A stretch of DNA of 61,871 bases from positions 1,280,436-1,342,306 of the forward strand of contig JAMPDE010000001.1 in the NCBI GenBank assembly GCA_023665825.1. The letters run 5' to 3'. Position 1 is the first letter of the stretch; every line of letters starts with the position of its first letter. The notes under the pieces are model-generated. The model worked only from the letters and a program-made list of their open reading frames with translations, was not told where the DNA came from and searched no databases. The DNA comes from Alistipes senegalensis. Its GTDB lineage: Bacteria; Bacteroidota; Bacteroidia; Bacteroidales; Rikenellaceae. This document shows positions 1-61,871 of this stretch, piece after piece. A program made the position numbers and the translations under genes.

Positions 1-49
1 GGACCCCAACATTAAAAGTGTTGTGCTCTACCTGCTGAGCTACGGATTC
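1..49 (-). tRNA. tRNA-Lys (anticodon TTT), 3' part cut by the window edge
   Basis: Read on the minus strand, position 49 starts a tRNA 5' half. It has a seven-base acceptor strand (GAATCCG), then TA, a D-arm GCTC...GAGC, and an anticodon stem-loop with loop CTTTTAA, giving anticodon TTT for lysine. The variable loop begins near position 1. The T-arm and the 3' acceptor strand lie outside the window, so the gene is complete only in the neighbouring sequence. Confidence 0.9.
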
Positions 50-147
50 TCCGTGTGCCGATGAAACGGCTCCGTTCCGATTCGGCGGTGCAAATATACG
101 GATTAAATTTTAATCTGCAAGATTTCGGCCGCTCTTTTTGCGGAATT

Positions 148-178
148 TTTGCAAATCCGAAATAAAACGATACTTTTG
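148..178 (+). promoter_or_regulatory. Bacteroidetes-type promoter of the carboxynorspermidine synthase gene
   Basis: TTTG at 148-151 (-33 element) and TACTTTTG at 171-178 (-7 element, consensus TAnnTTTG) are 19 bp apart, the usual spacing for the primary sigma factor of Bacteroidetes. Transcription would start near 184-186, so the gene start is the ATG at 215 rather than an upstream in-frame ATG at 149. Confidence 0.75.
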
Positions 179-214
179 TATTTCATAAAGAATCCTCTAA
201 AATCGAATATCGTT

Positions 215-1405
215 ATGTGTAGAGCGTTGATTATCGGCGCTGGCGGAGTCGGGACGGTCGTTACGCAGAAAATTGCGGCCAATCCCGTTTTTTCGGATGT
301 GATGCTGGCCAGCCGTACCAAATCGAAATGCGATGCCGTTGCTGCCGCAATCGGCGGAAATCGGGTCAAGACGGCGCAGGTCGATGCCGATAATGTCGCC
401 GAATTGTGCGAATTGTTCCGGTCGTTCCGCCCCGATATCGTGGTCAATGTGGCCCTGCCGTATCAGGATTTGACGATTATGGACGCCTGCCTCGAATGCG
501 GCTGCAACTACTTGGATACGGCCAACTACGAACCGAAGGACGAGGCGCATTTCGAGTACTCGTGGCAATGGGCTTATCAGGATCGCTTCAAGGCAGCCGG
601 TCTTACGGCCATACTGGGTTGCGGTTTCGATCCGGGCGTAACGGCGATTTTTACGGCATACGCGGCCAAGCACCATTTCGACGAAATCCATTATCTGGAC
701 ATCGTCGACTGCAATGCGGGCAATCACGGCATGGCGTTCGCGACCAATTTCAATCCCGAAATCAACATCCGTGAGGTGACGCAGAAAGGCCGTTATTACG
801 AAAACGGCCAGTGGGTGACGACCGAACCGCATGAGATTCACCGGCCGCTCAACTATCCCGAAATCGGGGAACGCGAATCGTATGTTATTTACCACGAGGA
901 GTTGGAATCGCTCGTGAAGAATTATCCGACTATCAAGCGGGCGCGTTTTTGGATGACCTTCGGACAGGAATACCTCACGCATCTGCGCGTGATTCAGAAT
1001 ATCGGCATGGCGCGCATCGATCCGATTCTTTATAATGGGGTCGAAATCGTGCCGATTCAGTTCCTCAAAGCCGTGTTGCCCGACCCCAAGTCGCTGGGTG
1101 CCAATTATCACGGGCAAACCTCTATCGGTTGCCGGATTCGCGGTATCAAGGACGGCAAAGAGCGCACCTATTATATTTATAACAATTGCGACCACGAAAA
1201 GGCTTTCCAAGAGACCGGTACGCAGGCTGTTAGCTTCACGACGGGCGTGCCTGCCGCGTTGGGGGCTTCGATGTGGGCCAAAGGATTGTGGCGCGGTGCC
1301 GGCGTGTTCAACGTCGAGGAGTTCGATCCCGACCCGTTCCTCGTCGAATTGGGCCCGCAGGGGCTGCCATGGCATGAATTGTTCGATGTAAATATCGAAG
1401 TGTAA
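215..1405 (+). CDS. Carboxynorspermidine synthase (saccharopine dehydrogenase family)
   Basis: A 396-residue NAD(P)H-dependent enzyme that reductively condenses aspartate semialdehyde with a diamine (putrescine or diaminopropane) to carboxyspermidine or carboxynorspermidine, in the cytoplasm. Residues 4-13 form the Rossmann motif IIGAGGVGTV, and the whole length matches the saccharopine-dehydrogenase-like family (LCNY and NAGNHG segments in the middle). The start at 215 is chosen because the promoter lies at 148-178, downstream of the longer ORF's ATG at 149. Its pathway partner nspC lies at 3043-4188, on the same strand but separated by a structured RNA and a Sel1-repeat gene. The alternative is lysine-pathway saccharopine dehydrogenase, which is less likely given nspC nearby. 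Confidence 0.88.
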   Translation: MCRALIIGAGGVGTVVTQKIAANPVFSDVMLASRTKSKCDAVAAAIGGNRVKTAQVDADNVAELCELFRSFRPDIVVNVALPYQDLTIMDACLECGCNYLDTANYEPKDEAHFEYSWQWAYQDRFKAAGLTAILGCGFDPGVTAIFTAYAAKHHFDEIHYLDIVDCNAGNHGMAFATNFNPEINIREVTQKGRYYENGQWVTTEPHEIHRPLNYPEIGERESYVIYHEELESLVKNYPTIKRARFWMTFGQEYLTHLRVIQNIGMARIDPILYNGVEIVPIQFLKAVLPDPKSLGANYHGQTSIGCRIRGIKDGKERTYYIYNNCDHEKAFQETGTQAVSFTTGVPAALGASMWAKGLWRGAGVFNVEEFDPDPFLVELGPQGLPWHELFDVNIEV

Positions 1406-1493
1406 ATTGTTGCCTATGAAGCATTAAAAAATGAAACCGGCGGCGTTCGGGACATAGACGTCGCTCGACATACGAAAGCACATCGGCTTTTTC

Positions 1494-1637
1494 TCGCTCG
1501 TGAAAATTGGACACTTTCAGAAACGTGAGGATAAAAGTAGGTGTTCACGCTGCTTGTCGGCGTGGGCATGACTTATATTTCACGTTTCGGGTCGTCCAAT
1601 ACCTCGCGAGTGGATATAATGATATGTCCACGTTTTT
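1494..1637 (+). ncRNA. Structured RNA element, copy 1 (five-helix rod ending in a U-run)
   Basis: No known family is asserted. Helices seen directly are: P1 1494-1503 with 1604-1613 (10 pairs including G-U); P2 1506-1512 with 1594-1600 (ATTGGAC/GTCCAAT); P3 1521-1528 with 1580-1587 (AAACGTGA/TCACGTTT); P4 1531-1538 with 1571-1578 (one mismatch); and P5 1546-1550 with 1560-1564 (CACGC/GCGTG). A short hairpin (GTGGA 1610-1614 / TCCAC 1627-1631) precedes TTTTT at 1633-1637 and looks like an intrinsic terminator. It shares bases with P1, so the two cannot form together. The element at 37393-37546 has the same helices with different bases. It lies just before the Sel1-repeat gene and could be a leader or a separate small RNA. 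I find no good TAnnTTTG box before it. Confidence 0.72.
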
Positions 1638-1664
1638 ATGCTTAAACCAAACACAATTACAACT

Positions 1665-2909
1665 ATGAAATTCTTTTCTAAAGCAAACTATGCAGACTAT
1701 TTCGACAAAGGTGGTGAATGTTACAATGCTGAAAATTACAGTCAGGCGATTCCCTATTTCAAAAAAGCGAATGAATTGTTAGGAGGAAATAATTCAGTAT
1801 GCCAATATAATATCGGACAATGTTATTATCTTATACAAGATTATTCGCAGGCGTTTTATTGGTATCGTAAAGCAGCAGAACAAGGAGTTTCCGATGCACA
1901 ATGTCAATTAGGTGTATGTTATGCAAATGGTTATGGTGTAACAAAAGACGATGTGCAAGCGTTTTATTGGTATCGTAAAGCGGCAGAACAAGGAGATATT
2001 GTTGCTCAATTTAATTTAGGTGTACGTTATACGAAAGGGCATGGCGTAACAAAAGACGATGCGAAAGCGGTTTATTGGTACCGTAAAGCGGCAGAACAAG
2101 GGAATGTCCTTGCTCAATGTAATTTAGGTACATGTTATGCGAATGGTCAAGGTGTAACAAAAGACGATGTGCAAGCTGTTTATTGGTACCGAAAAGCAGC
2201 AGAACGGGGAGATTCTGTTGCACAATTTAAGTTAGGGGAGGTTTATAATGAGGGTCAAGGTGTGATGCGAGATGATGTGCAAGCTGTTTATTGGTACCGA
2301 AAAGCAGCAGAACAGGGAAATTCCGTTGCGCAAGCTAGTTTAGGGGCCTGTTATGCGAATGGTCGAGGTGTGACAAAAGACGATGTGCAAGCTGTTTATT
2401 GGTATCGTAAAGCGGCAGAACAAGGTGTTCCCAATGCGCAATATCTTTTAGGGACATGTTATGTGATGGGGCATGGTGTAGCACAAAATGCTGCAGAAGC
2501 AGTTTACTGGTGGCTCAAAGCGACAGAACAAGGAAATGCATTTGCGCAATTTAGTTTAGGGGCATGTTATGCGAAAGGGCATGGTGTAACAAAAGACGAT
2601 GCGAAAGCTGTTTATTGGTATCGTAAAGCGGCAGAACAAGGGATTCCTGATGCGCAATGTCAATTAGGTGAATGTTATGCGAGTGGTGAGGGTATAACAA
2701 AAGACGATGTGCAGGCGGTTTATTGGTATCGTAAAGCAGCAGAACAAGGGAATGGAACCGCACAAGGTATGTTAAGTTTATGTTATTATTATGGAGCAGG
2801 TGTCGTCGAAGATTTGGAACAGGCGACCTATTGGGCTCGAAAATCAGCCGCGCAAGAGGATACGTCGTCTTTTGCAAGAGCTGCTATACAAGCTATTGTC
2901 CTGAAGTAA
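1665..2909 (+). CDS. Sel1-like (TPR-type) repeat protein, AT-rich
   Basis: A 414-residue protein made almost wholly of Sel1-like repeats. After an N-terminal TPR-like stretch (to about residue 55) come about nine 36-residue repeats of the pattern AQ-LG-CY--G-GV-KDD-QAVYWYRKAAEQG. Such alpha-solenoids bind other proteins, so a scaffold role is inferred and no catalysis is expected. There is no signal peptide. The repeats are almost identical in DNA (108-bp period, for example several copies of gtttattggta), suggesting recent internal duplication. Base and codon use are far more AT-rich than the flanking polyamine genes, suggesting transfer. The ATG at 1638 directly abuts the U-run of the upstream RNA element, so the ATG at 1665 is preferred. 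A strong terminator follows. Confidence 0.85.
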   Translation: MKFFSKANYADYFDKGGECYNAENYSQAIPYFKKANELLGGNNSVCQYNIGQCYYLIQDYSQAFYWYRKAAEQGVSDAQCQLGVCYANGYGVTKDDVQAFYWYRKAAEQGDIVAQFNLGVRYTKGHGVTKDDAKAVYWYRKAAEQGNVLAQCNLGTCYANGQGVTKDDVQAVYWYRKAAERGDSVAQFKLGEVYNEGQGVMRDDVQAVYWYRKAAEQGNSVAQASLGACYANGRGVTKDDVQAVYWYRKAAEQGVPNAQYLLGTCYVMGHGVAQNAAEAVYWWLKATEQGNAFAQFSLGACYAKGHGVTKDDAKAVYWYRKAAEQGIPDAQCQLGECYASGEGITKDDVQAVYWYRKAAEQGNGTAQGMLSLCYYYGAGVVEDLEQATYWARKSAAQEDTSSFARAAIQAIVLK

Positions 2910-2973
2910 AGCAAAACCTGTCCGAACTCTGCACTAAGGCTTGGCTGGTTCGGATAAGTATAAATACCTAAAT

Positions 2974-3017
2974 TCCCGAAACCTGTATCGTGCAATGCAG
3001 GTTTCGGGAGTTTTTTG
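2974..3017 (+). terminator. Intrinsic terminator after the Sel1-repeat gene
   Basis: Stem CCCGAAACCTG (2975-2985) pairs perfectly with CAGGTTTCGGG (2998-3008), extended by T2974-A3009, with a 12-nt loop and a T-run at 3011-3016. Confidence 0.9.
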
Positions 3018-3018
3018 C

Positions 3019-3026
3019 TAATTTTG
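3019..3026 (+). promoter_or_regulatory. -7 promoter box of nspC
   Basis: TAATTTTG fits TAnnTTTG and lies just after the terminator. A start near 3032 would give a leader of about 10 nt before the ATG at 3043. No clear TTTG -33 box is seen. Confidence 0.55.
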
Positions 3027-3042
3027 CTTCTGTTTTGAAAGC

Positions 3043-4188
3043 ATGCCGATGATCGATTTCCAGAAATTACCCTCTCCGTGCTACGTGCTCGACGAGCAGC
3101 TGCTCGACCGCAACCTTGCCGTGATAGACCGTGTGCGGCGCGAAACGGGCGTCGAAATCATCGTGGCGCTGAAAGCCTGCGCCATGTGGCGGATTTTTCC
3201 CGAACTGGCAAAGCATTCCGACGGAGCTACGGCAAGTTCCGTCGCCGAAGCGCGGCTCGTGGCGGAGGAGTACGGCAAACCGGCCCATACCTATGCTCCG
3301 GTCTATACCGACGTCGGTTTCGACGAAATCATGCAGTGTAGCGACCACATCACGTTCAATTCGTTGTCGCAGTTCGGGCGGTTCGGTCAGCGGGCTCTGA
3401 TAAATGGCATTTCGTGCGGTTTGCGCATCAATCCGCAGTATTCGCCGGTCGAAACGGACCTCTATAATCCGTGCGTTGCCGGTTCGCGGCTGGGTGTTAC
3501 GGCCGAAAAGCTGGATGCGGCAGGCGGTCTGCCGACCGGTATCGAGGGTCTGCATTTTCACGTGCTGTGCGAATCGCGTCCCGACCACCTTCGGCTGGCT
3601 TTGGAAGCGGTCGAACGTCATTTCGGGCGTTATTTGGACGATGTGAAATGGCTTAATATGGGCGGCGGGCATCTGATGACCCATGCCGATTACGATTGCG
3701 ACGAGCTTATCTCGCTGTTGCGGGAATTTCGGGCACGGCATCCGCGTTTGCGGTTGATTATGGAGCCCGGAAGCGCGTTCACGTGGCGCACGGGCTATCT
3801 GGTCTCGACGGTCGAGGATATTGTGGAGAACGACGGCGTAATGACGGCGATGCTCGATGTGTCGTTCGCCTGCCACATGCCCGATTGTCTGGAAATGCCC
3901 TACAAGCCGGCCATTGTCGGAGCGCACGAACCGGCGGCAGGGGAGAAGCGGTGGCGCATGGGCGGCACGAGCTGCTTGGCGGGCGATTATTACGGCGATT
4001 GGGCGTTCGACCACGAATTGCAGGTCGGCGAGCGGATCGTGTTCGAAGACATGATTCACTACACGATGGTGAAAACCACGATGTTCAACGGCGTGCATCA
4101 TCCGGCTATCGTCATCGTCCATCGCGACGGGGCGGTGGAAGTCGTCCGCGAGTTCGGCTACGAGGATTTCAAGAATCGGATGTCGTAA
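3043..4188 (+). CDS. nspC: Carboxynorspermidine decarboxylase
   Basis: A 381-residue PLP-dependent fold-III (alanine-racemase-like) decarboxylase. It removes the carboxyl group from carboxynorspermidine or carboxyspermidine to give norspermidine or spermidine. The PLP lysine is K44 in VALKACAMW. Family features include the HFH segment around residue 172, GGGH near 207, and the C-terminal GTSCLAGDYYGDW segment carrying the active-site cysteine. Length is typical of NspC. It completes the alternative spermidine route begun by the synthase at 215-1405. The gene has its own -7 box after a terminator, so the two polyamine genes are probably not on one transcript here. A second in-frame ATG lies at 3049. 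Confidence 0.92.
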   Translation: MPMIDFQKLPSPCYVLDEQLLDRNLAVIDRVRRETGVEIIVALKACAMWRIFPELAKHSDGATASSVAEARLVAEEYGKPAHTYAPVYTDVGFDEIMQCSDHITFNSLSQFGRFGQRALINGISCGLRINPQYSPVETDLYNPCVAGSRLGVTAEKLDAAGGLPTGIEGLHFHVLCESRPDHLRLALEAVERHFGRYLDDVKWLNMGGGHLMTHADYDCDELISLLREFRARHPRLRLIMEPGSAFTWRTGYLVSTVEDIVENDGVMTAMLDVSFACHMPDCLEMPYKPAIVGAHEPAAGEKRWRMGGTSCLAGDYYGDWAFDHELQVGERIVFEDMIHYTMVKTTMFNGVHHPAIVIVHRDGAVEVVREFGYEDFKNRMS

Positions 4189-4295
4189 GGCGGCATTGTG
4201 CTTCGCGGGCGGGTTTCGGCCGGTGGAGGCCGAGCTTGCGTAAATTCGTGAACCGCAGTGGAAAAAGAGAATTAACTAACAAAAAACTTGAATAA

Positions 4296-5588
4296 ATGGA
4301 AAAATTCGTTCCGACGTCCTATACGCTCGAATGCGTCGCTACCGGACGCGAATTTCCCGACGAGGGGTGGACGCTCGAAGACCGTGTTTGCGACACGCCG
4401 TCGCTCGTGCGGACGCGTTATGCGAAAAAGCAGATCGAGGTAAAATCTTCCGAATACGGTTTGTACCGCTTCTGCGACTGGCTGCCTGTGCGCCGGATGC
4501 TCAAAGGTTCGTCGGCTCCCGTGACCTACAAAAGCAAGCATCTGGCCGAATATCTCGGTCTTTCCGACTTGTGGATTACGTTCAACGGTTACAATCCCGC
4601 TATCGGGGCTACGATGACCACCTGCTCGTTCAAGGAGACGGAGGCTTACAGCGTTTGCGGCCGTGCGGCGGAGGACGAACAGCGCATTCTGGTGGTCGCG
4701 TCGGCCGGAAATACCGCGCGGGCATTCGCCAAAGTCTGCTCCGACAACAATATCCGCTTGTTGCTATCCGTGCCGTATGACAACATCGGCGCTTTGTGGT
4801 TCGAGCAGCCGCTCAATCCGTGCGTGAAGTTGATTTGTTGCGAGAAGGGCGGCGACTATTTCGATGCCATCCATCTTTCCGACCTCGCGTTGAGATGTTC
4901 CGGATTTTACGCCGAAGGCGGAGCCAAAAACGTTGCCCGCCGCGACGGTATGGCGACGACCGTATTGTCGGCCGTGACGACGATCGGCCGCATCCCCGAT
5001 TACTATTTTCAGGCAGTCGGCAGCGGTACGGGAGCCATTGCCGCTTGGGAGGCGAACATGCGTCTGTTAGATGACGGCCGATTCGGCACGAAAACCATGA
5101 AACTGATGGTTTCGCAGAATGCGCCGTTCGTGCCGATGTACGATGCTTGGCGGGCCGATTCGCGCAAGATGCTGCCCTACGAGGACGACAAGGCGCGCCG
5201 CGATGCGGAAATCATCGATGCCAAAGTGCTCTCGAATCGTCGACCACCTTATGGCATCACCGGCGGGCTGTACGATGCGTTGAAAGCGACGCACGGCGAG
5301 GTATTCGCCATTACGAACGCGCAGGAGCGCAAGGCCTGCAAGTTGTTCGAGGAGTTGGAAGGCATCGATATTTATTCGGCGGCGGGTGTCGCTACGGCCT
5401 CGCTTGTCAAGGCGGTTGCCGACGGAAAAATCGAGAAGGATGCCTGCGTGATGCTCAACATCACGGGAGGCGGAGAGCAGCGTTTCAAGTCGGACAAAGA
5501 GGTGTGGTACCTCCAACCGAGTGCGGTTTTCCCGTTGAATCCCGATAAGGAGGAGGTGATTGCAAAGGTCGAAACGCTGTTTGCCTGA
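4296..5588 (+). CDS. Cysteate synthase-like PLP enzyme (threonine synthase fold)
   Basis: A 430-residue fold-II PLP enzyme related to threonine synthase. The PLP-binding lysine is K113 in CSFKETEA, and phosphate-binding glycines are in VGSGTGAIAAW. The N-terminus (LECVATGREF...) and overall layout match the cysteate synthase branch, which makes L-cysteate from O-phosphoserine and sulfite. In Alistipes-type bacteria cysteate is condensed with a fatty acyl group to form capnine-type sulfonolipids. That role is inferred from family and likely host, because no acyltransferase partner is in this window. A threonine synthase paralogue is the main alternative. The 107-bp gap after nspC holds a 6-bp hairpin (TCGGCC...GGCCGA) without a T-run. 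Confidence 0.72.
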   Translation: MEKFVPTSYTLECVATGREFPDEGWTLEDRVCDTPSLVRTRYAKKQIEVKSSEYGLYRFCDWLPVRRMLKGSSAPVTYKSKHLAEYLGLSDLWITFNGYNPAIGATMTTCSFKETEAYSVCGRAAEDEQRILVVASAGNTARAFAKVCSDNNIRLLLSVPYDNIGALWFEQPLNPCVKLICCEKGGDYFDAIHLSDLALRCSGFYAEGGAKNVARRDGMATTVLSAVTTIGRIPDYYFQAVGSGTGAIAAWEANMRLLDDGRFGTKTMKLMVSQNAPFVPMYDAWRADSRKMLPYEDDKARRDAEIIDAKVLSNRRPPYGITGGLYDALKATHGEVFAITNAQERKACKLFEELEGIDIYSAAGVATASLVKAVADGKIEKDACVMLNITGGGEQRFKSDKEVWYLQPSAVFPLNPDKEEVIAKVETLFA

Positions 5589-5613
5589 TTGTTTCCGCAA
5601 GCGGAGCGGCGGA

Positions 5614-6144
5614 TTAAAAAAGAGATTGTTCGGCGGAAACGGTTGCGGTTTCCAGTTCGAGCAATCTTTTTTTGGTGTCCAGCCCGCCGCCGTATCCGGT
5701 CAGCGTACGATTGCTGCCGATGACGCGGTGGCACGGTACGAGAATCGAAATCGGATTGTTGGCATTGGCCGACGCAACAGCCCGCACCGCTTTCGGATTG
5801 CGGATGCGGCGGGCCAGTTCCGCGTAGGAAATGGTCGTACCGTAAGGGATGTTCTGCAACTCGCACCACACGGCGTTCTGAAATTCCGAGCCGGTGAATA
5901 CGAGCGGAATATCGAACGTTTGCCGTCGGCGGCCGAAGTACTCTTCGAGTTGCGCGATGGCCCGTTCGATGATTTCCGACGTGCCCGTTTCGTAGCGGGC
6001 GTTCAGGTGCCGCTGAATGCGGCGGTCGATGGCGTTGCGACGTTTTCCTACTGCCCAGTCGCAGATGCAGAGCTTTCCTCCATGTGAACCGACGATCATT
6101 TCGCCTACGGGCGATTGCCAATGTTTGATTGTGATAGCATCCAT
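5614..6144 (-). CDS. ogt: Methylated-DNA--protein-cysteine S-methyltransferase
   Basis: A 176-residue suicide repair protein that takes the methyl group from O6-methylguanine (or O4-methylthymine) in DNA onto its own cysteine. The active-site motif PCHR is at residues 137-140 (C138), followed by GYGGGLDTKKRLLELE, typical of the C-terminal Ogt/Ada domain. The N-terminal ribonuclease-like domain (residues 1-85) is present, so it is the Ogt type without an AraC-type DNA-binding part. It is convergent with the upstream PLP enzyme gene and has its own promoter at 6206-6237. Confidence 0.93.
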   Translation of the reverse strand: MDAITIKHWQSPVGEMIVGSHGGKLCICDWAVGKRRNAIDRRIQRHLNARYETGTSEIIERAIAQLEEYFGRRRQTFDIPLVFTGSEFQNAVWCELQNIPYGTTISYAELARRIRNPKAVRAVASANANNPISILVPCHRVIGSNRTLTGYGGGLDTKKRLLELETATVSAEQSLF

Positions 6145-6205
6145 ATCTTTCTTGGATGGGCGATTTCGGTGGGCGCGTAGCGATAATAGTACTTTTTCGT
6201 GTCTG

Positions 6206-6237
6206 CAAAGGTAAATCGTTTGTGCGATTTCCCCAAA
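6206..6237 (-). promoter_or_regulatory. Promoter of ogt
   Basis: On the minus strand, TTTG (complement of CAAA 6234-6237) and TACCTTTG (complement of 6206-6213) are 20 bp apart, a good Bacteroidetes -33/-7 pair. Confidence 0.7.
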
Positions 6238-6266
6238 AACTATTCGATTCGGTTATCGAAACATCA

Positions 6267-6297
6267 TTGGCGGAATAACCGAAAACCGTTATCTTTG
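6267..6297 (+). promoter_or_regulatory. Promoter of the TonB-dependent receptor gene
   Basis: TATCTTTG at 6290-6297 is an exact TAnnTTTG box, with TTG at 6267-6269 as a partial -33 element 20 bp upstream. The leader of about 60 nt is too short for a cobalamin riboswitch, and none is seen. Confidence 0.65.
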
Positions 6298-6364
6298 CGC
6301 TGGTTCGGACCGGTATTCTCGATACCGCCCGGATTCGTAAAATCCTAATTAATAAAACAACAAG

Positions 6365-8350
6365 ATGAAAAACATCTCAACGAACAGGATTCCCTGTTTC
6401 CGGCGATGGAACCGCAAAGGCTGGTCGGCTTTTGCGAGCCTTCATCGCGAGGTAACGATCGGGGTGCTTTCGGCGACGATGTCCATTCTCTTGCTGTCCG
6501 CCCAGCGCGTTGCGGCGCAGGATGCCGATACGACGGCTATCCGTTCGCTGCAAATCGACGAAGTGGGAATTTCGGGGAGCCAAAGTTCCCCGACACCCAA
6601 CGCGCTGGCGACGATTTCGCTTTTCGATCGGAAAGCGCAGACTGCAGCTCCTGTCCAGACTTTGGAAGCCGCGCTGCGCCTGACGCCTTCGGTCGATTTG
6701 CGCGAACGGGGCGGCAGGGGAGCACAGGCGGACATCGCCATTCGGGGCGGCTCTTTCGATCAGACGATGGTGCTGTTGAACGGCATCGATTTCACCGATG
6801 CCCGTACCGGACATCAATCGCACTCCTTGCCCGTCGATCTCGAAACGATTTCGGCGGTGGAACTCATCGACGGCCTGCCCGGTGTCGGGGCTTACGCCGG
6901 AGCCGTGAACATTCGTACGGCACCGCTCTATCCCGATTATCTGCGATTCGATGCTTCGGGCGGCAGTTACGGTTACGGCTACGCCAATTTGTCGGGTGCC
7001 GTCACGGGGCAGCGGTTCTCGTTGCTCGGGGCCGTTTCTTACCGGCACAGCGATGGGTATCGGCACAATACCGATTTCGACAACTGCAATGCGTTCATGC
7101 GGGCGACGTGGGAGGCCCGACGGGCGGGATACTTCGAGTTCCAAACGGGGTGGCAAAGGCGCGAGTTCGGCTCAAACGGATTTTATGCGGCCTATAATCC
7201 CGATCAGTGGGAACGTACTTCCACTGCGTTGGCATCCTTGAAGTGGCAGAAGAGGATAGGCCGGTTTTCAACCTGTGCATCAGTCAGTTATCGAAAGAAT
7301 TTCGACCGTTACGACTGGACGCGCGGGACGCCCATGAACCGCCACAATACCGATAATGTCGGGGCCGGAGCATGGGGCGATTATGATTGGTTCGGCGGCA
7401 CGACTTCGCTCGGCGGAATTTATGCCTATCACCATATTTTCAGTACCAATCTCGGTGAACCGCTCAATGTTCCGCATGGCGATTATACCCACGCCAAAGC
7501 GCGGCACACGGGTAATCTGTGGATGCGGCACACCCTGCAACGGGGGCGATTCGATGCGGCGGCTTCGGCCGGTGTCAGTCTGACGCCTTACGGTGAATCG
7601 GCCTTGTGGAGCGTTTCCGCAGGTTACGGTTTTGTGTCGGGCGTGCATCTGAATGCAGCTGTTTCGCAGTCGATGCGGCTGCCGACCTTTACCGATCTTT
7701 ATTACAGCTCGCCCGCACAAATCAACAACCTCGATCTGATACCGGAACACGCTGTTACCTATCGACTTGATGCCGATTATACGAGGCGTCGCTGGAGCTT
7801 TCGGGCTGCGGCTTATTACCGTGCCGGACGTGATATCATCGACTGGGTACGGCGGGAAGAGTTCGACGGAAAATGGCACTCCGAGCAGACGAGCAGACTT
7901 GATACTTACGGCGTAGAGTTTTCGGGCGTATATTGTGCGGGAAACGGCTTTCTGCGTCGTGTTACATTTACCTACGGTTACACAACGACCGACCGTATCA
8001 CGGATGCCGAAGCCCAAAGCGCGATGGATTTCATGCGCCACAAGGCGGTGCTTTCGGCCGAAGTGCATTTCTGGCGACGGCTGTCGTTCGTGCTGACCGG
8101 TTCGGTTTACGACCGCAACGGAAGCTATACGGACTATCCCATACCGGGCGATTCGCAGACCAAAGTGATGTGCGACTTCAAGCCTTACTTTCTGTTAGAC
8201 GGCCGATTGTCTTGGGAAAAAGGCATTTGCCGACTGTATGTCGATGCCACGAACCTGACGGATACCGACTATTGCGATATGGGCGGTATTCCGTTGCCCG
8301 GTGCTTGGTTTACGGGTGGGCTGACGCTTACGATCGGAAAACCCAGATAA
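6365..8350 (+). CDS. TonB-dependent outer-membrane receptor (BtuB-like)
   Basis: A 661-residue outer-membrane gated channel. A long N-terminal signal segment (hydrophobic about residues 30-48, cleaved near VAAQ) is followed by a possible TonB box (LQIDEVGI). Next comes a plug domain (about 60-175, with LRERGGRGAQADIAIRGG and LPGVGAYAGAVNIRTAP), then a beta-barrel to the C-terminus (TDLYYSSPAQINN segment typical of BtuB-like receptors). It imports an unknown ligand using TonB energy. Size and plug resemble BtuB or siderophore receptors, not SusC, since the N-terminal carboxypeptidase-like domain is missing. No SusD or substrate-binding partner lies next to it. The C-terminus is Lys-Pro-Arg rather than the usual aromatic residue. 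Confidence 0.85.
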   Translation: MKNISTNRIPCFRRWNRKGWSAFASLHREVTIGVLSATMSILLLSAQRVAAQDADTTAIRSLQIDEVGISGSQSSPTPNALATISLFDRKAQTAAPVQTLEAALRLTPSVDLRERGGRGAQADIAIRGGSFDQTMVLLNGIDFTDARTGHQSHSLPVDLETISAVELIDGLPGVGAYAGAVNIRTAPLYPDYLRFDASGGSYGYGYANLSGAVTGQRFSLLGAVSYRHSDGYRHNTDFDNCNAFMRATWEARRAGYFEFQTGWQRREFGSNGFYAAYNPDQWERTSTALASLKWQKRIGRFSTCASVSYRKNFDRYDWTRGTPMNRHNTDNVGAGAWGDYDWFGGTTSLGGIYAYHHIFSTNLGEPLNVPHGDYTHAKARHTGNLWMRHTLQRGRFDAAASAGVSLTPYGESALWSVSAGYGFVSGVHLNAAVSQSMRLPTFTDLYYSSPAQINNLDLIPEHAVTYRLDADYTRRRWSFRAAAYYRAGRDIIDWVRREEFDGKWHSEQTSRLDTYGVEFSGVYCAGNGFLRRVTFTYGYTTTDRITDAEAQSAMDFMRHKAVLSAEVHFWRRLSFVLTGSVYDRNGSYTDYPIPGDSQTKVMCDFKPYFLLDGRLSWEKGICRLYVDATNLTDTDYCDMGGIPLPGAWFTGGLTLTIGKPR

Positions 8351-8374
8351 TCGGGAAATACTATGAATGTGAAA

Positions 8375-8402
8375 AATCCCCGCCGGAAAGCGGGGATTCT
8401 TT
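8375..8402. terminator. Terminator between convergent receptor and porin genes
   Basis: AATCCCCGC (8375-8383) pairs with GCGGGGATT (8390-8398) around a CGGAAA loop. CTTTCG follows on the plus side and a short T-run follows on the minus side, so it can serve both genes. Confidence 0.8.
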
Positions 8403-8424
8403 CGTTTGTCGATAGGAGCGATGC

Positions 8425-9780
8425 TTAAAAACTGTACTGCATCAACAGTTGTGCGCGGTTGGCGTGGTTCCGAAGTCCGTCCATGTTCTTGCGGGTACCG
8501 TAGAGGTACTCGGCGGCCATCTTGAAACGCGGTGTCAGCGAATAGAAGATATTGCCGAAAATGTATTGCCCCTGACGGTATTCGTTATCGGCATAATAGC
8601 CGTTTTCGTGCTCGATGCGAACCATCGAATAACCGCCCGAAAGGGCTACCCGACGCGACAGATTGAGCTGTGCCGCAGCCTGCCACCCCCACATCGGCAT
8701 GGTCTGAATCTGCGCGGGATTGGCCGGATTGGGCGTAAAGTCCAGTCCCGAACCTTTGAGGTCTTGGATGTAGGGCGTGATGCCTTCGCCGTAGACGCCG
8801 TTCATGAAGAGCTGGAACCAGCGGCTGAGTTTGAGGTTGCCGCTGAACTGCGCACCCCATCCGAACAGCGAGGTATTGCGGTTGGTCGCCAGATTGCGAG
8901 CGTATAGGTTGCGGAATACGGCCGATGCCCGCAGGTGGCTTTGCCGCTGTTCCTGTCCCCATTGCACTTGCAGATAGACCGGAAAATCGGGCATGCGCTG
9001 CGGCAGCGGAGCGAAATTGTCGTTGTAGGTCGCGCTCACGTCGGGCATTTCGGCTGCGAGACCGAATTTCATGTGGTCGCGGGCGAACGAATGCTCGTAA
9101 CGGAGCATGGTCGCGAACTGGAAGTTGTAGGCATTGGGGCCTTGAAAGTCGACGGTCGTCGGGCCGGCCTGCACGTCGCAGAACGTGGTGATGTCGCGTC
9201 CGAACGTAAAGCCTTTGACCGATACGTAAGCCGAACGCAGGCGGGGAATGTAGCTGCCTTGTGCACCGCCGCGAAAATCGCCGTCCACGTAGATGATGAT
9301 GCGGCCCAGTGCGCGGGTATTGGCGATGGCTTTCAGGAACAAACGCGAGGTCGAAGCATCCATCGTCAGCTTCTGGTCCGTAGCGTAGTTGCCCGGTATG
9401 GGAATGTCGTAGGGGACGAAATCGAGGTTGTCGACCGTACCCTCGAACTCATAGGCCGTGCGCAGGGCCACGTAACCGCCCAGTGCGAAGGAGAACTTGT
9501 TGTTCTTGCTGGCGAAGACGAACTGCGGTGCTTCCGTCTGTTGGAATCCCGGACGATGCGTTTCCAAGTAGTCCTGCGTCGCTCCCTCTGCGGAAAGGCG
9601 ATTGAGTGCAGCTACTTGTTGAGCCGCGCATGCGTCGGTGTAGATCGTGTCCACTTGGTGCATGGAGATCATGTAAACCGTCGGAGCGTACTCGCCGTGT
9701 CGTGCGGATCTCATGCGGTGCTGGGCCGATACGCTGGTGGCCAGCAACAGCGCCACGATCAGAAGTCGAAATGTTTTCAT
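8425..9780 (-). CDS. DcaP-like outer-membrane porin
   Basis: A 451-residue protein with a clear signal peptide (MKTFRLLIVALLLATSVSAQ) and a beta-barrel ending in phenylalanine (LLMQYSF), as expected for insertion by the Bam machinery. The middle (FALGGYVALRTAYEFEG, TSRLFLKA, YVDGDFRGG, FTFGRDITTFCD, GPNAYNF) matches the DcaP-type trimeric porin family, which lets small anionic solutes cross the outer membrane. The short region after the signal (about 20-75) is the predicted coiled segment of that family. The substrate cannot be told from sequence. The start at the second Met (9780) is preferred because the signal peptide begins there. The longer ORF starts at 9792. Confidence 0.78.
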   Translation of the reverse strand: MKTFRLLIVALLLATSVSAQHRMRSARHGEYAPTVYMISMHQVDTIYTDACAAQQVAALNRLSAEGATQDYLETHRPGFQQTEAPQFVFASKNNKFSFALGGYVALRTAYEFEGTVDNLDFVPYDIPIPGNYATDQKLTMDASTSRLFLKAIANTRALGRIIIYVDGDFRGGAQGSYIPRLRSAYVSVKGFTFGRDITTFCDVQAGPTTVDFQGPNAYNFQFATMLRYEHSFARDHMKFGLAAEMPDVSATYNDNFAPLPQRMPDFPVYLQVQWGQEQRQSHLRASAVFRNLYARNLATNRNTSLFGWGAQFSGNLKLSRWFQLFMNGVYGEGITPYIQDLKGSGLDFTPNPANPAQIQTMPMWGWQAAAQLNLSRRVALSGGYSMVRIEHENGYYADNEYRQGQYIFGNIFYSLTPRFKMAAEYLYGTRKNMDGLRNHANRAQLLMQYSF

Positions 9781-9906
9781 AAGCCGAATCAATTTGGTTT
9801 TTAATGAATTTTTTCTGTTTTGTTTTTGGATTACAGCCGGTTAATACCCGCCGTTGTGTTTTGCAAGTTGTATGCCAAAGAACCGTGCACGAATTTTGAT
9901 TTTTAT

Positions 9907-9914
9907 TAACTTTG
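9907..9914 (+). promoter_or_regulatory. -7 promoter box of the metallophosphoesterase gene
   Basis: TAACTTTG is an exact TAnnTTTG match. Transcription would start near 9920, which rules out the in-frame ATG at 9916 and supports the ATG at 9958. No TTTG is found at the -33 spacing. Confidence 0.6.
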
Positions 9915-9957
9915 CATGCCGGAACAGTCCGGTCTGCCTATTATTTTAAGGTATATC

Positions 9958-11121
9958 ATGTCTTTTATCCTGTTTTTCGTTCTGCTCTTTATCGGAGCGG
10001 TCTTTGCCGATTCTCTTTTCTGGTGGCGTTGCGCCGGTTCGTTGCACGGCCGTCGCGTGCTCGGTTGGGGGTTGGTGTTTTCCTACCTGCCGTTGCTGGC
10101 GATGATTCTGCTGTTGGGGCTCTCCCGCGACAATACGACCGGAGTGATGGCCGCTTGCATGTGGCTGTTTTGGATCTGGCTGTTCCTGTTTTTGCTCCGA
10201 TTGGTTTTTTACCTCTTTCGGGGGATAGATTTACCCCGTTTAGGAACGGTTCTGGCGGTCGGGGTGGCCGGATTGCTCGTGTGGGGCGTGACGGTCGGCC
10301 GGACTTCCCTGCGTATCAATCGTATCGAGATTTTCTCCGAAAAACTGCCCGCTTCGTTCGACGGATTCCGCATCGTGCAACTCTCGGACATGCACATCGG
10401 GACGCTCGTTTCACCGAAACGCGAACTGCAACGCATCGTGGACAGTGTGCTGTCGTTGCATCCCGATTTGATCGTATTTACCGGCGACCTCGTAAACGTC
10501 CGTTCTTCGGAACTGACCGACCGCATCGCGGCGGTTCTGCGCGGATTGCAGGCTCCGTACGGCGTGATTTCGGTGTTGGGCAATCACGACGTAGGTGTTT
10601 ATATCAAGGATACCGTCCGTCAATCACCTGCCGAAAGTCTGCATGAAGTCATTGCTTGGCAGCAGCATTTGGGGTGGCAGGTATTGCAGGACACGACGGT
10701 CTATTTGTCGCGGTGTGGGGAGCGTATTTCGGTTTCCGGCATTTCGTTCGATCCTGCCTTGCGCAAAAAACGCCACGATTCGGAGCTTCCTCCGGCGCGG
10801 CTCGACGTCGTTTATCGCGGCGTGCCCGATTCGCTGTTCAATCTGACGGCGGTGCATCTGCCGCAGTTTTGGTCGCAGGTTGTCCAGAGCGGATACGGCG
10901 ATTTGACGCTTTCCGGCCACGTGCACTCCATGCAGATGAAAATCCGTTTGTTCGGGCATGCGTTTTCGCCGGCCCGTTGGCTTTATGACCGTTGGAGCGG
11001 CCTATACAGCGACCGAGCCCATACGCTTTACATCAACGACGGGACGGGTTACGTCGCTTATCCGATGCGGCTGGGCGCATGGCCCGAAATCACCTTGATA
11101 ACGCTCCGGTCATGCGAGTGA
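9958..11121 (+). CDS. Membrane-anchored calcineurin-like metallophosphoesterase
   Basis: A 387-residue protein with about four N-terminal membrane segments (residues 1-25, 40-60, 70-90, 98-115) and a metallophosphoesterase domain from about residue 135. The metal-binding motifs are all present: DMHIG, TGDLVN, GNHD, an isolated H (AVHLP) and GHVH. Proteins of this YaeI/YkuE type hydrolyse phosphodiesters or phosphomonoesters at the membrane, and some act on UDP-diacylglucosamine-like lipids. The actual substrate is unknown. The last bases overlap the start of the next gene (ATGCGAGTGA), so the two are translationally coupled. Confidence 0.83.
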   Translation: MSFILFFVLLFIGAVFADSLFWWRCAGSLHGRRVLGWGLVFSYLPLLAMILLLGLSRDNTTGVMAACMWLFWIWLFLFLLRLVFYLFRGIDLPRLGTVLAVGVAGLLVWGVTVGRTSLRINRIEIFSEKLPASFDGFRIVQLSDMHIGTLVSPKRELQRIVDSVLSLHPDLIVFTGDLVNVRSSELTDRIAAVLRGLQAPYGVISVLGNHDVGVYIKDTVRQSPAESLHEVIAWQQHLGWQVLQDTTVYLSRCGERISVSGISFDPALRKKRHDSELPPARLDVVYRGVPDSLFNLTAVHLPQFWSQVVQSGYGDLTLSGHVHSMQMKIRLFGHAFSPARWLYDRWSGLYSDRAHTLYINDGTGYVAYPMRLGAWPEITLITLRSCE

Positions 11122-12188
11122 CGCTCTCTTTCGCAACTTCGGCCGACGAATTCTTGGACGATATTTCGGATTGCCGGCGGATGATTTCTACGCCCGAAGA
11201 TTGGGCTGCGGTCGGCCGGTTGCGTGCTTCGTGCGATGCGATTCTGGTCGGTGCCGAGACTTTGCGGCGGGACAATCCCGCGCTGTTGCTTCGGGACGAT
11301 GCGGTTCGTGCCCGCCGTGCAGAGGCCGGATTGCGACCCGACCTGACCAAAGCGACGCTGTCCGTTTCGGGACGGCTCGACCCTGCCTTACGGTTTTTCA
11401 CCGAAGGCGATGCCGACCGGTATGTTTTTTCGCCGCAAGATTTGCCGGAATTGCACGAAGTCGCGACCGTCATTGCGGCAGGCGGCGCGGTTACGGCCCG
11501 ATTCATCGTGACGGAACTGGAAAAACGGGGCATCGGGCATTTGCTGGTAGAAGGCGGCGCCCGTGTGCTGCGGATGTTCCTCGACGAAGGGCAGGCCGAT
11601 ACCGTGCGCATGGCCGTCAATCCGGCTTTGTTGCTCGGCGATGCGGGGTATGCCCGTTTCGAGTTCCGGTCTCCGTGCGGTGTCCCGTGCGAAACCGAGA
11701 ATCTCGGCGGCATGCAGGTTACGACCTGTACCCTGCGGCCCGATACGACCGCCGAAGACTGCATGCGGTTGCGGCAGGCAATCGACATCAGCCGGCAGTC
11801 GCCTCCGTGTTCGACGGCCTATCGGGTGGGGGCGGTCGTCGTTACCCGTCGAAACGAAGTTTTCACCGGCTATACGCACGAATCGTCCGCGACGCACCAT
11901 GCCGAACAGGAAGCCGTTATCAAGGCATTGGCTGCGGGTGCCGATTTGTGGGGTGCGTCGATTTATTCTTCGATGGAACCTTGTTCCAGCCGTGCCAGTG
12001 AACCCGAAAGCTGCACGCAGCTGATTATCCGGTACGGTTTCGCGCACGTGGCGTTCGCGCTCTACGAGCCCGACCGTTTCGTCGATTGTTGCGGTGCGCT
12101 CTCGCTGCGGGCAGCGGGCATCGACGTGCGGGCCTATCCCGATTTGGGCGAAGAAGTCCGGGCCGTGAATGCCCATTTGTGGAACTGA
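11112..12188 (+). CDS. RibD-like bifunctional protein with reversed domain order
   Basis: A 358-residue protein. Residues 1-205 are a RibD C-terminal/dihydrofolate-reductase-like domain (MRVTLSFATSADEFLDD, DAILVGAETLRRDNP, LLVEGGARVL at 145-154). Residues 215-355 are a cytidine-deaminase-fold domain with HAE (263-265) and PC-x9-C (C291, C301) zinc ligands. Canonical RibD has the deaminase first and the reductase second. Here the order is reversed, and the cysteine spacing is one residue longer than in the usual PCSHHGRTPPC motif. It could carry out the two RibD steps of riboflavin synthesis, or act on another pyrimidine or pterin. The start at 11112 is set by the 10-base overlap with the upstream gene. 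Confidence 0.75.
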   Translation: MRVTLSFATSADEFLDDISDCRRMISTPEDWAAVGRLRASCDAILVGAETLRRDNPALLLRDDAVRARRAEAGLRPDLTKATLSVSGRLDPALRFFTEGDADRYVFSPQDLPELHEVATVIAAGGAVTARFIVTELEKRGIGHLLVEGGARVLRMFLDEGQADTVRMAVNPALLLGDAGYARFEFRSPCGVPCETENLGGMQVTTCTLRPDTTAEDCMRLRQAIDISRQSPPCSTAYRVGAVVVTRRNEVFTGYTHESSATHHAEQEAVIKALAAGADLWGASIYSSMEPCSSRASEPESCTQLIIRYGFAHVAFALYEPDRFVDCCGALSLRAAGIDVRAYPDLGEEVRAVNAHLWN

Positions 12189-12213
12189 CTTCCTCCGAAA
12201 AAGTGCAATCGTA

Positions 12214-12303
12214 CTCCGAACGAACCGAAATGACCGGTTGCGGACGGAAATGTCGTTTGATTTGCAGGTAGCGTCGTTCGGAGGCGGAGCGCAAAAGCTC
12301 CGC
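12214..12303 (+). other. Two nested inverted repeats upstream of the TolC-like gene
   Basis: CTCCGAACGA (12214-12223) and TCGTTCGGAG (12274-12283) are perfect 10-base inverted repeats 50 nt apart. Next to them, GCGGAGC (12284-12290) and GCTCCGC (12297-12303) form a 7-bp hairpin with loop GCAAAA that ends 12 nt before the ATG at 12316. They could form mRNA structure controlling translation. There is no T-run, so a terminator is unlikely. Confidence 0.55.
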
Positions 12304-12315
12304 GATGAACGACGC

Positions 12316-13800
12316 ATGACGACACGTTTACAGACTGCAGCAGCCGCAATCGCAATAGGGCTGTTTTTTCCGGTTGCAGCCCGAACGCTCGTTCGTTCGG
12401 AACAACCGGATACGCTTTCGGCGGGCCGAGCCTTGACACTCGACGATGCGCTGACACTCGTATTTACGGAAAATCCGACCGTTAAGGCCGTTGCATACGA
12501 AGAACATGCCGCCGCCCAGCAACGACGGGCGGCCATCGGTTTGCGCATGCCGCAAATCGGCATAACCGGTGCCTGCGCTTATCTTTCCAAAGATATCGGA
12601 TTCGATTTCAATAACTTGAAAGCATCGTTCGGCGACGTCGCCGGAAAATTGTTGCCGTTGGTGCCCGATGCCTTGCGTCCCGAAGTGACGGGATACGTGG
12701 AGCGGCTGACAGGAGCCGACTGGTTCGTCGAATTGCAGAATCGGAGCGTCGGTTTTGTCGGCGGCGAAGTGAGCCTGCCCATTTGGTTGGGCGGCAAAAT
12801 CAATGCGGCGAACCGTGCTGCAAAAATCAACGAACAGACGGTCGGAGAGCAGGGACGTCAAACGCGTAATGCGTTGGTATCGGAGTTGGTCGAACGCTAT
12901 TTCGGGCTGGCGCTTTCGATGCAGGTCGTCGAGGTGCGGCAGCGGGTGGTCGAAGGCGTTCGGCGGCATCTCGCGGATGCCGAAGCGCTCGAACGCAACG
13001 GCATGATCGCTCGCAGCGAACGGCTTTACGTGGAGTTCAAGTTGGCCGAAGCCGAACGCGACCTGTCCGATGCCCGATTGCAGTTGCAGACCATATCCGC
13101 TGCGCTCGACAATACGCTGGGCCGTGATTCCGATTGGCGGCCGCTGACCGCGATGTTTCTGCTCGAAGGGCTCGAACCGTTGCCCTATTTTCAGGAACTC
13201 GCACTCGACTGCAATCCGCTTTTGCGGCAGGCCGGTTTGAAATACCGGTTGGCCGAAGAAAGCGTCAAGGTGCAACGGGCCGATTTTCTGCCGCAGGTGG
13301 CGGCTGTCGGCGGCGGTACGTTTTACAATTATCAGGTTTCGGGTTTGGCACCGCGTTGGGCGGTCGGGGTCGGCGTGCGTATCAAATTGTTCGACGGATT
13401 GAGCCGCGAATACCGCTATTCGGCGGCTCGTGCGACCGTGCGTCGGGTGGGGGAGCTGCAAACGCAAGCAGCACGCGAAATTGCCGTGCTGGTCGAACAG
13501 CTCTACAACGAATTGACGAATTGCCGGAACCGGATGCGGTCGCTCGGAGCCTCGCTGGCGTTCGCCGAATCCTACCTCCGAATGAAAGAGGCCGCTTTCC
13601 GCGAGGGAATGGCGACTTCGACGGAACTCATTGATGCCGAACTCGATTTGGCCGGCGTGCGCATCGAACGGCTCCGAAATGCGTATGACTACGATTGCTA
13701 CTTGGCCCGTTTGCTGGAAGCGGCAGGCATCAGCGACGCATTCGCGGCGTATGCCCGTCGTGCGGATGCCGAAATCGTCCTGTTCGATAAAAATCAATAG
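12316..13800 (+). CDS. TolC-family outer-membrane efflux protein
   Basis: A 494-residue outer-membrane factor. The signal peptide is residues 1-24 (MTTRLQTAAAAIAIGLFFPVAAR), which sets the start. Two OEP repeats follow, with long coiled helices rich in Ala, Glu and Arg (for example EARRLADAEALERNG-like stretches and LIDAELDLAGVRIERLRNAYDYD near the end). It would form the exit channel of a tripartite exporter whose adaptor and inner-membrane parts are encoded immediately downstream (2-bp gap to the HlyD-like gene). Substrate unknown. Confidence 0.88.
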   Translation: MTTRLQTAAAAIAIGLFFPVAARTLVRSEQPDTLSAGRALTLDDALTLVFTENPTVKAVAYEEHAAAQQRRAAIGLRMPQIGITGACAYLSKDIGFDFNNLKASFGDVAGKLLPLVPDALRPEVTGYVERLTGADWFVELQNRSVGFVGGEVSLPIWLGGKINAANRAAKINEQTVGEQGRQTRNALVSELVERYFGLALSMQVVEVRQRVVEGVRRHLADAEALERNGMIARSERLYVEFKLAEAERDLSDARLQLQTISAALDNTLGRDSDWRPLTAMFLLEGLEPLPYFQELALDCNPLLRQAGLKYRLAEESVKVQRADFLPQVAAVGGGTFYNYQVSGLAPRWAVGVGVRIKLFDGLSREYRYSAARATVRRVGELQTQAAREIAVLVEQLYNELTNCRNRMRSLGASLAFAESYLRMKEAAFREGMATSTELIDAELDLAGVRIERLRNAYDYDCYLARLLEAAGISDAFAAYARRADAEIVLFDKNQ

Positions 13801-13802
13801 CC

Positions 13803-14816
13803 ATGAAACATAAAAACACCTTCGGAATCGTGCTCGCGGCGGTCGTCATCGTCGTTTCGGTGGTACTGATCAGCCGTTACATCGTGCGGCGAACACCGCT
13901 TTGGGTGCAGGGAACGGTAGAGTGTACGACCTATCGGGCTTCGTCGAAAATTCCCGGTCGCATCGCAGAAATGCTCATCGCGCAGGGCGACCGTGTGGAG
14001 CGGGGACAGCTGCTCTATACGCTCACCACGCCTGAACTGAACGCCAAATTGGAGCAGGCCGAAGCCGCGCGGAGTGCCGCGTCGGCACTCGATGCTGCTG
14101 CGGTCGCAGGTGCGCGGAAACAACAGATTCAGGCGGCCGAAAATATGTGGCGGAAAGCGCAGGCCGGAACGGAACTGGCCCGCAAGACCTACGAACGCGT
14201 GAAAAATTTGTATGACGAAGGGGTTGTTCCGGCACAGAAGCTCGACGAAGTGTCGGCCGACTACCGGGCGATGCAGGCTACCGAGCAGGCGGCTCGTGCG
14301 GAATATCAGTTGGCTTTGTCCGGTGCCCGCAAGGAGGATAAGGAAGCCGCTGCTGCACGGGTTCGGCAGGCGAAGGGCGCAGTCGCCGAAGTGGAATCTT
14401 ATATCGACGATGCACGGGTTTACGCACCGGTAACGGGCGAAGTGTCGAGCGTGACGGCCGAAGCGGGCGAGCTGGTCGGCGAAGGGTATCCCGCCGTTGC
14501 GATTCTCGACTTGTCGGACGAATGGGTGTTGTTCAATATCAAGGAGACGCTCTTGCCGGACATATCGGTCGGCACCCGCCTTTGGAGCTATGTTCCGGCG
14601 CTGGACCGCGACGTGGAGTTGGTGATAACTTATCTTTCCGCCCAAGCGGATTTCGCCACATGGTCGGCCACGCGCACACGAGGCGGATTCGATATTCGGA
14701 CGTTTGCGGTCAAGGCCGAACCCGTGACGGAAAAGAACGTCTTGCGGCCCGGCATGAGCGTATTGGTGAACTGGGACAGAATCGGCCGTCCTCCGAAAAA
14801 GAAAGGCCGCCGATGA
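13803..14816 (+). CDS. HlyD-family membrane fusion protein
   Basis: A 337-residue periplasmic adaptor anchored by one N-terminal membrane segment (about residues 7-25). A biotinyl-lipoyl-like half motif (GRIAEMLIAQGDRVERGQLLYTL, about 50-72) and a coiled-coil hairpin (about 75-195) are followed by a second lipoyl half (VYAPVTGEVSSVTAEAGELV) and a beta-barrel. It links the TolC-like protein to the ABC-2 permeases. Its stop codon overlaps the start of the first permease gene (ATGA). Confidence 0.88.
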   Translation: MKHKNTFGIVLAAVVIVVSVVLISRYIVRRTPLWVQGTVECTTYRASSKIPGRIAEMLIAQGDRVERGQLLYTLTTPELNAKLEQAEAARSAASALDAAAVAGARKQQIQAAENMWRKAQAGTELARKTYERVKNLYDEGVVPAQKLDEVSADYRAMQATEQAARAEYQLALSGARKEDKEAAAARVRQAKGAVAEVESYIDDARVYAPVTGEVSSVTAEAGELVGEGYPAVAILDLSDEWVLFNIKETLLPDISVGTRLWSYVPALDRDVELVITYLSAQADFATWSATRTRGGFDIRTFAVKAEPVTEKNVLRPGMSVLVNWDRIGRPPKKKGRR

Positions 14817-15991
14817 AAAATTTTCTGCATTATGCGAGTGCGACGGCTCTGCGGGAAGTCGACCGGATCGTCCGCATGCCGATGTACCGGCGGCTGTTGT
14901 TCTATCTTCCGCTGGTGGCGTTCGCTTTTTTCGCCGTATATTTCAGCAAGGGAGTAGCGCGCAACATTCCGATTGCGGTGGTGGACGACGACCATACCTC
15001 GTTGTCCCGCAAATTGACGGAGATGATCGATGCCACGCCGACCGCTTGGATAGCCTATTCGGTGCAGTCGATGACGGAAGCCGAACGATTGATGCGCGAA
15101 GGCGAGGTGATGGCCATCGTGCTGATTCCGTACGGATTCGAGAAAGGGTTGCTCGGCAATGTGCCGGTTCCGGTGGAGAATTACGTTACCGGAACGAACA
15201 TTACGGTCAACGGTCTGCTGTCGAAAGATATTCAGACGGCCGTGACGACCTTTTCTGCGGGCGTGCAGTTGCAACTGCTCACGGCACGGGGGATGTCCGA
15301 AACGCAGGCGATGGCACAAATCATGCCCGTGCGGTTCGACCGGCATGTCCTGTTCAATCCGTATATCAATTACGGCTATTATCTCGCGCCGAGTTTCATG
15401 CCCATGATGCTGCTGATACTCGCGGTCATGGCGACGGTCTTTGCCGTCGGAACCGAACTCAAATACGGCACGGCGGCCGAATGGCTCCACGCGGGAGGCG
15501 ATTCGATGGCGGCGGCCTTGACCGGAAAACTGCTCCCCGTTACGTCTCTGCTGTTGTTGCAGGCATTCGTGATGTTGTTCATCCTGCTCAAAATCGTCGG
15601 TGTGCCGATGAACGGCAGTTTTGCTCTCATGGCGGTCGGTACGGTCTGTTTCCTGCTGGCCTATCAATCCATTGCCGTGATGATCGTCGCCTTGATGGCC
15701 AACATGCGGCTGTCGCTCTCGCTGGGAGGCGGTTATTCGGTGCTCGCCTTTACGTTTTCGGGACTGACTTTTCCGATTATGGCGATGTGGGCTCCGATGC
15801 GCTGGTTGAGCCGCTGTTTCCCGTTTACCTATTATACCGATCTGTTTATCGACCAGATGATGCGCGGAGCGCCGGCCGTTTATTCTTTACCCGACTTGGG
15901 TTACATGGCGCTGTTCGCCGTGTTGCCGATGCTGGCGCTGCCTCGTTTGCGCAAAGTTTGCACCGATCCGAAATTCTGGGGGAGGGAGTGA
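14813..15991 (+). CDS. ABC-2 type transporter permease, first of a pair
   Basis: A 392-residue inner-membrane protein with the YhhJ/YbhR layout. It has one N-terminal membrane helix (about 22-42), a large periplasmic domain (about 45-180, starting NIPIAVVDDDHTSLSR), then five or six helices to the C-terminus. The ORF is open far upstream, but the ATG overlapping the HlyD stop (ATGA) is the natural start. With the next gene it would form a heterodimeric export channel. No ATP-binding subunit is encoded here. Confidence 0.85.
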   Translation: MKNFLHYASATALREVDRIVRMPMYRRLLFYLPLVAFAFFAVYFSKGVARNIPIAVVDDDHTSLSRKLTEMIDATPTAWIAYSVQSMTEAERLMREGEVMAIVLIPYGFEKGLLGNVPVPVENYVTGTNITVNGLLSKDIQTAVTTFSAGVQLQLLTARGMSETQAMAQIMPVRFDRHVLFNPYINYGYYLAPSFMPMMLLILAVMATVFAVGTELKYGTAAEWLHAGGDSMAAALTGKLLPVTSLLLLQAFVMLFILLKIVGVPMNGSFALMAVGTVCFLLAYQSIAVMIVALMANMRLSLSLGGGYSVLAFTFSGLTFPIMAMWAPMRWLSRCFPFTYYTDLFIDQMMRGAPAVYSLPDLGYMALFAVLPMLALPRLRKVCTDPKFWGRE

Positions 15992-15992
15992 T

Positions 15993-17198
15993 ATGAACCG
16001 TTTGACCCGCCAGTTGAAATCTTACCGCGACCAGTTCGTCGCGGTCGTTCGCAACGAATTCCGCGCCGTATTCACCGACGAAGGGGCCCTGTTGATCGTG
16101 GTCTTCGCGTTGTTTATTTATTCCGTTTCCTATTCGCTGGCCTACGGGCCGCAGGTGCTGCGGAACGTCCCTATCGGGGTGGTCGATAACAGCCATACGG
16201 CAGCCAGCCGCCAGTTGACCACGCTTTTCGATGCCGGCCCCAACGCGTATGTGGCCTACGAACCGACGGATATGGAGGAAGCGCGCGAACTTTTTTTCCA
16301 ACGTCGGATTTACGGCATCGTCTATATTCCGTCCGATTACGAACGCCGGTTGCTGGACGGCCGGCAGGCCGATGTCGCGATTTATGTCGATGCCAGCTAT
16401 TTCCTGATGTACCGGCAAGTCTTTCAGGAATTGGTCGCGACCATCGGTTTGACCGGTGCGGAGGTAGGGTTGCAGCGTTCGATCGCTCGCGGAGCGGAAC
16501 TCCCGCAGGCCGAAGCCATCGTTCAGCCCGTCGTTTACCAGTCGCACAACTTGTTCAATCCCTATTTGGGCTACGGTTCGTTCGCCATGCCTGCCATCAT
16601 CATGGTCATCATTCAGCAAACCCTGCTTATCGGCATCGGAATGATTGGCGGTACATGGCGCGAAAAAGGGCTCTATCGCCGGTTGTGTCCGGTCGAACGT
16701 CGCCGGATGTCCACTTTGCCCATCGTGGCGGGACGGGCTTCGGTTTATCTCCTGATTTATGGCGTGACGGTCTGCTACATACTCGGCGTGCACTACAAAC
16801 TGTTCCATTACCCGGATAACGGTACGACCGGTGCCGTCGTCGCTTTTACGGCGATTTATCTGGCGGCGGCGATTGCGTTCAGTCTGGCGTTGTCGCTTCT
16901 GTTCCGCACGCGGGAAAGTTCGTTGTTGCTTTTGCTTTGGACGTCGATTCCGGTGCTGATGTTGAGCGGCGTGTCGTTTCCGCGCGAGGGGATGCCCGAT
17001 TGGCTTTATCGGTTCGGACAACTTTTGCCGAGCAGTTCGGGTGTCGAAGGATTCATCCGCATCCGTTCGATGGGGGCGACCCTTTCGGATGTATTGCCCG
17101 AAATTCGCGTATTATTGATATTGACGGTGTTTTATGGAGGACTGGCGCTTTTCGGAACCCACCGTATGTTGTGCAAGGTGGGATGCCGTCTTCGTTAG
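15993..17198 (+). CDS. ABC-2 type transporter permease, second of a pair
   Basis: A 401-residue paralogue of the preceding gene with the same plan: N-terminal helix (about 28-50), periplasmic domain beginning NVPIGVVDNSHTAASRQL, and a C-terminal bundle of about five helices. It starts one base after the upstream stop, so it is in the same operon. The pair resembles exporters of the YhiI-RbbA-YhhJ and YbhFSR kind, in which the permeases work with an ABC ATPase. That ATPase is absent, so it must be encoded elsewhere or the system is incomplete. Confidence 0.85.
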   Translation: MNRLTRQLKSYRDQFVAVVRNEFRAVFTDEGALLIVVFALFIYSVSYSLAYGPQVLRNVPIGVVDNSHTAASRQLTTLFDAGPNAYVAYEPTDMEEARELFFQRRIYGIVYIPSDYERRLLDGRQADVAIYVDASYFLMYRQVFQELVATIGLTGAEVGLQRSIARGAELPQAEAIVQPVVYQSHNLFNPYLGYGSFAMPAIIMVIIQQTLLIGIGMIGGTWREKGLYRRLCPVERRRMSTLPIVAGRASVYLLIYGVTVCYILGVHYKLFHYPDNGTTGAVVAFTAIYLAAAIAFSLALSLLFRTRESSLLLLLWTSIPVLMLSGVSFPREGMPDWLYRFGQLLPSSSGVEGFIRIRSMGATLSDVLPEIRVLLILTVFYGGLALFGTHRMLCKVGCRLR

Positions 17199-17206
17199 AA
17201 CCCGAT

Positions 17207-18919
17207 TCATGGTTCGATGCCGAACTGCCGGAACACGGCTTCGTCGAATTCGCAGAGTCCCGTTTTGCGGAACGGAACCGCTTCGTTGTGGTCGTTCAGA
17301 TAGTAACGGGGAGCCGTACGGTCGAATTCCGGGCTGACCAACGACACCGAACGGTCGAGATAGCGCCCTTCGATAGCAGCGATGTCGGCGATCGTATGGA
17401 ACATAGCGTGGGTCGTCGTCGCACTCTTCGTATTCGAGTAAGCCGCTGTGATTTTTTGCGGAAAGGCCCGCCGGTAATCCGGTGAGAACCACGCCAACGA
17501 GGCTACATAAAGCTGGTAGACCGTCGTGGTGGGCGAAGCATGCAGGAACCGGCCCCGTGCATCGTCCCAAAGGTCTTCGCCATGATCGGCGCAGTAGAGC
17601 AGGGCCGATGCGGTGCCATTGAGCGAGTGGAGGTAGGCGATAGTCCTTGCCAAGAAGTGGTCGGTATAGCGGATGGAGTTGTCGTAGGCATTGCGGAGCG
17701 ATTCGATATGGGCGGCCGAAATAGCCACATCGTTGTCGGGGCGGAACTGTGCGAACTCGCGAGGATAGCGCTGGTGGTAGCTGAAATGCGAACCGTAGCA
17801 GTGCAGGATGAAAAAAAGTTTTCGCGACCGGCTTTGCGCGATGCAGTGCCGCATCTCTTCGAGCAGTTGGAGGTCGTGTCGCGGCGACGAAAGGTAGCGG
17901 ATATGGTTGGCGTCATGGGCCAAATGGTCTATCATCGCACCTTGCGGCGACTGGTTGGAGATGAACCACGTCTCGAATCCCGCCTCGTTGAACAGAGCGG
18001 GCAATCCTTTGCGACGGTATATTTCGTCGTGCTCGTCGGTGGCTACGGACGACAGGAACAACGGTACGCTTTTGTGTGTCGTGTTGCTCTGGGTCAGCAC
18101 GTTGCGGAATACGACGATCGAGTCCGTCCGCATCAGTTCGGGGGAGGTTTCGCGCTGGTAACCGTAGAGCTGCCAGTTCATGGCTCGCGAGGCTTCGCCG
18201 ATGATGTAAACGTAGATTTCGCGCTGGGGCAAGTTGTCCGTACGTACGGCATCGTAGGTGAATCGGGACGAGGTTTCCGCGAATCGGAAAGTCTTGCGGA
18301 ATTCCGAACCGCATACTCCCATGTTGTAGAATGCGTTGACCGGAAAAATCTGATCGCGGAGCACGTGCTTTTCTTCGCTCGTGTGGTAGGCGGGCCATAA
18401 TAACAGCAGCCCGATAACAAAAAGCGCACCGCCCGTCAGTCCCGTGATGATACGGGCCGTGCGGGTGAGGTAGCGGCGGTGAGCTATTTCGCGTGCGGCG
18501 AGCCACAGCAGCGGCACGTAAATGACAATGACCAACATGACCGACGGGTAGATGTTCGCCAGCAATTCGCCCGCTTCGCCCGGATTGGTCGTCAGCAGGT
18601 TGGTGAACATGTCGGTGGCGATGACCGAATTGCCGAACAGGTATAGCAACACGATCTGGAACGATGACACGAAGATGAATGGAAATGCAAGCCAAATCAT
18701 GATGCCCGAACGCCGCAGGGCGACACTCCACATCATGTATAATCCCAACGGCAGCAGAATCAATGCTTCGGTACTCCAAATCGAGTAATGCTCGGTACAG
18801 GCGAGGATGCAGTTGGGGATGATCAGCGCCACGTACAGATAGATGGTCAGCCACACGCTGAACCGGCTGCGTGTCTTGATTTTCGCCGCTCTACGCTTTG
18901 CAGTCTCTGCGTTCGCCAT
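17207..18919 (-). CDS. Phosphoethanolamine transferase-like membrane sulfatase-fold protein
   Basis: A 570-residue inner-membrane protein with about five N-terminal helices (residues 20-45, 48-68, 76-98, 122-142, 158-178) and a periplasmic alkaline-phosphatase-superfamily domain from about 225. Features of the EptA/CptA group are visible: VYIIGEASRAMNWQLYGY (metal Glu), the nucleophile threonine in TQSNTTHKSVP, HCYGSHFSYHQRYP, and DHGEDLWDD. Such enzymes add phosphoethanolamine to lipid A or other surface glycans, which lowers negative charge and can give polymyxin resistance. The real acceptor here is unknown. Its 3' end nearly abuts the exporter operon on the other strand. Confidence 0.85.
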   Translation of the reverse strand: MANAETAKRRAAKIKTRSRFSVWLTIYLYVALIIPNCILACTEHYSIWSTEALILLPLGLYMMWSVALRRSGIMIWLAFPFIFVSSFQIVLLYLFGNSVIATDMFTNLLTTNPGEAGELLANIYPSVMLVIVIYVPLLWLAAREIAHRRYLTRTARIITGLTGGALFVIGLLLLWPAYHTSEEKHVLRDQIFPVNAFYNMGVCGSEFRKTFRFAETSSRFTYDAVRTDNLPQREIYVYIIGEASRAMNWQLYGYQRETSPELMRTDSIVVFRNVLTQSNTTHKSVPLFLSSVATDEHDEIYRRKGLPALFNEAGFETWFISNQSPQGAMIDHLAHDANHIRYLSSPRHDLQLLEEMRHCIAQSRSRKLFFILHCYGSHFSYHQRYPREFAQFRPDNDVAISAAHIESLRNAYDNSIRYTDHFLARTIAYLHSLNGTASALLYCADHGEDLWDDARGRFLHASPTTTVYQLYVASLAWFSPDYRRAFPQKITAAYSNTKSATTTHAMFHTIADIAAIEGRYLDRSVSLVSPEFDRTAPRYYLNDHNEAVPFRKTGLCEFDEAVFRQFGIEP

Positions 18920-18980
18920 AATTCGTCAACGGGTTCGGGGATTTTCGTTGTCGACGTTTTCGGAACCGATTCACCGACGA

Positions 18981-19496
18981 TTATTTGTATCGGTCGATTA
19001 CTTTATAAAAATCCTGCTTGTCCTGCTCGGTCAGTTCACCCTTGCGCATGAAGACCAGTTCACCGGCCTTATTGACGAACAGCAGCACGAACTGGTCGTT
19101 GCAGTCGCCCAAGCCCCATTTCTGCGACAGAATACGGTCGTCGTCCATCAGCACGAGAGCACCGTTTTTAGCCGTGCGTTTTGCGGCGATTTTGCGGATG
19201 GGACCGTTGGGATACCATGTGTCCTTCGCATTGATGATGCCGAACCCGTAGATTTCGGGGCTGTCGGCCCGATGAGTCTCTTCCAGTTCGTAGGTGAACG
19301 CCTCGTTCTGCTTGCGTGCGTCCGGGTCGATGTAGAAGATCATCAGATTTTTTTCGCCGTAGTAGGGGAGCTGCACCGCATTTTTTTGCATATCGAGCAG
19401 TCCGACGTTCGACACCTTTCGCGGAAGGTCTTGTGCGACGACGGCCGATGTCGCGAGTGCGAATGCGGCCAGCATCATTCCGAATTTCGTTTTCAT
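18981..19496 (-). CDS. YtfJ-like periplasmic thioredoxin-fold protein
   Basis: A 171-residue secreted protein with signal peptide MKTKFGMMLAAFALATSAVVAQ. The rest looks like a thioredoxin fold (NLMIFYIDPDARKQNEAF, GALVLMDDDRILSQKWGLGD, FVLLFVNKAGELVFMRKGELTEQD) but has no CxxC redox pair, as in the YtfJ family, whose function is not well known. It lies 61 bp upstream of the phosphoethanolamine-transferase-like gene on the same strand and may be co-transcribed. Confidence 0.6.
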   Translation of the reverse strand: MKTKFGMMLAAFALATSAVVAQDLPRKVSNVGLLDMQKNAVQLPYYGEKNLMIFYIDPDARKQNEAFTYELEETHRADSPEIYGFGIINAKDTWYPNGPIRKIAAKRTAKNGALVLMDDDRILSQKWGLGDCNDQFVLLFVNKAGELVFMRKGELTEQDKQDFYKVIDRYK

Positions 19497-19536
19497 GGCG
19501 ATGATTCGTTACGTTTCGATTACGAAAATTGTAATG

Positions 19537-19544
19537 CAAAGATA
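19537..19544 (-). promoter_or_regulatory. -7 promoter box of the YtfJ-like gene
   Basis: The minus strand reads TATCTTTG, an exact TAnnTTTG match 40 nt before the ATG. No TTTG at -33 spacing. Confidence 0.6.
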
Positions 19545-19611
19545 CGATTTCTTTGTTTGACAGTCTGCTGGGAATCCGAGAATTGTTGTTCCGTTGGTCG
19601 GCTTTTTGTTT

Positions 19612-20493
19612 CTAAAAATCCAGCCCGAAACTGAAACTGTACGTGTTGTGGAATGCCGTCCGTTTCGCGGCGAACAGATAGGCGAAATCGAGCCGCAGGT
19701 GCAGGAACCGTACGCCCGCCCCGACGGAGGTATAGCAGGGATAGTAGGCGCGGCGTTCGCCGTAGTGGTATCCGGCACGGAGCTGGACGAATTGCATCAG
19801 GTTGTATTCCGCGCCGATAGACCATTGGAATCCGCGTACGGGCGAAGGGTTGAAATAGTAGCCGAAATCGGTTCCGACCGTGATTTCGTGCGCATCGGAC
19901 AGAAAGCTGTCCAGCGAGACGCCCGCCGTACAGTTTATCGGCAGTTCGTAATTCGAGTGTTTGAAATAGCCGCCGATGTTGGCGAGTTTGGCTCCGACAC
20001 GCAACGTGGAGAACGAACCGACCGTTTCCAGCGGGTGAACCCATGCGGCACTGAAATCGAACGCCAACGCATTGACCGTTTCGTCGGGACGAGTCAGCCG
20101 GGTGTAACGGGTAGTGGCGCCGATGGCCCAGCGGCGGCCGATGCGTCGGGAATAGCCCAGATCGAGTGCTTTGTCGTTGTTGCCGCTTTCACGCAAGTAT
20201 TGCCGCCACCCGATGTGCGAAAAATTACCTTGGCCGAATCGAAGCGCTCCCGATACGGCGTAGGAATCGTAATCTCCTTGTTTATAGTAGGATGAAGAAA
20301 TCTGCACCGGTGTGAGCGAAAAAGCACCCATCGCAGGGTTTTGATAGATTGCGTGCGAAGCATTGAGCAAGGTCATGGTCAGACCGCCCATGCCCATCGA
20401 CTTGGCATCGGGCGAAGGAAGTGTCGCTTCCTGCGCCTGAACGCCCGACGAGCAGGCAGCGAACAGTGCAATCGACAGAATGAATCGTTTCAT
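19612..20493 (-). CDS. PorV/PorQ-family outer-membrane barrel protein
   Basis: A 293-residue protein with signal peptide (MKRFILSIALFAACSSGVQA). The start of the mature protein, AKSMGMGGLTMTLLNASHAIYQNPA, is typical of the FadL-like PorV/PorQ family. A beta-barrel follows and ends in phenylalanine (FSFGLDF). PorV and PorQ are outer-membrane parts of the type IX secretion system of Bacteroidetes, but many family members have no proven link to it and no other T9SS gene is here. The -7 box at 20499-20506 lies only five bases before the ATG, so the mRNA may have almost no leader. Confidence 0.78.
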   Translation of the reverse strand: MKRFILSIALFAACSSGVQAQEATLPSPDAKSMGMGGLTMTLLNASHAIYQNPAMGAFSLTPVQISSSYYKQGDYDSYAVSGALRFGQGNFSHIGWRQYLRESGNNDKALDLGYSRRIGRRWAIGATTRYTRLTRPDETVNALAFDFSAAWVHPLETVGSFSTLRVGAKLANIGGYFKHSNYELPINCTAGVSLDSFLSDAHEITVGTDFGYYFNPSPVRGFQWSIGAEYNLMQFVQLRAGYHYGERRAYYPCYTSVGAGVRFLHLRLDFAYLFAAKRTAFHNTYSFSFGLDF

Positions 20494-20498
20494 GACGG

Positions 20499-20506
20499 CA
20501 AAGGTA
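20499..20506 (-). promoter_or_regulatory. -7 promoter box very close to the PorV/PorQ-like gene start
   Basis: The minus strand reads TACCTTTG (TAnnTTTG). Only five bases separate it from the ATG at 20493, so transcription probably starts at or next to the start codon. Confidence 0.5.
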
Positions 20507-20580
20507 ACAAAAAAGATGCAATAAATCCGCGCAGCAGACGCCGTGCGGATTTATTCGGGTTCCGAATGGTATTCGGGAAA

Positions 20581-21327
20581 TTAGCAGTTCATCGCACCGC
20601 AGCAGTGGATGACTTGTCCGCTGACATAGGACGACAAGTCGGATGCGAGGAACAGCGCCACATTGGCGACGTCTTCGGGCGTACCGCCGCGACGGAGCGG
20701 AATCTGTTTGTTCCACTCTTCCTTGACCGAATCGGGCAGCTGGGCGGTCATGTCGGTGATGATGAAGCCCGGAGCGATGCAGTTCGCACGGATGCCGCGC
20801 GGCCCCATCTCTTTGGCGATGGATTTGGCCAGACCGATCATGCCGGCTTTCGAGGCCGAATAGTTGCACTGGCCGGCATTGCCGCTGACACCGACCACCG
20901 ACGACATGTTGATGATCGAACCGCTGCGCTGGCGTGCCATGACGGGCGTAACGGCATGGATGAAGTTGAATGCCGATTTGAGGTTGACCGTCAGCACGGC
21001 ATCCCACTGTGCTTCGGACATGCGCATCATCAGGCCGTCTTTCGTGATGCCGGCGTTGTTCACCAAGATGTCGATACGACCGAAATCCTTCACGATTTCG
21101 TCGATCACCTTGTGCGTTCCTTCGAAATCGGCGGCGTTCGAGGCATATCCTTTCGCTTTGACGCCCAATGCGGCGATTTCGGCTTCGGTGGCTTTGCCGT
21201 TTTCGTCGATGACGAGGTCGGTGAACGCCACATCGGCACCTTCTTTGGCGAATTGCAAGGCGATGGCTTTGCCGATTCCGCGAGCCGCACCCGTGACGAC
21301 GGCGACTTTACCTTCGAGTAATCCCAT
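20581..21327 (-). CDS. fabG: 3-oxoacyl-[acyl-carrier-protein] reductase
   Basis: A 248-residue short-chain dehydrogenase/reductase that reduces 3-oxoacyl-ACP with NADPH in fatty acid elongation. It has the nucleotide-binding TGAARGIG (residues 12-19), NNAG near 90-93, and the catalytic Ser142/143, Tyr156 and Lys160 in YSASK. The C-terminal SGQVIHCCGAMNC replaces the more usual VDGGM ending. The start at 21327 (MGLLEGKVAVVTG) is chosen because the longer ORF upstream runs through the divergent promoters of fabG and glyA. Confidence 0.92.
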   Translation of the reverse strand: MGLLEGKVAVVTGAARGIGKAIALQFAKEGADVAFTDLVIDENGKATEAEIAALGVKAKGYASNAADFEGTHKVIDEIVKDFGRIDILVNNAGITKDGLMMRMSEAQWDAVLTVNLKSAFNFIHAVTPVMARQRSGSIINMSSVVGVSGNAGQCNYSASKAGMIGLAKSIAKEMGPRGIRANCIAPGFIITDMTAQLPDSVKEEWNKQIPLRRGGTPEDVANVALFLASDLSSYVSGQVIHCCGAMNC

Positions 21328-21386
21328 GATTTTGAATTGTTGGTTAAATGATTCTTTTCCGTACTGTTTTTCCGCGAACGGATGAA

Positions 21387-21394
21387 CAAAGTTA
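21387..21394 (-). promoter_or_regulatory. -7 promoter box of fabG
   Basis: The minus strand reads TAACTTTG (TAnnTTTG), 59 nt before the fabG start. It lies back to back with the glyA promoter at 21436-21443. Confidence 0.6.
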
Positions 21395-21435
21395 CGAAAA
21401 ATTTTCGGAAACGCACTTTTCTGGCCGGATTTTGT

Positions 21436-21443
21436 TATCTTTA
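21436..21443 (+). promoter_or_regulatory. -7 promoter box of glyA
   Basis: TATCTTTA differs from TAnnTTTG only in the last base. It lies 25 nt before the glyA ATG. Confidence 0.55.
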
Positions 21444-21468
21444 CCACTCGGAACAGCAAATTCATACT

Positions 21469-22749
21469 ATGAAAAAAGAGACCCGGATTTTTGAATTGAT
21501 CGCGGCCGAACGGGCCCGTCAGACACGCGGTATCGAACTGATCGCGTCGGAAAATTTCGTCAGCGACCAAGTGTTGGAGGCTATGGGGTCGGTACTGACC
21601 AACAAATACGCCGAAGGGTATCCCGCCGCGCGGTATTACGGCGGATGCGAAGTGGTCGACGAGGTGGAGTCATTGGCTATCGAACGCCTTTGCCGGCTCT
21701 ACGGCGCGGAATATGCCAATGTCCAGCCGCACTCCGGCGCACAGGCGAACATGGCCGTATTTTTCGCGGTCATGCAGCCCGGCGATACGTTCATGGGGCT
21801 CGATTTGGCACACGGCGGCCACTTGTCGCACGGGGCGCCGGTCAACATGTCGGGCAAATACTTCAAGGTAGTCAGCTACGGGCTGGACGAGGCGACCGGC
21901 CGCATCGACTACGACGAAATGGAACGGCTGGCACGCGAGTGCCGTCCGAAACTCATTGTCGGCGGTGCTTCGGCCTATTCGCGCGAATGGGACTACAAGC
22001 GGATGCGGGCACTTGCCGACGAGGTGGGGGCACTTTTCATGGTCGATATGGCCCACACGGCCGGTCTGATTGCCGCCGAACTGCTCGATAATCCGGTGAA
22101 GTACGCCCACATCGTTACCTCGACGACCCACAAGACCTTGCGCGGCCCGCGCGGCGGTATCATCTTGATGGGTAAAGATTTCGATAACACTTGGGGCCTT
22201 ACCACCCCGAAAGGCGTCGTAAAAAAGATGTCGCAGATTCTCAATTCGGCGGTATTTCCCGGCATTCAAGGCGGGCCGTTGGAACACGTGATTGCGGCGA
22301 AAGCGGTCGCATTCGGCGAAGCGTTGGATCCTGCCTATAAAGAGTATCAGCAGCAAGTGCAGCGGAATGCGCAGGCGATGGCCGAAGCGTTCATCCGGCG
22401 CGGGTATAAAATCGTGTCGGGCGGTACGGACAATCATTTGATTTTGGTCGACCTGCGCACGAAATTTCCCGAACTGACCGGCAAGCAGGCCGAAAAATCG
22501 CTCGTGGCGGCCGACATTACGACCAATAAAAATATGGTGCCTTTCGATACACGTTCGCCGTTCCAGACTTCGGGCCTGCGTTTCGGTACGCCCGCTATCA
22601 CGACACGCGGACTGAAAGAGGGACAAATGGAAGCTGTCGTCGAATTGATCGACCGTGTATTGCAAGACCCCGAAAATCAGCAGACGATCGACGCGGTGCG
22701 TCGGGAAGTCAATACGATGATGTCCGACCGTCCGTTGTTCGCTTGGTAA
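21469..22749 (+). CDS. glyA: Serine hydroxymethyltransferase
   Basis: A 426-residue PLP enzyme that interconverts serine and glycine while loading one-carbon units onto tetrahydrofolate, in the cytosol. The PLP lysine is K222 in [14 protein letters not shown]. Other family marks are ELIASENF (23-30), [11 protein letters not shown] (51-61) and the HSGAQAN segment (88-94). Full normal length. The ATG at 21469 follows a -7 box, and the upstream in-frame ATG at 21382 would lie before the promoter. Confidence 0.97.
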
Positions 22750-22763
22750 ATCGTTGGGGAAAC

Positions 22764-23444
22764 ATGGAAGAGCTGCTCGATTTTTTCCGGCGGTTGGATG
22801 CCAACAACAACCGCGACTGGTTCGATGTGCACCGCTCCGAGTGGGCGCAGGTGAAACGCACCATTACGACGTTGGCCGAAGAGTTGATTGCCGGTATTTC
22901 GACGTTCGACCCGTTGGTCGGCGGGCTGCGTCCGCAGGATTGCACCTACCGCATTGCCCGCGATACGCGGTTCAGCAACGATAAAAGTCCCTATAAGAAT
23001 TGGGTCGGCGTCTACGTCGCGCCTCGCGGCAAGAAATCGGGGTATGCCGGTTACTATCTGCACATTGCCCCCAATCATGACCGGCTGGTCGGCGAACATT
23101 CGCTGTGGGCGGGGCTCTATTGTCCCGAACCGGTCGTGATGCGTTCGGTGCGCGAGGAAATTTTGGATAACGGCGACGAATTGGTGAAGAATATGCAAAA
23201 GGCACGCGGTTTTCGGCTCGACCGTTCCGATACGCTCAAGCGTACGCCCGTAGGTTTCCCGACAGGGACGGAGCACGACGACTTGTTGCGGCTGAAGCAA
23301 TGGGGTATCGAAAAACCGCTGATCGAAGATTTTCTGTTGCAGCCGAACCTTGCGGAACGGGCGGTGGCGGAGTTCCGACGAACGGCACCGTTCGTGGCGC
23401 AGCTCAATCGGGCCGTGCAATACGCTTACGAGGAGATGCGGTAG
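22764..23444 (+). CDS. DUF2461 family protein
   Basis: A 226-residue cytoplasmic protein of the DUF2461/TIGR02453 family, whose function is unknown. Family marks are LDFFRRLDANNNRDWFDVHR near the N-terminus, DCTYRIARDTRFSNDKSPYKNW (about 58-80), and YYLHIAP followed by GLYCPEP. The start at 22764 (MEELLDFF) fits the family better than the upstream ATG at 22743, which overlaps the glyA stop. It follows glyA by 14 bp and probably shares its transcript. A strong bidirectional terminator follows. Confidence 0.85.
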   Translation: MEELLDFFRRLDANNNRDWFDVHRSEWAQVKRTITTLAEELIAGISTFDPLVGGLRPQDCTYRIARDTRFSNDKSPYKNWVGVYVAPRGKKSGYAGYYLHIAPNHDRLVGEHSLWAGLYCPEPVVMRSVREEILDNGDELVKNMQKARGFRLDRSDTLKRTPVGFPTGTEHDDLLRLKQWGIEKPLIEDFLLQPNLAERAVAEFRRTAPFVAQLNRAVQYAYEEMR

Positions 23445-23463
23445 AGCCGTACGATGCGATGAT

Positions 23464-23494
23464 AAAACCGCCCGTGTGCATCACGGGCGGTTTT
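23464..23494. terminator. Bidirectional terminator between DUF2461 gene and glmS
   Basis: AAAACCGCCCGTG (23464-23476) and CACGGGCGGTTTT (23482-23494) are perfect 13-base inverted repeats with a 5-base loop, ending in T-runs on both strands. It serves the two convergent genes. Confidence 0.93.
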
Positions 23495-23522
23495 CGTTTG
23501 TCCGTCGTCCGTCGGACAGGAT

Positions 23523-25367
23523 TTATTCCACCGTAACCGATTTGGCGAGGTTGCGGGGCTGGTCGACATTGCGGCCTTTGTAGACTGCGATGTAGTAAGC
23601 CAGTAACTGCAAGGGAATCGACACGACGAGCGGCATCAGGCACTCCGTGATGACCGGAACGTCGATGACATAGTCGGCCCGTTTCCGTATCAGCTCGTCC
23701 TCGCGGGCGACGACCGCAATGATTTTTCCGCCGCGCGCCTTGACCTCCTCGATGTTGCTGGCCGATTTCTCGTAAGTGCGGTCGGGTGTAGCAATGGCGA
23801 CGACCGGCATTTCGGCGTCGATAAGGGCGATGGGACCGTGTTTCATTTCGGCGGCCGGATACCCTTCGGCGTGGATGTACGAAATCTCTTTCAGTTTCAG
23901 CGCGCCTTCCAATGCGGTGGGATAATTGTAGCCGCGACCCAAATAGATGAAATTCCGTGCATAGGTGAATATCTTCGCAAGGTCTTTGATTCGTTCGTCG
24001 ATTTTCAGCACTTCCTGCATCGTTTCGGGCAGTTTCAGCAGGGCCTGCGAAACCTCGCGATAGTATTCGTCGCTGACCGTGCCCTTTTCGCGTCCGACGG
24101 CAAGGGCCAGCATCGCCATGACCGTTACCTGACCGGTGAAGGCTTTCGTCGAGGCCACGCCGATTTCCGGCCCTACGTGGATATAGGAACCCGAATCGGT
24201 CGCCCGTGCAATCGAGGAACCGACTGCGTTGCAGATGCCGTAAACGAATGCGCCGGCTTTGCGGGCCAACTCGACGGCTGCCAGCGTGTCGGCCGTTTCG
24301 CCCGATTGCGACACGGCAATCACGATGTCGTCCGGCCGGATAATGGGGTTCCGATAGCGGAATTCCGAAGCGTATTCCACTTCGACCGGTATGCGGCAGA
24401 TATTCTCGATCAGGTGCTCGCCGATGAGCGAAGCATGCCACGACGTACCGCATGCGACGAAGATGATGCGCCGGGCGTTCAGGAATTTTTCGCGGTGGTC
24501 TGCGACGCCCGACAACTTCACTTCGCCTGTTTCGGGATTGATGCGGCCGCGAATGCAGTCGACCAGCGTGTGCGGCTGCTCGTAAATCTCTTTCAGCATG
24601 AAATGCGGATAGCCGCCCTTTTCCAGCTGCGAAATGGAGAGTTTCAGCTTGCGGATATCGATATGTTCCTCCTCGTTGTCGAGCGTCAGGACTTTCAGCG
24701 GCCGGTCGCGGTGGATGACCGCCACTTCACCGTCGCCCACGTAAACGAAATTCTCCGTGTATTCGACGATGGATGCGGCGTCGGAACTCAAAAAGTATTC
24801 GCCTTGTCCGATGCCGATTACCATCGGGCTGCTTTGGCGAGCCGCGATGATTTCGTCGGGATTGCCTTTTTCGACGACTGCGATGGCATAGGCTCCGACC
24901 ACCTGTTTGAGTGCTTGTTGGACGGCTGCGAGCAGGGGACAGCGTTCGGTCGTGCGGATGTATTCGATGAGATTGACCAACACCTCCGAGTCGGTACTGC
25001 TGCGAAACGTGTAGCCGTTGGCGATGAGCGCGTCTTTCAGTACGCGGAAATTCTCGATGATGCCGTTGTGAATCAGCGCGATGTCGCCCGATTGCGAGTA
25101 GTGCGGGTGGGCGTTGGTGTCGTTCGGAACGCCGTGCGTGGCCCAGCGGGTGTGGGCGATGCCGATAGTTCCGGCTACGTCTTTGCCTTCGAGAAAGCGT
25201 TCGAGGTCATCGACCTTGCCTTTGCATTTATAAACATTGAGGGCACCGTTGCCGTTGACCATTGCCACGCCTGCACTGTCGTAGCCGCGATATTCGAGCC
25301 GATGCAATCCTTTGAGCAGAATCGGGCAGGCTTCCCGCCCGCCGACGTATCCGACTATTCCGCACAT
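23523..25367 (-). CDS. glmS: Glutamine--fructose-6-phosphate aminotransferase (isomerizing)
   Basis: A 614-residue two-domain enzyme making glucosamine 6-phosphate, the first step to UDP-GlcNAc for peptidoglycan and LPS. The N-terminal glutaminase domain starts with the catalytic cysteine after Met removal (MCGIVGYVGGREA). Two SIS sugar-isomerase domains follow from about residue 250, with GTSWHASL, SQSGETADTLAA and HGPIALI, and the family C-terminus PRNLAKSVTVE is intact. The start at 25367 is fixed by the need for Cys2. There is no glmS ribozyme, since the leader from the -7 box is only about 18 nt. Confidence 0.97.
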   Translation of the reverse strand: MCGIVGYVGGREACPILLKGLHRLEYRGYDSAGVAMVNGNGALNVYKCKGKVDDLERFLEGKDVAGTIGIAHTRWATHGVPNDTNAHPHYSQSGDIALIHNGIIENFRVLKDALIANGYTFRSSTDSEVLVNLIEYIRTTERCPLLAAVQQALKQVVGAYAIAVVEKGNPDEIIAARQSSPMVIGIGQGEYFLSSDAASIVEYTENFVYVGDGEVAVIHRDRPLKVLTLDNEEEHIDIRKLKLSISQLEKGGYPHFMLKEIYEQPHTLVDCIRGRINPETGEVKLSGVADHREKFLNARRIIFVACGTSWHASLIGEHLIENICRIPVEVEYASEFRYRNPIIRPDDIVIAVSQSGETADTLAAVELARKAGAFVYGICNAVGSSIARATDSGSYIHVGPEIGVASTKAFTGQVTVMAMLALAVGREKGTVSDEYYREVSQALLKLPETMQEVLKIDERIKDLAKIFTYARNFIYLGRGYNYPTALEGALKLKEISYIHAEGYPAAEMKHGPIALIDAEMPVVAIATPDRTYEKSASNIEEVKARGGKIIAVVAREDELIRKRADYVIDVPVITECLMPLVVSIPLQLLAYYIAVYKGRNVDQPRNLAKSVTVE

Positions 25368-25391
25368 TTTTCCGTTTGTTTGAAATTCGGA

Positions 25392-25399
25392 CAAATGTA
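25392..25399 (-). promoter_or_regulatory. -7 promoter box of glmS
   Basis: The minus strand reads TACATTTG (TAnnTTTG), 24 nt before the glmS ATG. No clear -33 TTTG. Confidence 0.55.
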
Positions 25400-25457
25400 A
25401 CAAAAAAACGCGAAAACAGAACGGGCGAAGAGTATCCCTTCGCCCGTTCGCTCGATG

Positions 25458-26822
25458 CTATAGCTCCGCGAAGTATTTGTAGAACAGGGGAATGGTTTCC
25501 AGCCCCTTGAAAAATTGTTCCAATCCGTAGCTTTCGTTCGGGGAGTGGATGGCGTCTTCGGCCAGCCCGAATCCCAGCAGCAGCGACTTGATGCCTAAAA
25601 TCCGCTCGAATCCGCTGATGACCGGAATCGAACCGCCCGAATAGTACGGCAGCGGTTTTTTGCCGAATGTCGCGGTGAGTGCTTTTTCCGCCGCTTTGTA
25701 GGCCGGCATGTCGGTCGGTGAAACATAGGGCATGCCGCCGTGCAGGGCTTTTACCTCGACTTTCACGCTTTTCGGGGCGATCGACCGGATATAGCGGGTG
25801 AAAAGGCGAGAGATTTTGCGGTAGTCCTGATGCGGCACGAGCCGCATGGAAATTTTCGCCGATGCTTTCGACGGAATCACCGTTTTTGCACCTTCGTCCG
25901 TATAGCCGCCCCAAATGCCGTTGACGTCCAGCGAGGGGCGCACGCCCGTGCGTTCGAGGGTCGTGTAGCCCGCTTCTCCTGCGACGTCGCCGATGTCGAG
26001 CGAACGTTTGTAGTCGGACAAATTGAACGGAGCCTTGTTGAATGCCTTGCGTTCGGCTGGTGTCAATTCGCGCACGTCGTCGTAAAATCCGGGAATGGCG
26101 ATATGGCCGTTCGGGTCTACCAGTTGCGTAATCAGACGGGCCAGCACGTTGGCCGGATTTGCGACGGCTCCGCCGAAATGGCCCGAATGCAAATCGCGGT
26201 CGGGGCCTGTAACCGTAACTTCCATGTAAGCCAGCCCCCGCTCCCCGCAGGTAATGGAGGGCGTTTGCCACGAGAGCATCAAGGTATCGGAAACAAGGAT
26301 GATGTCCGACCGGAGCAACTTTTTGTTCCGTTCACAGAATCCGTAGAGGCTTTCCGAACCGATTTCCTCTTCGCCTTCGAGCATGAATTTCACGTTGCAG
26401 GGAAGCGAACCGGTCGCGCACATCGCCTCGAATGCCTTGACGTGCATCCACAGCTGACCTTTGTCGTCGTCGGCACCGCGTCCCCAGATGCGGCCGTCGC
26501 GGATGACGGGCTCGAACGGTTCGGTATGCCATTCGGCACGCGGATCGACCGGCATCACGTCGTAATGCCCGTAGACCAATACGGTTTTGGCTTTCGGGTC
26601 GATGATTTTTTCGGCATAGACGACCGGATTGCCTTCGGTGGGCAGCACGTCCGCACGGTCGGCTCCGGCTTTCGCCAGCGCGGCAGCCAGCCATTCGGCG
26701 CAATGCTGCATGTCGGCCTTGTGCTCAGATTGCGCACTGACGGACGGAATTCGGAGCAGGTCGAACAACTCGTTGATAAAGCGATCTTTGTGCTCGTCGA
26801 TGTAATGGTTTACTTCAGTCAT
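25458..26822 (-). CDS. M20-family metallodipeptidase
   Basis: A 454-residue di-zinc peptidase of the M20 (carnosinase/PepV-like) family. It splits dipeptides or short peptides in the cytosol. Zinc and catalytic motifs are in order: VLVYGHYDVMPVD (about 81-93), GADDDKGQ (about 115-122), EGEEEIGSES (about 149-158) and SDT (about 177). The lid domain (about 190-335) and the C-terminal GGSIPVISGFE zinc site are present. It lies 19 bp after the NlpE-like lipoprotein gene on the same strand, so the two are probably one operon. Confidence 0.9.
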   Translation of the reverse strand: MTEVNHYIDEHKDRFINELFDLLRIPSVSAQSEHKADMQHCAEWLAAALAKAGADRADVLPTEGNPVVYAEKIIDPKAKTVLVYGHYDVMPVDPRAEWHTEPFEPVIRDGRIWGRGADDDKGQLWMHVKAFEAMCATGSLPCNVKFMLEGEEEIGSESLYGFCERNKKLLRSDIILVSDTLMLSWQTPSITCGERGLAYMEVTVTGPDRDLHSGHFGGAVANPANVLARLITQLVDPNGHIAIPGFYDDVRELTPAERKAFNKAPFNLSDYKRSLDIGDVAGEAGYTTLERTGVRPSLDVNGIWGGYTDEGAKTVIPSKASAKISMRLVPHQDYRKISRLFTRYIRSIAPKSVKVEVKALHGGMPYVSPTDMPAYKAAEKALTATFGKKPLPYYSGGSIPVISGFERILGIKSLLLGFGLAEDAIHSPNESYGLEQFFKGLETIPLFYKYFAEL

Positions 26823-26841
26823 TTATCGGTTGTTTTTCGGG

Positions 26842-27252
26842 TCACAATACATAATGTTCTGCCAATGCTCCGGTGATGGGCTGTTTTTGGCTGTCGAGCA
26901 TTCGCAGCTGATTGTTTTCGATACGGTACGAATCGCTCGGTTCGCCTTCGTCGGGATAGAGCGTCAGCCGATCATCCTCGATTGTGAAGCGGCCTTGTTC
27001 GTTGAAGACTGCATTGCGTTCGAGATACTCTGAACGGAGCGTATAGCTCCCATCGTCGAAAATGGTCAACGTAATGGCGATACCCGGACAGTCTGCCGCC
27101 GGAATCGTACCCGTGTAAGTTCCGTAAATGCTTTGGCAGGCAGCAGCCGTCGCAGTTTTTGTTTCCGAAGAAACAGTTGCGGAACCGCTTTTGCGGTCGA
27201 TGCAGGAAACGAGTGCGAGGAGTGTCGACAACAGTACGAAAATTCGGATCAT
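26842..27252 (-). CDS. NlpE-like lipoprotein
   Basis: A 136-residue lipoprotein with signal sequence ending in the lipobox LVSC (Cys17). The mature part from about residue 38 has the NlpE N-terminal pattern (SIYGTYTGTIPAADCPGI, then TLTIFDDGSYTLRSEY), a small beta-barrel. In enterobacteria NlpE signals envelope or copper stress through CpxA. Most Bacteroidetes relatives have no proven role, and no Cpx system is visible here. Probably co-transcribed with the M20 peptidase gene. Confidence 0.72.
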   Translation of the reverse strand: MIRIFVLLSTLLALVSCIDRKSGSATVSSETKTATAAACQSIYGTYTGTIPAADCPGIAITLTIFDDGSYTLRSEYLERNAVFNEQGRFTIEDDRLTLYPDEGEPSDSYRIENNQLRMLDSQKQPITGALAEHYVL

Positions 27253-27448
27253 AAGGACAATGTTTTAATTATTGGTAATAATCATTTCGATATTTGTCTG
27301 TGACGGCAGCTATTTCCGTGCCGGCGGTGCAAAGCATTGTTCCGAATTTCTTGCGACCGACCCGCGATTGCGGCAAACGGATCGGACGGGCGCCATGTAA
27401 CCGAAGGTCTGTTTTTGAGAAAAAGCGGTTCGTTCACTTGTCGAAAAT

Positions 27449-27479
27449 TTTGATATTCGAGGTAAATATATTACTTTTA
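27449..27479 (+). promoter_or_regulatory. Promoter of the nucleoside phosphorylase-dnaN operon
   Basis: TTTG (27449-27452) and TACTTTTA (27472-27479, TAnnTTTG with one change) are 19 bp apart. It is the only good promoter seen upstream of the tightly spaced genes 27514-33788. The rest of the 261-bp gap (27253-27513) shows no other feature. Confidence 0.7.
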
Positions 27480-27513
27480 TGCCAAATATACAAACGCTAA
27501 AAATTACGAAACA

Positions 27514-28392
27514 ATGAGGACGATTCCTGCTTCGGAGTTGATAATCAACGAGGATGGTTCGATTTTCCATCTGCACCTGCGGCCCGAGCAACTGGCCGAT
27601 ACGGTGATTTTGGTGGGGGATCCCGGCCGTGTGGCGATGGTGAGCGGATTTTTCGAGAAAAAAGAGTGCGAGGTGGCGAACCGTGAATTCCGCACGGTGA
27701 CAGGTACTTACAAGGGAAAACGCATGACGGTGCTCTCGACGGGTATCGGCATCGGCAATATCGACATTTCGGTGACGGAGCTCGATGCGCTGGCGAACGT
27801 GGATTTCGCGACCCGTCAGGAGAAAGCCGAAAAACGACGTCTGACACTCGTTCGATTAGGTACTTCGGGCGCGTTGCAGCCCGACATCAAAGTGGGCGAT
27901 TTCGTGTTCGCCCGGACTTCGCTCGGTTTCGACGGGCTGCTGAACTACTACAAAGGGCGCAACGAGGTATGCGACTTGGCAATGGAGCGGGCGTTTATCG
28001 AGCATACGGGTTGGAACGAACTGTTGCCGAAGCCTTATTTCATCGATGCGGATAAAACGCTGTTCGAGCACTTCCGCGACGTAACGGTCGAGGGAATCAC
28101 CGTTGCCGCACCCGGATTTTACGGGCCGCAAGGCCGGTGGGTGCGTTTGCAACCGCAGGATCCGCAGCTGAACGAGAAGATCGAATCCTTCGATTACGAC
28201 GGCCGACGCATCACCAACTTCGAGATGGAAGGCTCCGCGTTGGCCGGTCTTGCCGCGTTGATGGGCCATCGAGCCGCGACCATCTGCACGATTATCGCGC
28301 AACGGATCGCACTCGATGCCTGCACCGACTACAAGCCGTTCGTCCGTCGGATGATCGAAACCGCACTCGACAAATTAGCCGTATTGGAATAG
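27514..28392 (+). CDS. Nucleoside phosphorylase (uridine phosphorylase-like)
   Basis: A 292-residue enzyme of the PNP/UDP phosphorylase family that splits a nucleoside with phosphate into base and (deoxy)ribose 1-phosphate for salvage. Seen motifs are VILVGDPGRVAMVSGFF (phosphate binding, about 31-47), LSTGIGIGNIDISVTELDAL (about 75-95), VRLGTSGALQPDIKVGDFV and FEMEGSALAGLAALMGHRA (nucleoside binding). The exact base preference cannot be fixed. It leads the operon that continues with dnaN 33 bp downstream. Confidence 0.87.
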   Translation: MRTIPASELIINEDGSIFHLHLRPEQLADTVILVGDPGRVAMVSGFFEKKECEVANREFRTVTGTYKGKRMTVLSTGIGIGNIDISVTELDALANVDFATRQEKAEKRRLTLVRLGTSGALQPDIKVGDFVFARTSLGFDGLLNYYKGRNEVCDLAMERAFIEHTGWNELLPKPYFIDADKTLFEHFRDVTVEGITVAAPGFYGPQGRWVRLQPQDPQLNEKIESFDYDGRRITNFEMEGSALAGLAALMGHRAATICTIIAQRIALDACTDYKPFVRRMIETALDKLAVLE

Positions 28393-28425
28393 AAGAATCA
28401 AAACAAATAAAAAAGAATCAGTTTT

Positions 28426-29550
28426 ATGAAATTCACCGTATCCAGTTCCGCGTTGCTCTCGCTTTTGGCAACGACCGGAAAAGTTATCAGCAATAAGAAC
28501 ACCTTGCCCATCTTGGATTACTTCTTGATGGAGCTCACCGGCAAGACCTTGAAAGTGACCACCTCCGACCTCGAAACGACCCTGACCGGCTCGATCGAAG
28601 TCGATAACGTGGAGAGCGAGGGTACCATCGCCGCACCGGTCAAACTGATGCTCGATTCGCTGAAAGAGTTTCCCGAACAACCGCTCGAAATCGACGTCAA
28701 CGACAAAAACTGGGTCATCGCTATCAATTGGAAGAGCGGTTCGCTTTCGTTGCCGGGAGCGAGCGCCGTCAGCTATCCGGCCGTGCCGCAGCTGAATGAC
28801 GAGAAGAAGTCCATCAAGTTGAATGTCGATACGCTCGTGAACGGCATCAACAAAACGATTTTCGCAACAGCCGACGACGAACTGCGTCCCGTGATGAACG
28901 GTATTTTTCTGAATCTGGCACCCTCGACGCTGACTTTCGTGGGAACGGATGCGCATAAGCTGGTGAAGTATGAAACCGAAACGGAAAACGAGGAAACCGC
29001 TTCGTTCATTTTGCCGAAAAAACCGGCCAACCTGCTGAAATCGGTTTTGCTGAAAGAGGAGGAGGACATCGAGATTGCGTTCGATTCCAAGAATGCGATG
29101 TTCAAATTGAAAAACCATACGCTCATTTGCCGGTTGATCGAGGGCAACTATCCGAATTACAATGCGGTCATTCCGTCGAATAACCCGAACAAGGTGCTGG
29201 TCGACCGCATCGAGCTGATCAACGGCATTCGCCGCGTGGCGGTCTGCTCCAATCCGACGACCAACCTTATCCGCATGAATATCGGCGAAAACAAAATCGG
29301 TCTGACGGCACAGGACCTCGATTTTTCGGTGTCGGCGAACGAAACCATTTCGTGCAGCTACGACGGACAGCCGATTCCCATCGGGTTCAAATCGACGTTC
29401 TTGGTCGAGATTCTCTCGAACATCGAAACGCCGACGGTCGTCGTCGAACTTGCCGATTCGACCCGTGCCGGTGTCTTCAAACCCGTTTACGACGACAATC
29501 AGACGAGTTCGACCCTGATGTTGCTGATGCCGATGATGTTGAACGAATAG
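28426..29550 (+). CDS. dnaN: DNA polymerase III beta sliding clamp
   Basis: A 374-residue ring-forming processivity clamp of the replicase. It shows the three-domain family pattern: MKFTVSSSALLSLLATTGKVISNKNTLPIL at the start, FVGTDAHKLVKYE in the middle domain, and the C-terminal strand ...STLMLLMPMMLNE. Unlike many bacteria, it is not beside dnaA or recF here. Instead it stands in an operon with a DnaQ-like exonuclease 10 bp downstream. Confidence 0.97.
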   Translation: MKFTVSSSALLSLLATTGKVISNKNTLPILDYFLMELTGKTLKVTTSDLETTLTGSIEVDNVESEGTIAAPVKLMLDSLKEFPEQPLEIDVNDKNWVIAINWKSGSLSLPGASAVSYPAVPQLNDEKKSIKLNVDTLVNGINKTIFATADDELRPVMNGIFLNLAPSTLTFVGTDAHKLVKYETETENEETASFILPKKPANLLKSVLLKEEEDIEIAFDSKNAMFKLKNHTLICRLIEGNYPNYNAVIPSNNPNKVLVDRIELINGIRRVAVCSNPTTNLIRMNIGENKIGLTAQDLDFSVSANETISCSYDGQPIPIGFKSTFLVEILSNIETPTVVVELADSTRAGVFKPVYDDNQTSSTLMLLMPMMLNE

Positions 29551-29560
29551 TGCAGGCCGC

Positions 29561-30331
29561 ATGAATCTGAATCTCAAACGGCCCATCGTATTTTTCGACC
29601 TCGAAACCACGGGCGTGGATACTTCGCGCGACCGGATTGTCGAAATTTCGATGATCAAGGTCAAGCCCGACGGTTCGGAGGAGGTGAAAACACGCCGGCT
29701 CAATCCCGAAATGCCGATTCCGCCCGAATCGACAGCCATTCATGGCATTACGGACGAGGACGTGAAAGATTGTCCGACGTTCGCCCGAATCGCCAAGTCG
29801 CTCGAAGAGTTTCTGCAAGGGTGCGATTTCGGCGGATTCAACTCCAATCGCTTCGACCTGCCGGTGCTCGTCGAGGAGTTTCTGCGCGTCGGCATCAACG
29901 TCGATTTCAAAAAGCGACGCTTCATCGACGTGCAGAACATCTTTCATAAAAAGGAACAACGCACGTTGGTGGCGGCCTATAAATTTTACTGCGACCGCGA
30001 TTTGAACGATGCGCACTCGGCCGAAGCCGACACGCGTGCCACCTACGAAGTATTGAAAGCGCAATTGGAACGTTATCCCGATTTGGCGAACGATGTCGAT
30101 GCGCTGGCCGATTTTTCGGCTCGCGGCGAAACGGTCGACTATGCCGGACGCATTCTTCGCGACGAAAAGGGCCGGGAGGTCTTCGGATTCGGCAAGTACA
30201 AGGGGCGTTCCGTCGAGGAGGTTTTCCGCATCGAACCGAGCTATTATGACTGGATGATGAAAGGCGACTTTCCGCTTTACACCAAGAAAGTCATCACTGA
30301 AATCCGGTTGCGTTCAAAAACGAAAAGCTGA
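29561..30331 (+). CDS. DnaQ-like 3'-5' exonuclease
   Basis: A 256-residue DEDD-family exonuclease. ExoI is FFDLETTGVDT (about 11-21), ExoII is GFNSNRFDLPVL (about 92-103) and ExoIII is HSAEADTRATYEV (about 151-163), giving the full DEDDh set. After about residue 195 a short C-terminal domain (GFGKYKGRSVEEVFRIEPSYYDWMM) resembles the DUF3820/quorum-regulated-virulence-factor-like module often attached to such nucleases. Its place directly after dnaN suggests proofreading or repair with the replicase, which is inference. The stop overlaps the next ATG by one base. Confidence 0.85.
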   Translation: MNLNLKRPIVFFDLETTGVDTSRDRIVEISMIKVKPDGSEEVKTRRLNPEMPIPPESTAIHGITDEDVKDCPTFARIAKSLEEFLQGCDFGGFNSNRFDLPVLVEEFLRVGINVDFKKRRFIDVQNIFHKKEQRTLVAAYKFYCDRDLNDAHSAEADTRATYEVLKAQLERYPDLANDVDALADFSARGETVDYAGRILRDEKGREVFGFGKYKGRSVEEVFRIEPSYYDWMMKGDFPLYTKKVITEIRLRSKTKS

Positions 30332-32157
30332 TGAAACGGTTTCTGGCGACGATTCTGTTCGTATCGTTCGTGCTTTGTGCGGCGGCTGTCGAGAAATCGC
30401 CGACGATCGTCTACATCAACGGCGCGAAGTACTACGTCCATACCGTGCGTACGGGCGATACGCTCTTCGCATTGGCGCAGACGTATGGTGTGAGCGAGCA
30501 GACCATTCTGGCGAACAACCCCGTGTTGGCCGACGGGCTGAATGCTGCGGTCAATATCAAAATTCCCTGCATCACGGAGCGTCGGAGCGAGGAGATGCCC
30601 TCCGAACGGAAACTGCGCAAGACATTCGACCGCCATATCGTGGCGAAAGGCGAAACGTTCTATTCCATTTCCCGCCGTTACGAAATTCCGGTCGGCACCT
30701 TGATGACCGACAATCCGGGTGTCGACCCGGCCGATCTGCATCCCGGCGAAACGCTGCTCATCCGCAAAGACCGAATCGGAACCGAAGACGCTGCGGGTTC
30801 GCAGGCGGAATGGGAGGAGTATCGCGACCGGCTCAACAGCGTATCCGGCGATACGGTGACGTATCATATCGTGCAAAAAGGCGATACGTTTTTTTCGTTG
30901 TCGCGCCGTTTCGGAATTACGGAAGAACAGCTCGGTGCGATGAATGACGGGCTGCAAGCCGCCGACTTGAAATTGGGCGCGATGCTTCGGATTCGGACGG
31001 AACGGCCCGAAAATAAATCGATTGTCGGCATGGAATCGACCGATTCGTCCGTGATTCTCCCCACGCGTGAGGTGCCGCAAATCGTATTGTGGGCTTTGCA
31101 GGCGAAACAGCCGTTGCAGGTCGCTTTGCTGTTGCCGGTCGAGGTGCAGAACGAAACCAATCCCAATTACTTGGATTTTTATCGGGGTTTTCTGCTGGGA
31201 CTGGACAGCGTGCGTATCTGTTACGGCCATTCGGTCGATGTAACGCTCTACAATACGGAACGCGATGCTGCACGGGTCCGGGAGATTCTCGAAATGCCCG
31301 ATTTCGCCCGTACGCAACTGATCATCGGACCGGTTTACGAAGAAGCGGGCTTGCAGGAGGTTGTCGAATACGCCGAACGGCGCGAAATTCCGGTAGTTTC
31401 TCCGCTGGCCCATATCGCGGCGACGAGAAGCGACATCCTTTTCCAAATGGCTCCCGATCCGCTCTGCAAATACGAGAAAGCGGCCGATTTGTTCGGCGAA
31501 GAGAAACGAATCACGCTGATTTACGCCAATTCGACCGATACGGAGTTCGAACAGGAGATGCTGGCTTTGCTCGGGGATCGGCCGTGCTATCGGTTCGACT
31601 ATGAGTACGTGCACGAAACCGCACGAGAGGAAAATTCGTCGAGCGACCTAACGCCGTTGTTGGACAACGACGAAGACAATGTGCTGATCGTCATGGCCGA
31701 TACCGAAGTGAACGTCGACCGGATTCTGGCCGGCATCGCATCGGCAGATACCAACCTGACGGCACGCGGCCATACGTCGCACCGTTTTACGGTATTGGGA
31801 AATGCGCGTTGGAACCGATACAACAACATCGACCGCACGATGTTTTTCAAGGACAACGTAACTTTCGTTTCGACCTACCACGCGAAACGCGACGCGCAGG
31901 CTGTCCGCGACTTCGACAGCGCGTACGTGCAGGCGTTCGGAGTGCTGCCGACGTTGTATTCCTATCGCGGGTACGATGCGGCGATGGTGTTCTGTCCGGC
32001 CATGTACAACGATATCGAATACGATATGGCCGGACGCCGCTACGCACCGCTTCAAACCTCCTATCGCTTCGAGCAAGCCGACCCGAATGCCAATCATACC
32101 AACTGCACATGGATGCGGGTCGATTATAAACCCGATTTCACGATAACCCTCCGATAA
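30331..32157 (+). CDS. LysM-repeat protein with periplasmic-binding-like domain
   Basis: A 608-residue exported protein. After a signal peptide (residues 1-21) come three LysM peptidoglycan-binding repeats: about 28-75 (VRTGDTLFALAQTYGVSEQTI), 100-148 (VAKGETFYSISRRYEIPVGTL) and 175-222 (VQKGDTFFSLSRRFGITEEQL). From about 265 to the end is a type I periplasmic-binding fold (LALLLPVEVQNETN-like start, LIIGPVYEEAGLQEVVEYAERREIPVVSPLAH). It probably binds the cell wall and an unknown ligand in the periplasm. No ABC permease is nearby, so transport is not implied. It is coupled to the exonuclease gene by a one-base overlap. Confidence 0.82.
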   Translation: MKRFLATILFVSFVLCAAAVEKSPTIVYINGAKYYVHTVRTGDTLFALAQTYGVSEQTILANNPVLADGLNAAVNIKIPCITERRSEEMPSERKLRKTFDRHIVAKGETFYSISRRYEIPVGTLMTDNPGVDPADLHPGETLLIRKDRIGTEDAAGSQAEWEEYRDRLNSVSGDTVTYHIVQKGDTFFSLSRRFGITEEQLGAMNDGLQAADLKLGAMLRIRTERPENKSIVGMESTDSSVILPTREVPQIVLWALQAKQPLQVALLLPVEVQNETNPNYLDFYRGFLLGLDSVRICYGHSVDVTLYNTERDAARVREILEMPDFARTQLIIGPVYEEAGLQEVVEYAERREIPVVSPLAHIAATRSDILFQMAPDPLCKYEKAADLFGEEKRITLIYANSTDTEFEQEMLALLGDRPCYRFDYEYVHETAREENSSSDLTPLLDNDEDNVLIVMADTEVNVDRILAGIASADTNLTARGHTSHRFTVLGNARWNRYNNIDRTMFFKDNVTFVSTYHAKRDAQAVRDFDSAYVQAFGVLPTLYSYRGYDAAMVFCPAMYNDIEYDMAGRRYAPLQTSYRFEQADPNANHTNCTWMRVDYKPDFTITLR

Positions 32158-32160
32158 GTC

Positions 32161-32805
32161 ATGGCGAATCTGAACAACGGCATCCCCGAAAAAACCATTG
32201 AACGGTTGAGCGAATATCGCCGCACGTTGCTGGCCAGTCACAAGCAGGGCATTACGCATATTTTTTCGCATGTTTTGGCAGGCATTCACGGCATTACGGC
32301 CGTGCAGGTGCGCCGCGATTTGATGCTGATCGGTTTTTCGAGCGACACGAAAAAGGGCTATGACGTGGAGGTGTTGATTTCCTATATCAGCAACATCCTC
32401 GACAGTCCGACGGCGATGAATGTCGCGGTAGTGGGTATGGGGCATCTCGGACAGGCCATCACAAAATACTTCAACAGCAAAGGTTTGAAGCTGCGGATTA
32501 CGGCCGCATTCGATATCGACCCCGAAAAGGTGGGGCGGACGATCGACGGCATTCCGGTCTATCACATGGACGAGTTCGAGGCGACGGTCGAAGAGCAGGA
32601 TATTTCGATCGTCATCGTTTCGTCTCCGACCAGCGTCGCGCCGCAGCTCGTCGTGCCGATTATCAATGCCGGCATTCGGGGCGTTTTGAATTTCACCTCC
32701 ACGCCGTTGAATTTTCCGCAGGGCATCGTCGTGGAGAATTACGATATCACGACCCTGCTCGAAAAGGTCGCCTATTTCGTCAAGGAGAACGACGGCAACA
32801 GTTGA
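32161..32805 (+). CDS. rex: Redox-sensing transcriptional repressor Rex
   Basis: A 214-residue dimeric repressor. An N-terminal winged-helix domain (about 8-78, with LSEYRRTLLASHKQGITHIFSHVLA and VQVRRDL) is followed by a Rossmann domain with VVGMGHLGQAI (about 88-98) that reads the NADH/NAD+ ratio. It normally represses fermentation and respiratory genes when NADH is low. It starts three bases after the upstream stop, in the dnaN operon. Its targets cannot be named from this window. Confidence 0.92.
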   Translation: MANLNNGIPEKTIERLSEYRRTLLASHKQGITHIFSHVLAGIHGITAVQVRRDLMLIGFSSDTKKGYDVEVLISYISNILDSPTAMNVAVVGMGHLGQAITKYFNSKGLKLRITAAFDIDPEKVGRTIDGIPVYHMDEFEATVEEQDISIVIVSSPTSVAPQLVVPIINAGIRGVLNFTSTPLNFPQGIVVENYDITTLLEKVAYFVKENDGNS

Positions 32806-32808
32806 GCC

Positions 32809-33378
32809 ATGCGGATTTTTCGGGGTTTCGACGCTTTGCCGCATTTCCGGCATCCGGCCGTCACGGTCGGAACTTTCGACGGCGTGCATGCGGGCCACAG
32901 GGCATTGCTGGAATGTTTGGTCGCCGAAGCCCGTGCGCTCAATGGAGAAAGTGTCGTCTTGACATTCGATCCGCATCCGCGAATAACGCTCGGACGGGCA
33001 GATGATTTGTATCTGTTGACCACGCTCGATGAAAAAGCGGCTTTGTTGGAGTCGTTGGGGGTTGATGCGATGGTGGTTATTCCGTTCGACCGTGCATTCA
33101 GTGCCTTGTCCGGTGCGGAGTTCGTCGAACGGATATTGCTCGGGCGTATCGAGGCTGAAACGCTCGTCGCCGGATACGACCACCGCTTCGGGCATGACCG
33201 TTGCGATTGCGAAACGGCCGTCGCCGGTCGAATGAAAGTGGTGCGGGTCGCCGCATGCGAAGTAAACGGACAGCGGGTCAGCTCGACCGTCATTCGCCGA
33301 TTGCTGGCCGAAGGGAAACGCACCGAAGCAGAAAAGCTGGCCGGACACGAATTGAAAGAAAAGAGCATAGAATCATGA
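32809..33378 (+). CDS. FAD synthetase-like nucleotidyltransferase without riboflavin kinase domain
   Basis: A 189-residue protein matching only the N-terminal half of RibF. The nucleotidyltransferase motif VGTFDGVHAGHRALL is at about 19-33, VLTFDPHPR at about 49-57, FVERIL at about 105 and VSSTVIRRLLAEG at about 159-171. Normal RibF (about 310 residues) continues with a flavokinase domain, absent here: the reading frame ends and a thioesterase gene overlaps the stop. It could adenylate FMN to FAD or act on another substrate. A full RibF is probably encoded elsewhere. The downstream gene is unrelated in fold, so this is not a simple frameshift. Confidence 0.8.
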   Translation: MRIFRGFDALPHFRHPAVTVGTFDGVHAGHRALLECLVAEARALNGESVVLTFDPHPRITLGRADDLYLLTTLDEKAALLESLGVDAMVVIPFDRAFSALSGAEFVERILLGRIEAETLVAGYDHRFGHDRCDCETAVAGRMKVVRVAACEVNGQRVSSTVIRRLLAEGKRTEAEKLAGHELKEKSIES

Positions 33379-33788
33379 TTTCCTACGATTGCAACATTCG
33401 GGTGTGGTACAAGCACACTGATCAGATGAGTATCTGCCACCACTCCAATTACATCTGTTATTACGAAGCGGCCCGCAGTGAATTGTTGCGCTGGTTGGGC
33501 ATGTCGTTCGCCGAAGTGGAGCGGCGCGGCATCATGATGCCGATTTTGGAGGTGCAGTCGAAATACCACCGTCCGGCCTATTACGACGAGTTGTTGACCG
33601 TGCGCATCATGCTGAAAGAACGTCCTGCGGCGCGCATCAATTTCTTTTATGAAATTTATAACGGGCAGGGGCAATTGCTCAATACCGGTATGACCCAGTT
33701 GGGATTCATTCACAGCGATTCGCGTCGTCCGTGCCGGTGTCCCGAGTGGTTCATGGCGCTGCTTGACGAGCGTTGGACGGAAGAATAA
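33375..33788 (+). CDS. Hotdog-fold acyl-CoA thioesterase (YbgC-like)
   Basis: A 137-residue hotdog protein of the 4-hydroxybenzoyl-CoA thioesterase/YbgC group, which hydrolyses short acyl-CoA thioesters. The signature YKHTDQMSICHHSNYICYYEAAR (about 11-33) holds the catalytic Asp17, as in YxxTDxxGxxxHxxY. The ATG at 33375 overlaps the upstream stop (ATGA), so a longer upstream start is not used. Probably the last gene of the dnaN operon. Confidence 0.85.
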   Translation: MISYDCNIRVWYKHTDQMSICHHSNYICYYEAARSELLRWLGMSFAEVERRGIMMPILEVQSKYHRPAYYDELLTVRIMLKERPAARINFFYEIYNGQGQLLNTGMTQLGFIHSDSRRPCRCPEWFMALLDERWTEE

Positions 33789-33904
33789 ATCCTGCTTTTC
33801 TGCGCATGAAACGTTGTATCTGAATCGCTGTTCCGGGTTTGTCGGGGCCATCGCACGGCTCCGACCGGCAGTTTGTATTCATTTACTTGACATTTCATGC
33901 AACC

Positions 33905-34537
33905 ATGACGAAAATTTATCCCCGAACGGGCGACCGGCAAACGGTCTATCTGCGGGCGGTCGTGAACGACCCGCAAATCGAAATCGGCGACTATACCATA
34001 TACAACGATTTCGTTCATGATCCGCGCGACTTCGTGCAAAACAACGTGCTTTATCATTATCCGATTCACCGCGAACGGTTGATTATCGGTAAATTCTGTT
34101 CTATCGCCTGCGGTGCTAAATTTCTTTTTAACTGCGCCAATCATTCGTTGCGGTCGTTTTCGACCTATACATTTCCGCTTTTTTATGAAGCGTGGGGCTG
34201 CGAACGCGATCGAATCACCGATGCTTGGGATTGCAAAGGCGACATCGTCATCGGCAACGATGTATGGATAGGCTACGAAGCGGTGATTTTGGCTGGCGTG
34301 CACATCGGTGACGGGGCGATTATCGGGACCCGAGCGGTCGTTACGCACGATGTAGCACCTTATACGATTGTCGGTGGCGTACCTGCTCGCATGATTCGGA
34401 TGCGTTTCGATACGACAACCGTCAAGCGGCTTTTACGGCTTCGGTGGTGGGATTGGCCGTCAGAACGGATTCAGCGGTATTTGCCGCAAATTCAGTGCGG
34501 CGATATTCGCTGGCTTGAAAACAGTGTCGATAAGTAG
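33905..34537 (+). CDS. CatB/Vat-type xenobiotic acetyltransferase
   Basis: A 210-residue left-handed beta-helix acetyltransferase. The N-terminal part (IEIGDYTIYNDF) and NCANHSLRSFSTYTFPLF (about 78-95) resemble streptogramin and chloramphenicol acetyltransferases of the Vat/CatB type, with catalytic His in CANH. Hexapeptide repeats follow (GDIVIGNDVWIGYEAVILAGVHIGDGAIIGTRAVV). Many relatives in gut Bacteroidales are of unknown substrate, so antibiotic resistance is only a possibility. It is convergent with a small multidrug exporter gene. Confidence 0.8.
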   Translation: MTKIYPRTGDRQTVYLRAVVNDPQIEIGDYTIYNDFVHDPRDFVQNNVLYHYPIHRERLIIGKFCSIACGAKFLFNCANHSLRSFSTYTFPLFYEAWGCERDRITDAWDCKGDIVIGNDVWIGYEAVILAGVHIGDGAIIGTRAVVTHDVAPYTIVGGVPARMIRMRFDTTTVKRLLRLRWWDWPSERIQRYLPQIQCGDIRWLENSVDK

Positions 34538-34583
34538 CCGAAGCGTGAACCGGACTTAAATAAAAATCTGGCTCGCTATATCG

Positions 34584-34907
34584 TCAATGCACCATTTTAA
34601 GCCCTATGATTGAAATAAGCAGGGTGGAGAGGAAGAACACGCGCCAAAACGTAGCCGGTTCGTTGAAAAACAGAATCCCGACTATCACCGTGCCGACCGC
34701 TCCTATGCCCGTCCACACGGGGTAGGCCGTCCCGATAGGGATTGTTTGTACGGCTTTGGCGAGCAATATCATGCTCATGACGAGCATGATGATAAAACCC
34801 GCGCCCCACCAATACCATGCAGCACCTTCGAGACCTTTCATCTTGCCGAGACAGAAAGCGAATCCCGTTTCGCACAGACCGGCTGTGATAAGTATGATCC
34901 AATTCAT
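34584..34907 (-). CDS. Small multidrug resistance (SMR) family exporter, SugE/Gdx-like
   Basis: A 107-residue inner-membrane protein with four membrane helices and the conserved glutamate of helix 1 (LITAGLCETGFAF). The sequence GTAYPVWTGIGAVGTVIVGILFFNEP is typical of SMR proteins, which work as antiparallel dimers exchanging protons for cationic drugs or guanidinium. The start at 34907 (MNWIIL) is the natural family start. No guanidine riboswitch is visible upstream, so the substrate is open. Confidence 0.9.
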   Translation of the reverse strand: MNWIILITAGLCETGFAFCLGKMKGLEGAAWYWWGAGFIIMLVMSMILLAKAVQTIPIGTAYPVWTGIGAVGTVIVGILFFNEPATFWRVFFLSTLLISIIGLKMVH

Positions 34908-34941
34908 TTTGTTCTGAATGCAGCTTCTCCCGTAACGGATA

Positions 34942-34949
34942 CAAAGATA
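34942..34949 (-). promoter_or_regulatory. -7 promoter box of the SMR gene
   Basis: The minus strand reads TATCTTTG (TAnnTTTG), 34 nt before the ATG. Confidence 0.6.
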
Positions 34950-35002
34950 CTTATTTTCTCGGTTAGGATGTCGAGCATCCATTCAGAACGGAGAATTTTC
35001 CT

Positions 35003-35039
35003 GAAAAAGAACCGTCCTGCCCGTAAAAGGCAGGACGGT
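35003..35039 (-). terminator. Intrinsic terminator of htpG
   Basis: ACCGTCCTGCC (35011-35021) and GGCAGGACGGT (35029-35039) form an 11-bp stem with a 7-base loop. On the minus strand it is followed by TCTTTTTCAG. Confidence 0.88.
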
Positions 35040-35063
35040 TTCGGTATGAGTATTTCGCGGTTA

Positions 35064-37124
35064 TTACTTTTCGATCAGCGAAATCGAACGCTGGATAAAA
35101 TCGGTCAGATTCTTGCCTTTCAGCATACCGTTCGTCAGCAGAGCCAAGTCGATGATTTGTTTCACGAGTTTATTTTCGCTGCCGATCTCGGTCAACCGCT
35201 GGTTGCGTTCGTCGCGCAACGTAACGACCTTTTTCGACAGCTCCTCGCGCGTCGATTTTTCTTCGGGCGTGAAATCCGACTCCTTTTTATCCTTGACGAC
35301 CTCCTCGAACCGTTTTTCTTCGGCAACGGCGGCGTCGATTTTCTTGGTGATGGATTTCAGTTTGTCGCCGTACGCATTTTCAGCATCGGCCAAAATGTGG
35401 GCAACGATGGGGTGGTTGCCGTTCACCGCAATGGTAAAATGGTCGGGCATCTGGCCGTAGAATTGGCTCATGCCTCCACCGCCTGCGGCCGCCATATCTT
35501 TCATGCGCCGCATGAATTCGTTCTGCGTGATAACGACCGGCGCTTCGTTTTCGTCCATCGCCTCGAACGAGATGCTGTACTGGATTTTCTCGTCTTTCGG
35601 CATTTGGCTTTCGAATACGGGGCGTAGGATTTCCTGCTGCGCATCGGTCAGCGACATTTTAATGCTGTTTTCTTTCTGAATCAGCTTGTCGATGACGTCG
35701 CTGTCGACCCGCACGAACCGGCTCTCTTGGTTCTTCGATTCGTACCAGTTGATGTAGTGGCTGTCCAGCTGGCCGTTCATTTCGAGCACGTCGTAACCTT
35801 TGGCTTTGGCCGCTTCGAGGAACGTGTGTTTCTCGACCGGATCATCGACATAAAGGAATATAACCGTTTTGTTTTTGTCCGTCTGGTTTTCCTTGACCTT
35901 TTCGAGATACTCTTTCGCCGTGAAATACTTTCCGTCGACGTTCTTCCACAACATGAAGTTTTCGGCCTTTTCAGCGAATTTCTCATCGGTCAGAATGCCG
36001 TACTGAATGAAAATTTTCAGGTCGTCCCACTTGGCTTCGTAGTCGGTGCGCATCGTCGTGAAGAGTTCCTGCAACCGGTCGGCCACCTTGCGGGTGATGT
36101 AGCTCGAAATTTTCTTGACATTGGCGTCGCTTTGCAGGTAGCTGCGCGACACGTTCAGCGGAATGTCGGGCGAGTCGATAACGCCGTGCAACAAGGTCAG
36201 ATACTCCGGTACGATTCCCTCGACTTGGTCGGTGACGTAGACCTGATTGGAATAGAGCTGGATTTTGTTCTTCTGAATCTCGAAGTTGTTGCGGATCTTC
36301 GGGAAGTAGAGGATGCCGGTCAGGTGGAACGGATAGTCGATGTTCAGATGAATGTAGAACAGCGGGTCATCGCTCATCGGATAGAGTTCGCGATAGAACT
36401 CCTTGTATTGTTCTTCGGTAATATCCGACGGCTTGCGCGTCCAAAGCGGGTCGGTGTCGTTGATGACGTTGTCTTTCTCCGTGTCGACATATTTGCCGTC
36501 TTTCCACTCTTTTACCTTGCCGAATACGATGGGCACGGGGAGGAAACGGCAGTACTTGCGCAACAACTCCTGCACTTTGTCGCTTTCGGCGTATTCCGAC
36601 GTGTCTTCGGAGAGATGCAGAATGATGGTCGTGCCGCGATCGTGCACCTCGTCGGTTTCTTCCATTTCGAATTCGGGCGTACCCGTGCAGCTCCAATGTA
36701 CGGTTTTGGCTCCTTCCTTATACGATTTGGTGATGATTTCCACCTTGTCCGACACCATGAACGACGAATAGAAACCCAATCCGAAGTGGCCGATAATCGC
36801 TTGGTTTTTGTATTTCTCCATGAACTCTTCGGCACCGGAGAATGCGATTTGGTTGATGTAGCGGTCGACTTCGTCGGCGGTCATGCCGATGCCGCGATCG
36901 GTAACAGTGAGCGTCTTTTTCTCTTTGTCTACCGCGACGCGAATCGAGAGGTCGCCCAATTCACCTTTCATTTCGCCGATGGACGAAAAGGTTTTCAGTT
37001 TTTGGGTGGCATCTACGGCATTGGAAATCAACTCGCGCAGAAAAATTTCGTGATCCGAATAGAGGAACTTCTTGATGACGGGAAAGATGTTTTCCGTCGT
37101 AACTCCGATTTTTCCGTTTTTCAT
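35064..37124 (-). CDS. htpG: Molecular chaperone HtpG (Hsp90 family)
   Basis: A 686-residue ATP-dependent cytosolic chaperone. The N-terminal GHKL ATPase domain shows ELISNAVDATQK, DRGIGMTADEV, GHFGLGFYSSFMV and the GTTIILHL stretch. The middle domain includes LNVSRSYLQSDANV, and the C-terminal dimerisation domain is complete. The start at 37124 (MKNGKIGVTTENIFPVIKK) matches the family. The upstream ATG at 37190 adds a non-homologous stretch. Confidence 0.97.
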   Translation of the reverse strand: MKNGKIGVTTENIFPVIKKFLYSDHEIFLRELISNAVDATQKLKTFSSIGEMKGELGDLSIRVAVDKEKKTLTVTDRGIGMTADEVDRYINQIAFSGAEEFMEKYKNQAIIGHFGLGFYSSFMVSDKVEIITKSYKEGAKTVHWSCTGTPEFEMEETDEVHDRGTTIILHLSEDTSEYAESDKVQELLRKYCRFLPVPIVFGKVKEWKDGKYVDTEKDNVINDTDPLWTRKPSDITEEQYKEFYRELYPMSDDPLFYIHLNIDYPFHLTGILYFPKIRNNFEIQKNKIQLYSNQVYVTDQVEGIVPEYLTLLHGVIDSPDIPLNVSRSYLQSDANVKKISSYITRKVADRLQELFTTMRTDYEAKWDDLKIFIQYGILTDEKFAEKAENFMLWKNVDGKYFTAKEYLEKVKENQTDKNKTVIFLYVDDPVEKHTFLEAAKAKGYDVLEMNGQLDSHYINWYESKNQESRFVRVDSDVIDKLIQKENSIKMSLTDAQQEILRPVFESQMPKDEKIQYSISFEAMDENEAPVVITQNEFMRRMKDMAAAGGGGMSQFYGQMPDHFTIAVNGNHPIVAHILADAENAYGDKLKSITKKIDAAVAEEKRFEEVVKDKKESDFTPEEKSTREELSKKVVTLRDERNQRLTEIGSENKLVKQIIDLALLTNGMLKGKNLTDFIQRSISLIEK

Positions 37125-37381
37125 GGTTGGTGTCAGTTGTTTTTGAGTTTTTTTGTTTGCTTGGCGATGCAACAAAGGGTGTGCCAGCACCTTTTTTCTG
37201 CCATTTTGACAGTCGCAGGCTGACAGCTGTTGCAGGTATCGATAAAAAAGCGGTGAAAAAAGAGCCTTTGCAAAAAAAATCGTATCTTCGTACCGAACTT
37301 AAATAGACGTGCCTATGAAGTAAAACCATGAAAGTCATCCCGTGCCGTCGGTAAAATCAGCGGCATAACATAATAAAACGT

Positions 37382-37389
37382 TATCTTTA
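37382..37389 (+). promoter_or_regulatory. -7 promoter box placing a transcript start at the base of the RNA element
   Basis: TATCTTTA (TAnnTTTG with one change) ends four bases before helix P1 of the element, so a transcript would begin almost exactly at the first paired base. No TTTG is seen at -33. Confidence 0.5.
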
Positions 37390-37392
37390 ATC

Positions 37393-37546
37393 CTGCTTGT
37401 CGAAATCTGGAAAATTTCAAAAACAAGTAGCCGGAATGAAGTTTGGCGTTCACGTGTTTACACGTGGACTTTATTCTGATATTGGCTACTTTGGGTATTC
37501 CAGAACCTCGACAAGCGGATAGAAGGATTTTGTTCCACGTTTTTTT
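37393..37546 (+). ncRNA. Structured RNA element, copy 2 (five-helix rod ending in a U-run)
   Basis: Helices seen directly are: P1 37393-37403 with 37508-37518 (11 pairs); P2 37406-37412 with 37498-37504 (TCTGGAA/TTCCAGA); P3 37425-37432 with 37484-37491 (AAGTAGCC/GGCTACTT); P4 37434-37442 with 37468-37476 (GAATGAAGT/ACTTTATTC); and P5 CACGTG 37451-37456 with 37461-37466. P1 to P5 are in the same order as in the copy at 1494-1637 but use different bases, so pairing is kept while sequence changes. Blocks shared by both copies are TTTCA-AAAC, GTTCACG, CGTGG, ACCTCG, GGATA and TCCACG plus a T-run (here 37540-37546). A -7 box just upstream suggests it is the 5' end of a transcript. It is either a separate small RNA or the leader of the gene at 37606. 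Family not identified. Confidence 0.75.
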
Positions 37547-37605
37547 ATGTCCTTATTCGAAAACTAACCCGCCGTGGAACCGGCATTCTTAATGCCTAAA
37601 AAATA

Positions 37606-38316
37606 ATGAAAAAAATCGTATTGCTTTTTGTGTCGCTTTTTATGCTCGGCTTTTCCGGTATCACTTATGCCGCCAAAACAGTAACATTTACCGTATCGCT
37701 TCAAAGTCTTCCGGCCGGAGCGAAAGTGTATTATAAAGGTCAATTGGTGAGTATGACGACGCCTGCCACTATTTCCTTGTCCGTACCTAAAAAAGAGTGG
37801 AAGGATAGAATCGAGCTAACTTTTGTTAAAGAAGGTTATCCTGACAAAATAGTTTATATACAAGCGAATCTACTATTTGGTCCAATGATGCCCTTGTCTG
37901 CAAATTGTGAGTTTGAAAAAGGAGCAGCGTATATTAATGACACCTCCATTCAAGCCGGTGAAGCACATACGGTAGTCAGCCGCGACAATGCCGGAGCTTC
38001 GGCGTTGGAGCGGACGATTATCCGATGGTTCTTCGATTCGGCTCCGCAGGGGGCGCAGGTTTACTGGCGCGTCATTTCGAGCATTCCGGCCGAAGTGAAG
38101 AACACCAACGAAAACTACATGGGCACGACGCCGTACGAGGAAACCCGTTCGTTCAACATTCTGGGGCTGACGTACGAAAATTCGCGCGACGTGCAGGTCG
38201 AGGTGAAAATCAAAAAACGCGGCTATTACGACGGCGTGAAGCGATTCAACGTTCGGCAGGCCATCGACCAGCAGGAGATAAGCAGTTTTTATGAGCTTGT
38301 TCCGAAAGAGGAGTAA
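37606..38316 (+). CDS. Secreted protein of unknown function, PEGA-like beta domains
   Basis: A 236-residue protein with signal peptide MKKIVLLFVSLFMLGFSGITYA. The mature part has two segments with PEGA-like or surface-layer-type beta patterns: LQSLPAGAKVYYKGQLVSMTTPATISL (about 32-58) and SAPQGAQVYWR...YMGTTPYEETRSFNI (about 145-187). Such domains are small beta-sandwiches of unknown binding role. I do not recognise the whole protein. The first half of the gene (to about 37960) is clearly AT-rich while the second half is GC-rich like the rest of the window, which suggests a recombination join inside the gene. It follows structured RNA copy 2. Confidence 0.7.
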   Translation: MKKIVLLFVSLFMLGFSGITYAAKTVTFTVSLQSLPAGAKVYYKGQLVSMTTPATISLSVPKKEWKDRIELTFVKEGYPDKIVYIQANLLFGPMMPLSANCEFEKGAAYINDTSIQAGEAHTVVSRDNAGASALERTIIRWFFDSAPQGAQVYWRVISSIPAEVKNTNENYMGTTPYEETRSFNILGLTYENSRDVQVEVKIKKRGYYDGVKRFNVRQAIDQQEISSFYELVPKEE

Positions 38317-38317
38317 A

Positions 38318-38352
38318 GAAATCGGGCCGGTCATTGACCGGCCCGATTTCTT
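38318..38352. terminator. Strong terminator after the secreted-protein gene
   Basis: GAAATCGGGCCGGTC (38318-38332) and GACCGGCCCGATTTC (38336-38350) form a perfect 15-bp stem with loop ATT. It lies between convergent genes and may serve both. Confidence 0.85.
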
Positions 38353-38417
38353 AGATTCGCAGTGCTGTTTTCACCTCTATGGAAACTGGCGACTTATCGT
38401 TCATCGCTGCGACGTTA

Positions 38418-38849
38418 TCATGCTTTGGACGCGAATTTTTCCATCGGTCGGATGAACGACCATGTGGAATGAATGACGTGCCACTCGCCATTTTCCTCCA
38501 ATTGATACACCTCGATGCAGTTGTATTCCATATCGAGGAGCGTGGTTTTTGCGAAAAGCTGGTAGGTGAGCACCGCCATATCCTTTCCGATTTGCACACG
38601 AGGATTGCGGAACTCGTAATCGTCGGCAAACAGTTTTCCCTCGATTGTTTTGAGGAATTGAGCGATTGTCGCATGGTCATCCACGCGCTCCGCACCGACC
38701 GAATCGAAGTAGGTGAAACTGCGCTTCGACCAAAGCTGTTCGTAGCCGGAGGTATCTCCGTTGAACCATTTGTCGAGTGCGGCTTTTTCCAGTCCGATGA
38801 TGTGTTCGGCAAGTTTGCGTTCTTCGTCCGTATAAACCTCTGTTGCCAT
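38418..38849 (-). CDS. NTF2-like (SnoaL/DUF4440-type) protein
   Basis: A 143-residue cytoplasmic protein with the NTF2-like cone fold. An N-terminal helix pair with AALDKWFNGDTSGYEQLWS is followed by FLKTIEGKLFADDYEFRNPRVQIGKDMAVLTYQLF and a C-terminal WHVIHSTWSF. Family members bind small hydrophobic ligands or act as steroid-isomerase-like enzymes, and no function can be given here. It is last in the leftward run dnaE-trxA-mutarotase, 13 bp after the mutarotase stop. Confidence 0.72.
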   Translation of the reverse strand: MATEVYTDEERKLAEHIIGLEKAALDKWFNGDTSGYEQLWSKRSFTYFDSVGAERVDDHATIAQFLKTIEGKLFADDYEFRNPRVQIGKDMAVLTYQLFAKTTLLDMEYNCIEVYQLEENGEWHVIHSTWSFIRPMEKFASKA

Positions 38850-38862
38850 ATTTTTCGTAACG

Positions 38863-39855
38863 CTATTTTGCGTACAGCTTGAACTTCATCGAGAACGTTT
38901 CGCCGGGAGCGATGCTACGGAAACCGGCCGCTTCGGGGTCGGCAGCGTTCGGTGCATTCGTAATCCATGACTGCGGTTCCGGGCAGCAATAGGGTACTTG
39001 CCCGCCGTTGTTCCAAATCGTCCAGTAGGTCGTCATGTCGTCTACTTCGTAGAACGCGCGAACGCCCGTTTTTTTGTTTTCGACCAATGCACCGCGATAG
39101 GGCTTTCCGTCGACGTCGATTTCACGCAAGGTGAAACCGGCTTCGATTGGGGCGCAGTCCGTTACCTGCAATCCGCCCTCCCGCAATTGGGAAAACTGTT
39201 CCGTGAGGGGCAGTTTCCGACCGGTCGGCAGGTTGCGTTCATTGAGTTCGACTTGCTCGCCGACAGCCACGCGCATTGCATAATCCTTTGCCTCTCCGCC
39301 TGCGAACGGGATGCACAGCGGCGTGTGGAACCCGACCCCGACCGGCATGCGCTGTTCGCTGCGGTTGGTGAACGTTACTTCCTGCTTCAATCCGTCGGTA
39401 CTCAACCGGTAGATGATTTTGCATTTGAACTCGTGCGGGAAATCCTTGTAAATGGCGTCGTTTCCGGCGTTCGAATAGTAGCGGCATTCGACCAGCACTT
39501 CGTCGTCGGTTTCGCGGGCTTTCGATACGACGAACGGTAGCCCTTTGATGATTCCGTGATGATAGTTGTGCTCTTTCTCAATGGTGATAGGGTACTGGTA
39601 CGTGCGCCCCTCGAACGTGTAACGCCCGTCGGCAATCCGGTTGGGCGGAAAGAGCAGCGGCAGCCCGAATATCTGCGGACGGCTCTTGAACGTTTCGATT
39701 TCGTCGGTCGCGGGAGTGCGCAGAATCTCTACTCCCAGCCGCGTATTAGCTAACCTTACGAGGTTAGCTCCCACCGACGGAATAAGCAGGGCCGTGTAGT
39801 CTCCTTTGGCGAATTCGACGGCTTGCAAGCCGTTCCAATCTATGCAACGCAGCAT
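38863..39855 (-). CDS. Aldose 1-epimerase (galactose mutarotase) family protein
   Basis: A 330-residue beta-supersandwich protein that would interconvert alpha and beta anomers of an aldose. Features are FGLPLLFPPNRIADGRYTFEGRTY (about 62-85), NYHHGIIKGLPF with the catalytic-type histidine, GFHTPLCIPF, and a late acidic stretch. The residues differ enough from GalM that substrate is unsure; relatives are often called DUF-type aldose epimerases. Its start is one base after the trxA stop, so the genes are co-transcribed. Confidence 0.82.
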   Translation of the reverse strand: MLRCIDWNGLQAVEFAKGDYTALLIPSVGANLVRLANTRLGVEILRTPATDEIETFKSRPQIFGLPLLFPPNRIADGRYTFEGRTYQYPITIEKEHNYHHGIIKGLPFVVSKARETDDEVLVECRYYSNAGNDAIYKDFPHEFKCKIIYRLSTDGLKQEVTFTNRSEQRMPVGVGFHTPLCIPFAGGEAKDYAMRVAVGEQVELNERNLPTGRKLPLTEQFSQLREGGLQVTDCAPIEAGFTLREIDVDGKPYRGALVENKKTGVRAFYEVDDMTTYWTIWNNGGQVPYCCPEPQSWITNAPNAADPEAAGFRSIAPGETFSMKFKLYAK

Positions 39856-39856
39856 C

Positions 39857-40171
39857 TTACAGCAGTTTTTCGATTTTCGCTTTCAGCGCATCTTTCGAGC
39901 AGGCACCGACCTGTTTGTCGACCAATTCGCCGTTTTTCAGGAAAACGATAGTCGGGATGTTGCGTACGCCGTATTTCGCAGTGATTTCGTCGTTTTCCTC
40001 GACGTCGCACTTGCCGATGACCACCTTGTCACCGTATTCGGCGGCCAGTTCGTCGACGATCGGTGCGATCATGCGGCAGGGGCCGCACCACTCGGCCCAA
40101 AAATCGATGACGACGGGTTTGCCGGAGGTCATGACCTCCTCGAAATTCGTTTGGTTGATTGCTAATGCCAT
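39857..40171 (-). CDS. trxA: Thioredoxin
   Basis: A 104-residue cytosolic disulfide reductase with the active site WCGPC (about residues 28-32), the preceding PVVIDFWAE, and the conserved cis-proline region (VRNIPTIVFLKNGE). Full length and typical. It lies 20 bp after dnaE on the same strand. Confidence 0.96.
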   Translation of the reverse strand: MALAINQTNFEEVMTSGKPVVIDFWAEWCGPCRMIAPIVDELAAEYGDKVVIGKCDVEENDEITAKYGVRNIPTIVFLKNGELVDKQVGACSKDALKAKIEKLL

Positions 40172-40191
40172 AACAGTTTGTTTTTAGTTTT

Positions 40192-43100
40192 TTATGCTAT
40201 CGAGTATTTGATTTCGTTTTCGTCCAGATAGTCCACCAGCGATTTGTTCAGACCGACCTTGTGCGACTTGGAAAAGAGGTTGACCGTTACGCGCTCCGTC
40301 GGGTCGTAGACATTCACCCGCAACAGGGTCGAACCTTTCGATTCGCGCACCTGTTTCGTGAAATCGCGGATGAAAGAGGCCGTTATTTCGTCGACGGGCA
40401 ACTGGACGGATATTTCTTTGATCATCGTATCGCGCAATTCGGAAAGCTGCACCATCGAAATGAACTTGAATTCCAGTTCCTTGTCGTTGTAAAGGCGCGG
40501 CTGCACCTTGCCGCGAATGAAAAGAAAATAGCCTTGAAACAGATATTTGCGGAAATTCTCGTAATCCTTGCCGAAAAGCGTGAATTCGTGCGAGCCGTTG
40601 TAGTCCTCCATCGTGAATTTACCCCAAGGTTTTCCGGTCTTGGTGGTAAGGTTCTTCACATCGACGACCATGCCTGCGAGAGCGATTTCCTGTCCGCGCA
40701 TCGATTCGAGATTTTCCAGTTCGGTCAGCTGTGTTTTGCACATGTGGTCGATGATGACCTTGTAATCGTCCAGCGGATGTGCCGAAAGATAGAGACCGAT
40801 CATTTCGCGCTCCTTGTTCAACGTTTCGAGCGGTTCCCAGTCGTTGCAGCTGGGAAGTACCGGACGCTGTATGTCTACTTGGCTGCCTCCGCCGAATAGG
40901 CTTTGCTGGGCATTATTCTTTTCCGATTGGAAGCGTTGCCCGTAGCGCACCAGCTGGTCCATGAACACCGCACTGTTCGGGTCGCGCAGGTCCGCACCGA
41001 AAAATTTGCACCGGTGGAACTCCGTGATGCTGTCGAACGCTCCGGCGTAGGCCAGATTTTCCAAACATTTGCGGTTGACGACCGAGTAGTTGACCCGTTC
41101 CATGAAGTCGTAAATATCTTTGAAACGCCCGTTCTGCTCGCGCTCCTCGATGATGCTGTCCACCGCCGCTTCGCCCACGCCCTTGATCGCTGCCAATCCG
41201 AACCGCACGTCGCCCTTTTCGTTCGACGAGAACGTCCGCCGCGATTCGTTGATGTCGGGGCCCAGCACGAGGATACCCATGCGCTTGCACTCGTTCATGT
41301 AGTCCGTCAGCTGCTTGATGTTGGCCAAGTTTCGGCTCAACACGGCCGCCATGTATTCCGACGGATAGTTGGCTTTCAGATAGGCGGTCTGGTAGGCTAC
41401 CCACGAATAGCAAGTCGCGTGCGATTTGTTGAACGCGTAGGAGGCGAACCGCTCCCAGTCTGACCAGATTTTTTCGAGTACCTTCGGGTCGTGGCCGTTC
41501 TTCTGTCCGCCGCGAATGAATTTCGGTTTCAGCGCATCCAGTTTGGACTTCAATTTCTTGCCCATCGCCTTGCGCAGCGTATCCGATTCGCCGCGCGTGA
41601 AGTTGGCCAGCAGACGCGACAGCAACATGACCTGCTCCTGATAGACCGTCACGCCGTAAGTATCTTTGAGATACTTCTCCATGATCGGAATGTCGTAGAC
41701 GATAGGGCTGCGGCCGTGTTTGCGGGCGATGAAATCGGGAATGTACTCCATCGGGCCCGGACGGTAGAGCGCATTCATTGCGATGAGATCCTCGAATGTC
41801 GAGGGCTGCAACTCGCGCAGGTATTTCTGCATGCCGGCGGACTCGAACTGGAACGTTCCGACCGTGCGGCCCTCGCTGTAAAGTTTGTAGGTGACGGGGT
41901 CGTCGATGATCGAGAAGTCGTCGATGTCGATTTTCTTGCCCGTAGTCTGGCGGATGTTTTCGACGGCATCCTTGATGATGGAAAGGGTCTTCAGCCCCAA
42001 GAAGTCCATTTTGATCAGGCCGGTGTCCTCGATGACCGAGCCCTCGTATTGCGTCACGAGCATCTTTTCGCCCGTCTCCTTGTCGTCGGCCGTCGCTACG
42101 GGTACCCAGTCGGTGATGTCGTCGCGGCAGATGATCGTGCCGCAGGCGTGCACGCCCGTATTGCGCACGTTGCCCTCCAACATTTTGGCGAACCGAATCG
42201 TGTCGTGCATCAACGGGTCGGTCGATTCTTCGGCCGCTTTGAGGTCGGGCACTAATTCGATGGCCTGTTTGATGCTCTTGACGAATTTTCCGTCGGGCGT
42301 CTTGTCCGGTACGAGTTTACAGAGCCGATCCGATTCCGAAAGCGGCAATTTCTGCACACGGGCGACATCCTTGATAGCCAGCTTGGTGGCCATCGTGCCG
42401 TACGTGACGATATGCGCCACCTTTTCCTTGCCGTATTTCTGCGTTACATAGTTCAACACACGGCCGCGTCCGTCATCGTCGAAGTCCACGTCGATATCAG
42501 GCAATGAAATACGGTCGGGGTTCAAAAAACGCTCGAACAGCAGGTCGTAGGCGATCGGGTCAATCTGCGTAATGCCCAAACAGTAGGCGACTGCGGAGCC
42601 TGCGGCCGAACCACGTCCCGGCCCGACCGAAACGTCCAGTTCTTCGCGGGCCGCCCGGATGAAATCCTGCACGATGAGGAAGTAGCCGGGAAAGCCCATC
42701 GTCTTCATCACGTGCAGCTCGAATCGGATGCGTTCCGTCTGTTCGTCGGTCAGTTGCTCGCCATAGCGGCGGCGGGCACCGTCCATCGTCAGTTTTTCGA
42801 GGTAGTCGGCCTCGAATTTGATGCGATAAAGTTTGTCGTATCCGCCGAGTTTTTCGATTTTCTTGCGCCCCTCCTCTTCGGACATGATGATGTTGCCGTT
42901 CTCGTCGCGCGTGAATTCGTCGAACAGTTGCTGTTCGGTGAAATGGCTCCGATACTCCTCCTCCGTGCCGAACTCGGCCGGAATTTCGAACGTGGGCATG
43001 ATCGGCGCATGGTCGATGCTGTAAAACTCCACTTGGTTGCAGATATCCACCGTCGTGGCCATTGCCTGCGCATCGCTTTCGCCGAAAATCGTCGTCATTT

Positions 43101-44145
43101 CCGCTGTCGTTTTCAGCCACTCCTGCTTCGAGTAGAGCATGCGCTTCGGGTCGTCCAAGTCCTTGCCCGTCGAAAGGCAGATCAACCGGTCGTGCGCTTC
43201 GGCATTCTCTTCGTCGACGAAATGCACGTCGTTCGTACAGATGGTGCGGACATCGTATTTTGCCGCCAGCTTGCGCAGGTGTTCGTTGACTTTGAGCTGC
43301 ATGGGGTAGGCCTCGTGATTGGCCCGTTCGACCGTCGCCTTATGGAGCTGGAGTTCCAGATAATAATCGTCGCCGAAAAGATCCTTATGCCAGCGGATGG
43401 CCTCTTCGGCCTTTTCCATATCGTCGGCTGTAATGGCACGCGGCACTTCACCGGCAAGACATGCCGAACAGCAAATCAACCCTTCATGGTGCTTTTCCAA
43501 CTCCGCATGGTCGGTACGGGGGCGCATATAGAAACCGTCCGTCCACGCTTTGGAGACAATTTTTATCAGGTTGTGGTACCCTGTCAGATTCTTGGCCAAG
43601 AGAATCAAGTGATAACCGCTCTGGTCGGGTTTCCCCTCCTTGTCCTGCAAACGGCGGCGGGCTACATAGACCTCGCATCCGATAATAGGCTTGAAATCGG
43701 GGACTGCTTCCAGTTCGGCGATTTTCTGCTCTCCGGCCGCAGCATCGAATCCGAACTCCTGCTCCATTCGGGCTACTTCGTCCGCGCGTTCTTTCAGTTT
43801 GGCGTATTTTTCGGCAGTATCGAGCGATTCGGTGGTGTGCGGTTCCAGTTCGGACAACTGTTTTTGCAGCTCCGCCGCATACTGTTTCGGGGCGGGATGT
43901 TCGGCCAAAAGCGCGTTCAGACCGTCGAGCAACCGGCGGAACGACTTGATTTTGTCATGCTTCTTGCCGTTGACTTTCTGGACGTAGTTATAAAATTCCT
44001 TGACACCGAACATGTTGCCGTGATCGGTCAGGGCGATGCCGGGCTGGCCGTCCGCAATGGCCTTATCGACCAGCCTTTGGATGCTGGCTTGCCCGTCGAG
44101 AATCGAGTATTGGCTGTGTACGTGCAGGTGGACGAACTGGGACAT
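40192..44145 (-). CDS. dnaE: DNA polymerase III alpha subunit
   Basis: A 1317-residue replicative polymerase. The N-terminal PHP domain has intact metal ligands (HLHVHSQYSILD, residues 6-17; TDHGN, 40-44). Between residues about 53 and 150 there is an insertion of nearly 100 residues rich in Lys, Glu, Ala and Leu, probably helical, before PHP resumes with FKPIIGCEVYVA. The catalytic C-family polymerase motifs are GRGSAAGS (about 515) and PDIDVDFDDDGRGRV (about 550). The helix-hairpin-helix and OB-fold region (GMVVDVKNLTTKTGKPWGKFTMED) follows. The C-terminal tail probably binds the clamp loader. It is first in an operon with trxA. Confidence 0.96.
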   Translation of the reverse strand: MSQFVHLHVHSQYSILDGQASIQRLVDKAIADGQPGIALTDHGNMFGVKEFYNYVQKVNGKKHDKIKSFRRLLDGLNALLAEHPAPKQYAAELQKQLSELEPHTTESLDTAEKYAKLKERADEVARMEQEFGFDAAAGEQKIAELEAVPDFKPIIGCEVYVARRRLQDKEGKPDQSGYHLILLAKNLTGYHNLIKIVSKAWTDGFYMRPRTDHAELEKHHEGLICCSACLAGEVPRAITADDMEKAEEAIRWHKDLFGDDYYLELQLHKATVERANHEAYPMQLKVNEHLRKLAAKYDVRTICTNDVHFVDEENAEAHDRLICLSTGKDLDDPKRMLYSKQEWLKTTAEMTTIFGESDAQAMATTVDICNQVEFYSIDHAPIMPTFEIPAEFGTEEEYRSHFTEQQLFDEFTRDENGNIIMSEEEGRKKIEKLGGYDKLYRIKFEADYLEKLTMDGARRRYGEQLTDEQTERIRFELHVMKTMGFPGYFLIVQDFIRAAREELDVSVGPGRGSAAGSAVAYCLGITQIDPIAYDLLFERFLNPDRISLPDIDVDFDDDGRGRVLNYVTQKYGKEKVAHIVTYGTMATKLAIKDVARVQKLPLSESDRLCKLVPDKTPDGKFVKSIKQAIELVPDLKAAEESTDPLMHDTIRFAKMLEGNVRNTGVHACGTIICRDDITDWVPVATADDKETGEKMLVTQYEGSVIEDTGLIKMDFLGLKTLSIIKDAVENIRQTTGKKIDIDDFSIIDDPVTYKLYSEGRTVGTFQFESAGMQKYLRELQPSTFEDLIAMNALYRPGPMEYIPDFIARKHGRSPIVYDIPIMEKYLKDTYGVTVYQEQVMLLSRLLANFTRGESDTLRKAMGKKLKSKLDALKPKFIRGGQKNGHDPKVLEKIWSDWERFASYAFNKSHATCYSWVAYQTAYLKANYPSEYMAAVLSRNLANIKQLTDYMNECKRMGILVLGPDINESRRTFSSNEKGDVRFGLAAIKGVGEAAVDSIIEEREQNGRFKDIYDFMERVNYSVVNRKCLENLAYAGAFDSITEFHRCKFFGADLRDPNSAVFMDQLVRYGQRFQSEKNNAQQSLFGGGSQVDIQRPVLPSCNDWEPLETLNKEREMIGLYLSAHPLDDYKVIIDHMCKTQLTELENLESMRGQEIALAGMVVDVKNLTTKTGKPWGKFTMEDYNGSHEFTLFGKDYENFRKYLFQGYFLFIRGKVQPRLYNDKELEFKFISMVQLSELRDTMIKEISVQLPVDEITASFIRDFTKQVRESKGSTLLRVNVYDPTERVTVNLFSKSHKVGLNKSLVDYLDENEIKYSIA

Positions 44146-44176
44146 GACAAGTAAAAATACGTGACGTTACGGAGAA

Positions 44177-44184
44177 CAAAGATA
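44177..44184 (-). promoter_or_regulatory. -7 promoter box of dnaE
   Basis: The minus strand reads TATCTTTG (TAnnTTTG), 31 nt before the dnaE ATG. Confidence 0.6.
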
Positions 44185-44273
44185 GTGCTTTTTTGCGGGA
44201 AATCCGGCACGTCGCTTGCAAGTTATCAACAAAATGCTTTCATTCGGAAAGCGGTCCGAAAACGCACGATTTT

Positions 44274-44483
44274 ATGGAAGAGGAAACGTTGGTCGTGGCG
44301 GCGACTTACAATACCGTCATGGAGGCCGAAATCGACAAAACGATGCTTGCCGATGCGGGAATATGGGCGAGCATCCGCAACGAATACATGTCGGCGATCT
44401 ATCCGACAGGCATCATGCCGGCACAATTGGTGGTATATGGCGAGGATCTCGAAAAGGCACAGGCACTGTTGCACCGCGACTGA
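44274..44483 (+). CDS. DUF2007 family small protein
   Basis: A 69-residue protein matching the DUF2007 (putative signal transducing protein) family: VVAATYNTVMEAEIDKTMLADAGIWASIRNE and LVVYGEDLEKAQALL, a single ferredoxin-like alpha/beta fold. Function unknown. The start at 44274 (MEEETLVV) is preferred over an upstream ATG at 44193 because the domain begins there. Divergent from dnaE and followed by a strong terminator. Confidence 0.82.
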   Translation: MEEETLVVAATYNTVMEAEIDKTMLADAGIWASIRNEYMSAIYPTGIMPAQLVVYGEDLEKAQALLHRD

Positions 44484-44488
44484 AAAAT

Positions 44489-44520
44489 AACGGAGGCGAA
44501 ACATTTGTTTCGCCTCCGTT
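44489..44520. terminator. Bidirectional terminator between DUF2007 and DUF3276 genes
   Basis: AACGGAGGCGAAAC (44489-44502) and GTTTCGCCTCCGTT (44507-44520) form a perfect 14-bp stem with loop ATTT between convergent genes. Confidence 0.9.
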
Positions 44521-44524
44521 CGTT

Positions 44525-44848
44525 CTATTCCGTAACGGCGACTTTTTCGGTCGCCTGCTGCTCGAAAAACTCGGGCTTGGTGCGCCGGATGAATTCGACG
44601 ACCTCCTCCAACGCTTCCCCGAATTTGAAAAAATCTTCCTTGTAGAGAAAAATCTTGTGCCGGTCGTAAGTGCTGCTTCCGTCTGCCGCCGTCATTTTGC
44701 GGCTTTCGGTAATCGTCAGAAAATAGTCGTCCGCACGGGTGGCCCGCACATCGAAGAAGTAGGTGCGCCGGCCGGCCTTGACCGCTTTGGTGAGAATCTG
44801 ATCGCCGTAATCTTCGTTTTCGCGGCGGGGAGTTGCTTGAGATAACAT
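44525..44848 (-). CDS. DUF3276 (PUR-alpha-like) nucleic-acid-binding protein
   Basis: A 107-residue protein of the Bacteroidetes DUF3276 family, which has the PUR-alpha (Whirly-like) single-stranded nucleic-acid-binding fold. Visible are ILTKAVKAGRRTYFFDVRATRADDYFLTITESRK (about 18-51) and the strand-helix KIFLYKEDFFKFGEALEEVVEFI (about 65-87). Likely binds DNA or RNA in the cytoplasm; target unknown. Confidence 0.85.
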   Translation of the reverse strand: MLSQATPRRENEDYGDQILTKAVKAGRRTYFFDVRATRADDYFLTITESRKMTAADGSSTYDRHKIFLYKEDFFKFGEALEEVVEFIRRTKPEFFEQQATEKVAVTE

Positions 44849-44894
44849 TGCGTTCGGTAGTTTCAGGTTACAGGTTAATCGTTCAATGGTATCA

Positions 44895-44926
44895 CGAATT
44901 TAAGCAAAACTCCCCGAAAATCCAAA
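44895..44926 (-). promoter_or_regulatory. Promoter of the DUF3276 gene
   Basis: On the minus strand, TTTG (complement of 44923-44926) and TAAATTCG (complement of 44895-44902) are 20 bp apart. Confidence 0.5.
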
Positions 44927-44938
44927 TGTTTTTTCGTG

Positions 44939-46537
44939 TCAATTGCGATTTTCGAGCAGCGGCATGCCTTCGCTTTCCCAGTTTCCGAGCAGTTCGAGTG
45001 CCCGGTGGAATGCGTCGTCGTGCGACCGGTTGAAAACCCGATAGAAATACTCCGTACCGAAAAGCCGCTGGGCTACAAGTGCTTTCAACTGAATGGCGAG
45101 CAGCGGTGCGGATAACGTCAATGCGTCCGAATCGCGGGCTACCTCGTGTTTTTCTCCCAATGCGGCCAGATTATCCAATAGCTTTTCCGAAACCTTGAAA
45201 TTCCGGTCGAATGCGTCGAACGTGGAGTAGTTGCGTTTCAATCGGTTTCGTTCGCGGTCGAGATAGGTCAGTATGTATTCGTTCACTACGCCGCGACGCA
45301 CCAATTCTGCATGATAGTCCGTGAATCCGGCCGTATCGGCCGCAATCAGCACGTCGGGACGGATTCCGCCGCCTCCGCGAACCGTGCGGCCCGTACGCAG
45401 CGTGCGGTAGAGCGGTGCGTCGGCGTCGAGTGAATCCCGCACGGCATCGTCGTAGCGGCGCAAATGATCCAGATAATACTCGCGGCGTTTCCCTTTTTCG
45501 TAGGGGCGTTGGATGACCCGCCCCGAAGGGGTATGGTAACGGGCGACCGTGATGCGGACGGCCGAACCGTCGCCCAATCCGATTTGCCGTTGTACCAGCC
45601 CCTTGCCGAAACTCGGACGCCCCACAACGATACCTCTATCCCAGTCCTGAATGGCTCCGGCCACGATTTCCGACGCCGAAGCCGATGATTCGTCGATCAG
45701 TACGACCAACCGTCCGTCGAGTGCTTCGCCGTCCCGTTCCGCCCGAAACGACATCGGCGGAACGGCTCGTCCTTCCGTCGAAACGATCGTGGCGTTTTCG
45801 GGCAGGAAGAATCCGGTTATATCGACCGCTTGTTCCAGCAGCCCGCCGCTGTTGCCGCGCAGATCGAGAATCAAGCCACGCGGACGCCCTAATTTTTCGT
45901 AACTTTCGCTGAACTCGTCGAACGTGGTGCGCCCGAAACGGTTGAGCTTGATGTAACCGATGCTGTCTGTCGGAAGATAGGCGGCATCCACCGTATTGAG
46001 CGGAATTCGGTCGCGAACCATTGCGAAATGCAGCATTCGGGATTCATTCGGACGTACCACGTCGATTTCCACGCGCGAACCGGTTTTGCCGCGCAGGTAT
46101 TTCGGAACGTCCGTCGTGCGGAACCCGACGGCATCGGTGGTGTCGATGCGCACGATGCGGTCGTTGGGGCGTACGCCGACCTGCTCGGCGGGGCCTCCGG
46201 CTATGGTATTGACTACCCGAATGGTATCGCGCAGCACCGAAAATTCGATGCCGATGCCGCTGAATTCGCCGTCGAAACTGGCCGTTACGCCTTGCATCTC
46301 TTCGGCTCCGATGTAGGCCGAATGCGGGTCGAGCTCTTCGAGCATCGCGCGAACGGCCTGCTCGGTGAGCGGAGCCATGTCCACTTCATCGACATAGAGG
46401 TCGGCCAGTTTGCGGTACACCGCAATCAGTTTCTGCACCTGCATGACGTTCGAGCCCCGTTGTGCATGGAGCGGCAGCGATGACAGCAGCACGAAAAAGG
46501 GGACAATGCCCCAACGTATATATCTGTTCATGTTCAT
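44939..46537 (-). CDS. S41-family C-terminal processing peptidase
   Basis: A 532-residue periplasmic serine protease. Signal peptide residues 1-25 (MNMNRYIRWGIVPFFVLLSSLPLHAQ) set the start. It has an N-terminal helical segment, a PDZ domain (about 90-175, GIGIEFSVLRDTIRVV and PAEQVGVRPNDRIVRID) and the S41 core with RGNSGGLLEQAVD, the nucleophile in DESSASASEIVAGAIQD and the lysine in GRPSFGKGLVQ (Ser/Lys dyad). The C-terminal about 150 residues form the helical domain common in Bacteroidetes members. It trims or degrades periplasmic proteins. The alternative start is 46531. Confidence 0.9.
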   Translation of the reverse strand: MNMNRYIRWGIVPFFVLLSSLPLHAQRGSNVMQVQKLIAVYRKLADLYVDEVDMAPLTEQAVRAMLEELDPHSAYIGAEEMQGVTASFDGEFSGIGIEFSVLRDTIRVVNTIAGGPAEQVGVRPNDRIVRIDTTDAVGFRTTDVPKYLRGKTGSRVEIDVVRPNESRMLHFAMVRDRIPLNTVDAAYLPTDSIGYIKLNRFGRTTFDEFSESYEKLGRPRGLILDLRGNSGGLLEQAVDITGFFLPENATIVSTEGRAVPPMSFRAERDGEALDGRLVVLIDESSASASEIVAGAIQDWDRGIVVGRPSFGKGLVQRQIGLGDGSAVRITVARYHTPSGRVIQRPYEKGKRREYYLDHLRRYDDAVRDSLDADAPLYRTLRTGRTVRGGGGIRPDVLIAADTAGFTDYHAELVRRGVVNEYILTYLDRERNRLKRNYSTFDAFDRNFKVSEKLLDNLAALGEKHEVARDSDALTLSAPLLAIQLKALVAQRLFGTEYFYRVFNRSHDDAFHRALELLGNWESEGMPLLENRN

Positions 46538-46589
46538 TCGGATTTCAGACCCGCGCGTACCTGCAAAAAGTTCACCGTAACGCAAAAAA

Positions 46590-47327
46590 TCATTCATTCC
46601 AAATCCGCCACGATGCTTCGGCTTGGGCACGGAACATCGTTTCGCCGTTCAGAATGTGCGCCCCGCGTTGCTGACCGAATGCAAGAAAACGGGTCAATGG
46701 CGGATTATAGACCAAGTCGAGCAGATAGTGGCGCGGCGTCAGATAGGCGTAGGGAATGCACGGCGCATCGTCGACCGCAGGGCTGGTTCCTACGGGGGTC
46801 GCATTGATTATCAACCGGCTGCGCTCGACTACTTCACATGGAAGACCAGCATAGGTGTAATTTCCTTTCGCCGGGTCGCGCGAAACGAGGGCGTAAGCGA
46901 TTCCCCGTTCCGCAAGGGCATATTGCACGGCCTGCGATGCGCCGCCCGTGCCCAATACGAGTGCTTCTTCCGGTTCGTCACCGCCGAGCAGGCGGTCGAG
47001 TGCGATCCGCAGGCCGATAATGTCGGTATTATGCCCGGCCAGCGTTCCGTCGGGCATTCGGCGGATGCAGTTCACCGCACCGATATTCCGGGCTTCGTGC
47101 GACAACCCGTCGAGCAACGGAATGACGGCCTGTTTGTAGGGAATGGTTACGTTTAGTCCGCAAAGATCGGGCAGGCGTTCCAACAATTCGGGCAGCTCGT
47201 CGACGGAGGCCAGTTCATAGCGGTCGTAGGCATGGTCGGCCAACCCTTCGCAGGCAAATTTTTCAGTAAAATAAGCTGCCGAAGCAGAATGTCCGAGCGG
47301 TCGGCCGATGATTCCGAAACGTCGCAT
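46590..47327 (-). CDS. aroE: Shikimate dehydrogenase
   Basis: A 245-residue NADPH enzyme reducing 3-dehydroshikimate to shikimate in aromatic amino acid synthesis. It has GRPLGHSASAAYF (about 7-19, substrate binding), LNVTIPYKQAVIPLLD with catalytic Lys (about 58-73), the Asn-Asp pair (AGHNTDIIG), GTGGASQAV for nucleotide binding, and NATPVGT. Slightly shorter than average but complete. It ends 6 bp past the DUF368 stop on the same strand. Confidence 0.93.
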   Translation of the reverse strand: MRRFGIIGRPLGHSASAAYFTEKFACEGLADHAYDRYELASVDELPELLERLPDLCGLNVTIPYKQAVIPLLDGLSHEARNIGAVNCIRRMPDGTLAGHNTDIIGLRIALDRLLGGDEPEEALVLGTGGASQAVQYALAERGIAYALVSRDPAKGNYTYAGLPCEVVERSRLIINATPVGTSPAVDDAPCIPYAYLTPRHYLLDLVYNPPLTRFLAFGQQRGAHILNGETMFRAQAEASWRIWNE

Positions 47328-47333
47328 GTTCGT

Positions 47334-48275
47334 TTAGTGGCTGCGTTTTTTCCAAAGGATACGGGCTGCCGTTTCGATAGCATAAATCGACAGAAGCCCG
47401 ATGATGCAGAGTATGACAGCGGCCGTCAACTGCGAATCTTGCCCGGTCAATGTCTCGAAATGGTTCGGCGAAATGTTCCATTCGACGAGCGGCACCGTTG
47501 CACCATGATTATCGACGAATGTAGCGACGGCCTCTTTCCAAGGCCACACCTTGTTGAGCGAGCCGAGCATGAAGCCCATCAGAACCGCGATGGTCGCGTC
47601 GTGCCGGTTTTTGAGCAGCCACGAAAGCAGGTGCGAAAAGGAGATGATGCCGACGACCGCCCCGACGGCGAAAAGCAGAATCACCGGCAGGTTCAGTTCT
47701 CCGATGGCGGTCATGATATATTGGTATTTGCCGAGCAGCAGCAGGATGAATGCCCCCGATATGCCGGGCAGAATCATGGCGCAAATGGCAATGGCTCCCG
47801 CCAGCATGACGAACCACCACGTATCCGGTGTTTGCGCAGGCGATGCGACGGTTATCCACCACGCAGAAACAACTCCCGCGATGAGTGCAATAGCAGTCGT
47901 AGCATCCCAATGGCGGATTTGTTTGGCGACCAGCAGGGCAGAAGCGATGATCAGGCCGAAAAAGAACGACCATATTTCGATAGGGTGATGGGTGAGCAGC
48001 CACGTCATCAATCTAGCCAACGAAAAGATAGCCACACCGATGCCGACGAGTACGGGAAGCAGAAATGCACCGTTTATATGCTGCCAGAATTCCCCGAATC
48101 GGCCTTTTCCGAGCAAGCGCAATGCCGTGAAACCCATCTGGCGGATGGACTCGATGAATTCTTCGTAAATGCCTGATATGAAGGCGATCGTGCCGCCCGA
48201 TACGCCGGGCACGACGTCGGCCATGCCCATCGCACATCCTTTGAGGGCCAACAGCAGAGAACGGGAAAATTTCAT
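47334..48275 (-). CDS. DUF368 family polyprenyl-phosphate transporter
   Basis: A 313-residue inner-membrane protein with about eight to ten helices. Signature MADVVPGVSGGTIAFISGIYEEFI (about 17-40) and the second inverted-repeat copy MILPGISGAFILLLLGKY mark the DUF368 family. Members have been shown to flip undecaprenyl phosphate back across the membrane to recycle the carrier for wall synthesis. The ORF is open well upstream, but the start at 48275 (MKFSRSLLLALKG) is just downstream of a consensus promoter. Confidence 0.9.
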   Translation of the reverse strand: MKFSRSLLLALKGCAMGMADVVPGVSGGTIAFISGIYEEFIESIRQMGFTALRLLGKGRFGEFWQHINGAFLLPVLVGIGVAIFSLARLMTWLLTHHPIEIWSFFFGLIIASALLVAKQIRHWDATTAIALIAGVVSAWWITVASPAQTPDTWWFVMLAGAIAICAMILPGISGAFILLLLGKYQYIMTAIGELNLPVILLFAVGAVVGIISFSHLLSWLLKNRHDATIAVLMGFMLGSLNKVWPWKEAVATFVDNHGATVPLVEWNISPNHFETLTGQDSQLTAAVILCIIGLLSIYAIETAARILWKKRSH

Positions 48276-48293
48276 AAGCCGGTCGATTTTTCG

Positions 48294-48325
48294 CAAAGAT
48301 AGTGCAAGCCGGGTGCAGAAGCAAA
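48294..48325 (-). promoter_or_regulatory. Promoter of the DUF368 gene
   Basis: On the minus strand, TTTG (complement of 48322-48325) and TATCTTTG (complement of 48294-48301) are 20 bp apart. It overlaps the divergent ettA promoter region. Confidence 0.75.
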
Positions 48326-48337
48326 CGAACTTTCGAT

Positions 48338-48345
48338 TATCTTTG
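48338..48345 (+). promoter_or_regulatory. -7 promoter box of the ABC-F gene
   Basis: TATCTTTG, exact match to TAnnTTTG, with transcription start expected near 48352. That favours the ATG at 48399 over 48354. Confidence 0.6.
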
Positions 48346-48398
48346 CAAAAATTATGACGGCCGTCCCTGCGACGGTCGGGCAAACCGAAAAAAAACAC

Positions 48399-50075
48399 AT
48401 GGCAGACGAAAAAATCATCTTCTCGATGGTGGGTGTGTCGAAGACGTTCTCCAACCAGAAAAAGGTGCTCGACAACATCTACCTCTCGTTCTTCTACGGG
48501 GCGAAAATCGGTATCATCGGTCTGAATGGGGCCGGTAAATCCACGCTGATGAAAATCATCGCGGGCATCGACAAGAATTATCAGGGCGAGGTCGTTTTCG
48601 CGCCGGGTTATTCGGTCGGTTACTTGGAGCAGGAGCCGAAGCTGGACGACGCGAAAACCGTCCGCGAGGTCGTCGAGGAGGGGTGCGCCGCAACCGTCGC
48701 CCTGCTGAAAGAGTATGAAGAAATCAATGCGAAGCTGTGCGAACCGATGTCCGACGACGAAATGGCGCGGCTTATCGAGCGGCAGGGCGAACTTTACGAA
48801 CAAATCGACCACGTGAATGGTTGGGAGCTCGATACGGTGCTCGACCGTGCAATGGATGCGTTGCGCTGTCCCGACGGCGACCAGCCGGTCAGCGTGCTTT
48901 CGGGCGGTGAGCGGCGCCGCGTGGCATTGTGCCGTCTGTTGTTGCAGCAGCCTGACGTGTTGTTGCTGGACGAGCCGACGAACCATTTGGACGCCGAATC
49001 CATCGACTGGCTCGAACAGCACCTGCAACAATATAAAGGTACGGTCATCGCCGTGACGCACGACCGTTATTTCCTCGACCACGTAGCCGGCTGGATTCTC
49101 GAACTCGATCGTGGCGCGGGTATCCCTTGGAAAGGCAACTATTCGGGCTGGCTGGAACAGAAAACCGCTCGCATGGCGATGGAAGAGAAGCAGGAGTCGA
49201 AACGCCGCAAGACCCTCGAACGCGAGTTGGAATGGGTGCGGATGTCGCCTTCGGGCCGTCATGCCAAATCGAAAGCGCGTCTGTCAGCTTACGATAAACT
49301 GATGAACGAAGACGCCAAGCAGCAGGAGGAGAAGCTCGAAATTTTCATCCCGAACGGGCCGCGTCTGGGCGATGTGGCCATCGAAGCCCACGACGTGAAA
49401 AAGGCGTTCGGCGACCGTGTGTTGTACGAACATCTCGATTTTTCGCTGCCGCCCGCCGGCATCGTGGGCGTCATCGGCCCCAACGGAACCGGCAAAACGA
49501 CCCTGTTCCGCATGATTATGGGTCTTGAACAGCCGACCGAAGGTTCGTTCCGCGTAGGCCCGACTGTCAAACTGGCCTATGTCGACCAGCAGCATAAATC
49601 CATCGACCCCGAAAAAACTGTGTTCGAGGTGATTTCAGGCGGCACCGACCTGATTACGTTAGGTAACCGGCAGGTCAATGCCCGTGCCTACGTCGCTCGT
49701 TTCAATTTCTCGGGTGCCGACCAAGAGAAGAAGTGCGGCATGCTGTCGGGCGGTGAGCGCAACCGTCTGCATTTGGCGCTCGCATTGAAAGAAGAAGGTA
49801 ACGTATTGCTTCTGGACGAGCCTACCAATGACATCGACGTCAACACGTTGCGTGCATTAGAAGAAGGTCTCAACAACTTTGCGGGTTGTGCCGTCGTCAT
49901 TTCGCACGACCGCTGGTTCCTCGACCGTATCGCCACGCATATCCTCTCGTTCGAGGGTGACTCGAAAGTCGTTTTCTATCAAGGCACGTACAGCGAATAC
50001 GAGGATTGGAAACGGGCGCAAGGCATGGATATGGAGCCGCACCGCGTGAAGTACAAGAAACTGATCGCCGACTGA
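48399..50075 (+). CDS. ettA: ABC-F translation factor, EttA-like
   Basis: A 558-residue soluble protein with two ABC ATPase domains joined by a charged linker. It binds the ribosomal E site and gates translation by energy state. Walker A motifs are GLNGAGKST and GPNGTGKTT, signatures are LSGGERRRVAL and LSGGERNRLHL, and Walker B motifs are VLLLDEPTNHLD and VLLLDEPTNDID. The linker (about 240-300) has the EttA-type ELEWVRMSPSGRHAKSKARLSAY. No membrane partner. The in-frame ATG at 48354 lies at the expected transcript start, so 48399 (MADEKIIFSMVGVSK) is preferred, as in E. coli EttA. Confidence 0.92.
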   Translation: MADEKIIFSMVGVSKTFSNQKKVLDNIYLSFFYGAKIGIIGLNGAGKSTLMKIIAGIDKNYQGEVVFAPGYSVGYLEQEPKLDDAKTVREVVEEGCAATVALLKEYEEINAKLCEPMSDDEMARLIERQGELYEQIDHVNGWELDTVLDRAMDALRCPDGDQPVSVLSGGERRRVALCRLLLQQPDVLLLDEPTNHLDAESIDWLEQHLQQYKGTVIAVTHDRYFLDHVAGWILELDRGAGIPWKGNYSGWLEQKTARMAMEEKQESKRRKTLERELEWVRMSPSGRHAKSKARLSAYDKLMNEDAKQQEEKLEIFIPNGPRLGDVAIEAHDVKKAFGDRVLYEHLDFSLPPAGIVGVIGPNGTGKTTLFRMIMGLEQPTEGSFRVGPTVKLAYVDQQHKSIDPEKTVFEVISGGTDLITLGNRQVNARAYVARFNFSGADQEKKCGMLSGGERNRLHLALALKEEGNVLLLDEPTNDIDVNTLRALEEGLNNFAGCAVVISHDRWFLDRIATHILSFEGDSKVVFYQGTYSEYEDWKRAQGMDMEPHRVKYKKLIAD

Positions 50076-50161
50076 CCTCGACTATTGCGTGTTGAAATTC
50101 ACGGCTACCGGCGGACGTTATTACAGCAATTTCAAATCAGAGAATTTTTCCCTATAATTCT

Positions 50162-51505
50162 ATGGCACAGAAACCCACCATTCCCAAAGGCACGCGCGAT
50201 TTCGCTCCGGCAGAGATGATGCGCCGCCAATATATTTTCGACACGATTAAAAAGGTCTTCCGTTCGTACGGTTTCGCTCCGCTCGAAACTCCGGCGATGG
50301 AGAACCTTTCGACCCTGCTCGGCAAATACGGCGACGAGGGCGACAAACTGCTTTTCAAGATTCTCAATTCGGGCGATTATGCCGCCGGACTGACCGACGA
50401 CGAGGTGCGCCGTTTTCCGAAAATCAGCGAAAAGGGACTTCGGTATGATCTGACAGTTCCGTTCGCCCGTTACGTCGTGCAGCATCAGAACGAGCTGACT
50501 TTTCCGTTCAAACGCTATCAGATTCAGCCCGTTTGGCGGGCCGACCGGCCGCAGAAAGGGCGTTATCGTGAATTCTACCAGTGCGACGTCGATGTCATCG
50601 GCACGCGTTCACTGCTGTGCGAGGTCGAACTGGTCGAAATCGTCGAGCGGGTGTTCCGTGCGCTGGGAGTTCGTGTCGCGCTTAAAATGAACAACCGTAA
50701 AATCCTCTGCGGCATAGCCGAAGCAATCGGCCATGCGGACAAGATGATGGATATTACGGTCGCCATCGACAAACTCGACAAAATCGGGCTGGACAATGTG
50801 AAAGCCGAATTGCTCGAACGCGGACTGACGCAGGAAGCTATCGATAAACTGCAACCGATACTTGAATTGACTGGCAGTAATGCACAAAAACTAGATAAGT
50901 TGAGCGAAATCCTCGCCGGTTCCGAAACGGGTTGGCTCGGCATCGAGGAAATGCGCACGATCTTCGGATATGTCGAACAGGCAGGGCTCGACTTGCCGGT
51001 CGAACTCGATTTGTCGCTGGCGCGCGGCTTGAATTATTATACCGGTGCCATTTTCGAGGTCAAGGCTTCGGATTTCGCAATCGGTTCCATTTGCGGCGGA
51101 GGGCGTTACGACGACCTCACAGGCATTTTCGGACTGAAAGGTCTTTCGGGTGTCGGCATTTCGTTCGGGGCCGACCGCATCTACGACGTGATGTGCGGTT
51201 TGGAGTTGTTCCCCGCGTCGGTGGATTGTACGACGCAGGTGCTGTTTACCAACTTTGGTAGCGAAGAGGAACGCGCGGTACTTCCGTTGTTGCGCGACTT
51301 GCGTGATGCGGGCATTTCCGCCGAAATCTATCCCGAGAGCGGCAAAATGAAAAAACAGATGGAATATGCCAATCGGCGCGGGATTCCCTATGTGGCGATT
51401 GTCGGTTCTGACGAGCTTGCCGCAGGTGTCGTTACCGTAAAAAACATGCAGACCGGCGAACAGCGGCAAGTGCAGTTCGACCGACTTGCTGAAACGCTGT
51501 GCTAA
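50162..51505 (+). CDS. hisS: Histidyl-tRNA synthetase
   Basis: A 447-residue class II aminoacyl-tRNA synthetase. Motif 1 region [22 protein letters not shown] is at the N-terminus. Motif 2 is [32 protein letters not shown] (about 117-148). The histidine motifs are [14 protein letters not shown] and GGGRYDDL, with motif 3 [17 protein letters not shown]-terminal anticodon-binding domain (about 355-447) is present. Complete and typical, with an 86-bp gap after ettA. Confidence 0.96.
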
Positions 51506-51542
51506 AAAGAAAAAGGCCACCGTTCGGGTGGCCTTTTTCTTT
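51506..51542. terminator. Bidirectional terminator between hisS and rubrerythrin
   Basis: AAAGAAAAAGGCCACC (51506-51521) and GGTGGCCTTTTTCTTT (51527-51542) are perfect 16-base inverted repeats with loop GTTCG. It runs two bases into the rubrerythrin stop codon on the other strand. Confidence 0.92.
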
Positions 51543-52119
51543 AATAATTCTCTTTCTTCGGCTCGAAATAGGCTTGCGGATGCAAGCAGGCAGGGCACAA
51601 TTTCGGGGCATCTTCGGCCAGACAAACATAACCGCAGTTCCGGCATTGCCACCAGATTTGCCCGTCGCGGTGGAAGAAATCGCCGTCCGTCAAACGGCTT
51701 AACAGTTTGAGATAACGGCTTTCGTGCTCCGCTTCGACTGTTGCAATCATCTTGAACGCAGCGGCAACGGCTGGAAATCCCTCTTCTTCGGCTACCGATG
51801 CGAAATCGCGGTACAGCACGTCCCATTCTTCGCGTTCGCCTTGCGCTGCGGCCAGCAGATTTTCCTGCGTCGTCCCGATTTTTCCGGCAGGGTAGGACGC
51901 CGTGATATTTACACTGCCGCCTTCGAGAAACTTGAAAAATCGTTTGGCGTGTTCCTTTTCCTGTTCTGCCGTTTCCAAGAAGACGCCGGCAATCTGTTCG
52001 TAGCCCTCCTTTTTCGCTTGGCTGGCGAAGAAAGTGTAGCGGGTGCGGGCCTGACTTTCGCCGGCGAACGCTTTCAGCAAATTCTGCTCGGTGCGGGTGC
52101 CTTTGATGCTCTTTTCCAT
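51541..52119 (-). CDS. Rubrerythrin
   Basis: A 192-residue non-haem iron protein that reduces hydrogen peroxide in anaerobes. The ferritin-like di-iron domain (about 1-145) has the metal-ligand helices FAGESQARTRYTFFA, EQEKEHAKRFFKFLEG and ATVEAEHESRYLKLL. The rubredoxin-like tail has C-x2-C pairs (CRNCGY and CPAC). It has its own promoter at 52147-52177. Confidence 0.96.
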   Translation of the reverse strand: MEKSIKGTRTEQNLLKAFAGESQARTRYTFFASQAKKEGYEQIAGVFLETAEQEKEHAKRFFKFLEGGSVNITASYPAGKIGTTQENLLAAAQGEREEWDVLYRDFASVAEEEGFPAVAAAFKMIATVEAEHESRYLKLLSRLTDGDFFHRDGQIWWQCRNCGYVCLAEDAPKLCPACLHPQAYFEPKKENY

Positions 52120-52146
52120 CGATTTCGATTTTTAGGATTTGTCGGG

Positions 52147-52177
52147 CAAATATAGAGAAAAGGAAACGAGCGGCAAA
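52147..52177 (-). promoter_or_regulatory. Promoter of rubrerythrin
   Basis: On the minus strand, TTTG (complement of 52174-52177) and TATATTTG (complement of 52147-52154) are 19 bp apart. Confidence 0.75.
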
Positions 52178-52229
52178 TGATTCCGAACGCATTTCCCGAA
52201 ATGCGTCCATTTATCTTATTGATAAATCT

Positions 52230-53282
52230 TTACGACAGATTCAAGAGATTGGAAACATCTTCGCGAAACGTCGCACGGGCCGCCGGCCGGTTCATCGTAT
52301 CCGCCGCATCGAACGGCAGAATACGATAGCCCGGAAGTGCTACCCAGACCGGTATTGCTTCGGTTTCGTAGGTAATACGGCCGTCCGGGTGGACGGTCAG
52401 CGTAATTTGGGCCATCAGGCCGCCGTCACAGTATCGCTGGCGCTGGTTCGACACGAAATTGCCCAACGAATAGAAAACGGCATGCGTGGAATCAGCCTCG
52501 TAGGTTTGTACGACATGCGGATGGCTCCCGATAATCAAATCGGCACCGGCTTGTCGCAAAATGCGGGCAATGGTGCGTTGTCGGGTGTTCGGCTGCCGCT
52601 CGTATTCGTTGCCCCAGTGAATGCAGACCGCAACGCATCGGGCTCCCTCCGCGCGGGCTGCGGCGATATCGGCAGCCATGCGGACCGTGTCGATGAAATT
52701 GACCGCCGTGCCTTGCGGAACAGGCAATCCGTTGGTCGAATAGGTGTAGTTGAGCAGGGCAATCGGAATATCCCGATGGTCGAGGAGCCAAAGCGGATGA
52801 CGGTCGGCACGGTCGAGCGAATCGGTAAATACGCCGGTGCGCAGAATCCCGCAACTGTCCAGCACTTCGGACGTCGTGCGGATACCGGCAGCACCTCCGT
52901 CGCAACAATGATTGTTCGCCATGACAGCCACATCGACCCCTGCATCGCGTAATGCTTCGGCTAAAGCCACCGGAGAACGGAAACAGGGGTAGCCTGCATA
53001 ATCGCCCGAGCGGGTCAAGGTCGTTTCCAGATTGACGACCACCCAATCGGCTTGGTCGAATCGGGGTCGCAAAGCAGCGAATACAGGCGAATAATCGAAT
53101 CCGTCACCTTTTCGCGCAGCCATAACTTGGGGCAGGTGCTGCATGACATCGCCCGCGAACAGCAGGCGTACACTCACCGGCTCCGGCGGCAGGGGCATGC
53201 TTGAATTCAGTTGCACCCGCAGAGGTAGGGCGCAAAAGCCACCGATGCAAACAGCCGTAACGATTCGACACACGAAAGACAT
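52230..53282 (-). CDS. CapA-like (PgsA-type) metallophosphatase-fold protein
   Basis: A 350-residue exported protein with an N-terminal hydrophobic segment (about 3-22) that acts as signal or anchor. The CapA/YwtB fold is shown by VRLLFAGDVMQHLPQ, VVNLETTLTRSGDYAGYPCFRSP, VMANNHCCDGGAAG, VAVCIHWGNEYERQP and LIIGSHPHVVQ, giving the usual metal ligands. Relatives take part in poly-gamma-glutamate capsule export or act as phosphatases. No other pgs or cap gene is here, so the role is unknown. The start at 53282 (MSFVCRIV) places the hydrophobic segment at the N-terminus. The longer ORF to 53456 overlaps the next gene. Confidence 0.82.
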   Translation of the reverse strand: MSFVCRIVTAVCIGGFCALPLRVQLNSSMPLPPEPVSVRLLFAGDVMQHLPQVMAARKGDGFDYSPVFAALRPRFDQADWVVVNLETTLTRSGDYAGYPCFRSPVALAEALRDAGVDVAVMANNHCCDGGAAGIRTTSEVLDSCGILRTGVFTDSLDRADRHPLWLLDHRDIPIALLNYTYSTNGLPVPQGTAVNFIDTVRMAADIAAARAEGARCVAVCIHWGNEYERQPNTRQRTIARILRQAGADLIIGSHPHVVQTYEADSTHAVFYSLGNFVSNQRQRYCDGGLMAQITLTVHPDGRITYETEAIPVWVALPGYRILPFDAADTMNRPAARATFREDVSNLLNLS

Positions 53283-53289
53283 AGGCCGG

Positions 53290-53607
53290 TCAGGATTTGG
53301 ATTGTCGTTTCGGATTGGCAGGGAACCAGCCTTTTTCGACCCGTTTGCGCTGTTGGAACAGTTCTCCGATGCTCCAAAACGACGACGCGCCCCATACCGC
53401 CAAAAGCGATGACCAAAGAATATGTCGCACTGCAATCGAAGCGATAACGGCTGCAATGCCCATCAACAAAAAGGCCCACCAGCACCGGACACCGAAATAG
53501 AACTCGCCCTTGATGACCAACGGGTGAAACAGTCCGATAATTAGGAAAGTAGCGATACCGATAACCAGTCCGGTCAGATTGTATTCCGCAAGCAAATCCA
53601 TAAGCAT
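53290..53607 (-). CDS. DUF4491 family membrane protein
   Basis: A 105-residue inner-membrane protein with three helices (about 10-28, 38-56, 62-78). It matches DUF4491, a family of Bacteroidetes and Firmicutes: NLTGLVIGIATFLIIGLFHPLVIKGEFYFG, then SSFWSIGELFQQRKRVEKGWFPANPKR. Function unknown. It lies 7 bp before the CapA-like gene on the same strand, so the two are probably co-transcribed. The first Met of the ORF (53640) or Met at 53601 are other possible starts. Confidence 0.85.
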   Translation of the reverse strand: MLMDLLAEYNLTGLVIGIATFLIIGLFHPLVIKGEFYFGVRCWWAFLLMGIAAVIASIAVRHILWSSLLAVWGASSFWSIGELFQQRKRVEKGWFPANPKRQSKS

Positions 53608-53679
53608 CCGATTGTGATTGAAACGGGCGGAAGTCCGCACAAACGCACCTCCGCCCGCAACTTTCGTTCGGCCGTTCGG

Positions 53680-54801
53680 TTAGCGAACGACGATCTGCAA
53701 CGGAGTTTCGACGACGGCTTTCGTCTCGTTCAGCTTTTCGAGCCAATCTTCCATGTCGTCTACTCCGCCTTGACTCCAACCGGTTCCGGCGTAGTAAGTC
53801 AGCGTTTCGTTCGGTTCGACGTTTTTGACCGCCAGCGCATGTCCGACTGCATCGGGCAGAATTTCAGCACTCTGCAACAGCACGGCTCCGTAAATGTCGC
53901 CGTCCCGCACGGGGTCTTTCGAGTCCGACGCCGATTCGCAAATAGCAACCCAGTCTTCGCCGGTCAGCGTTTGTTTCACATCGTGACGTACGAATCCTGC
54001 CGCTACGGGCATTTCCGTGAAATCGCCTGTATAGATACACTCCATTTTGTTGAAATGCTGGTTTGCATCGAGCGTGATGATTTTGGTCAGCGCGACCGTC
54101 TTGTCACCGATAGCGAACGGCGCATAGGTCAGTTCGACCGACGTACGGATAGGACCGTTATCGAGCGTCTTGCAAGTCTGGTAGTTGTGCGGCAGGAGGA
54201 AAAGTTTCCCGTCGATGAACGGCACCGACGAACCGCCGCCCAGCGTGCGGCCGACCTTGTAGCAGTCCATGCCGTCGCCGTAGTTGTGGTGATAGTTGCC
54301 CCTTGCATACCATTCGTCAATGACCAGTTTGTCCGTACACTTCACCCACACGTCGATACCCGGCGTAACCAGCATCTCGCCCGGAGCAGTTTCCAAAGCC
54401 GGCCCATAAAGCCGATAGGCGACCTTGTTGTTCTCCCAAGCGTAGTCGTCGTAGCGTTCGGGAACCTGACGGCCGAACGCTTCGGCCGGATAATCGTTGC
54501 GGCGACCTTCGCGAACGACGAACCGTTCGGTTTCGCCAGCGTCGATATCCGTCTGGAAAATCAGGGCCTGCGGTTCGGTTTCGCCGCGATAGACCACCTG
54601 CGACGGGATTTCTTCATTATCGGCATTCAGCACGACGATCGTCGACGGCGAGAAAGTCGCGATTTCATTCCATGCGATTTCTACGGTCGCATCGTCGAGA
54701 TCGATGGCTGCGCGGTTAGTCACTTCGACCGTCATGCTTTGCGAGCAGGAACCGAAGAAAAATGACACGGTAGCAAATACTAAAAAGAATGTTTTTTTCA
54801 T
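53680..54801 (-). CDS. DUF4861 family lipoprotein, linked to uronate use
   Basis: A 373-residue lipoprotein with a signal ending in lipobox FGSC (SC at about 18-19). The body matches DUF4861: MTVEVTNRAAIDLDDATVEI, VYRGETEPQALIFQTDIDAGET, RFYGPALE-like segments, NYHHNYGDGMDCYKVGRTLGGG, and YYAGTGWSQGGVDDMEDWL. The family is typically encoded with pectin- or ulvan-degradation genes. A role in splitting or binding uronate oligosaccharides at the cell surface is likely but unproven. It is divergent from the uxaC operon, with promoters back to back. The start at 54801 gives the proper lipoprotein signal. Confidence 0.78.
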   Translation of the reverse strand: MKKTFFLVFATVSFFFGSCSQSMTVEVTNRAAIDLDDATVEIAWNEIATFSPSTIVVLNADNEEIPSQVVYRGETEPQALIFQTDIDAGETERFVVREGRRNDYPAEAFGRQVPERYDDYAWENNKVAYRLYGPALETAPGEMLVTPGIDVWVKCTDKLVIDEWYARGNYHHNYGDGMDCYKVGRTLGGGSSVPFIDGKLFLLPHNYQTCKTLDNGPIRTSVELTYAPFAIGDKTVALTKIITLDANQHFNKMECIYTGDFTEMPVAAGFVRHDVKQTLTGEDWVAICESASDSKDPVRDGDIYGAVLLQSAEILPDAVGHALAVKNVEPNETLTYYAGTGWSQGGVDDMEDWLEKLNETKAVVETPLQIVVR

Positions 54802-54825
54802 AAGTCGTTTTGTATTAGGGTTCGA

Positions 54826-54857
54826 CAAATGTACGTTTTTTTTGCGCAACGGACAAC
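54826..54857 (-). promoter_or_regulatory. Promoter of the DUF4861 lipoprotein gene
   Basis: On the minus strand, GTTG (complement of CAAC 54854-54857) and TACATTTG (complement of 54826-54833) are 20 bp apart. Confidence 0.55.
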
Positions 54858-54884
54858 CCGTGCGGAATTATTTGCCGATTTTCT

Positions 54885-54914
54885 GTTGATTTTCCAGAAA
54901 TGTTACTAATTTTA
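54885..54914 (+). promoter_or_regulatory. Promoter of the hexuronate operon
   Basis: GTTG (54885-54888) and TAATTTTA (54907-54914) are 18 bp apart, a moderate Bacteroidetes promoter. Transcription would start near 54920, at the edge of the palindrome 54921-54939. Confidence 0.5.
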
Positions 54915-54920
54915 CACGAT

Positions 54921-54945
54921 GAAAGGTGCTGCACCTTTCTTTTTA
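54921..54945 (+). promoter_or_regulatory. Palindrome at the predicted start of the hexuronate operon mRNA
   Basis: GAAAGGTGC (54921-54929) and GCACCTTTC (54931-54939) are perfect inverted repeats around a single T, followed by a T-run (54940-54944). As DNA it is a 19-bp operator-like site for a dimeric repressor (GntR or LacI type would fit a uronate operon). As RNA it is a 5'-end hairpin or a small attenuator. No regulator gene is present in the window. Confidence 0.55.
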
Positions 54946-54983
54946 ACGGAAAACAGAAATACAACAACTTAATAAAAACCTGA

Positions 54984-56396
54984 ATGAAACAGTTCAACGA
55001 CGACAACTTCCTGTTGCAGACGCCTGCGGCGGAACGTCTTTACCACGAGCATGCGGCCAAAATGCCGATCATCGACTACCATTGCCATCTGATTCCCGAA
55101 TACGTGGCCTCGAATCATCGGTTCGAAAATCTCTCGAAAATCTGGTTGGAGGGCGACCACTACAAGTGGCGCGCCATGCGGACGAACGGTGTCGACGAAC
55201 GTTTCTGCACGGGTAAGGATACGACCGACTGGGAAAAGTTCGAGAAATGGGCTGAAACGGTTCCTTATACGATGCGCAACCCGTTGTACCATTGGACGCA
55301 CCTCGAACTGAAAACCGCTTTCGGCGTGACGAAACTGCTGAACCCGTCGACCGCCAAAGAGATTTATGAGACCTGCACTGCGCTGTTGCAAAAGCCCGAA
55401 TACCATGCACGCGGCTTGATGCAGCATTATAATGTCGAAACGGTCTGCACGACGGACGACCCGGTCGATTCGCTCGAACACCACATCAAGGTCGCCCAAG
55501 ACGGTTTTGCGGTCAAAATGCTGCCGACTTGGCGTCCCGATAAGGCGATGGCGGTCGAAAATCCCGCGAATTTCCGCGCCTATATCGAAAAGCTGTCGGC
55601 CGTTTCGGGCGTAACGGTTACGAAGTTCGCCGATGTCATCGAGGCTCTGCGGGTTCGTCATAAGTTCTTCGAGTCGGTAGGGTGCCGCTTGTCCGATCAC
55701 GGTATCGAGGAGTTCTATGCCGAAGATTATACGCAGGCCGAAATCGACGCTATTTTTAATAAAGTATACGGGGGTCAGCAGCTGACGCACGAGGAAATTC
55801 TGAAATACAAGACTGCCATGATGGTCGAATTCGCTGTCATGGACTGGGAAACGGGCTGGACGCAGCAGTTCCACTACGGCGCTATCCGCGACAACAATTC
55901 GCGCATGTTCAAGCAGTTGGGCCCCGATACCGGCTTCGACTCGATCGGCGACTTCACGGTCGGCAAGAAGATGTCGAAATTCTTCGACCTGCTCGACCGC
56001 AACGACAAACTGACGAAGACGATCATCTACAACCTCAATCCGCGAGACAACGAGTTGGTCGCTACGATGCTGGGCAACTTCCAAGACGGCCGCTACGGTG
56101 CCGGCAAGATCCAGTTCGGTTCGGGCTGGTGGTTCCTCGACCAAAAGGACGGTATGGAGAAGCAGATGAACGCACTTTCGACGCTCGGTCTGTTGAGCCG
56201 CTTCGTCGGCATGCTGACCGACTCGCGTTCGTTCCTTTCGTATCCGCGCCACGAGTATTTCCGCCGCACGCTCTGCAACCTGCTGGGCAACGATATCGAA
56301 AACGGTTTGCTGCCGGCTTCGGAAATCGACTTCATCGGCAAGGAGATCGTCGAGGGCATCTGCTACCGCAATGCGAAAAACTATTTCAAATTTTAA
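54984..56396 (+). CDS. uxaC: Glucuronate isomerase (uronate isomerase)
   Basis: A 470-residue amidohydrolase-superfamily enzyme converting D-galacturonate to D-tagaturonate and D-glucuronate to D-fructuronate. It has the family start FLLQTPAAERLYHEHAAKMPIIDYHCHLIP (HCH metal site at about 33-35), WTHLELKTAFGV, TTDDPVDSLEHH, and QFHYGAIRDNNSRMFKQLGPDTGFDSIGDF. Normal length. First gene of the hexuronate operon. Confidence 0.96.
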   Translation: MKQFNDDNFLLQTPAAERLYHEHAAKMPIIDYHCHLIPEYVASNHRFENLSKIWLEGDHYKWRAMRTNGVDERFCTGKDTTDWEKFEKWAETVPYTMRNPLYHWTHLELKTAFGVTKLLNPSTAKEIYETCTALLQKPEYHARGLMQHYNVETVCTTDDPVDSLEHHIKVAQDGFAVKMLPTWRPDKAMAVENPANFRAYIEKLSAVSGVTVTKFADVIEALRVRHKFFESVGCRLSDHGIEEFYAEDYTQAEIDAIFNKVYGGQQLTHEEILKYKTAMMVEFAVMDWETGWTQQFHYGAIRDNNSRMFKQLGPDTGFDSIGDFTVGKKMSKFFDLLDRNDKLTKTIIYNLNPRDNELVATMLGNFQDGRYGAGKIQFGSGWWFLDQKDGMEKQMNALSTLGLLSRFVGMLTDSRSFLSYPRHEYFRRTLCNLLGNDIENGLLPASEIDFIGKEIVEGICYRNAKNYFKF

Positions 56397-56419
56397 TTCA
56401 ATAAAACCTTATAAGCAAG

Positions 56420-57439
56420 ATGAAAATCGTAACATTAGGTGAAATCATGTTGCGTTTGTCCACACCGGGCAATACGCGTTTCGTTCAGTCGGATTCGTTC
56501 GATGTCGTTTACGGCGGCGGTGAGGCCAACGTGGCAGTCAGCTGTGCCAATTACGGCCACGATGCCTATTTCGTGACGAAACTTCCGAAGCATGAAATCG
56601 GGCAGTCGGCTGTCAATGCGCTGCGCAAGTACGGTGTGAAGACCGACTTCATCGCTCGCGGCGGCGACCGTGTGGGTATCTATTATTTGGAGACCGGGGC
56701 ATCCATGCGTCCGTCGAAAGTGATTTACGACCGCGCCCACTCCGCTATCGCCGAAGCCGATCCGTCGGATTTCGATTTCGACGCTATCATGGAGGGTGCC
56801 CAGTGGTTCCACTGGTCGGGTATCACGCCCGCCATTTCGGACAAGGCGGCCGAGCTGACGAAACTGGCCTGCGAAGCAGCCAAACGTCACGGGGTTACGG
56901 TTTCGGTCGACCTGAACTTCCGCAAAAAGCTGTGGACGAAAGAGAAAGCGCAGTCCATCATGCGTCCGTTGATGCAATACGTCGATGTCTGCATCGGCAA
57001 CGAAGAGGATGCCGAGTTGTGTCTTGGATTCAAACCCGATGCCAATGTCGAGGGCGGCGAAACCAATGCCGAAGGATACAAGGGCATCTTCAAACAGATG
57101 GCCGAAACGTTCGGATTCAAGTACGTGATTTCGACCCTGCGCGAATCGTTCTCCGCTACGCACAATGGTTGGAAAGCGATGATTTACAACGGTAAGGAGT
57201 TCTACGAATCGAAACGTTACGATATTGATCCAATTATCGATCGTGTCGGCGGTGGCGACTCGTTCTCCGGCGGTATCATTCACGGTCTGTTGACCAAACC
57301 GACGCAGGGCGAAGCGCTCGAATTTGCCGTAGCGGCTTCGGCGTTGAAGCACACCATCAACGGCGACTTCAACCTCGTGTCGGTCGAGGAGGTCGAGAGT
57401 TTGGCCGGCGGTAACGCGAACGGCCGCGTACAGCGATAA
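56420..57439 (+). CDS. kdgK: 2-dehydro-3-deoxygluconokinase
   Basis: A 339-residue PfkB-family sugar kinase phosphorylating 2-keto-3-deoxygluconate to KDPG. Visible are TLGEIMLRLSTPGNTRF at the N-terminus, GGGEANVAVSCANYG (about 32-46, substrate binding), and the C-terminal PfkB signature DRVGGGDSFSGGIIHGL with the catalytic Asp. It follows uxaC by 23 bp. Confidence 0.94.
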   Translation: MKIVTLGEIMLRLSTPGNTRFVQSDSFDVVYGGGEANVAVSCANYGHDAYFVTKLPKHEIGQSAVNALRKYGVKTDFIARGGDRVGIYYLETGASMRPSKVIYDRAHSAIAEADPSDFDFDAIMEGAQWFHWSGITPAISDKAAELTKLACEAAKRHGVTVSVDLNFRKKLWTKEKAQSIMRPLMQYVDVCIGNEEDAELCLGFKPDANVEGGETNAEGYKGIFKQMAETFGFKYVISTLRESFSATHNGWKAMIYNGKEFYESKRYDIDPIIDRVGGGDSFSGGIIHGLLTKPTQGEALEFAVAASALKHTINGDFNLVSVEEVESLAGGNANGRVQR

Positions 57440-57474
57440 ATCAAGGTTAATAGAATTCCAACCTCTTTAACAAA

Positions 57475-58143
57475 ATGGCAAAATTCGATAAAGTCGCCGT
57501 ATTGAAGAAAATCGGCGATACCGGTATGGTTCCGGTCTTTTATCACAAGGACGTGGAAGTCGCTAAAAAAGTCGTGAAGGCTTGCTACGAAGGCGGCGTC
57601 CGTGCGTTCGAGTTCACCAACCGCGGCGACTTCGCTCACGAAATTTTCGGCGAACTGGTCAAATGGGCCGACAAGGAGTGCCCCGAACTGGCACTCGGTA
57701 TCGGTTCGGTGGTCGATGCTCCGACTGCAGCCCTTTACATTCAATTGGGTGCGAATTTCGTGGTCGGGCCGTTGTTCAACCCCGAAATCGCTCCGATCTG
57801 CAACCGTCGGCTCGTTCCTTACTGTCCGGGCTGCGGCACGGTGTCCGAAATCGGTAAGGCACAGGAACTGGGCTGCGACCTGACGAAATTGTTCCCGGGC
57901 GACGTCTATGGCCCCAATATGGTCAAAGGTCTGATGGCTCCGTGCCCTTGGTCGAAAATCATGGTTACCGGCGGTGTTTCGCCCAACCGTGAAAATCTGA
58001 CCTCGTGGTTCAAGGCCGGCGTCTATTGTGTGGGCATGGGCTCGAAACTCTTCCCGAAAGACCGCGTGGCAGCCGAAGACTGGGCCTATGTGACGGCCAA
58101 GTGCAAGGAGTGCTTGGACATCATCGCCGAATTGCGTAAATAA
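57475..58143 (+). CDS. eda: 2-dehydro-3-deoxy-phosphogluconate (KDPG) aldolase
   Basis: A 222-residue class I aldolase that splits KDPG into pyruvate and glyceraldehyde 3-phosphate. [12 protein letters not shown] (about 41-52) carries the catalytic Glu, [29 protein letters not shown] follows, and the Schiff-base lysine region is [18 protein letters not shown]. The C-terminus is slightly longer than in E. coli Eda, as in many Bacteroidetes. Third gene of the operon. Confidence 0.93.
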
Positions 58144-58151
58144 CATCGACT

Positions 58152-58180
58152 GTCCGCCGTATCCGCTGGGTACGGCGGAC
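58152..58180 (+). other. Intercistronic hairpin between eda and exuT
   Basis: GTCCGCCGTA (58152-58161) and TACGGCGGAC (58171-58180) form a perfect 10-bp stem with a 9-base loop and no T-run. It more likely stabilises or processes the operon mRNA than ends it. Confidence 0.65.
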
Positions 58181-58208
58181 GGTTACCGACTGAAAACAAC
58201 TAAACAAA

Positions 58209-59699
58209 ATGAATAACATGACTACTCAAACGACACAACAGAAACTGATGTCCAATTGGCGTTGGTGGATGTGCGGTTTGCTTTTCGTGGCTACGACCGT
58301 CAACTACATGGACCGTCAGGTATTGTCGCTCACTTGGAAAGATTTCATCGCGCCCGAATTTCACTGGACGGACGCCGACTACGGTACGATTACCGCCGTA
58401 TTCTCCATTTTCTATGCCGTCTGCATGCTTTTTGCCGGACGTTTCGTCGACTGGATGGGTACCAAAAAAGGTTACCTTTGGGCAATCGGCGTATGGTCGG
58501 CCGGCGCATGCGTTCACGCTGCTTGCGGCTGGGCGACGGTGCACATCGAGGGTTACGGTTCCGTAGCCGCCATGACGGCTGTCGAGAGCGGTTCGGCTGC
58601 GGCATTGGCCATCGCCTCGACGAGCGTGTGGCTGTTCTTGGCCGCACGGTGTATTCTGGCACTCGGTGAGGCGGGCAACTTCCCCGCAGCCATCAAGGTA
58701 ACCGCCGAGTATTTCCCGAAGAAAGACCGTGCGTTCGCCACGTCGATTTTCAATGCCGGTGCTTCGGTCGGCGCATTGGTCGCTCCGGCAACCATTCCGC
58801 TGTTGGCGCAGTACTTCAAAGACAAAGGCGTCGGCGGCGGCTGGGAAATGGCGTTTCTGATTATCGGTGCTTTGGGCTTCCTGTGGATGGGCTTCTGGCT
58901 CTTCATGTACGACAAACCCGAACAATCGAAATATGTCAACGATGCGGAATTGAATTACATCCACCAAGATGATACGGAAGAGGTGAAAAACGCGAAAGCC
59001 GAAGAAACGGCGGAAAAGACCATTCCGTTCTGGCAGTGCTTCACCTATCGTCAGACTTGGTCGTTCATCGTCGGCAAGTTCTTCACCGACGGCGTGTGGT
59101 GGTTCTATCTGTTCTGGGCTCCTGCCTATTTCTCCGACCAATACGGTTATTCGTCCAGCTCGAGCATGGGTATCGCATTGATTTTCACGCTCTACATGAT
59201 CGTTACCGTTCTTTCTATCTTCGGCGGTTATCTGCCCAAGCTCTTTGTCGATAAGAAAGGGATGAATCCTTATGCCGGTCGTATGCTGGCTATGTTGATT
59301 TTCGCATTCCTGCCTCTGCCCGCTTTGTTCGCACAGAGTGCCGGTGCGATTTCGGTTTGGTGGCCCGCTGTCATCATCGGTTTGGCCGGTGCCGGTCATC
59401 AGGCTTGGTCTGCCAACCTTTTCTCGACCATCGGCGATATGTTCCCCAAATCGGCGATCGCTACCATTACCGGTATCGGCGGTATGGCCGGTGGCGTCGG
59501 CTCATTCCTTATCAACAAGGGAGCTGGTGCGTTGTTCACGCATTCGGAAAAATTAGGTACGGCATTCCAGTTCATGGGTTTCGAGGGCAAACAGGCCGGT
59601 TATATGATTATCTTCTGCATCTGTGCTTTGGCTTATCTGGTTGCGTGGACGATTATGAAGACGCTCGTGCCGAAGTATAAACCGATTGTTCTGAAGTAA
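58209..59699 (+). CDS. exuT: Hexuronate MFS transporter
   Basis: A 496-residue inner-membrane transporter of the anion:cation symporter branch of the major facilitator superfamily (ExuT/GudP-like), importing galacturonate or glucuronate with protons. Twelve helices are expected. Marks are TTVNYMDRQVLSL in helix 1, GRFVDWMGTKKGYLWAIGVWS between helices 2 and 3, RCILALGEAGNFPAAIKVTAEYFPKKDRAFATS, and GIGGMAGGVGSFL late. The loop with an Ala/Gly-rich insertion (about 100-135) makes it longer than E. coli ExuT. It lies inside the uronate operon. Confidence 0.92.
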   Translation: MNNMTTQTTQQKLMSNWRWWMCGLLFVATTVNYMDRQVLSLTWKDFIAPEFHWTDADYGTITAVFSIFYAVCMLFAGRFVDWMGTKKGYLWAIGVWSAGACVHAACGWATVHIEGYGSVAAMTAVESGSAAALAIASTSVWLFLAARCILALGEAGNFPAAIKVTAEYFPKKDRAFATSIFNAGASVGALVAPATIPLLAQYFKDKGVGGGWEMAFLIIGALGFLWMGFWLFMYDKPEQSKYVNDAELNYIHQDDTEEVKNAKAEETAEKTIPFWQCFTYRQTWSFIVGKFFTDGVWWFYLFWAPAYFSDQYGYSSSSSMGIALIFTLYMIVTVLSIFGGYLPKLFVDKKGMNPYAGRMLAMLIFAFLPLPALFAQSAGAISVWWPAVIIGLAGAGHQAWSANLFSTIGDMFPKSAIATITGIGGMAGGVGSFLINKGAGALFTHSEKLGTAFQFMGFEGKQAGYMIIFCICALAYLVAWTIMKTLVPKYKPIVLK

Positions 59700-59720
59700 T
59701 ACGTTAATCCGAATACACAA

Positions 59721-61178
59721 ATGATTAAAGAACTGAATAAAACGACGATCGCGAAGACCGAGCGTCCCGTTAAGATTCTGCAATTCGGCGAAGGCAATTT
59801 TCTGCGCGCTTTCGTCGATTGGCAAATCGACATCGCCAACGAAAAGGGCGTGATGAATGCAGGTGTCGCCATCTGCCAACCCATTCTCGACCCCGAACGC
59901 AAGGTGCTGGGGATGATCGACCTGCTGCACAAGCAGGATAATCTCTACCACGTCTATTTGGAGGGTATCGAGAACAAACAGCCCAAGAAAGATATCCGTC
60001 TGGTCAAAAGCGTGATGGATTCGTTCAATCCCTACGTGGATTATGAAAAGTACGAGCAGTATTTCCTTTCGCCCGAACTGAAAATCACTATCTCGAACAC
60101 GACCGAAGCGGGTATCCGTTATGAGGAAGGCGACGACCTTACTGCTCGTCCGCCGAAATCGTATCCGGCCAAAATGACGGCTTTGCTTTACAAGCGTTTC
60201 AAGCACTTCAACGGCGACCCGACAAAAGGCCTTTGCATCATCTGCTGCGAGTTGATCGAAAACAACGGTTCGACCCTGCACGAGTACGTCATCAAGCATG
60301 CGCAGTATCACAAACTGGGGCAGGATTTCATCGACTGGGTCGAAAAGAACTGCCACTTCTGCGATACGTTGGTCGACCGCATCGTTCCGGGATTCCCGCG
60401 TGACACGATCAACGAAATCAAGGAGGAAATCGGTTATGACGACAATCTCGTCGTCAAGGCCGAGTTGTATCACCTCTGGGCAATCGGCGGTCCCGGCTAC
60501 AAGGAAGTGATGAAAGAGCTGCCGCTGGATAAGGCCGGTCTGCATGTCATCTTCATGCCCTCTATCAAGCAGTTCCGCGACAAGAAGGTGCGCATTCTGA
60601 ACGGTTCGCATACCGGTATGGTGCCCATTGCCTTGCAGATGGGTTGCGAGACGGTCATGGATGCGTTCAACACGCCCGACATCGAAAAATTCATCAACGA
60701 CATGGTGGCCGAAGAGGTCATCCCGATGATCGAGGAAGACCAAGCCGAATTGAAACAGTTCGCTGCCGGTATTTTGGAACGTTTCTACAATCCGTTCATC
60801 AAGCACCTGCTGAAATCCATTTCGCTCAACTCTTTGTCCAAATGGGAGGCCCGCAACTATCCGACCGTCAAGGACAACTGGTTCAAGGCTCACAAGTTGG
60901 CCGAGCACGAATGCTTCACGTTCGCTGCGCTGATGAGCCTGTACAGCCCGAAAAGCGGATTCGAGCCCGACGATACCAAAGAGTTCGTGGAGTATATCCG
61001 CAAGAACTGGGATTCGCAGGATTTGGATGCCACGATTTCGCGAATCGTCAAGGAGAGCGGCATTTTCACGGTCGATTTCTCCGAGGTTCCGGGATTCGTT
61101 CCCGCGGTTGCCGGTTATGTCCGCGATATCGAGACGTTGGGCATGGCTGCGGCGTTGAAGAAATTTCTGAACAAGTAA
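59721..61178 (+). CDS. uxaB: Tagaturonate reductase (altronate oxidoreductase)
   Basis: A 485-residue NAD-dependent polyol dehydrogenase of the mannitol dehydrogenase family that reduces D-tagaturonate to D-altronate. N-terminal ILQFGEGNFLRAFVDWQID (about 19-37) is the nucleotide-binding start typical of UxaB. The family region ISNTTEAGIRY, CCELIENNG and IVPGFPRD follow, and the C-terminal all-helical domain holds the catalytic lysine near VRILNGSHTGM. It follows exuT by 21 bp. Confidence 0.94.
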   Translation: MIKELNKTTIAKTERPVKILQFGEGNFLRAFVDWQIDIANEKGVMNAGVAICQPILDPERKVLGMIDLLHKQDNLYHVYLEGIENKQPKKDIRLVKSVMDSFNPYVDYEKYEQYFLSPELKITISNTTEAGIRYEEGDDLTARPPKSYPAKMTALLYKRFKHFNGDPTKGLCIICCELIENNGSTLHEYVIKHAQYHKLGQDFIDWVEKNCHFCDTLVDRIVPGFPRDTINEIKEEIGYDDNLVVKAELYHLWAIGGPGYKEVMKELPLDKAGLHVIFMPSIKQFRDKKVRILNGSHTGMVPIALQMGCETVMDAFNTPDIEKFINDMVAEEVIPMIEEDQAELKQFAAGILERFYNPFIKHLLKSISLNSLSKWEARNYPTVKDNWFKAHKLAEHECFTFAALMSLYSPKSGFEPDDTKEFVEYIRKNWDSQDLDATISRIVKESGIFTVDFSEVPGFVPAVAGYVRDIETLGMAAALKKFLNK

Positions 61179-61250
61179 TCCGATTCATCGAAGGGGTGGA
61201 GCCGACTTTCCCGAGAAAGGCGGGTTCCGCCTCTTTTCATAGCTGAACTT

Positions 61251-61871
61251 ATGAAACGATTTTTGAAAATCAATGCGGCGGACAATGTTGCCGTAGCATT
61301 GGCCGATGACCTGCATAAAGGCGAAACGATCGAAGTCGACGGTGTGAAAATCACCTTGCAGGAAGACATCGCACGCGGACACAAGGTCGCTCTGCGCGAC
61401 ATCGCCGAAGGGGAGAATATCATCAAATACGGCTATCCTATCGGGCATGCGACTGCCGCCGTTCCGCAGGGTGCGTGGATCCACTCCCACAATCTGAAAA
61501 CCAACCTGCACGACGATCTGGAGTACACCTATTCGCCGAAAGTTTACGATATTGCCGTCCCCCAGTCCGACCGCAAGGTGATGGGGTATCTGCGCAAGAA
61601 CGGTACGATGGGTATCCGCAACGAATTGTGGATCGTGCCGTCGGTAGGTTGCGTTAACGGTCAGGCGCAGGCCATTGCCGCCCGCGTAAAGGCCGAGTGC
61701 GACTGTTCGCACCTCGACGACGTGCGCGTCTATACGCACAATTACGGTTGTTCGCAGTTGGGCGACGACCATGCCAATACGCAAAAGGCGTTGGCCGCCT
61801 TAATCAAGCATCCCAATGCCGGTGCCGTGCTGGTGCTCGGGCTCGGATGCGAGAACAACCAAGTTTCGGCT
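61251..61871 (+). CDS. uxaA: Altronate dehydratase, N-terminal part (cut by window end)
   Basis: An open frame of 207 codons running off the window. It begins with the SAF-type N-terminal domain (MKRFLKINAADNVAVALADDLHKGETIEVDGVKITL, then AEGENIIKYGYPIGHAT) and enters the UxaA core (MGYLRKNGTMGIRNELWIVPSVGCVN, with HNYGCSQLGDDH and GLGCENNQ, cysteines expected to bind iron). It dehydrates D-altronate to 2-keto-3-deoxygluconate, the step that links UxaB to KdgK. The 72-bp gap before it contains a short weak hairpin (AGGCGG/CCGCCT). Confidence 0.93.
   Translation, partial: MKRFLKINAADNVAVALADDLHKGETIEVDGVKITLQEDIARGHKVALRDIAEGENIIKYGYPIGHATAAVPQGAWIHSHNLKTNLHDDLEYTYSPKVYDIAVPQSDRKVMGYLRKNGTMGIRNELWIVPSVGCVNGQAQAIAARVKAECDCSHLDDVRVYTHNYGCSQLGDDHANTQKALAALIKHPNAGAVLVLGLGCENNQVSA

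Follow-up and report, generated by a model that had tools for sequence, protein, structure and literature searches.

The window (the whole 61,871-nt stretch of Alistipes senegalensis DNA analysed here) carries two copies of a structured RNA element, here called copy A and copy B, and all of the features of the two copies given below lie on its forward (+) strand. The preliminary description had placed five nested helices at 1494–1637 and the same order of helices with other base pairs at 37393–37546, and on reading the sequence we located both copies there, with the order kept and the base pairs different. The apical arms that it had called P5 were seen as well, as CACGC/GCGTG in copy A and CACGTG/CACGTG in copy B. 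Matches to a covariance model of the element, R1, extend 5′ of 1494 and of 37393, and a 5′ leader lies ahead of the element. As a whole rod element copy A covers 1465–1647, where R1 scores 127.2 bits, and copy B covers 37365–37556, where it scores 153.2 bits, both copies being in the training set of the model. Against 200 dinucleotide shuffles the predicted fold has a z of −6.63 for copy A (1465–1637) and −7.08 for copy B (37365–37546), and in neither case was any of the 200 shuffles equally stable. At the edge of the window, positions 1–49 on the minus strand hold a tRNA gene that is cut by the window boundary (Rfam tRNA, 32.4 bits).

In copy A, a start-stop mini-ORF, ATG AAG CAT TAA, was located in the 5′ leader at 1416–1427. 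In the predicted fold the 5′ arm of helix P1 (strand a, 1495–1501) pairs with its 3′ arm (a′, 1605–1612). A motif G, GAAA[ATTGGAC]AC TTTC at 1502–1518, encloses the 5′ strand of P2 (c, 1506–1512), and a motif H, GGT[CGTCCAAT]ACC at 1590–1603, encloses its 3′ strand (c′, 1594–1600), P2 being ATTGGAC/GTCCAAT. P3 is predicted between AAACGTGA (5′ arm b, 1521–1528) and TCACGTTT (1580–1587). The core of a strand s2 lies at 1541–1550 and that of a strand s3 at 1560–1569; s2 would pair with s3 in the rod, or with a strand s1 in an alternative hairpin 1. Strand s4 (1624–1632) runs directly into a U-run (1633–1637), and the next gene, for a Sel1-repeat protein, is at 1665–2909, in a frame that opens at the ATG at 1638. 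We found in copy A no promoter box (neither TAnnTTTG nor the variant TATCTTCG), no strand s5 (described below) and no evident signal peptide.

In copy B every part of the leader model that we develop here is present. The variant promoter box TATCTTCG at 37283–37290 is followed by a mini-ORF, ATG AAG TAA, at 37315–37323. In the predicted fold the P1 5′ arm (a) at 37394–37400 has its partner within the 3′ arm (a′) at 37509–37517, the G motif GAAA[TCTGGAA]AA TTTC (37402–37418) and the H motif GGT[ATTCCAGA]ACC (37494–37507) enclose the two strands of P2 (TCTGGAA/TTCCAGA, 37406–37412 and 37498–37504), P3 joins AAGTAGCC (5′ arm b, 37425–37432) to GGCTACTT (37484–37491), and the apical s2/s3 hairpin of the rod lies at 37445–37469. 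Strand s4 (37532–37539) and its U-run (37540–37546) are followed by strand s5, CGTGGAAC, at 37573–37580, which complements s4 at 8 of 8 positions and sits inside a short inverted repeat (37571–37584). The gene behind copy B (37606–38316) encodes a protein with an exported-type hydrophobic N-terminus. One subclass of copies has a further 5′ domain between the mini-ORF and the rod, in which CGTGCCG is followed by ACATA or a variant of it; with CGTGCCG it is found at 37342–37372 of the window and in loci L050, L051, L053, L055 and L056.

A DNA search with copy B gave diverged copies in the same genome and in relatives, from which copies were then extracted by motif, and R1 was built from an alignment (A2) of 14 short copies. 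In the 2.27-Mb genome to which the window belongs R1 has 35 matches at E ≤ 1, two of which are antisense hits of sites already counted; 31 sites lie at E ≤ 2.6e-6, and six of these are in the training set. The preliminary description had suggested a multi-copy family from two copies and had proposed a covariance search of this and other Alistipes genomes, and that search bears the suggestion out, with these 31 sites and with matches across the phylum. In three samples, each of which includes the own genome, R1 matches were found in at least 57 of 61 genomes of the genus, at least 71 of 198 genomes of the order (58 of 151 genera) and at least 33 of 296 genomes of the phylum; these counts are lower bounds because 43, 13 and 8 candidates per genome were scored in the three samples. 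One exact pattern matches 53 DNA stretches in genomes of taxa that include Alistipes, Rikenella, Prevotella and other Prevotellaceae, Bacteroidaceae, Paludibacteraceae, Duncaniella and one Chryseobacterium assembly. The same pattern found no match in viral contigs, and copy B as query found none in plasmids and phages, both searches being ones that diverged copies would escape; a phage, plasmid or viral origin is not supported by these two queries. One of the 106 matches in a larger alignment (A4), an antisense hit of the copy in L162, was dropped but kept in the P1 + P2 and G/H pair counts below, and a parser placed 100 of the 104 unique copies, leaving four out.

The copies vary in form and setting. 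Six of those in the own genome (L059, L060 and L062–L065) form a short subclass that starts at GACATA right after the promoter box, and several of the six have further repeat sequence in common past the element. Copies in three distant relatives (L252, L260 and L263) have a different apical hairpin and different s1/s4 sequences, and are perhaps a further subclass. Pairs of elements on the same strand stand about 30 nt apart in L169 and L154 and about 940 nt apart in L161, and are possible duplication units. In ten loci chosen for that position (L162–L165, L168, L172–L174, L177 and L178) the copy is 195–376 nt from the end of a contig in a fragmented genome, which looks as if the region were repeated within the genome. 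A SAM-II riboswitch (L041:1778–1836, +, 55.4 bits) lies near one copy.

From the outside inwards, the rod consists of P1 (a with a′), GAAA opposite RCCT, the 7-bp P2 (c with c′), TTTC opposite GGY, P3 and an apical hairpin. The preliminary description had argued for a functional RNA fold on the ground that pairing is kept while sequence changes, and this holds far past two copies, in up to 105 aligned rows. P1 and P3 were parsed independently of the pairs in the model. A perfect 7-bp P1 is found in 91 of the 100 parsed copies, as against a mean of 2.4 and a maximum of 8 when arms are swapped between copies (500 shuffles), and a 7-bp P3 is present in 96 of 100, as against an inter-copy mean of 19.3 and a maximum of 26 (40 shuffles). 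Even in a set reduced to 12 copies that are less than 70% alike, 11 keep a perfect P1. For P2, whose complementarity is built into the parse by construction, 27 sequences occur among the 100 copies. Over 105 distinct rows, in an alignment fitted to a model that already contained both helices, 99.0% of P1 + P2 cells are paired compared with 58.5% after shuffling, and the covariation score is 1.019 compared with 0.220. The P1 + P2 pairs changed on both sides number 14 of 14, which says little since 79 of 500 shuffles reached this, and neither the changed-pair nor the pair-type count exceeds that of the shuffles.

The sequences of P1 and P3 are largely private to each copy. In the own genome 28 of 29 P1 hexamers are distinct, and P1 arms fit each other in 22 of 29 copies but in only 5 of 812 combinations of arms from different copies. 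Some paralogues are 94–97% identical outside P1 and P3 while their arms are largely different. This privacy could reflect drift, or selection against cross-talk between paralogous RNAs. We dropped hypermutation of P1 and P3 as a firm claim: the gene of the best pair has diverged as well (78% identity over a 1,866-bp match), so that the arms may have drifted slowly, with compensation, next to an element under strong constraint. An example of such paralogues is given by L072 (C11:998261–998488) and L073 (C11:1179910–1180138), two BACON-type lipoprotein genes with their leaders, which differ in P1 and P3 and whose homology reaches from the promoter to a point just beyond the gene.

Homology of that extent, from promoter to just past the gene in two own-genome paralogues, could also point to a mobile or recombining DNA cassette of promoter, palindromic element and gene, with the fold acting in single-stranded DNA. 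The element is indeed near-palindromic, R1 also matching the antisense strand of two own-genome copies, and the closely spaced copies in L154, L161 and L169 and the several copies near contig ends in fragmented genomes would fit such a cassette. Ordinary gene duplication explains the paralogues, however, and the promoter box, the mini-ORF and the downstream gene are all strand-specific; viral contigs (one exact pattern) and plasmids and phages (copy B) gave no match, though diverged copies would be missed there. We regard an explanation at the DNA level as improbable.

The preliminary description had drawn one static, nested fold. Its helices stand, but it is incomplete because mutually exclusive pairings covary as well. 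Read from the sequences of the copies, two competing sets of pairings both covary, as parts of a chain of mutually exclusive pairings, 1:2, 2:3, 3:4 and 4:5, each of which covaries. We compared duplex energies within copies with those of swapped partners in 36 copies less than 78% alike, the tests of s1 to s4 covering short copies only (c to c′ at most 105 nt). In this non-redundant set z is −7.3 for s1-s2, −8.3 for s3-s4 and −10.5 for s2-s3, whereas the control pairings s1-s3 and s2-s4 are null (+1.1 and +0.7) and s1-s4, the closing pair of the rod, is weak (−1.6). In a stricter set of nine short copies s1-s2, s3-s4 and s2-s3 persist (0, 3 and 0 of 2000 permutations being as extreme), and nothing is left of s1-s4 (z −0.1, 862 of 2000 permutations as extreme). 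The sequences thus allow s1:s2 and s3:s4 as two hairpins, the second ending in the U-run and resembling an intrinsic terminator, or s2:s3 with the long-range helices P1, P2 and P3 as a single rod, which is incompatible with the two hairpins. When the two halves of the element were folded alone in three copies, the two hairpins formed, the second with s4 adjoining the U-run. Summed energies favour the rod in 89 of 91 copies, and a terminated state could therefore arise only kinetically.

In many copies a fifth strand lies between the U-run and the gene, where s4 could pair with s5 once s3 has let s4 go. Across 75 of the 100 copies the mean s4-s5 complementarity score is 15.45 within copies and 12.31 (sd 0.28) with swapped partners, and in 32 non-redundant copies z is +7.9. 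The score is at least 14 in 52 of the 75, compared with 23.1 expected with swapped partners, and below 14 in the other 23, of which copy A is the lowest. In the 52, the median distance from the end of s5 to the start codon is 25 nt (range 3–97).

The motifs around P2 tell a similar story in fewer bases. GAAA and TTTC, which flank c, are complementary to each other, as are GGY and RCC, which flank c′, but neither pair can form while P2 stands in the rod. Among 100 copies the GGY/RCC combinations are GGT/ACC in 82, GGC/GCC in 12, GGT/GCC in 5 and GGT/CCC in 1; GGC/ACC never occurs, so that GGC is found only with GCC (12 of 12). The first base of GAAA covaries with the last of TTTC and the last of ACCTC, its partner in either fold, the three-way states being G,C,C in 71 copies, A,T,T in 10 and mixed in the other 19. 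In the 12 copies less than 70% alike the three-way change is absent (G,C,C 9; G,T,C 2; A,C,T 1), and the GGY/RCC change is still seen (nine GGT/ACC, three GGC/GCC). Together the G and H stems have 23 doubly changed cells compared with 5.2 in shuffles (0 of 500 as high), but controls in which the stems were slid reach a covariation score of 0.142 compared with the real 0.168, and up to 6 doubly changed pairs compared with 4, and few variable pairs underlie the covariation. The outer strands are the stronger case for a competing fold.

Covariation of P1, P2, P3, G and H could be reconciled all at once if the RNA assembled with itself, P1, P3 and the G/H hairpins making a four-way fold whose c and c′ loops kiss between molecules into dimers or chains, with the variable arms keeping copies apart. 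We consider this very unlikely, for P2 within one molecule should win at ordinary concentrations, and the s4-s5 pairing and the downstream genes would be left unexplained. The same motifs, GAAA, TTTC, GGY and RCC, are conserved beside an otherwise variable helix, and the element has a cis position, so that one might propose a riboswitch, with a small molecule binding in the internal loops on either side of P2 and deciding which of the two folds is adopted. Few conserved unpaired positions are available for a pocket, however, and the downstream genes described below have export in common and no pathway (36 Pfam families among 75 proteins); we give a riboswitch little credence.

Upstream of the element, TAnnTTTG occurs within 150 nt in 73 of 100 copies, compared with 21 on the opposite strand and 8.1 in shuffles. 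We take this to be the −7 promoter box of Bacteroidota, of which copy B would carry a variant. At the other end, s4 is followed by T5 in 94 of 100 copies and by T4 in 99 of 100, figures that are given without a background control. In the leader, a motif GC[CT]nATG precedes 46 of 100 copies, and in all 45 distinct leaders that bear it an in-frame stop follows within five codons, compared with 10 and 15 of the 45 in the other two frames. These mini-ORFs have 0–4 codons between start and stop, and since both the number of codons and their sequence vary, it is the start and the stop that are kept and not a fixed motif. The encoded residues are mixed, lysine being the commonest (25 of 85), with no evident regulatory codons in the 45 leaders. 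Such a start-stop mini-ORF would be unusual in a bacterial leader. The motif is absent from the listed long-class copies of the own genome and from six Prevotella copies.

Downstream of the element, 83 of 105 matches (one site, L158 and L177, being included twice) have a same-strand ORF with an ATG start, at least 60 codons and a start within 150 nt, at a median distance of 48 nt. Judged by our own crude rules for signal peptides and lipoboxes, the N-terminus is hydrophobic in 74 of these 83 near ORFs, and 31 carry a lipobox. Of the own-genome copies 30 were counted (all of the 31 sites but C11:823424), and 22 of them are followed by a near ORF; 17 of these 22 are hydrophobic at the N-terminus compared with 78 of 206 control genes, and 11 of 22 have a lipobox compared with 12 of 206. 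No ORF lies within 150 nt behind the other 22 of the 105 matches, among which are five of the six copies of the GACATA subclass. The phylum sample contributed 29 copies, one of which comes from the same order; only 13 of the 29 have a near ORF, with a hydrophobic N-terminus in 10. At six loci from the same class or phylum (L235, L237, L240, L242, L246 and L253) the copy lies 216–367 nt upstream of a transporter-like ORF, presumably TonB-dependent (SusC-type).

The near-gene proteins are diverse in kind. A search with 75 of the 81 distinct proteins gave 36 Pfam families (25 of which were listed), none in more than five proteins, those leading the list being BACON (5), LRR_5 and LRR_8 (4 each) and DUF4595, Lipocalin_4 and BACON_2 (3 each); no common pathway was evident among these 75. 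The protein behind copy B has no Pfam match at E ≤ 0.001 and is 43% identical to a PEGA protein encoded downstream of the copy in L104, from another genome of the genus, so there element and gene travel together. Taken as a whole, the element appears to be a large and apparently unnamed RNA family spread across Bacteroidota, whose members often stand directly ahead of genes for exported proteins.

The same elements could be independent, trans-acting small RNAs with their own promoter and terminator, of which the rod is the working form and the downstream genes mere neighbours. Promoter boxes and U-runs do frame the element, the rod has the lowest energy in 89 of 91 copies, and some own-genome copies have no near gene. 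Many copies are nevertheless tightly spaced to an exported-protein gene (the median of 48 nt for 83 ORFs), and the P1 sequences of the own genome (28 of 29 hexamers distinct) are unlike a shared target site in trans. Moreover, s5 lies past the U-run, and its covariation with s4 requires transcripts that continue beyond that point. Small RNAs acting in trans seem to us unlikely, if less so than the other alternatives above.

The explanation that we favour, and to which we give an even chance, is that both elements belong to one RNA family that acts in cis as an attenuator-type 5′ leader switch of the gene that follows. The chain of pairings 1:2, 2:3 and 3:4 together with the U-run has the logic of an attenuator. 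The terminated state would be 1:2 with 3:4, and the read-through state 2:3 and P1–P3 with 4:5, the parts of the latter being mutually compatible. We infer that hairpin 1 would form first during transcription. If hairpin 2 then formed, transcription would stop at the U-run and give a short RNA only; alternatively the loops of the two hairpins could kiss through P2 and zip up through P1 and P3 into the rod, so that the terminator would be lost and transcription would enter the gene. Switching, termination at the U-run, the cue and the direction of control are our reading of the sequences, and the cue might come from a protein bound to the conserved loops on either side of P2 or from ribosomes that occupy the start-stop mini-ORF. 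The differences in P1 and P3 from copy to copy may serve to keep the leaders of paralogues from zipping together.

A broader proposal, which we put forward only tentatively, is that zipper attenuators form a class found across the phylum. A genome could carry up to dozens of such leaders, each with a P1/P3 barcode of its own, by which hairpin 1 would strip only its own terminator; surface and secreted proteins would be switched copy by copy, with ribosomes on the mini-ORF or an RNA-binding protein setting the switch, and terminated leaders would survive as small RNAs that do not cross-talk. If these readings are true, gut Bacteroidota and other members of the phylum would share a large structured-RNA family, with 31 sites in one 2.3-Mb genome, and a set of exported, often lipid-anchored proteins would have one kind of leader in common. 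Covariation reveals the competing folds, which makes the switch directly testable with compensatory mutants, and the private barcodes pose the question of neutral drift versus selection against cross-talk between paralogous RNAs.

The preliminary description had thought of the Bacteroidales-1 motif or a 6S-like rod. Bacteroidales-1, an RNA tabulated from Bacteroidales (PMC2864571), resembles the elements here in being a structured RNA of similar length (RF01693, 179 positions), but RF01693 has no match in the own genome at E ≤ 0.001, whereas its control in Bacteroides ihuae was detected, and cmscan of copies A and B gave no match to it even at E ≤ 10, so that membership is to be rejected. Nor does the 6S-like rod find support: no 6S family was listed for A and B at E ≤ 10, and 6S-Flavo (RF01685) had no match in the own genome, in a less clean search whose control was also detected nowhere. 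The comparison with Rfam that had been proposed there placed no Rfam 15 family over the elements searched: in the window and 20 loci with copies, the only matches above the gathering threshold were two tRNAs and one SAM-II, outside the element. Flavo-1 (RF01705) is a structured Bacteroidetes motif with many hits, some of them in 5′ regions (PMC9723704, PMC2864571); its hits are described as sense or antisense alike, from which the elements here differ. It was rejected, with no match at E ≤ 10 for A, B or the Chryseobacterium copy (L206). We found no description of this RNA family in the open-licence literature. The candidate motif HMP2_4205, palindromic, 132 bp long, mostly from Bacteroidetes and near TPR genes, is a predicted Rho-independent terminator, and the portion of its description available to us includes no second fold or leader ORF (PMC8040213). 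Compared by description only, it may be a partial sighting of this family.

Two known systems come closest in design. In attenuators of the trp type, hairpins 1:2, 2:3 and 3:4 alternate and a leader ORF is present. Our elements resemble them in having exclusive 1:2, 2:3 and 3:4 pairings, all of which covary in non-redundant copies, a U-run directly after strand 4, a position upstream of a gene and, in about half of the copies, a short 5′ ORF. They differ in adding the long-range zipper P1–P3 between the hairpins and the 4:5 pairing, in a mini-ORF of only 0–4 codons after the ATG with no evident regulatory codons, in preceding genes for exported proteins and not for amino-acid biosynthesis, and in numbering about 30 copies in one genome. 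The kissing-loop pairs ColE1 RNAI/RNAII and CopA/CopT belong to genes for plasmid copy number. Like these, the elements described here have complementary loops of about 7 nt and have diversified into variants that would not cross-react, but a single molecule contains both of their partners, and they are copies on the chromosome.
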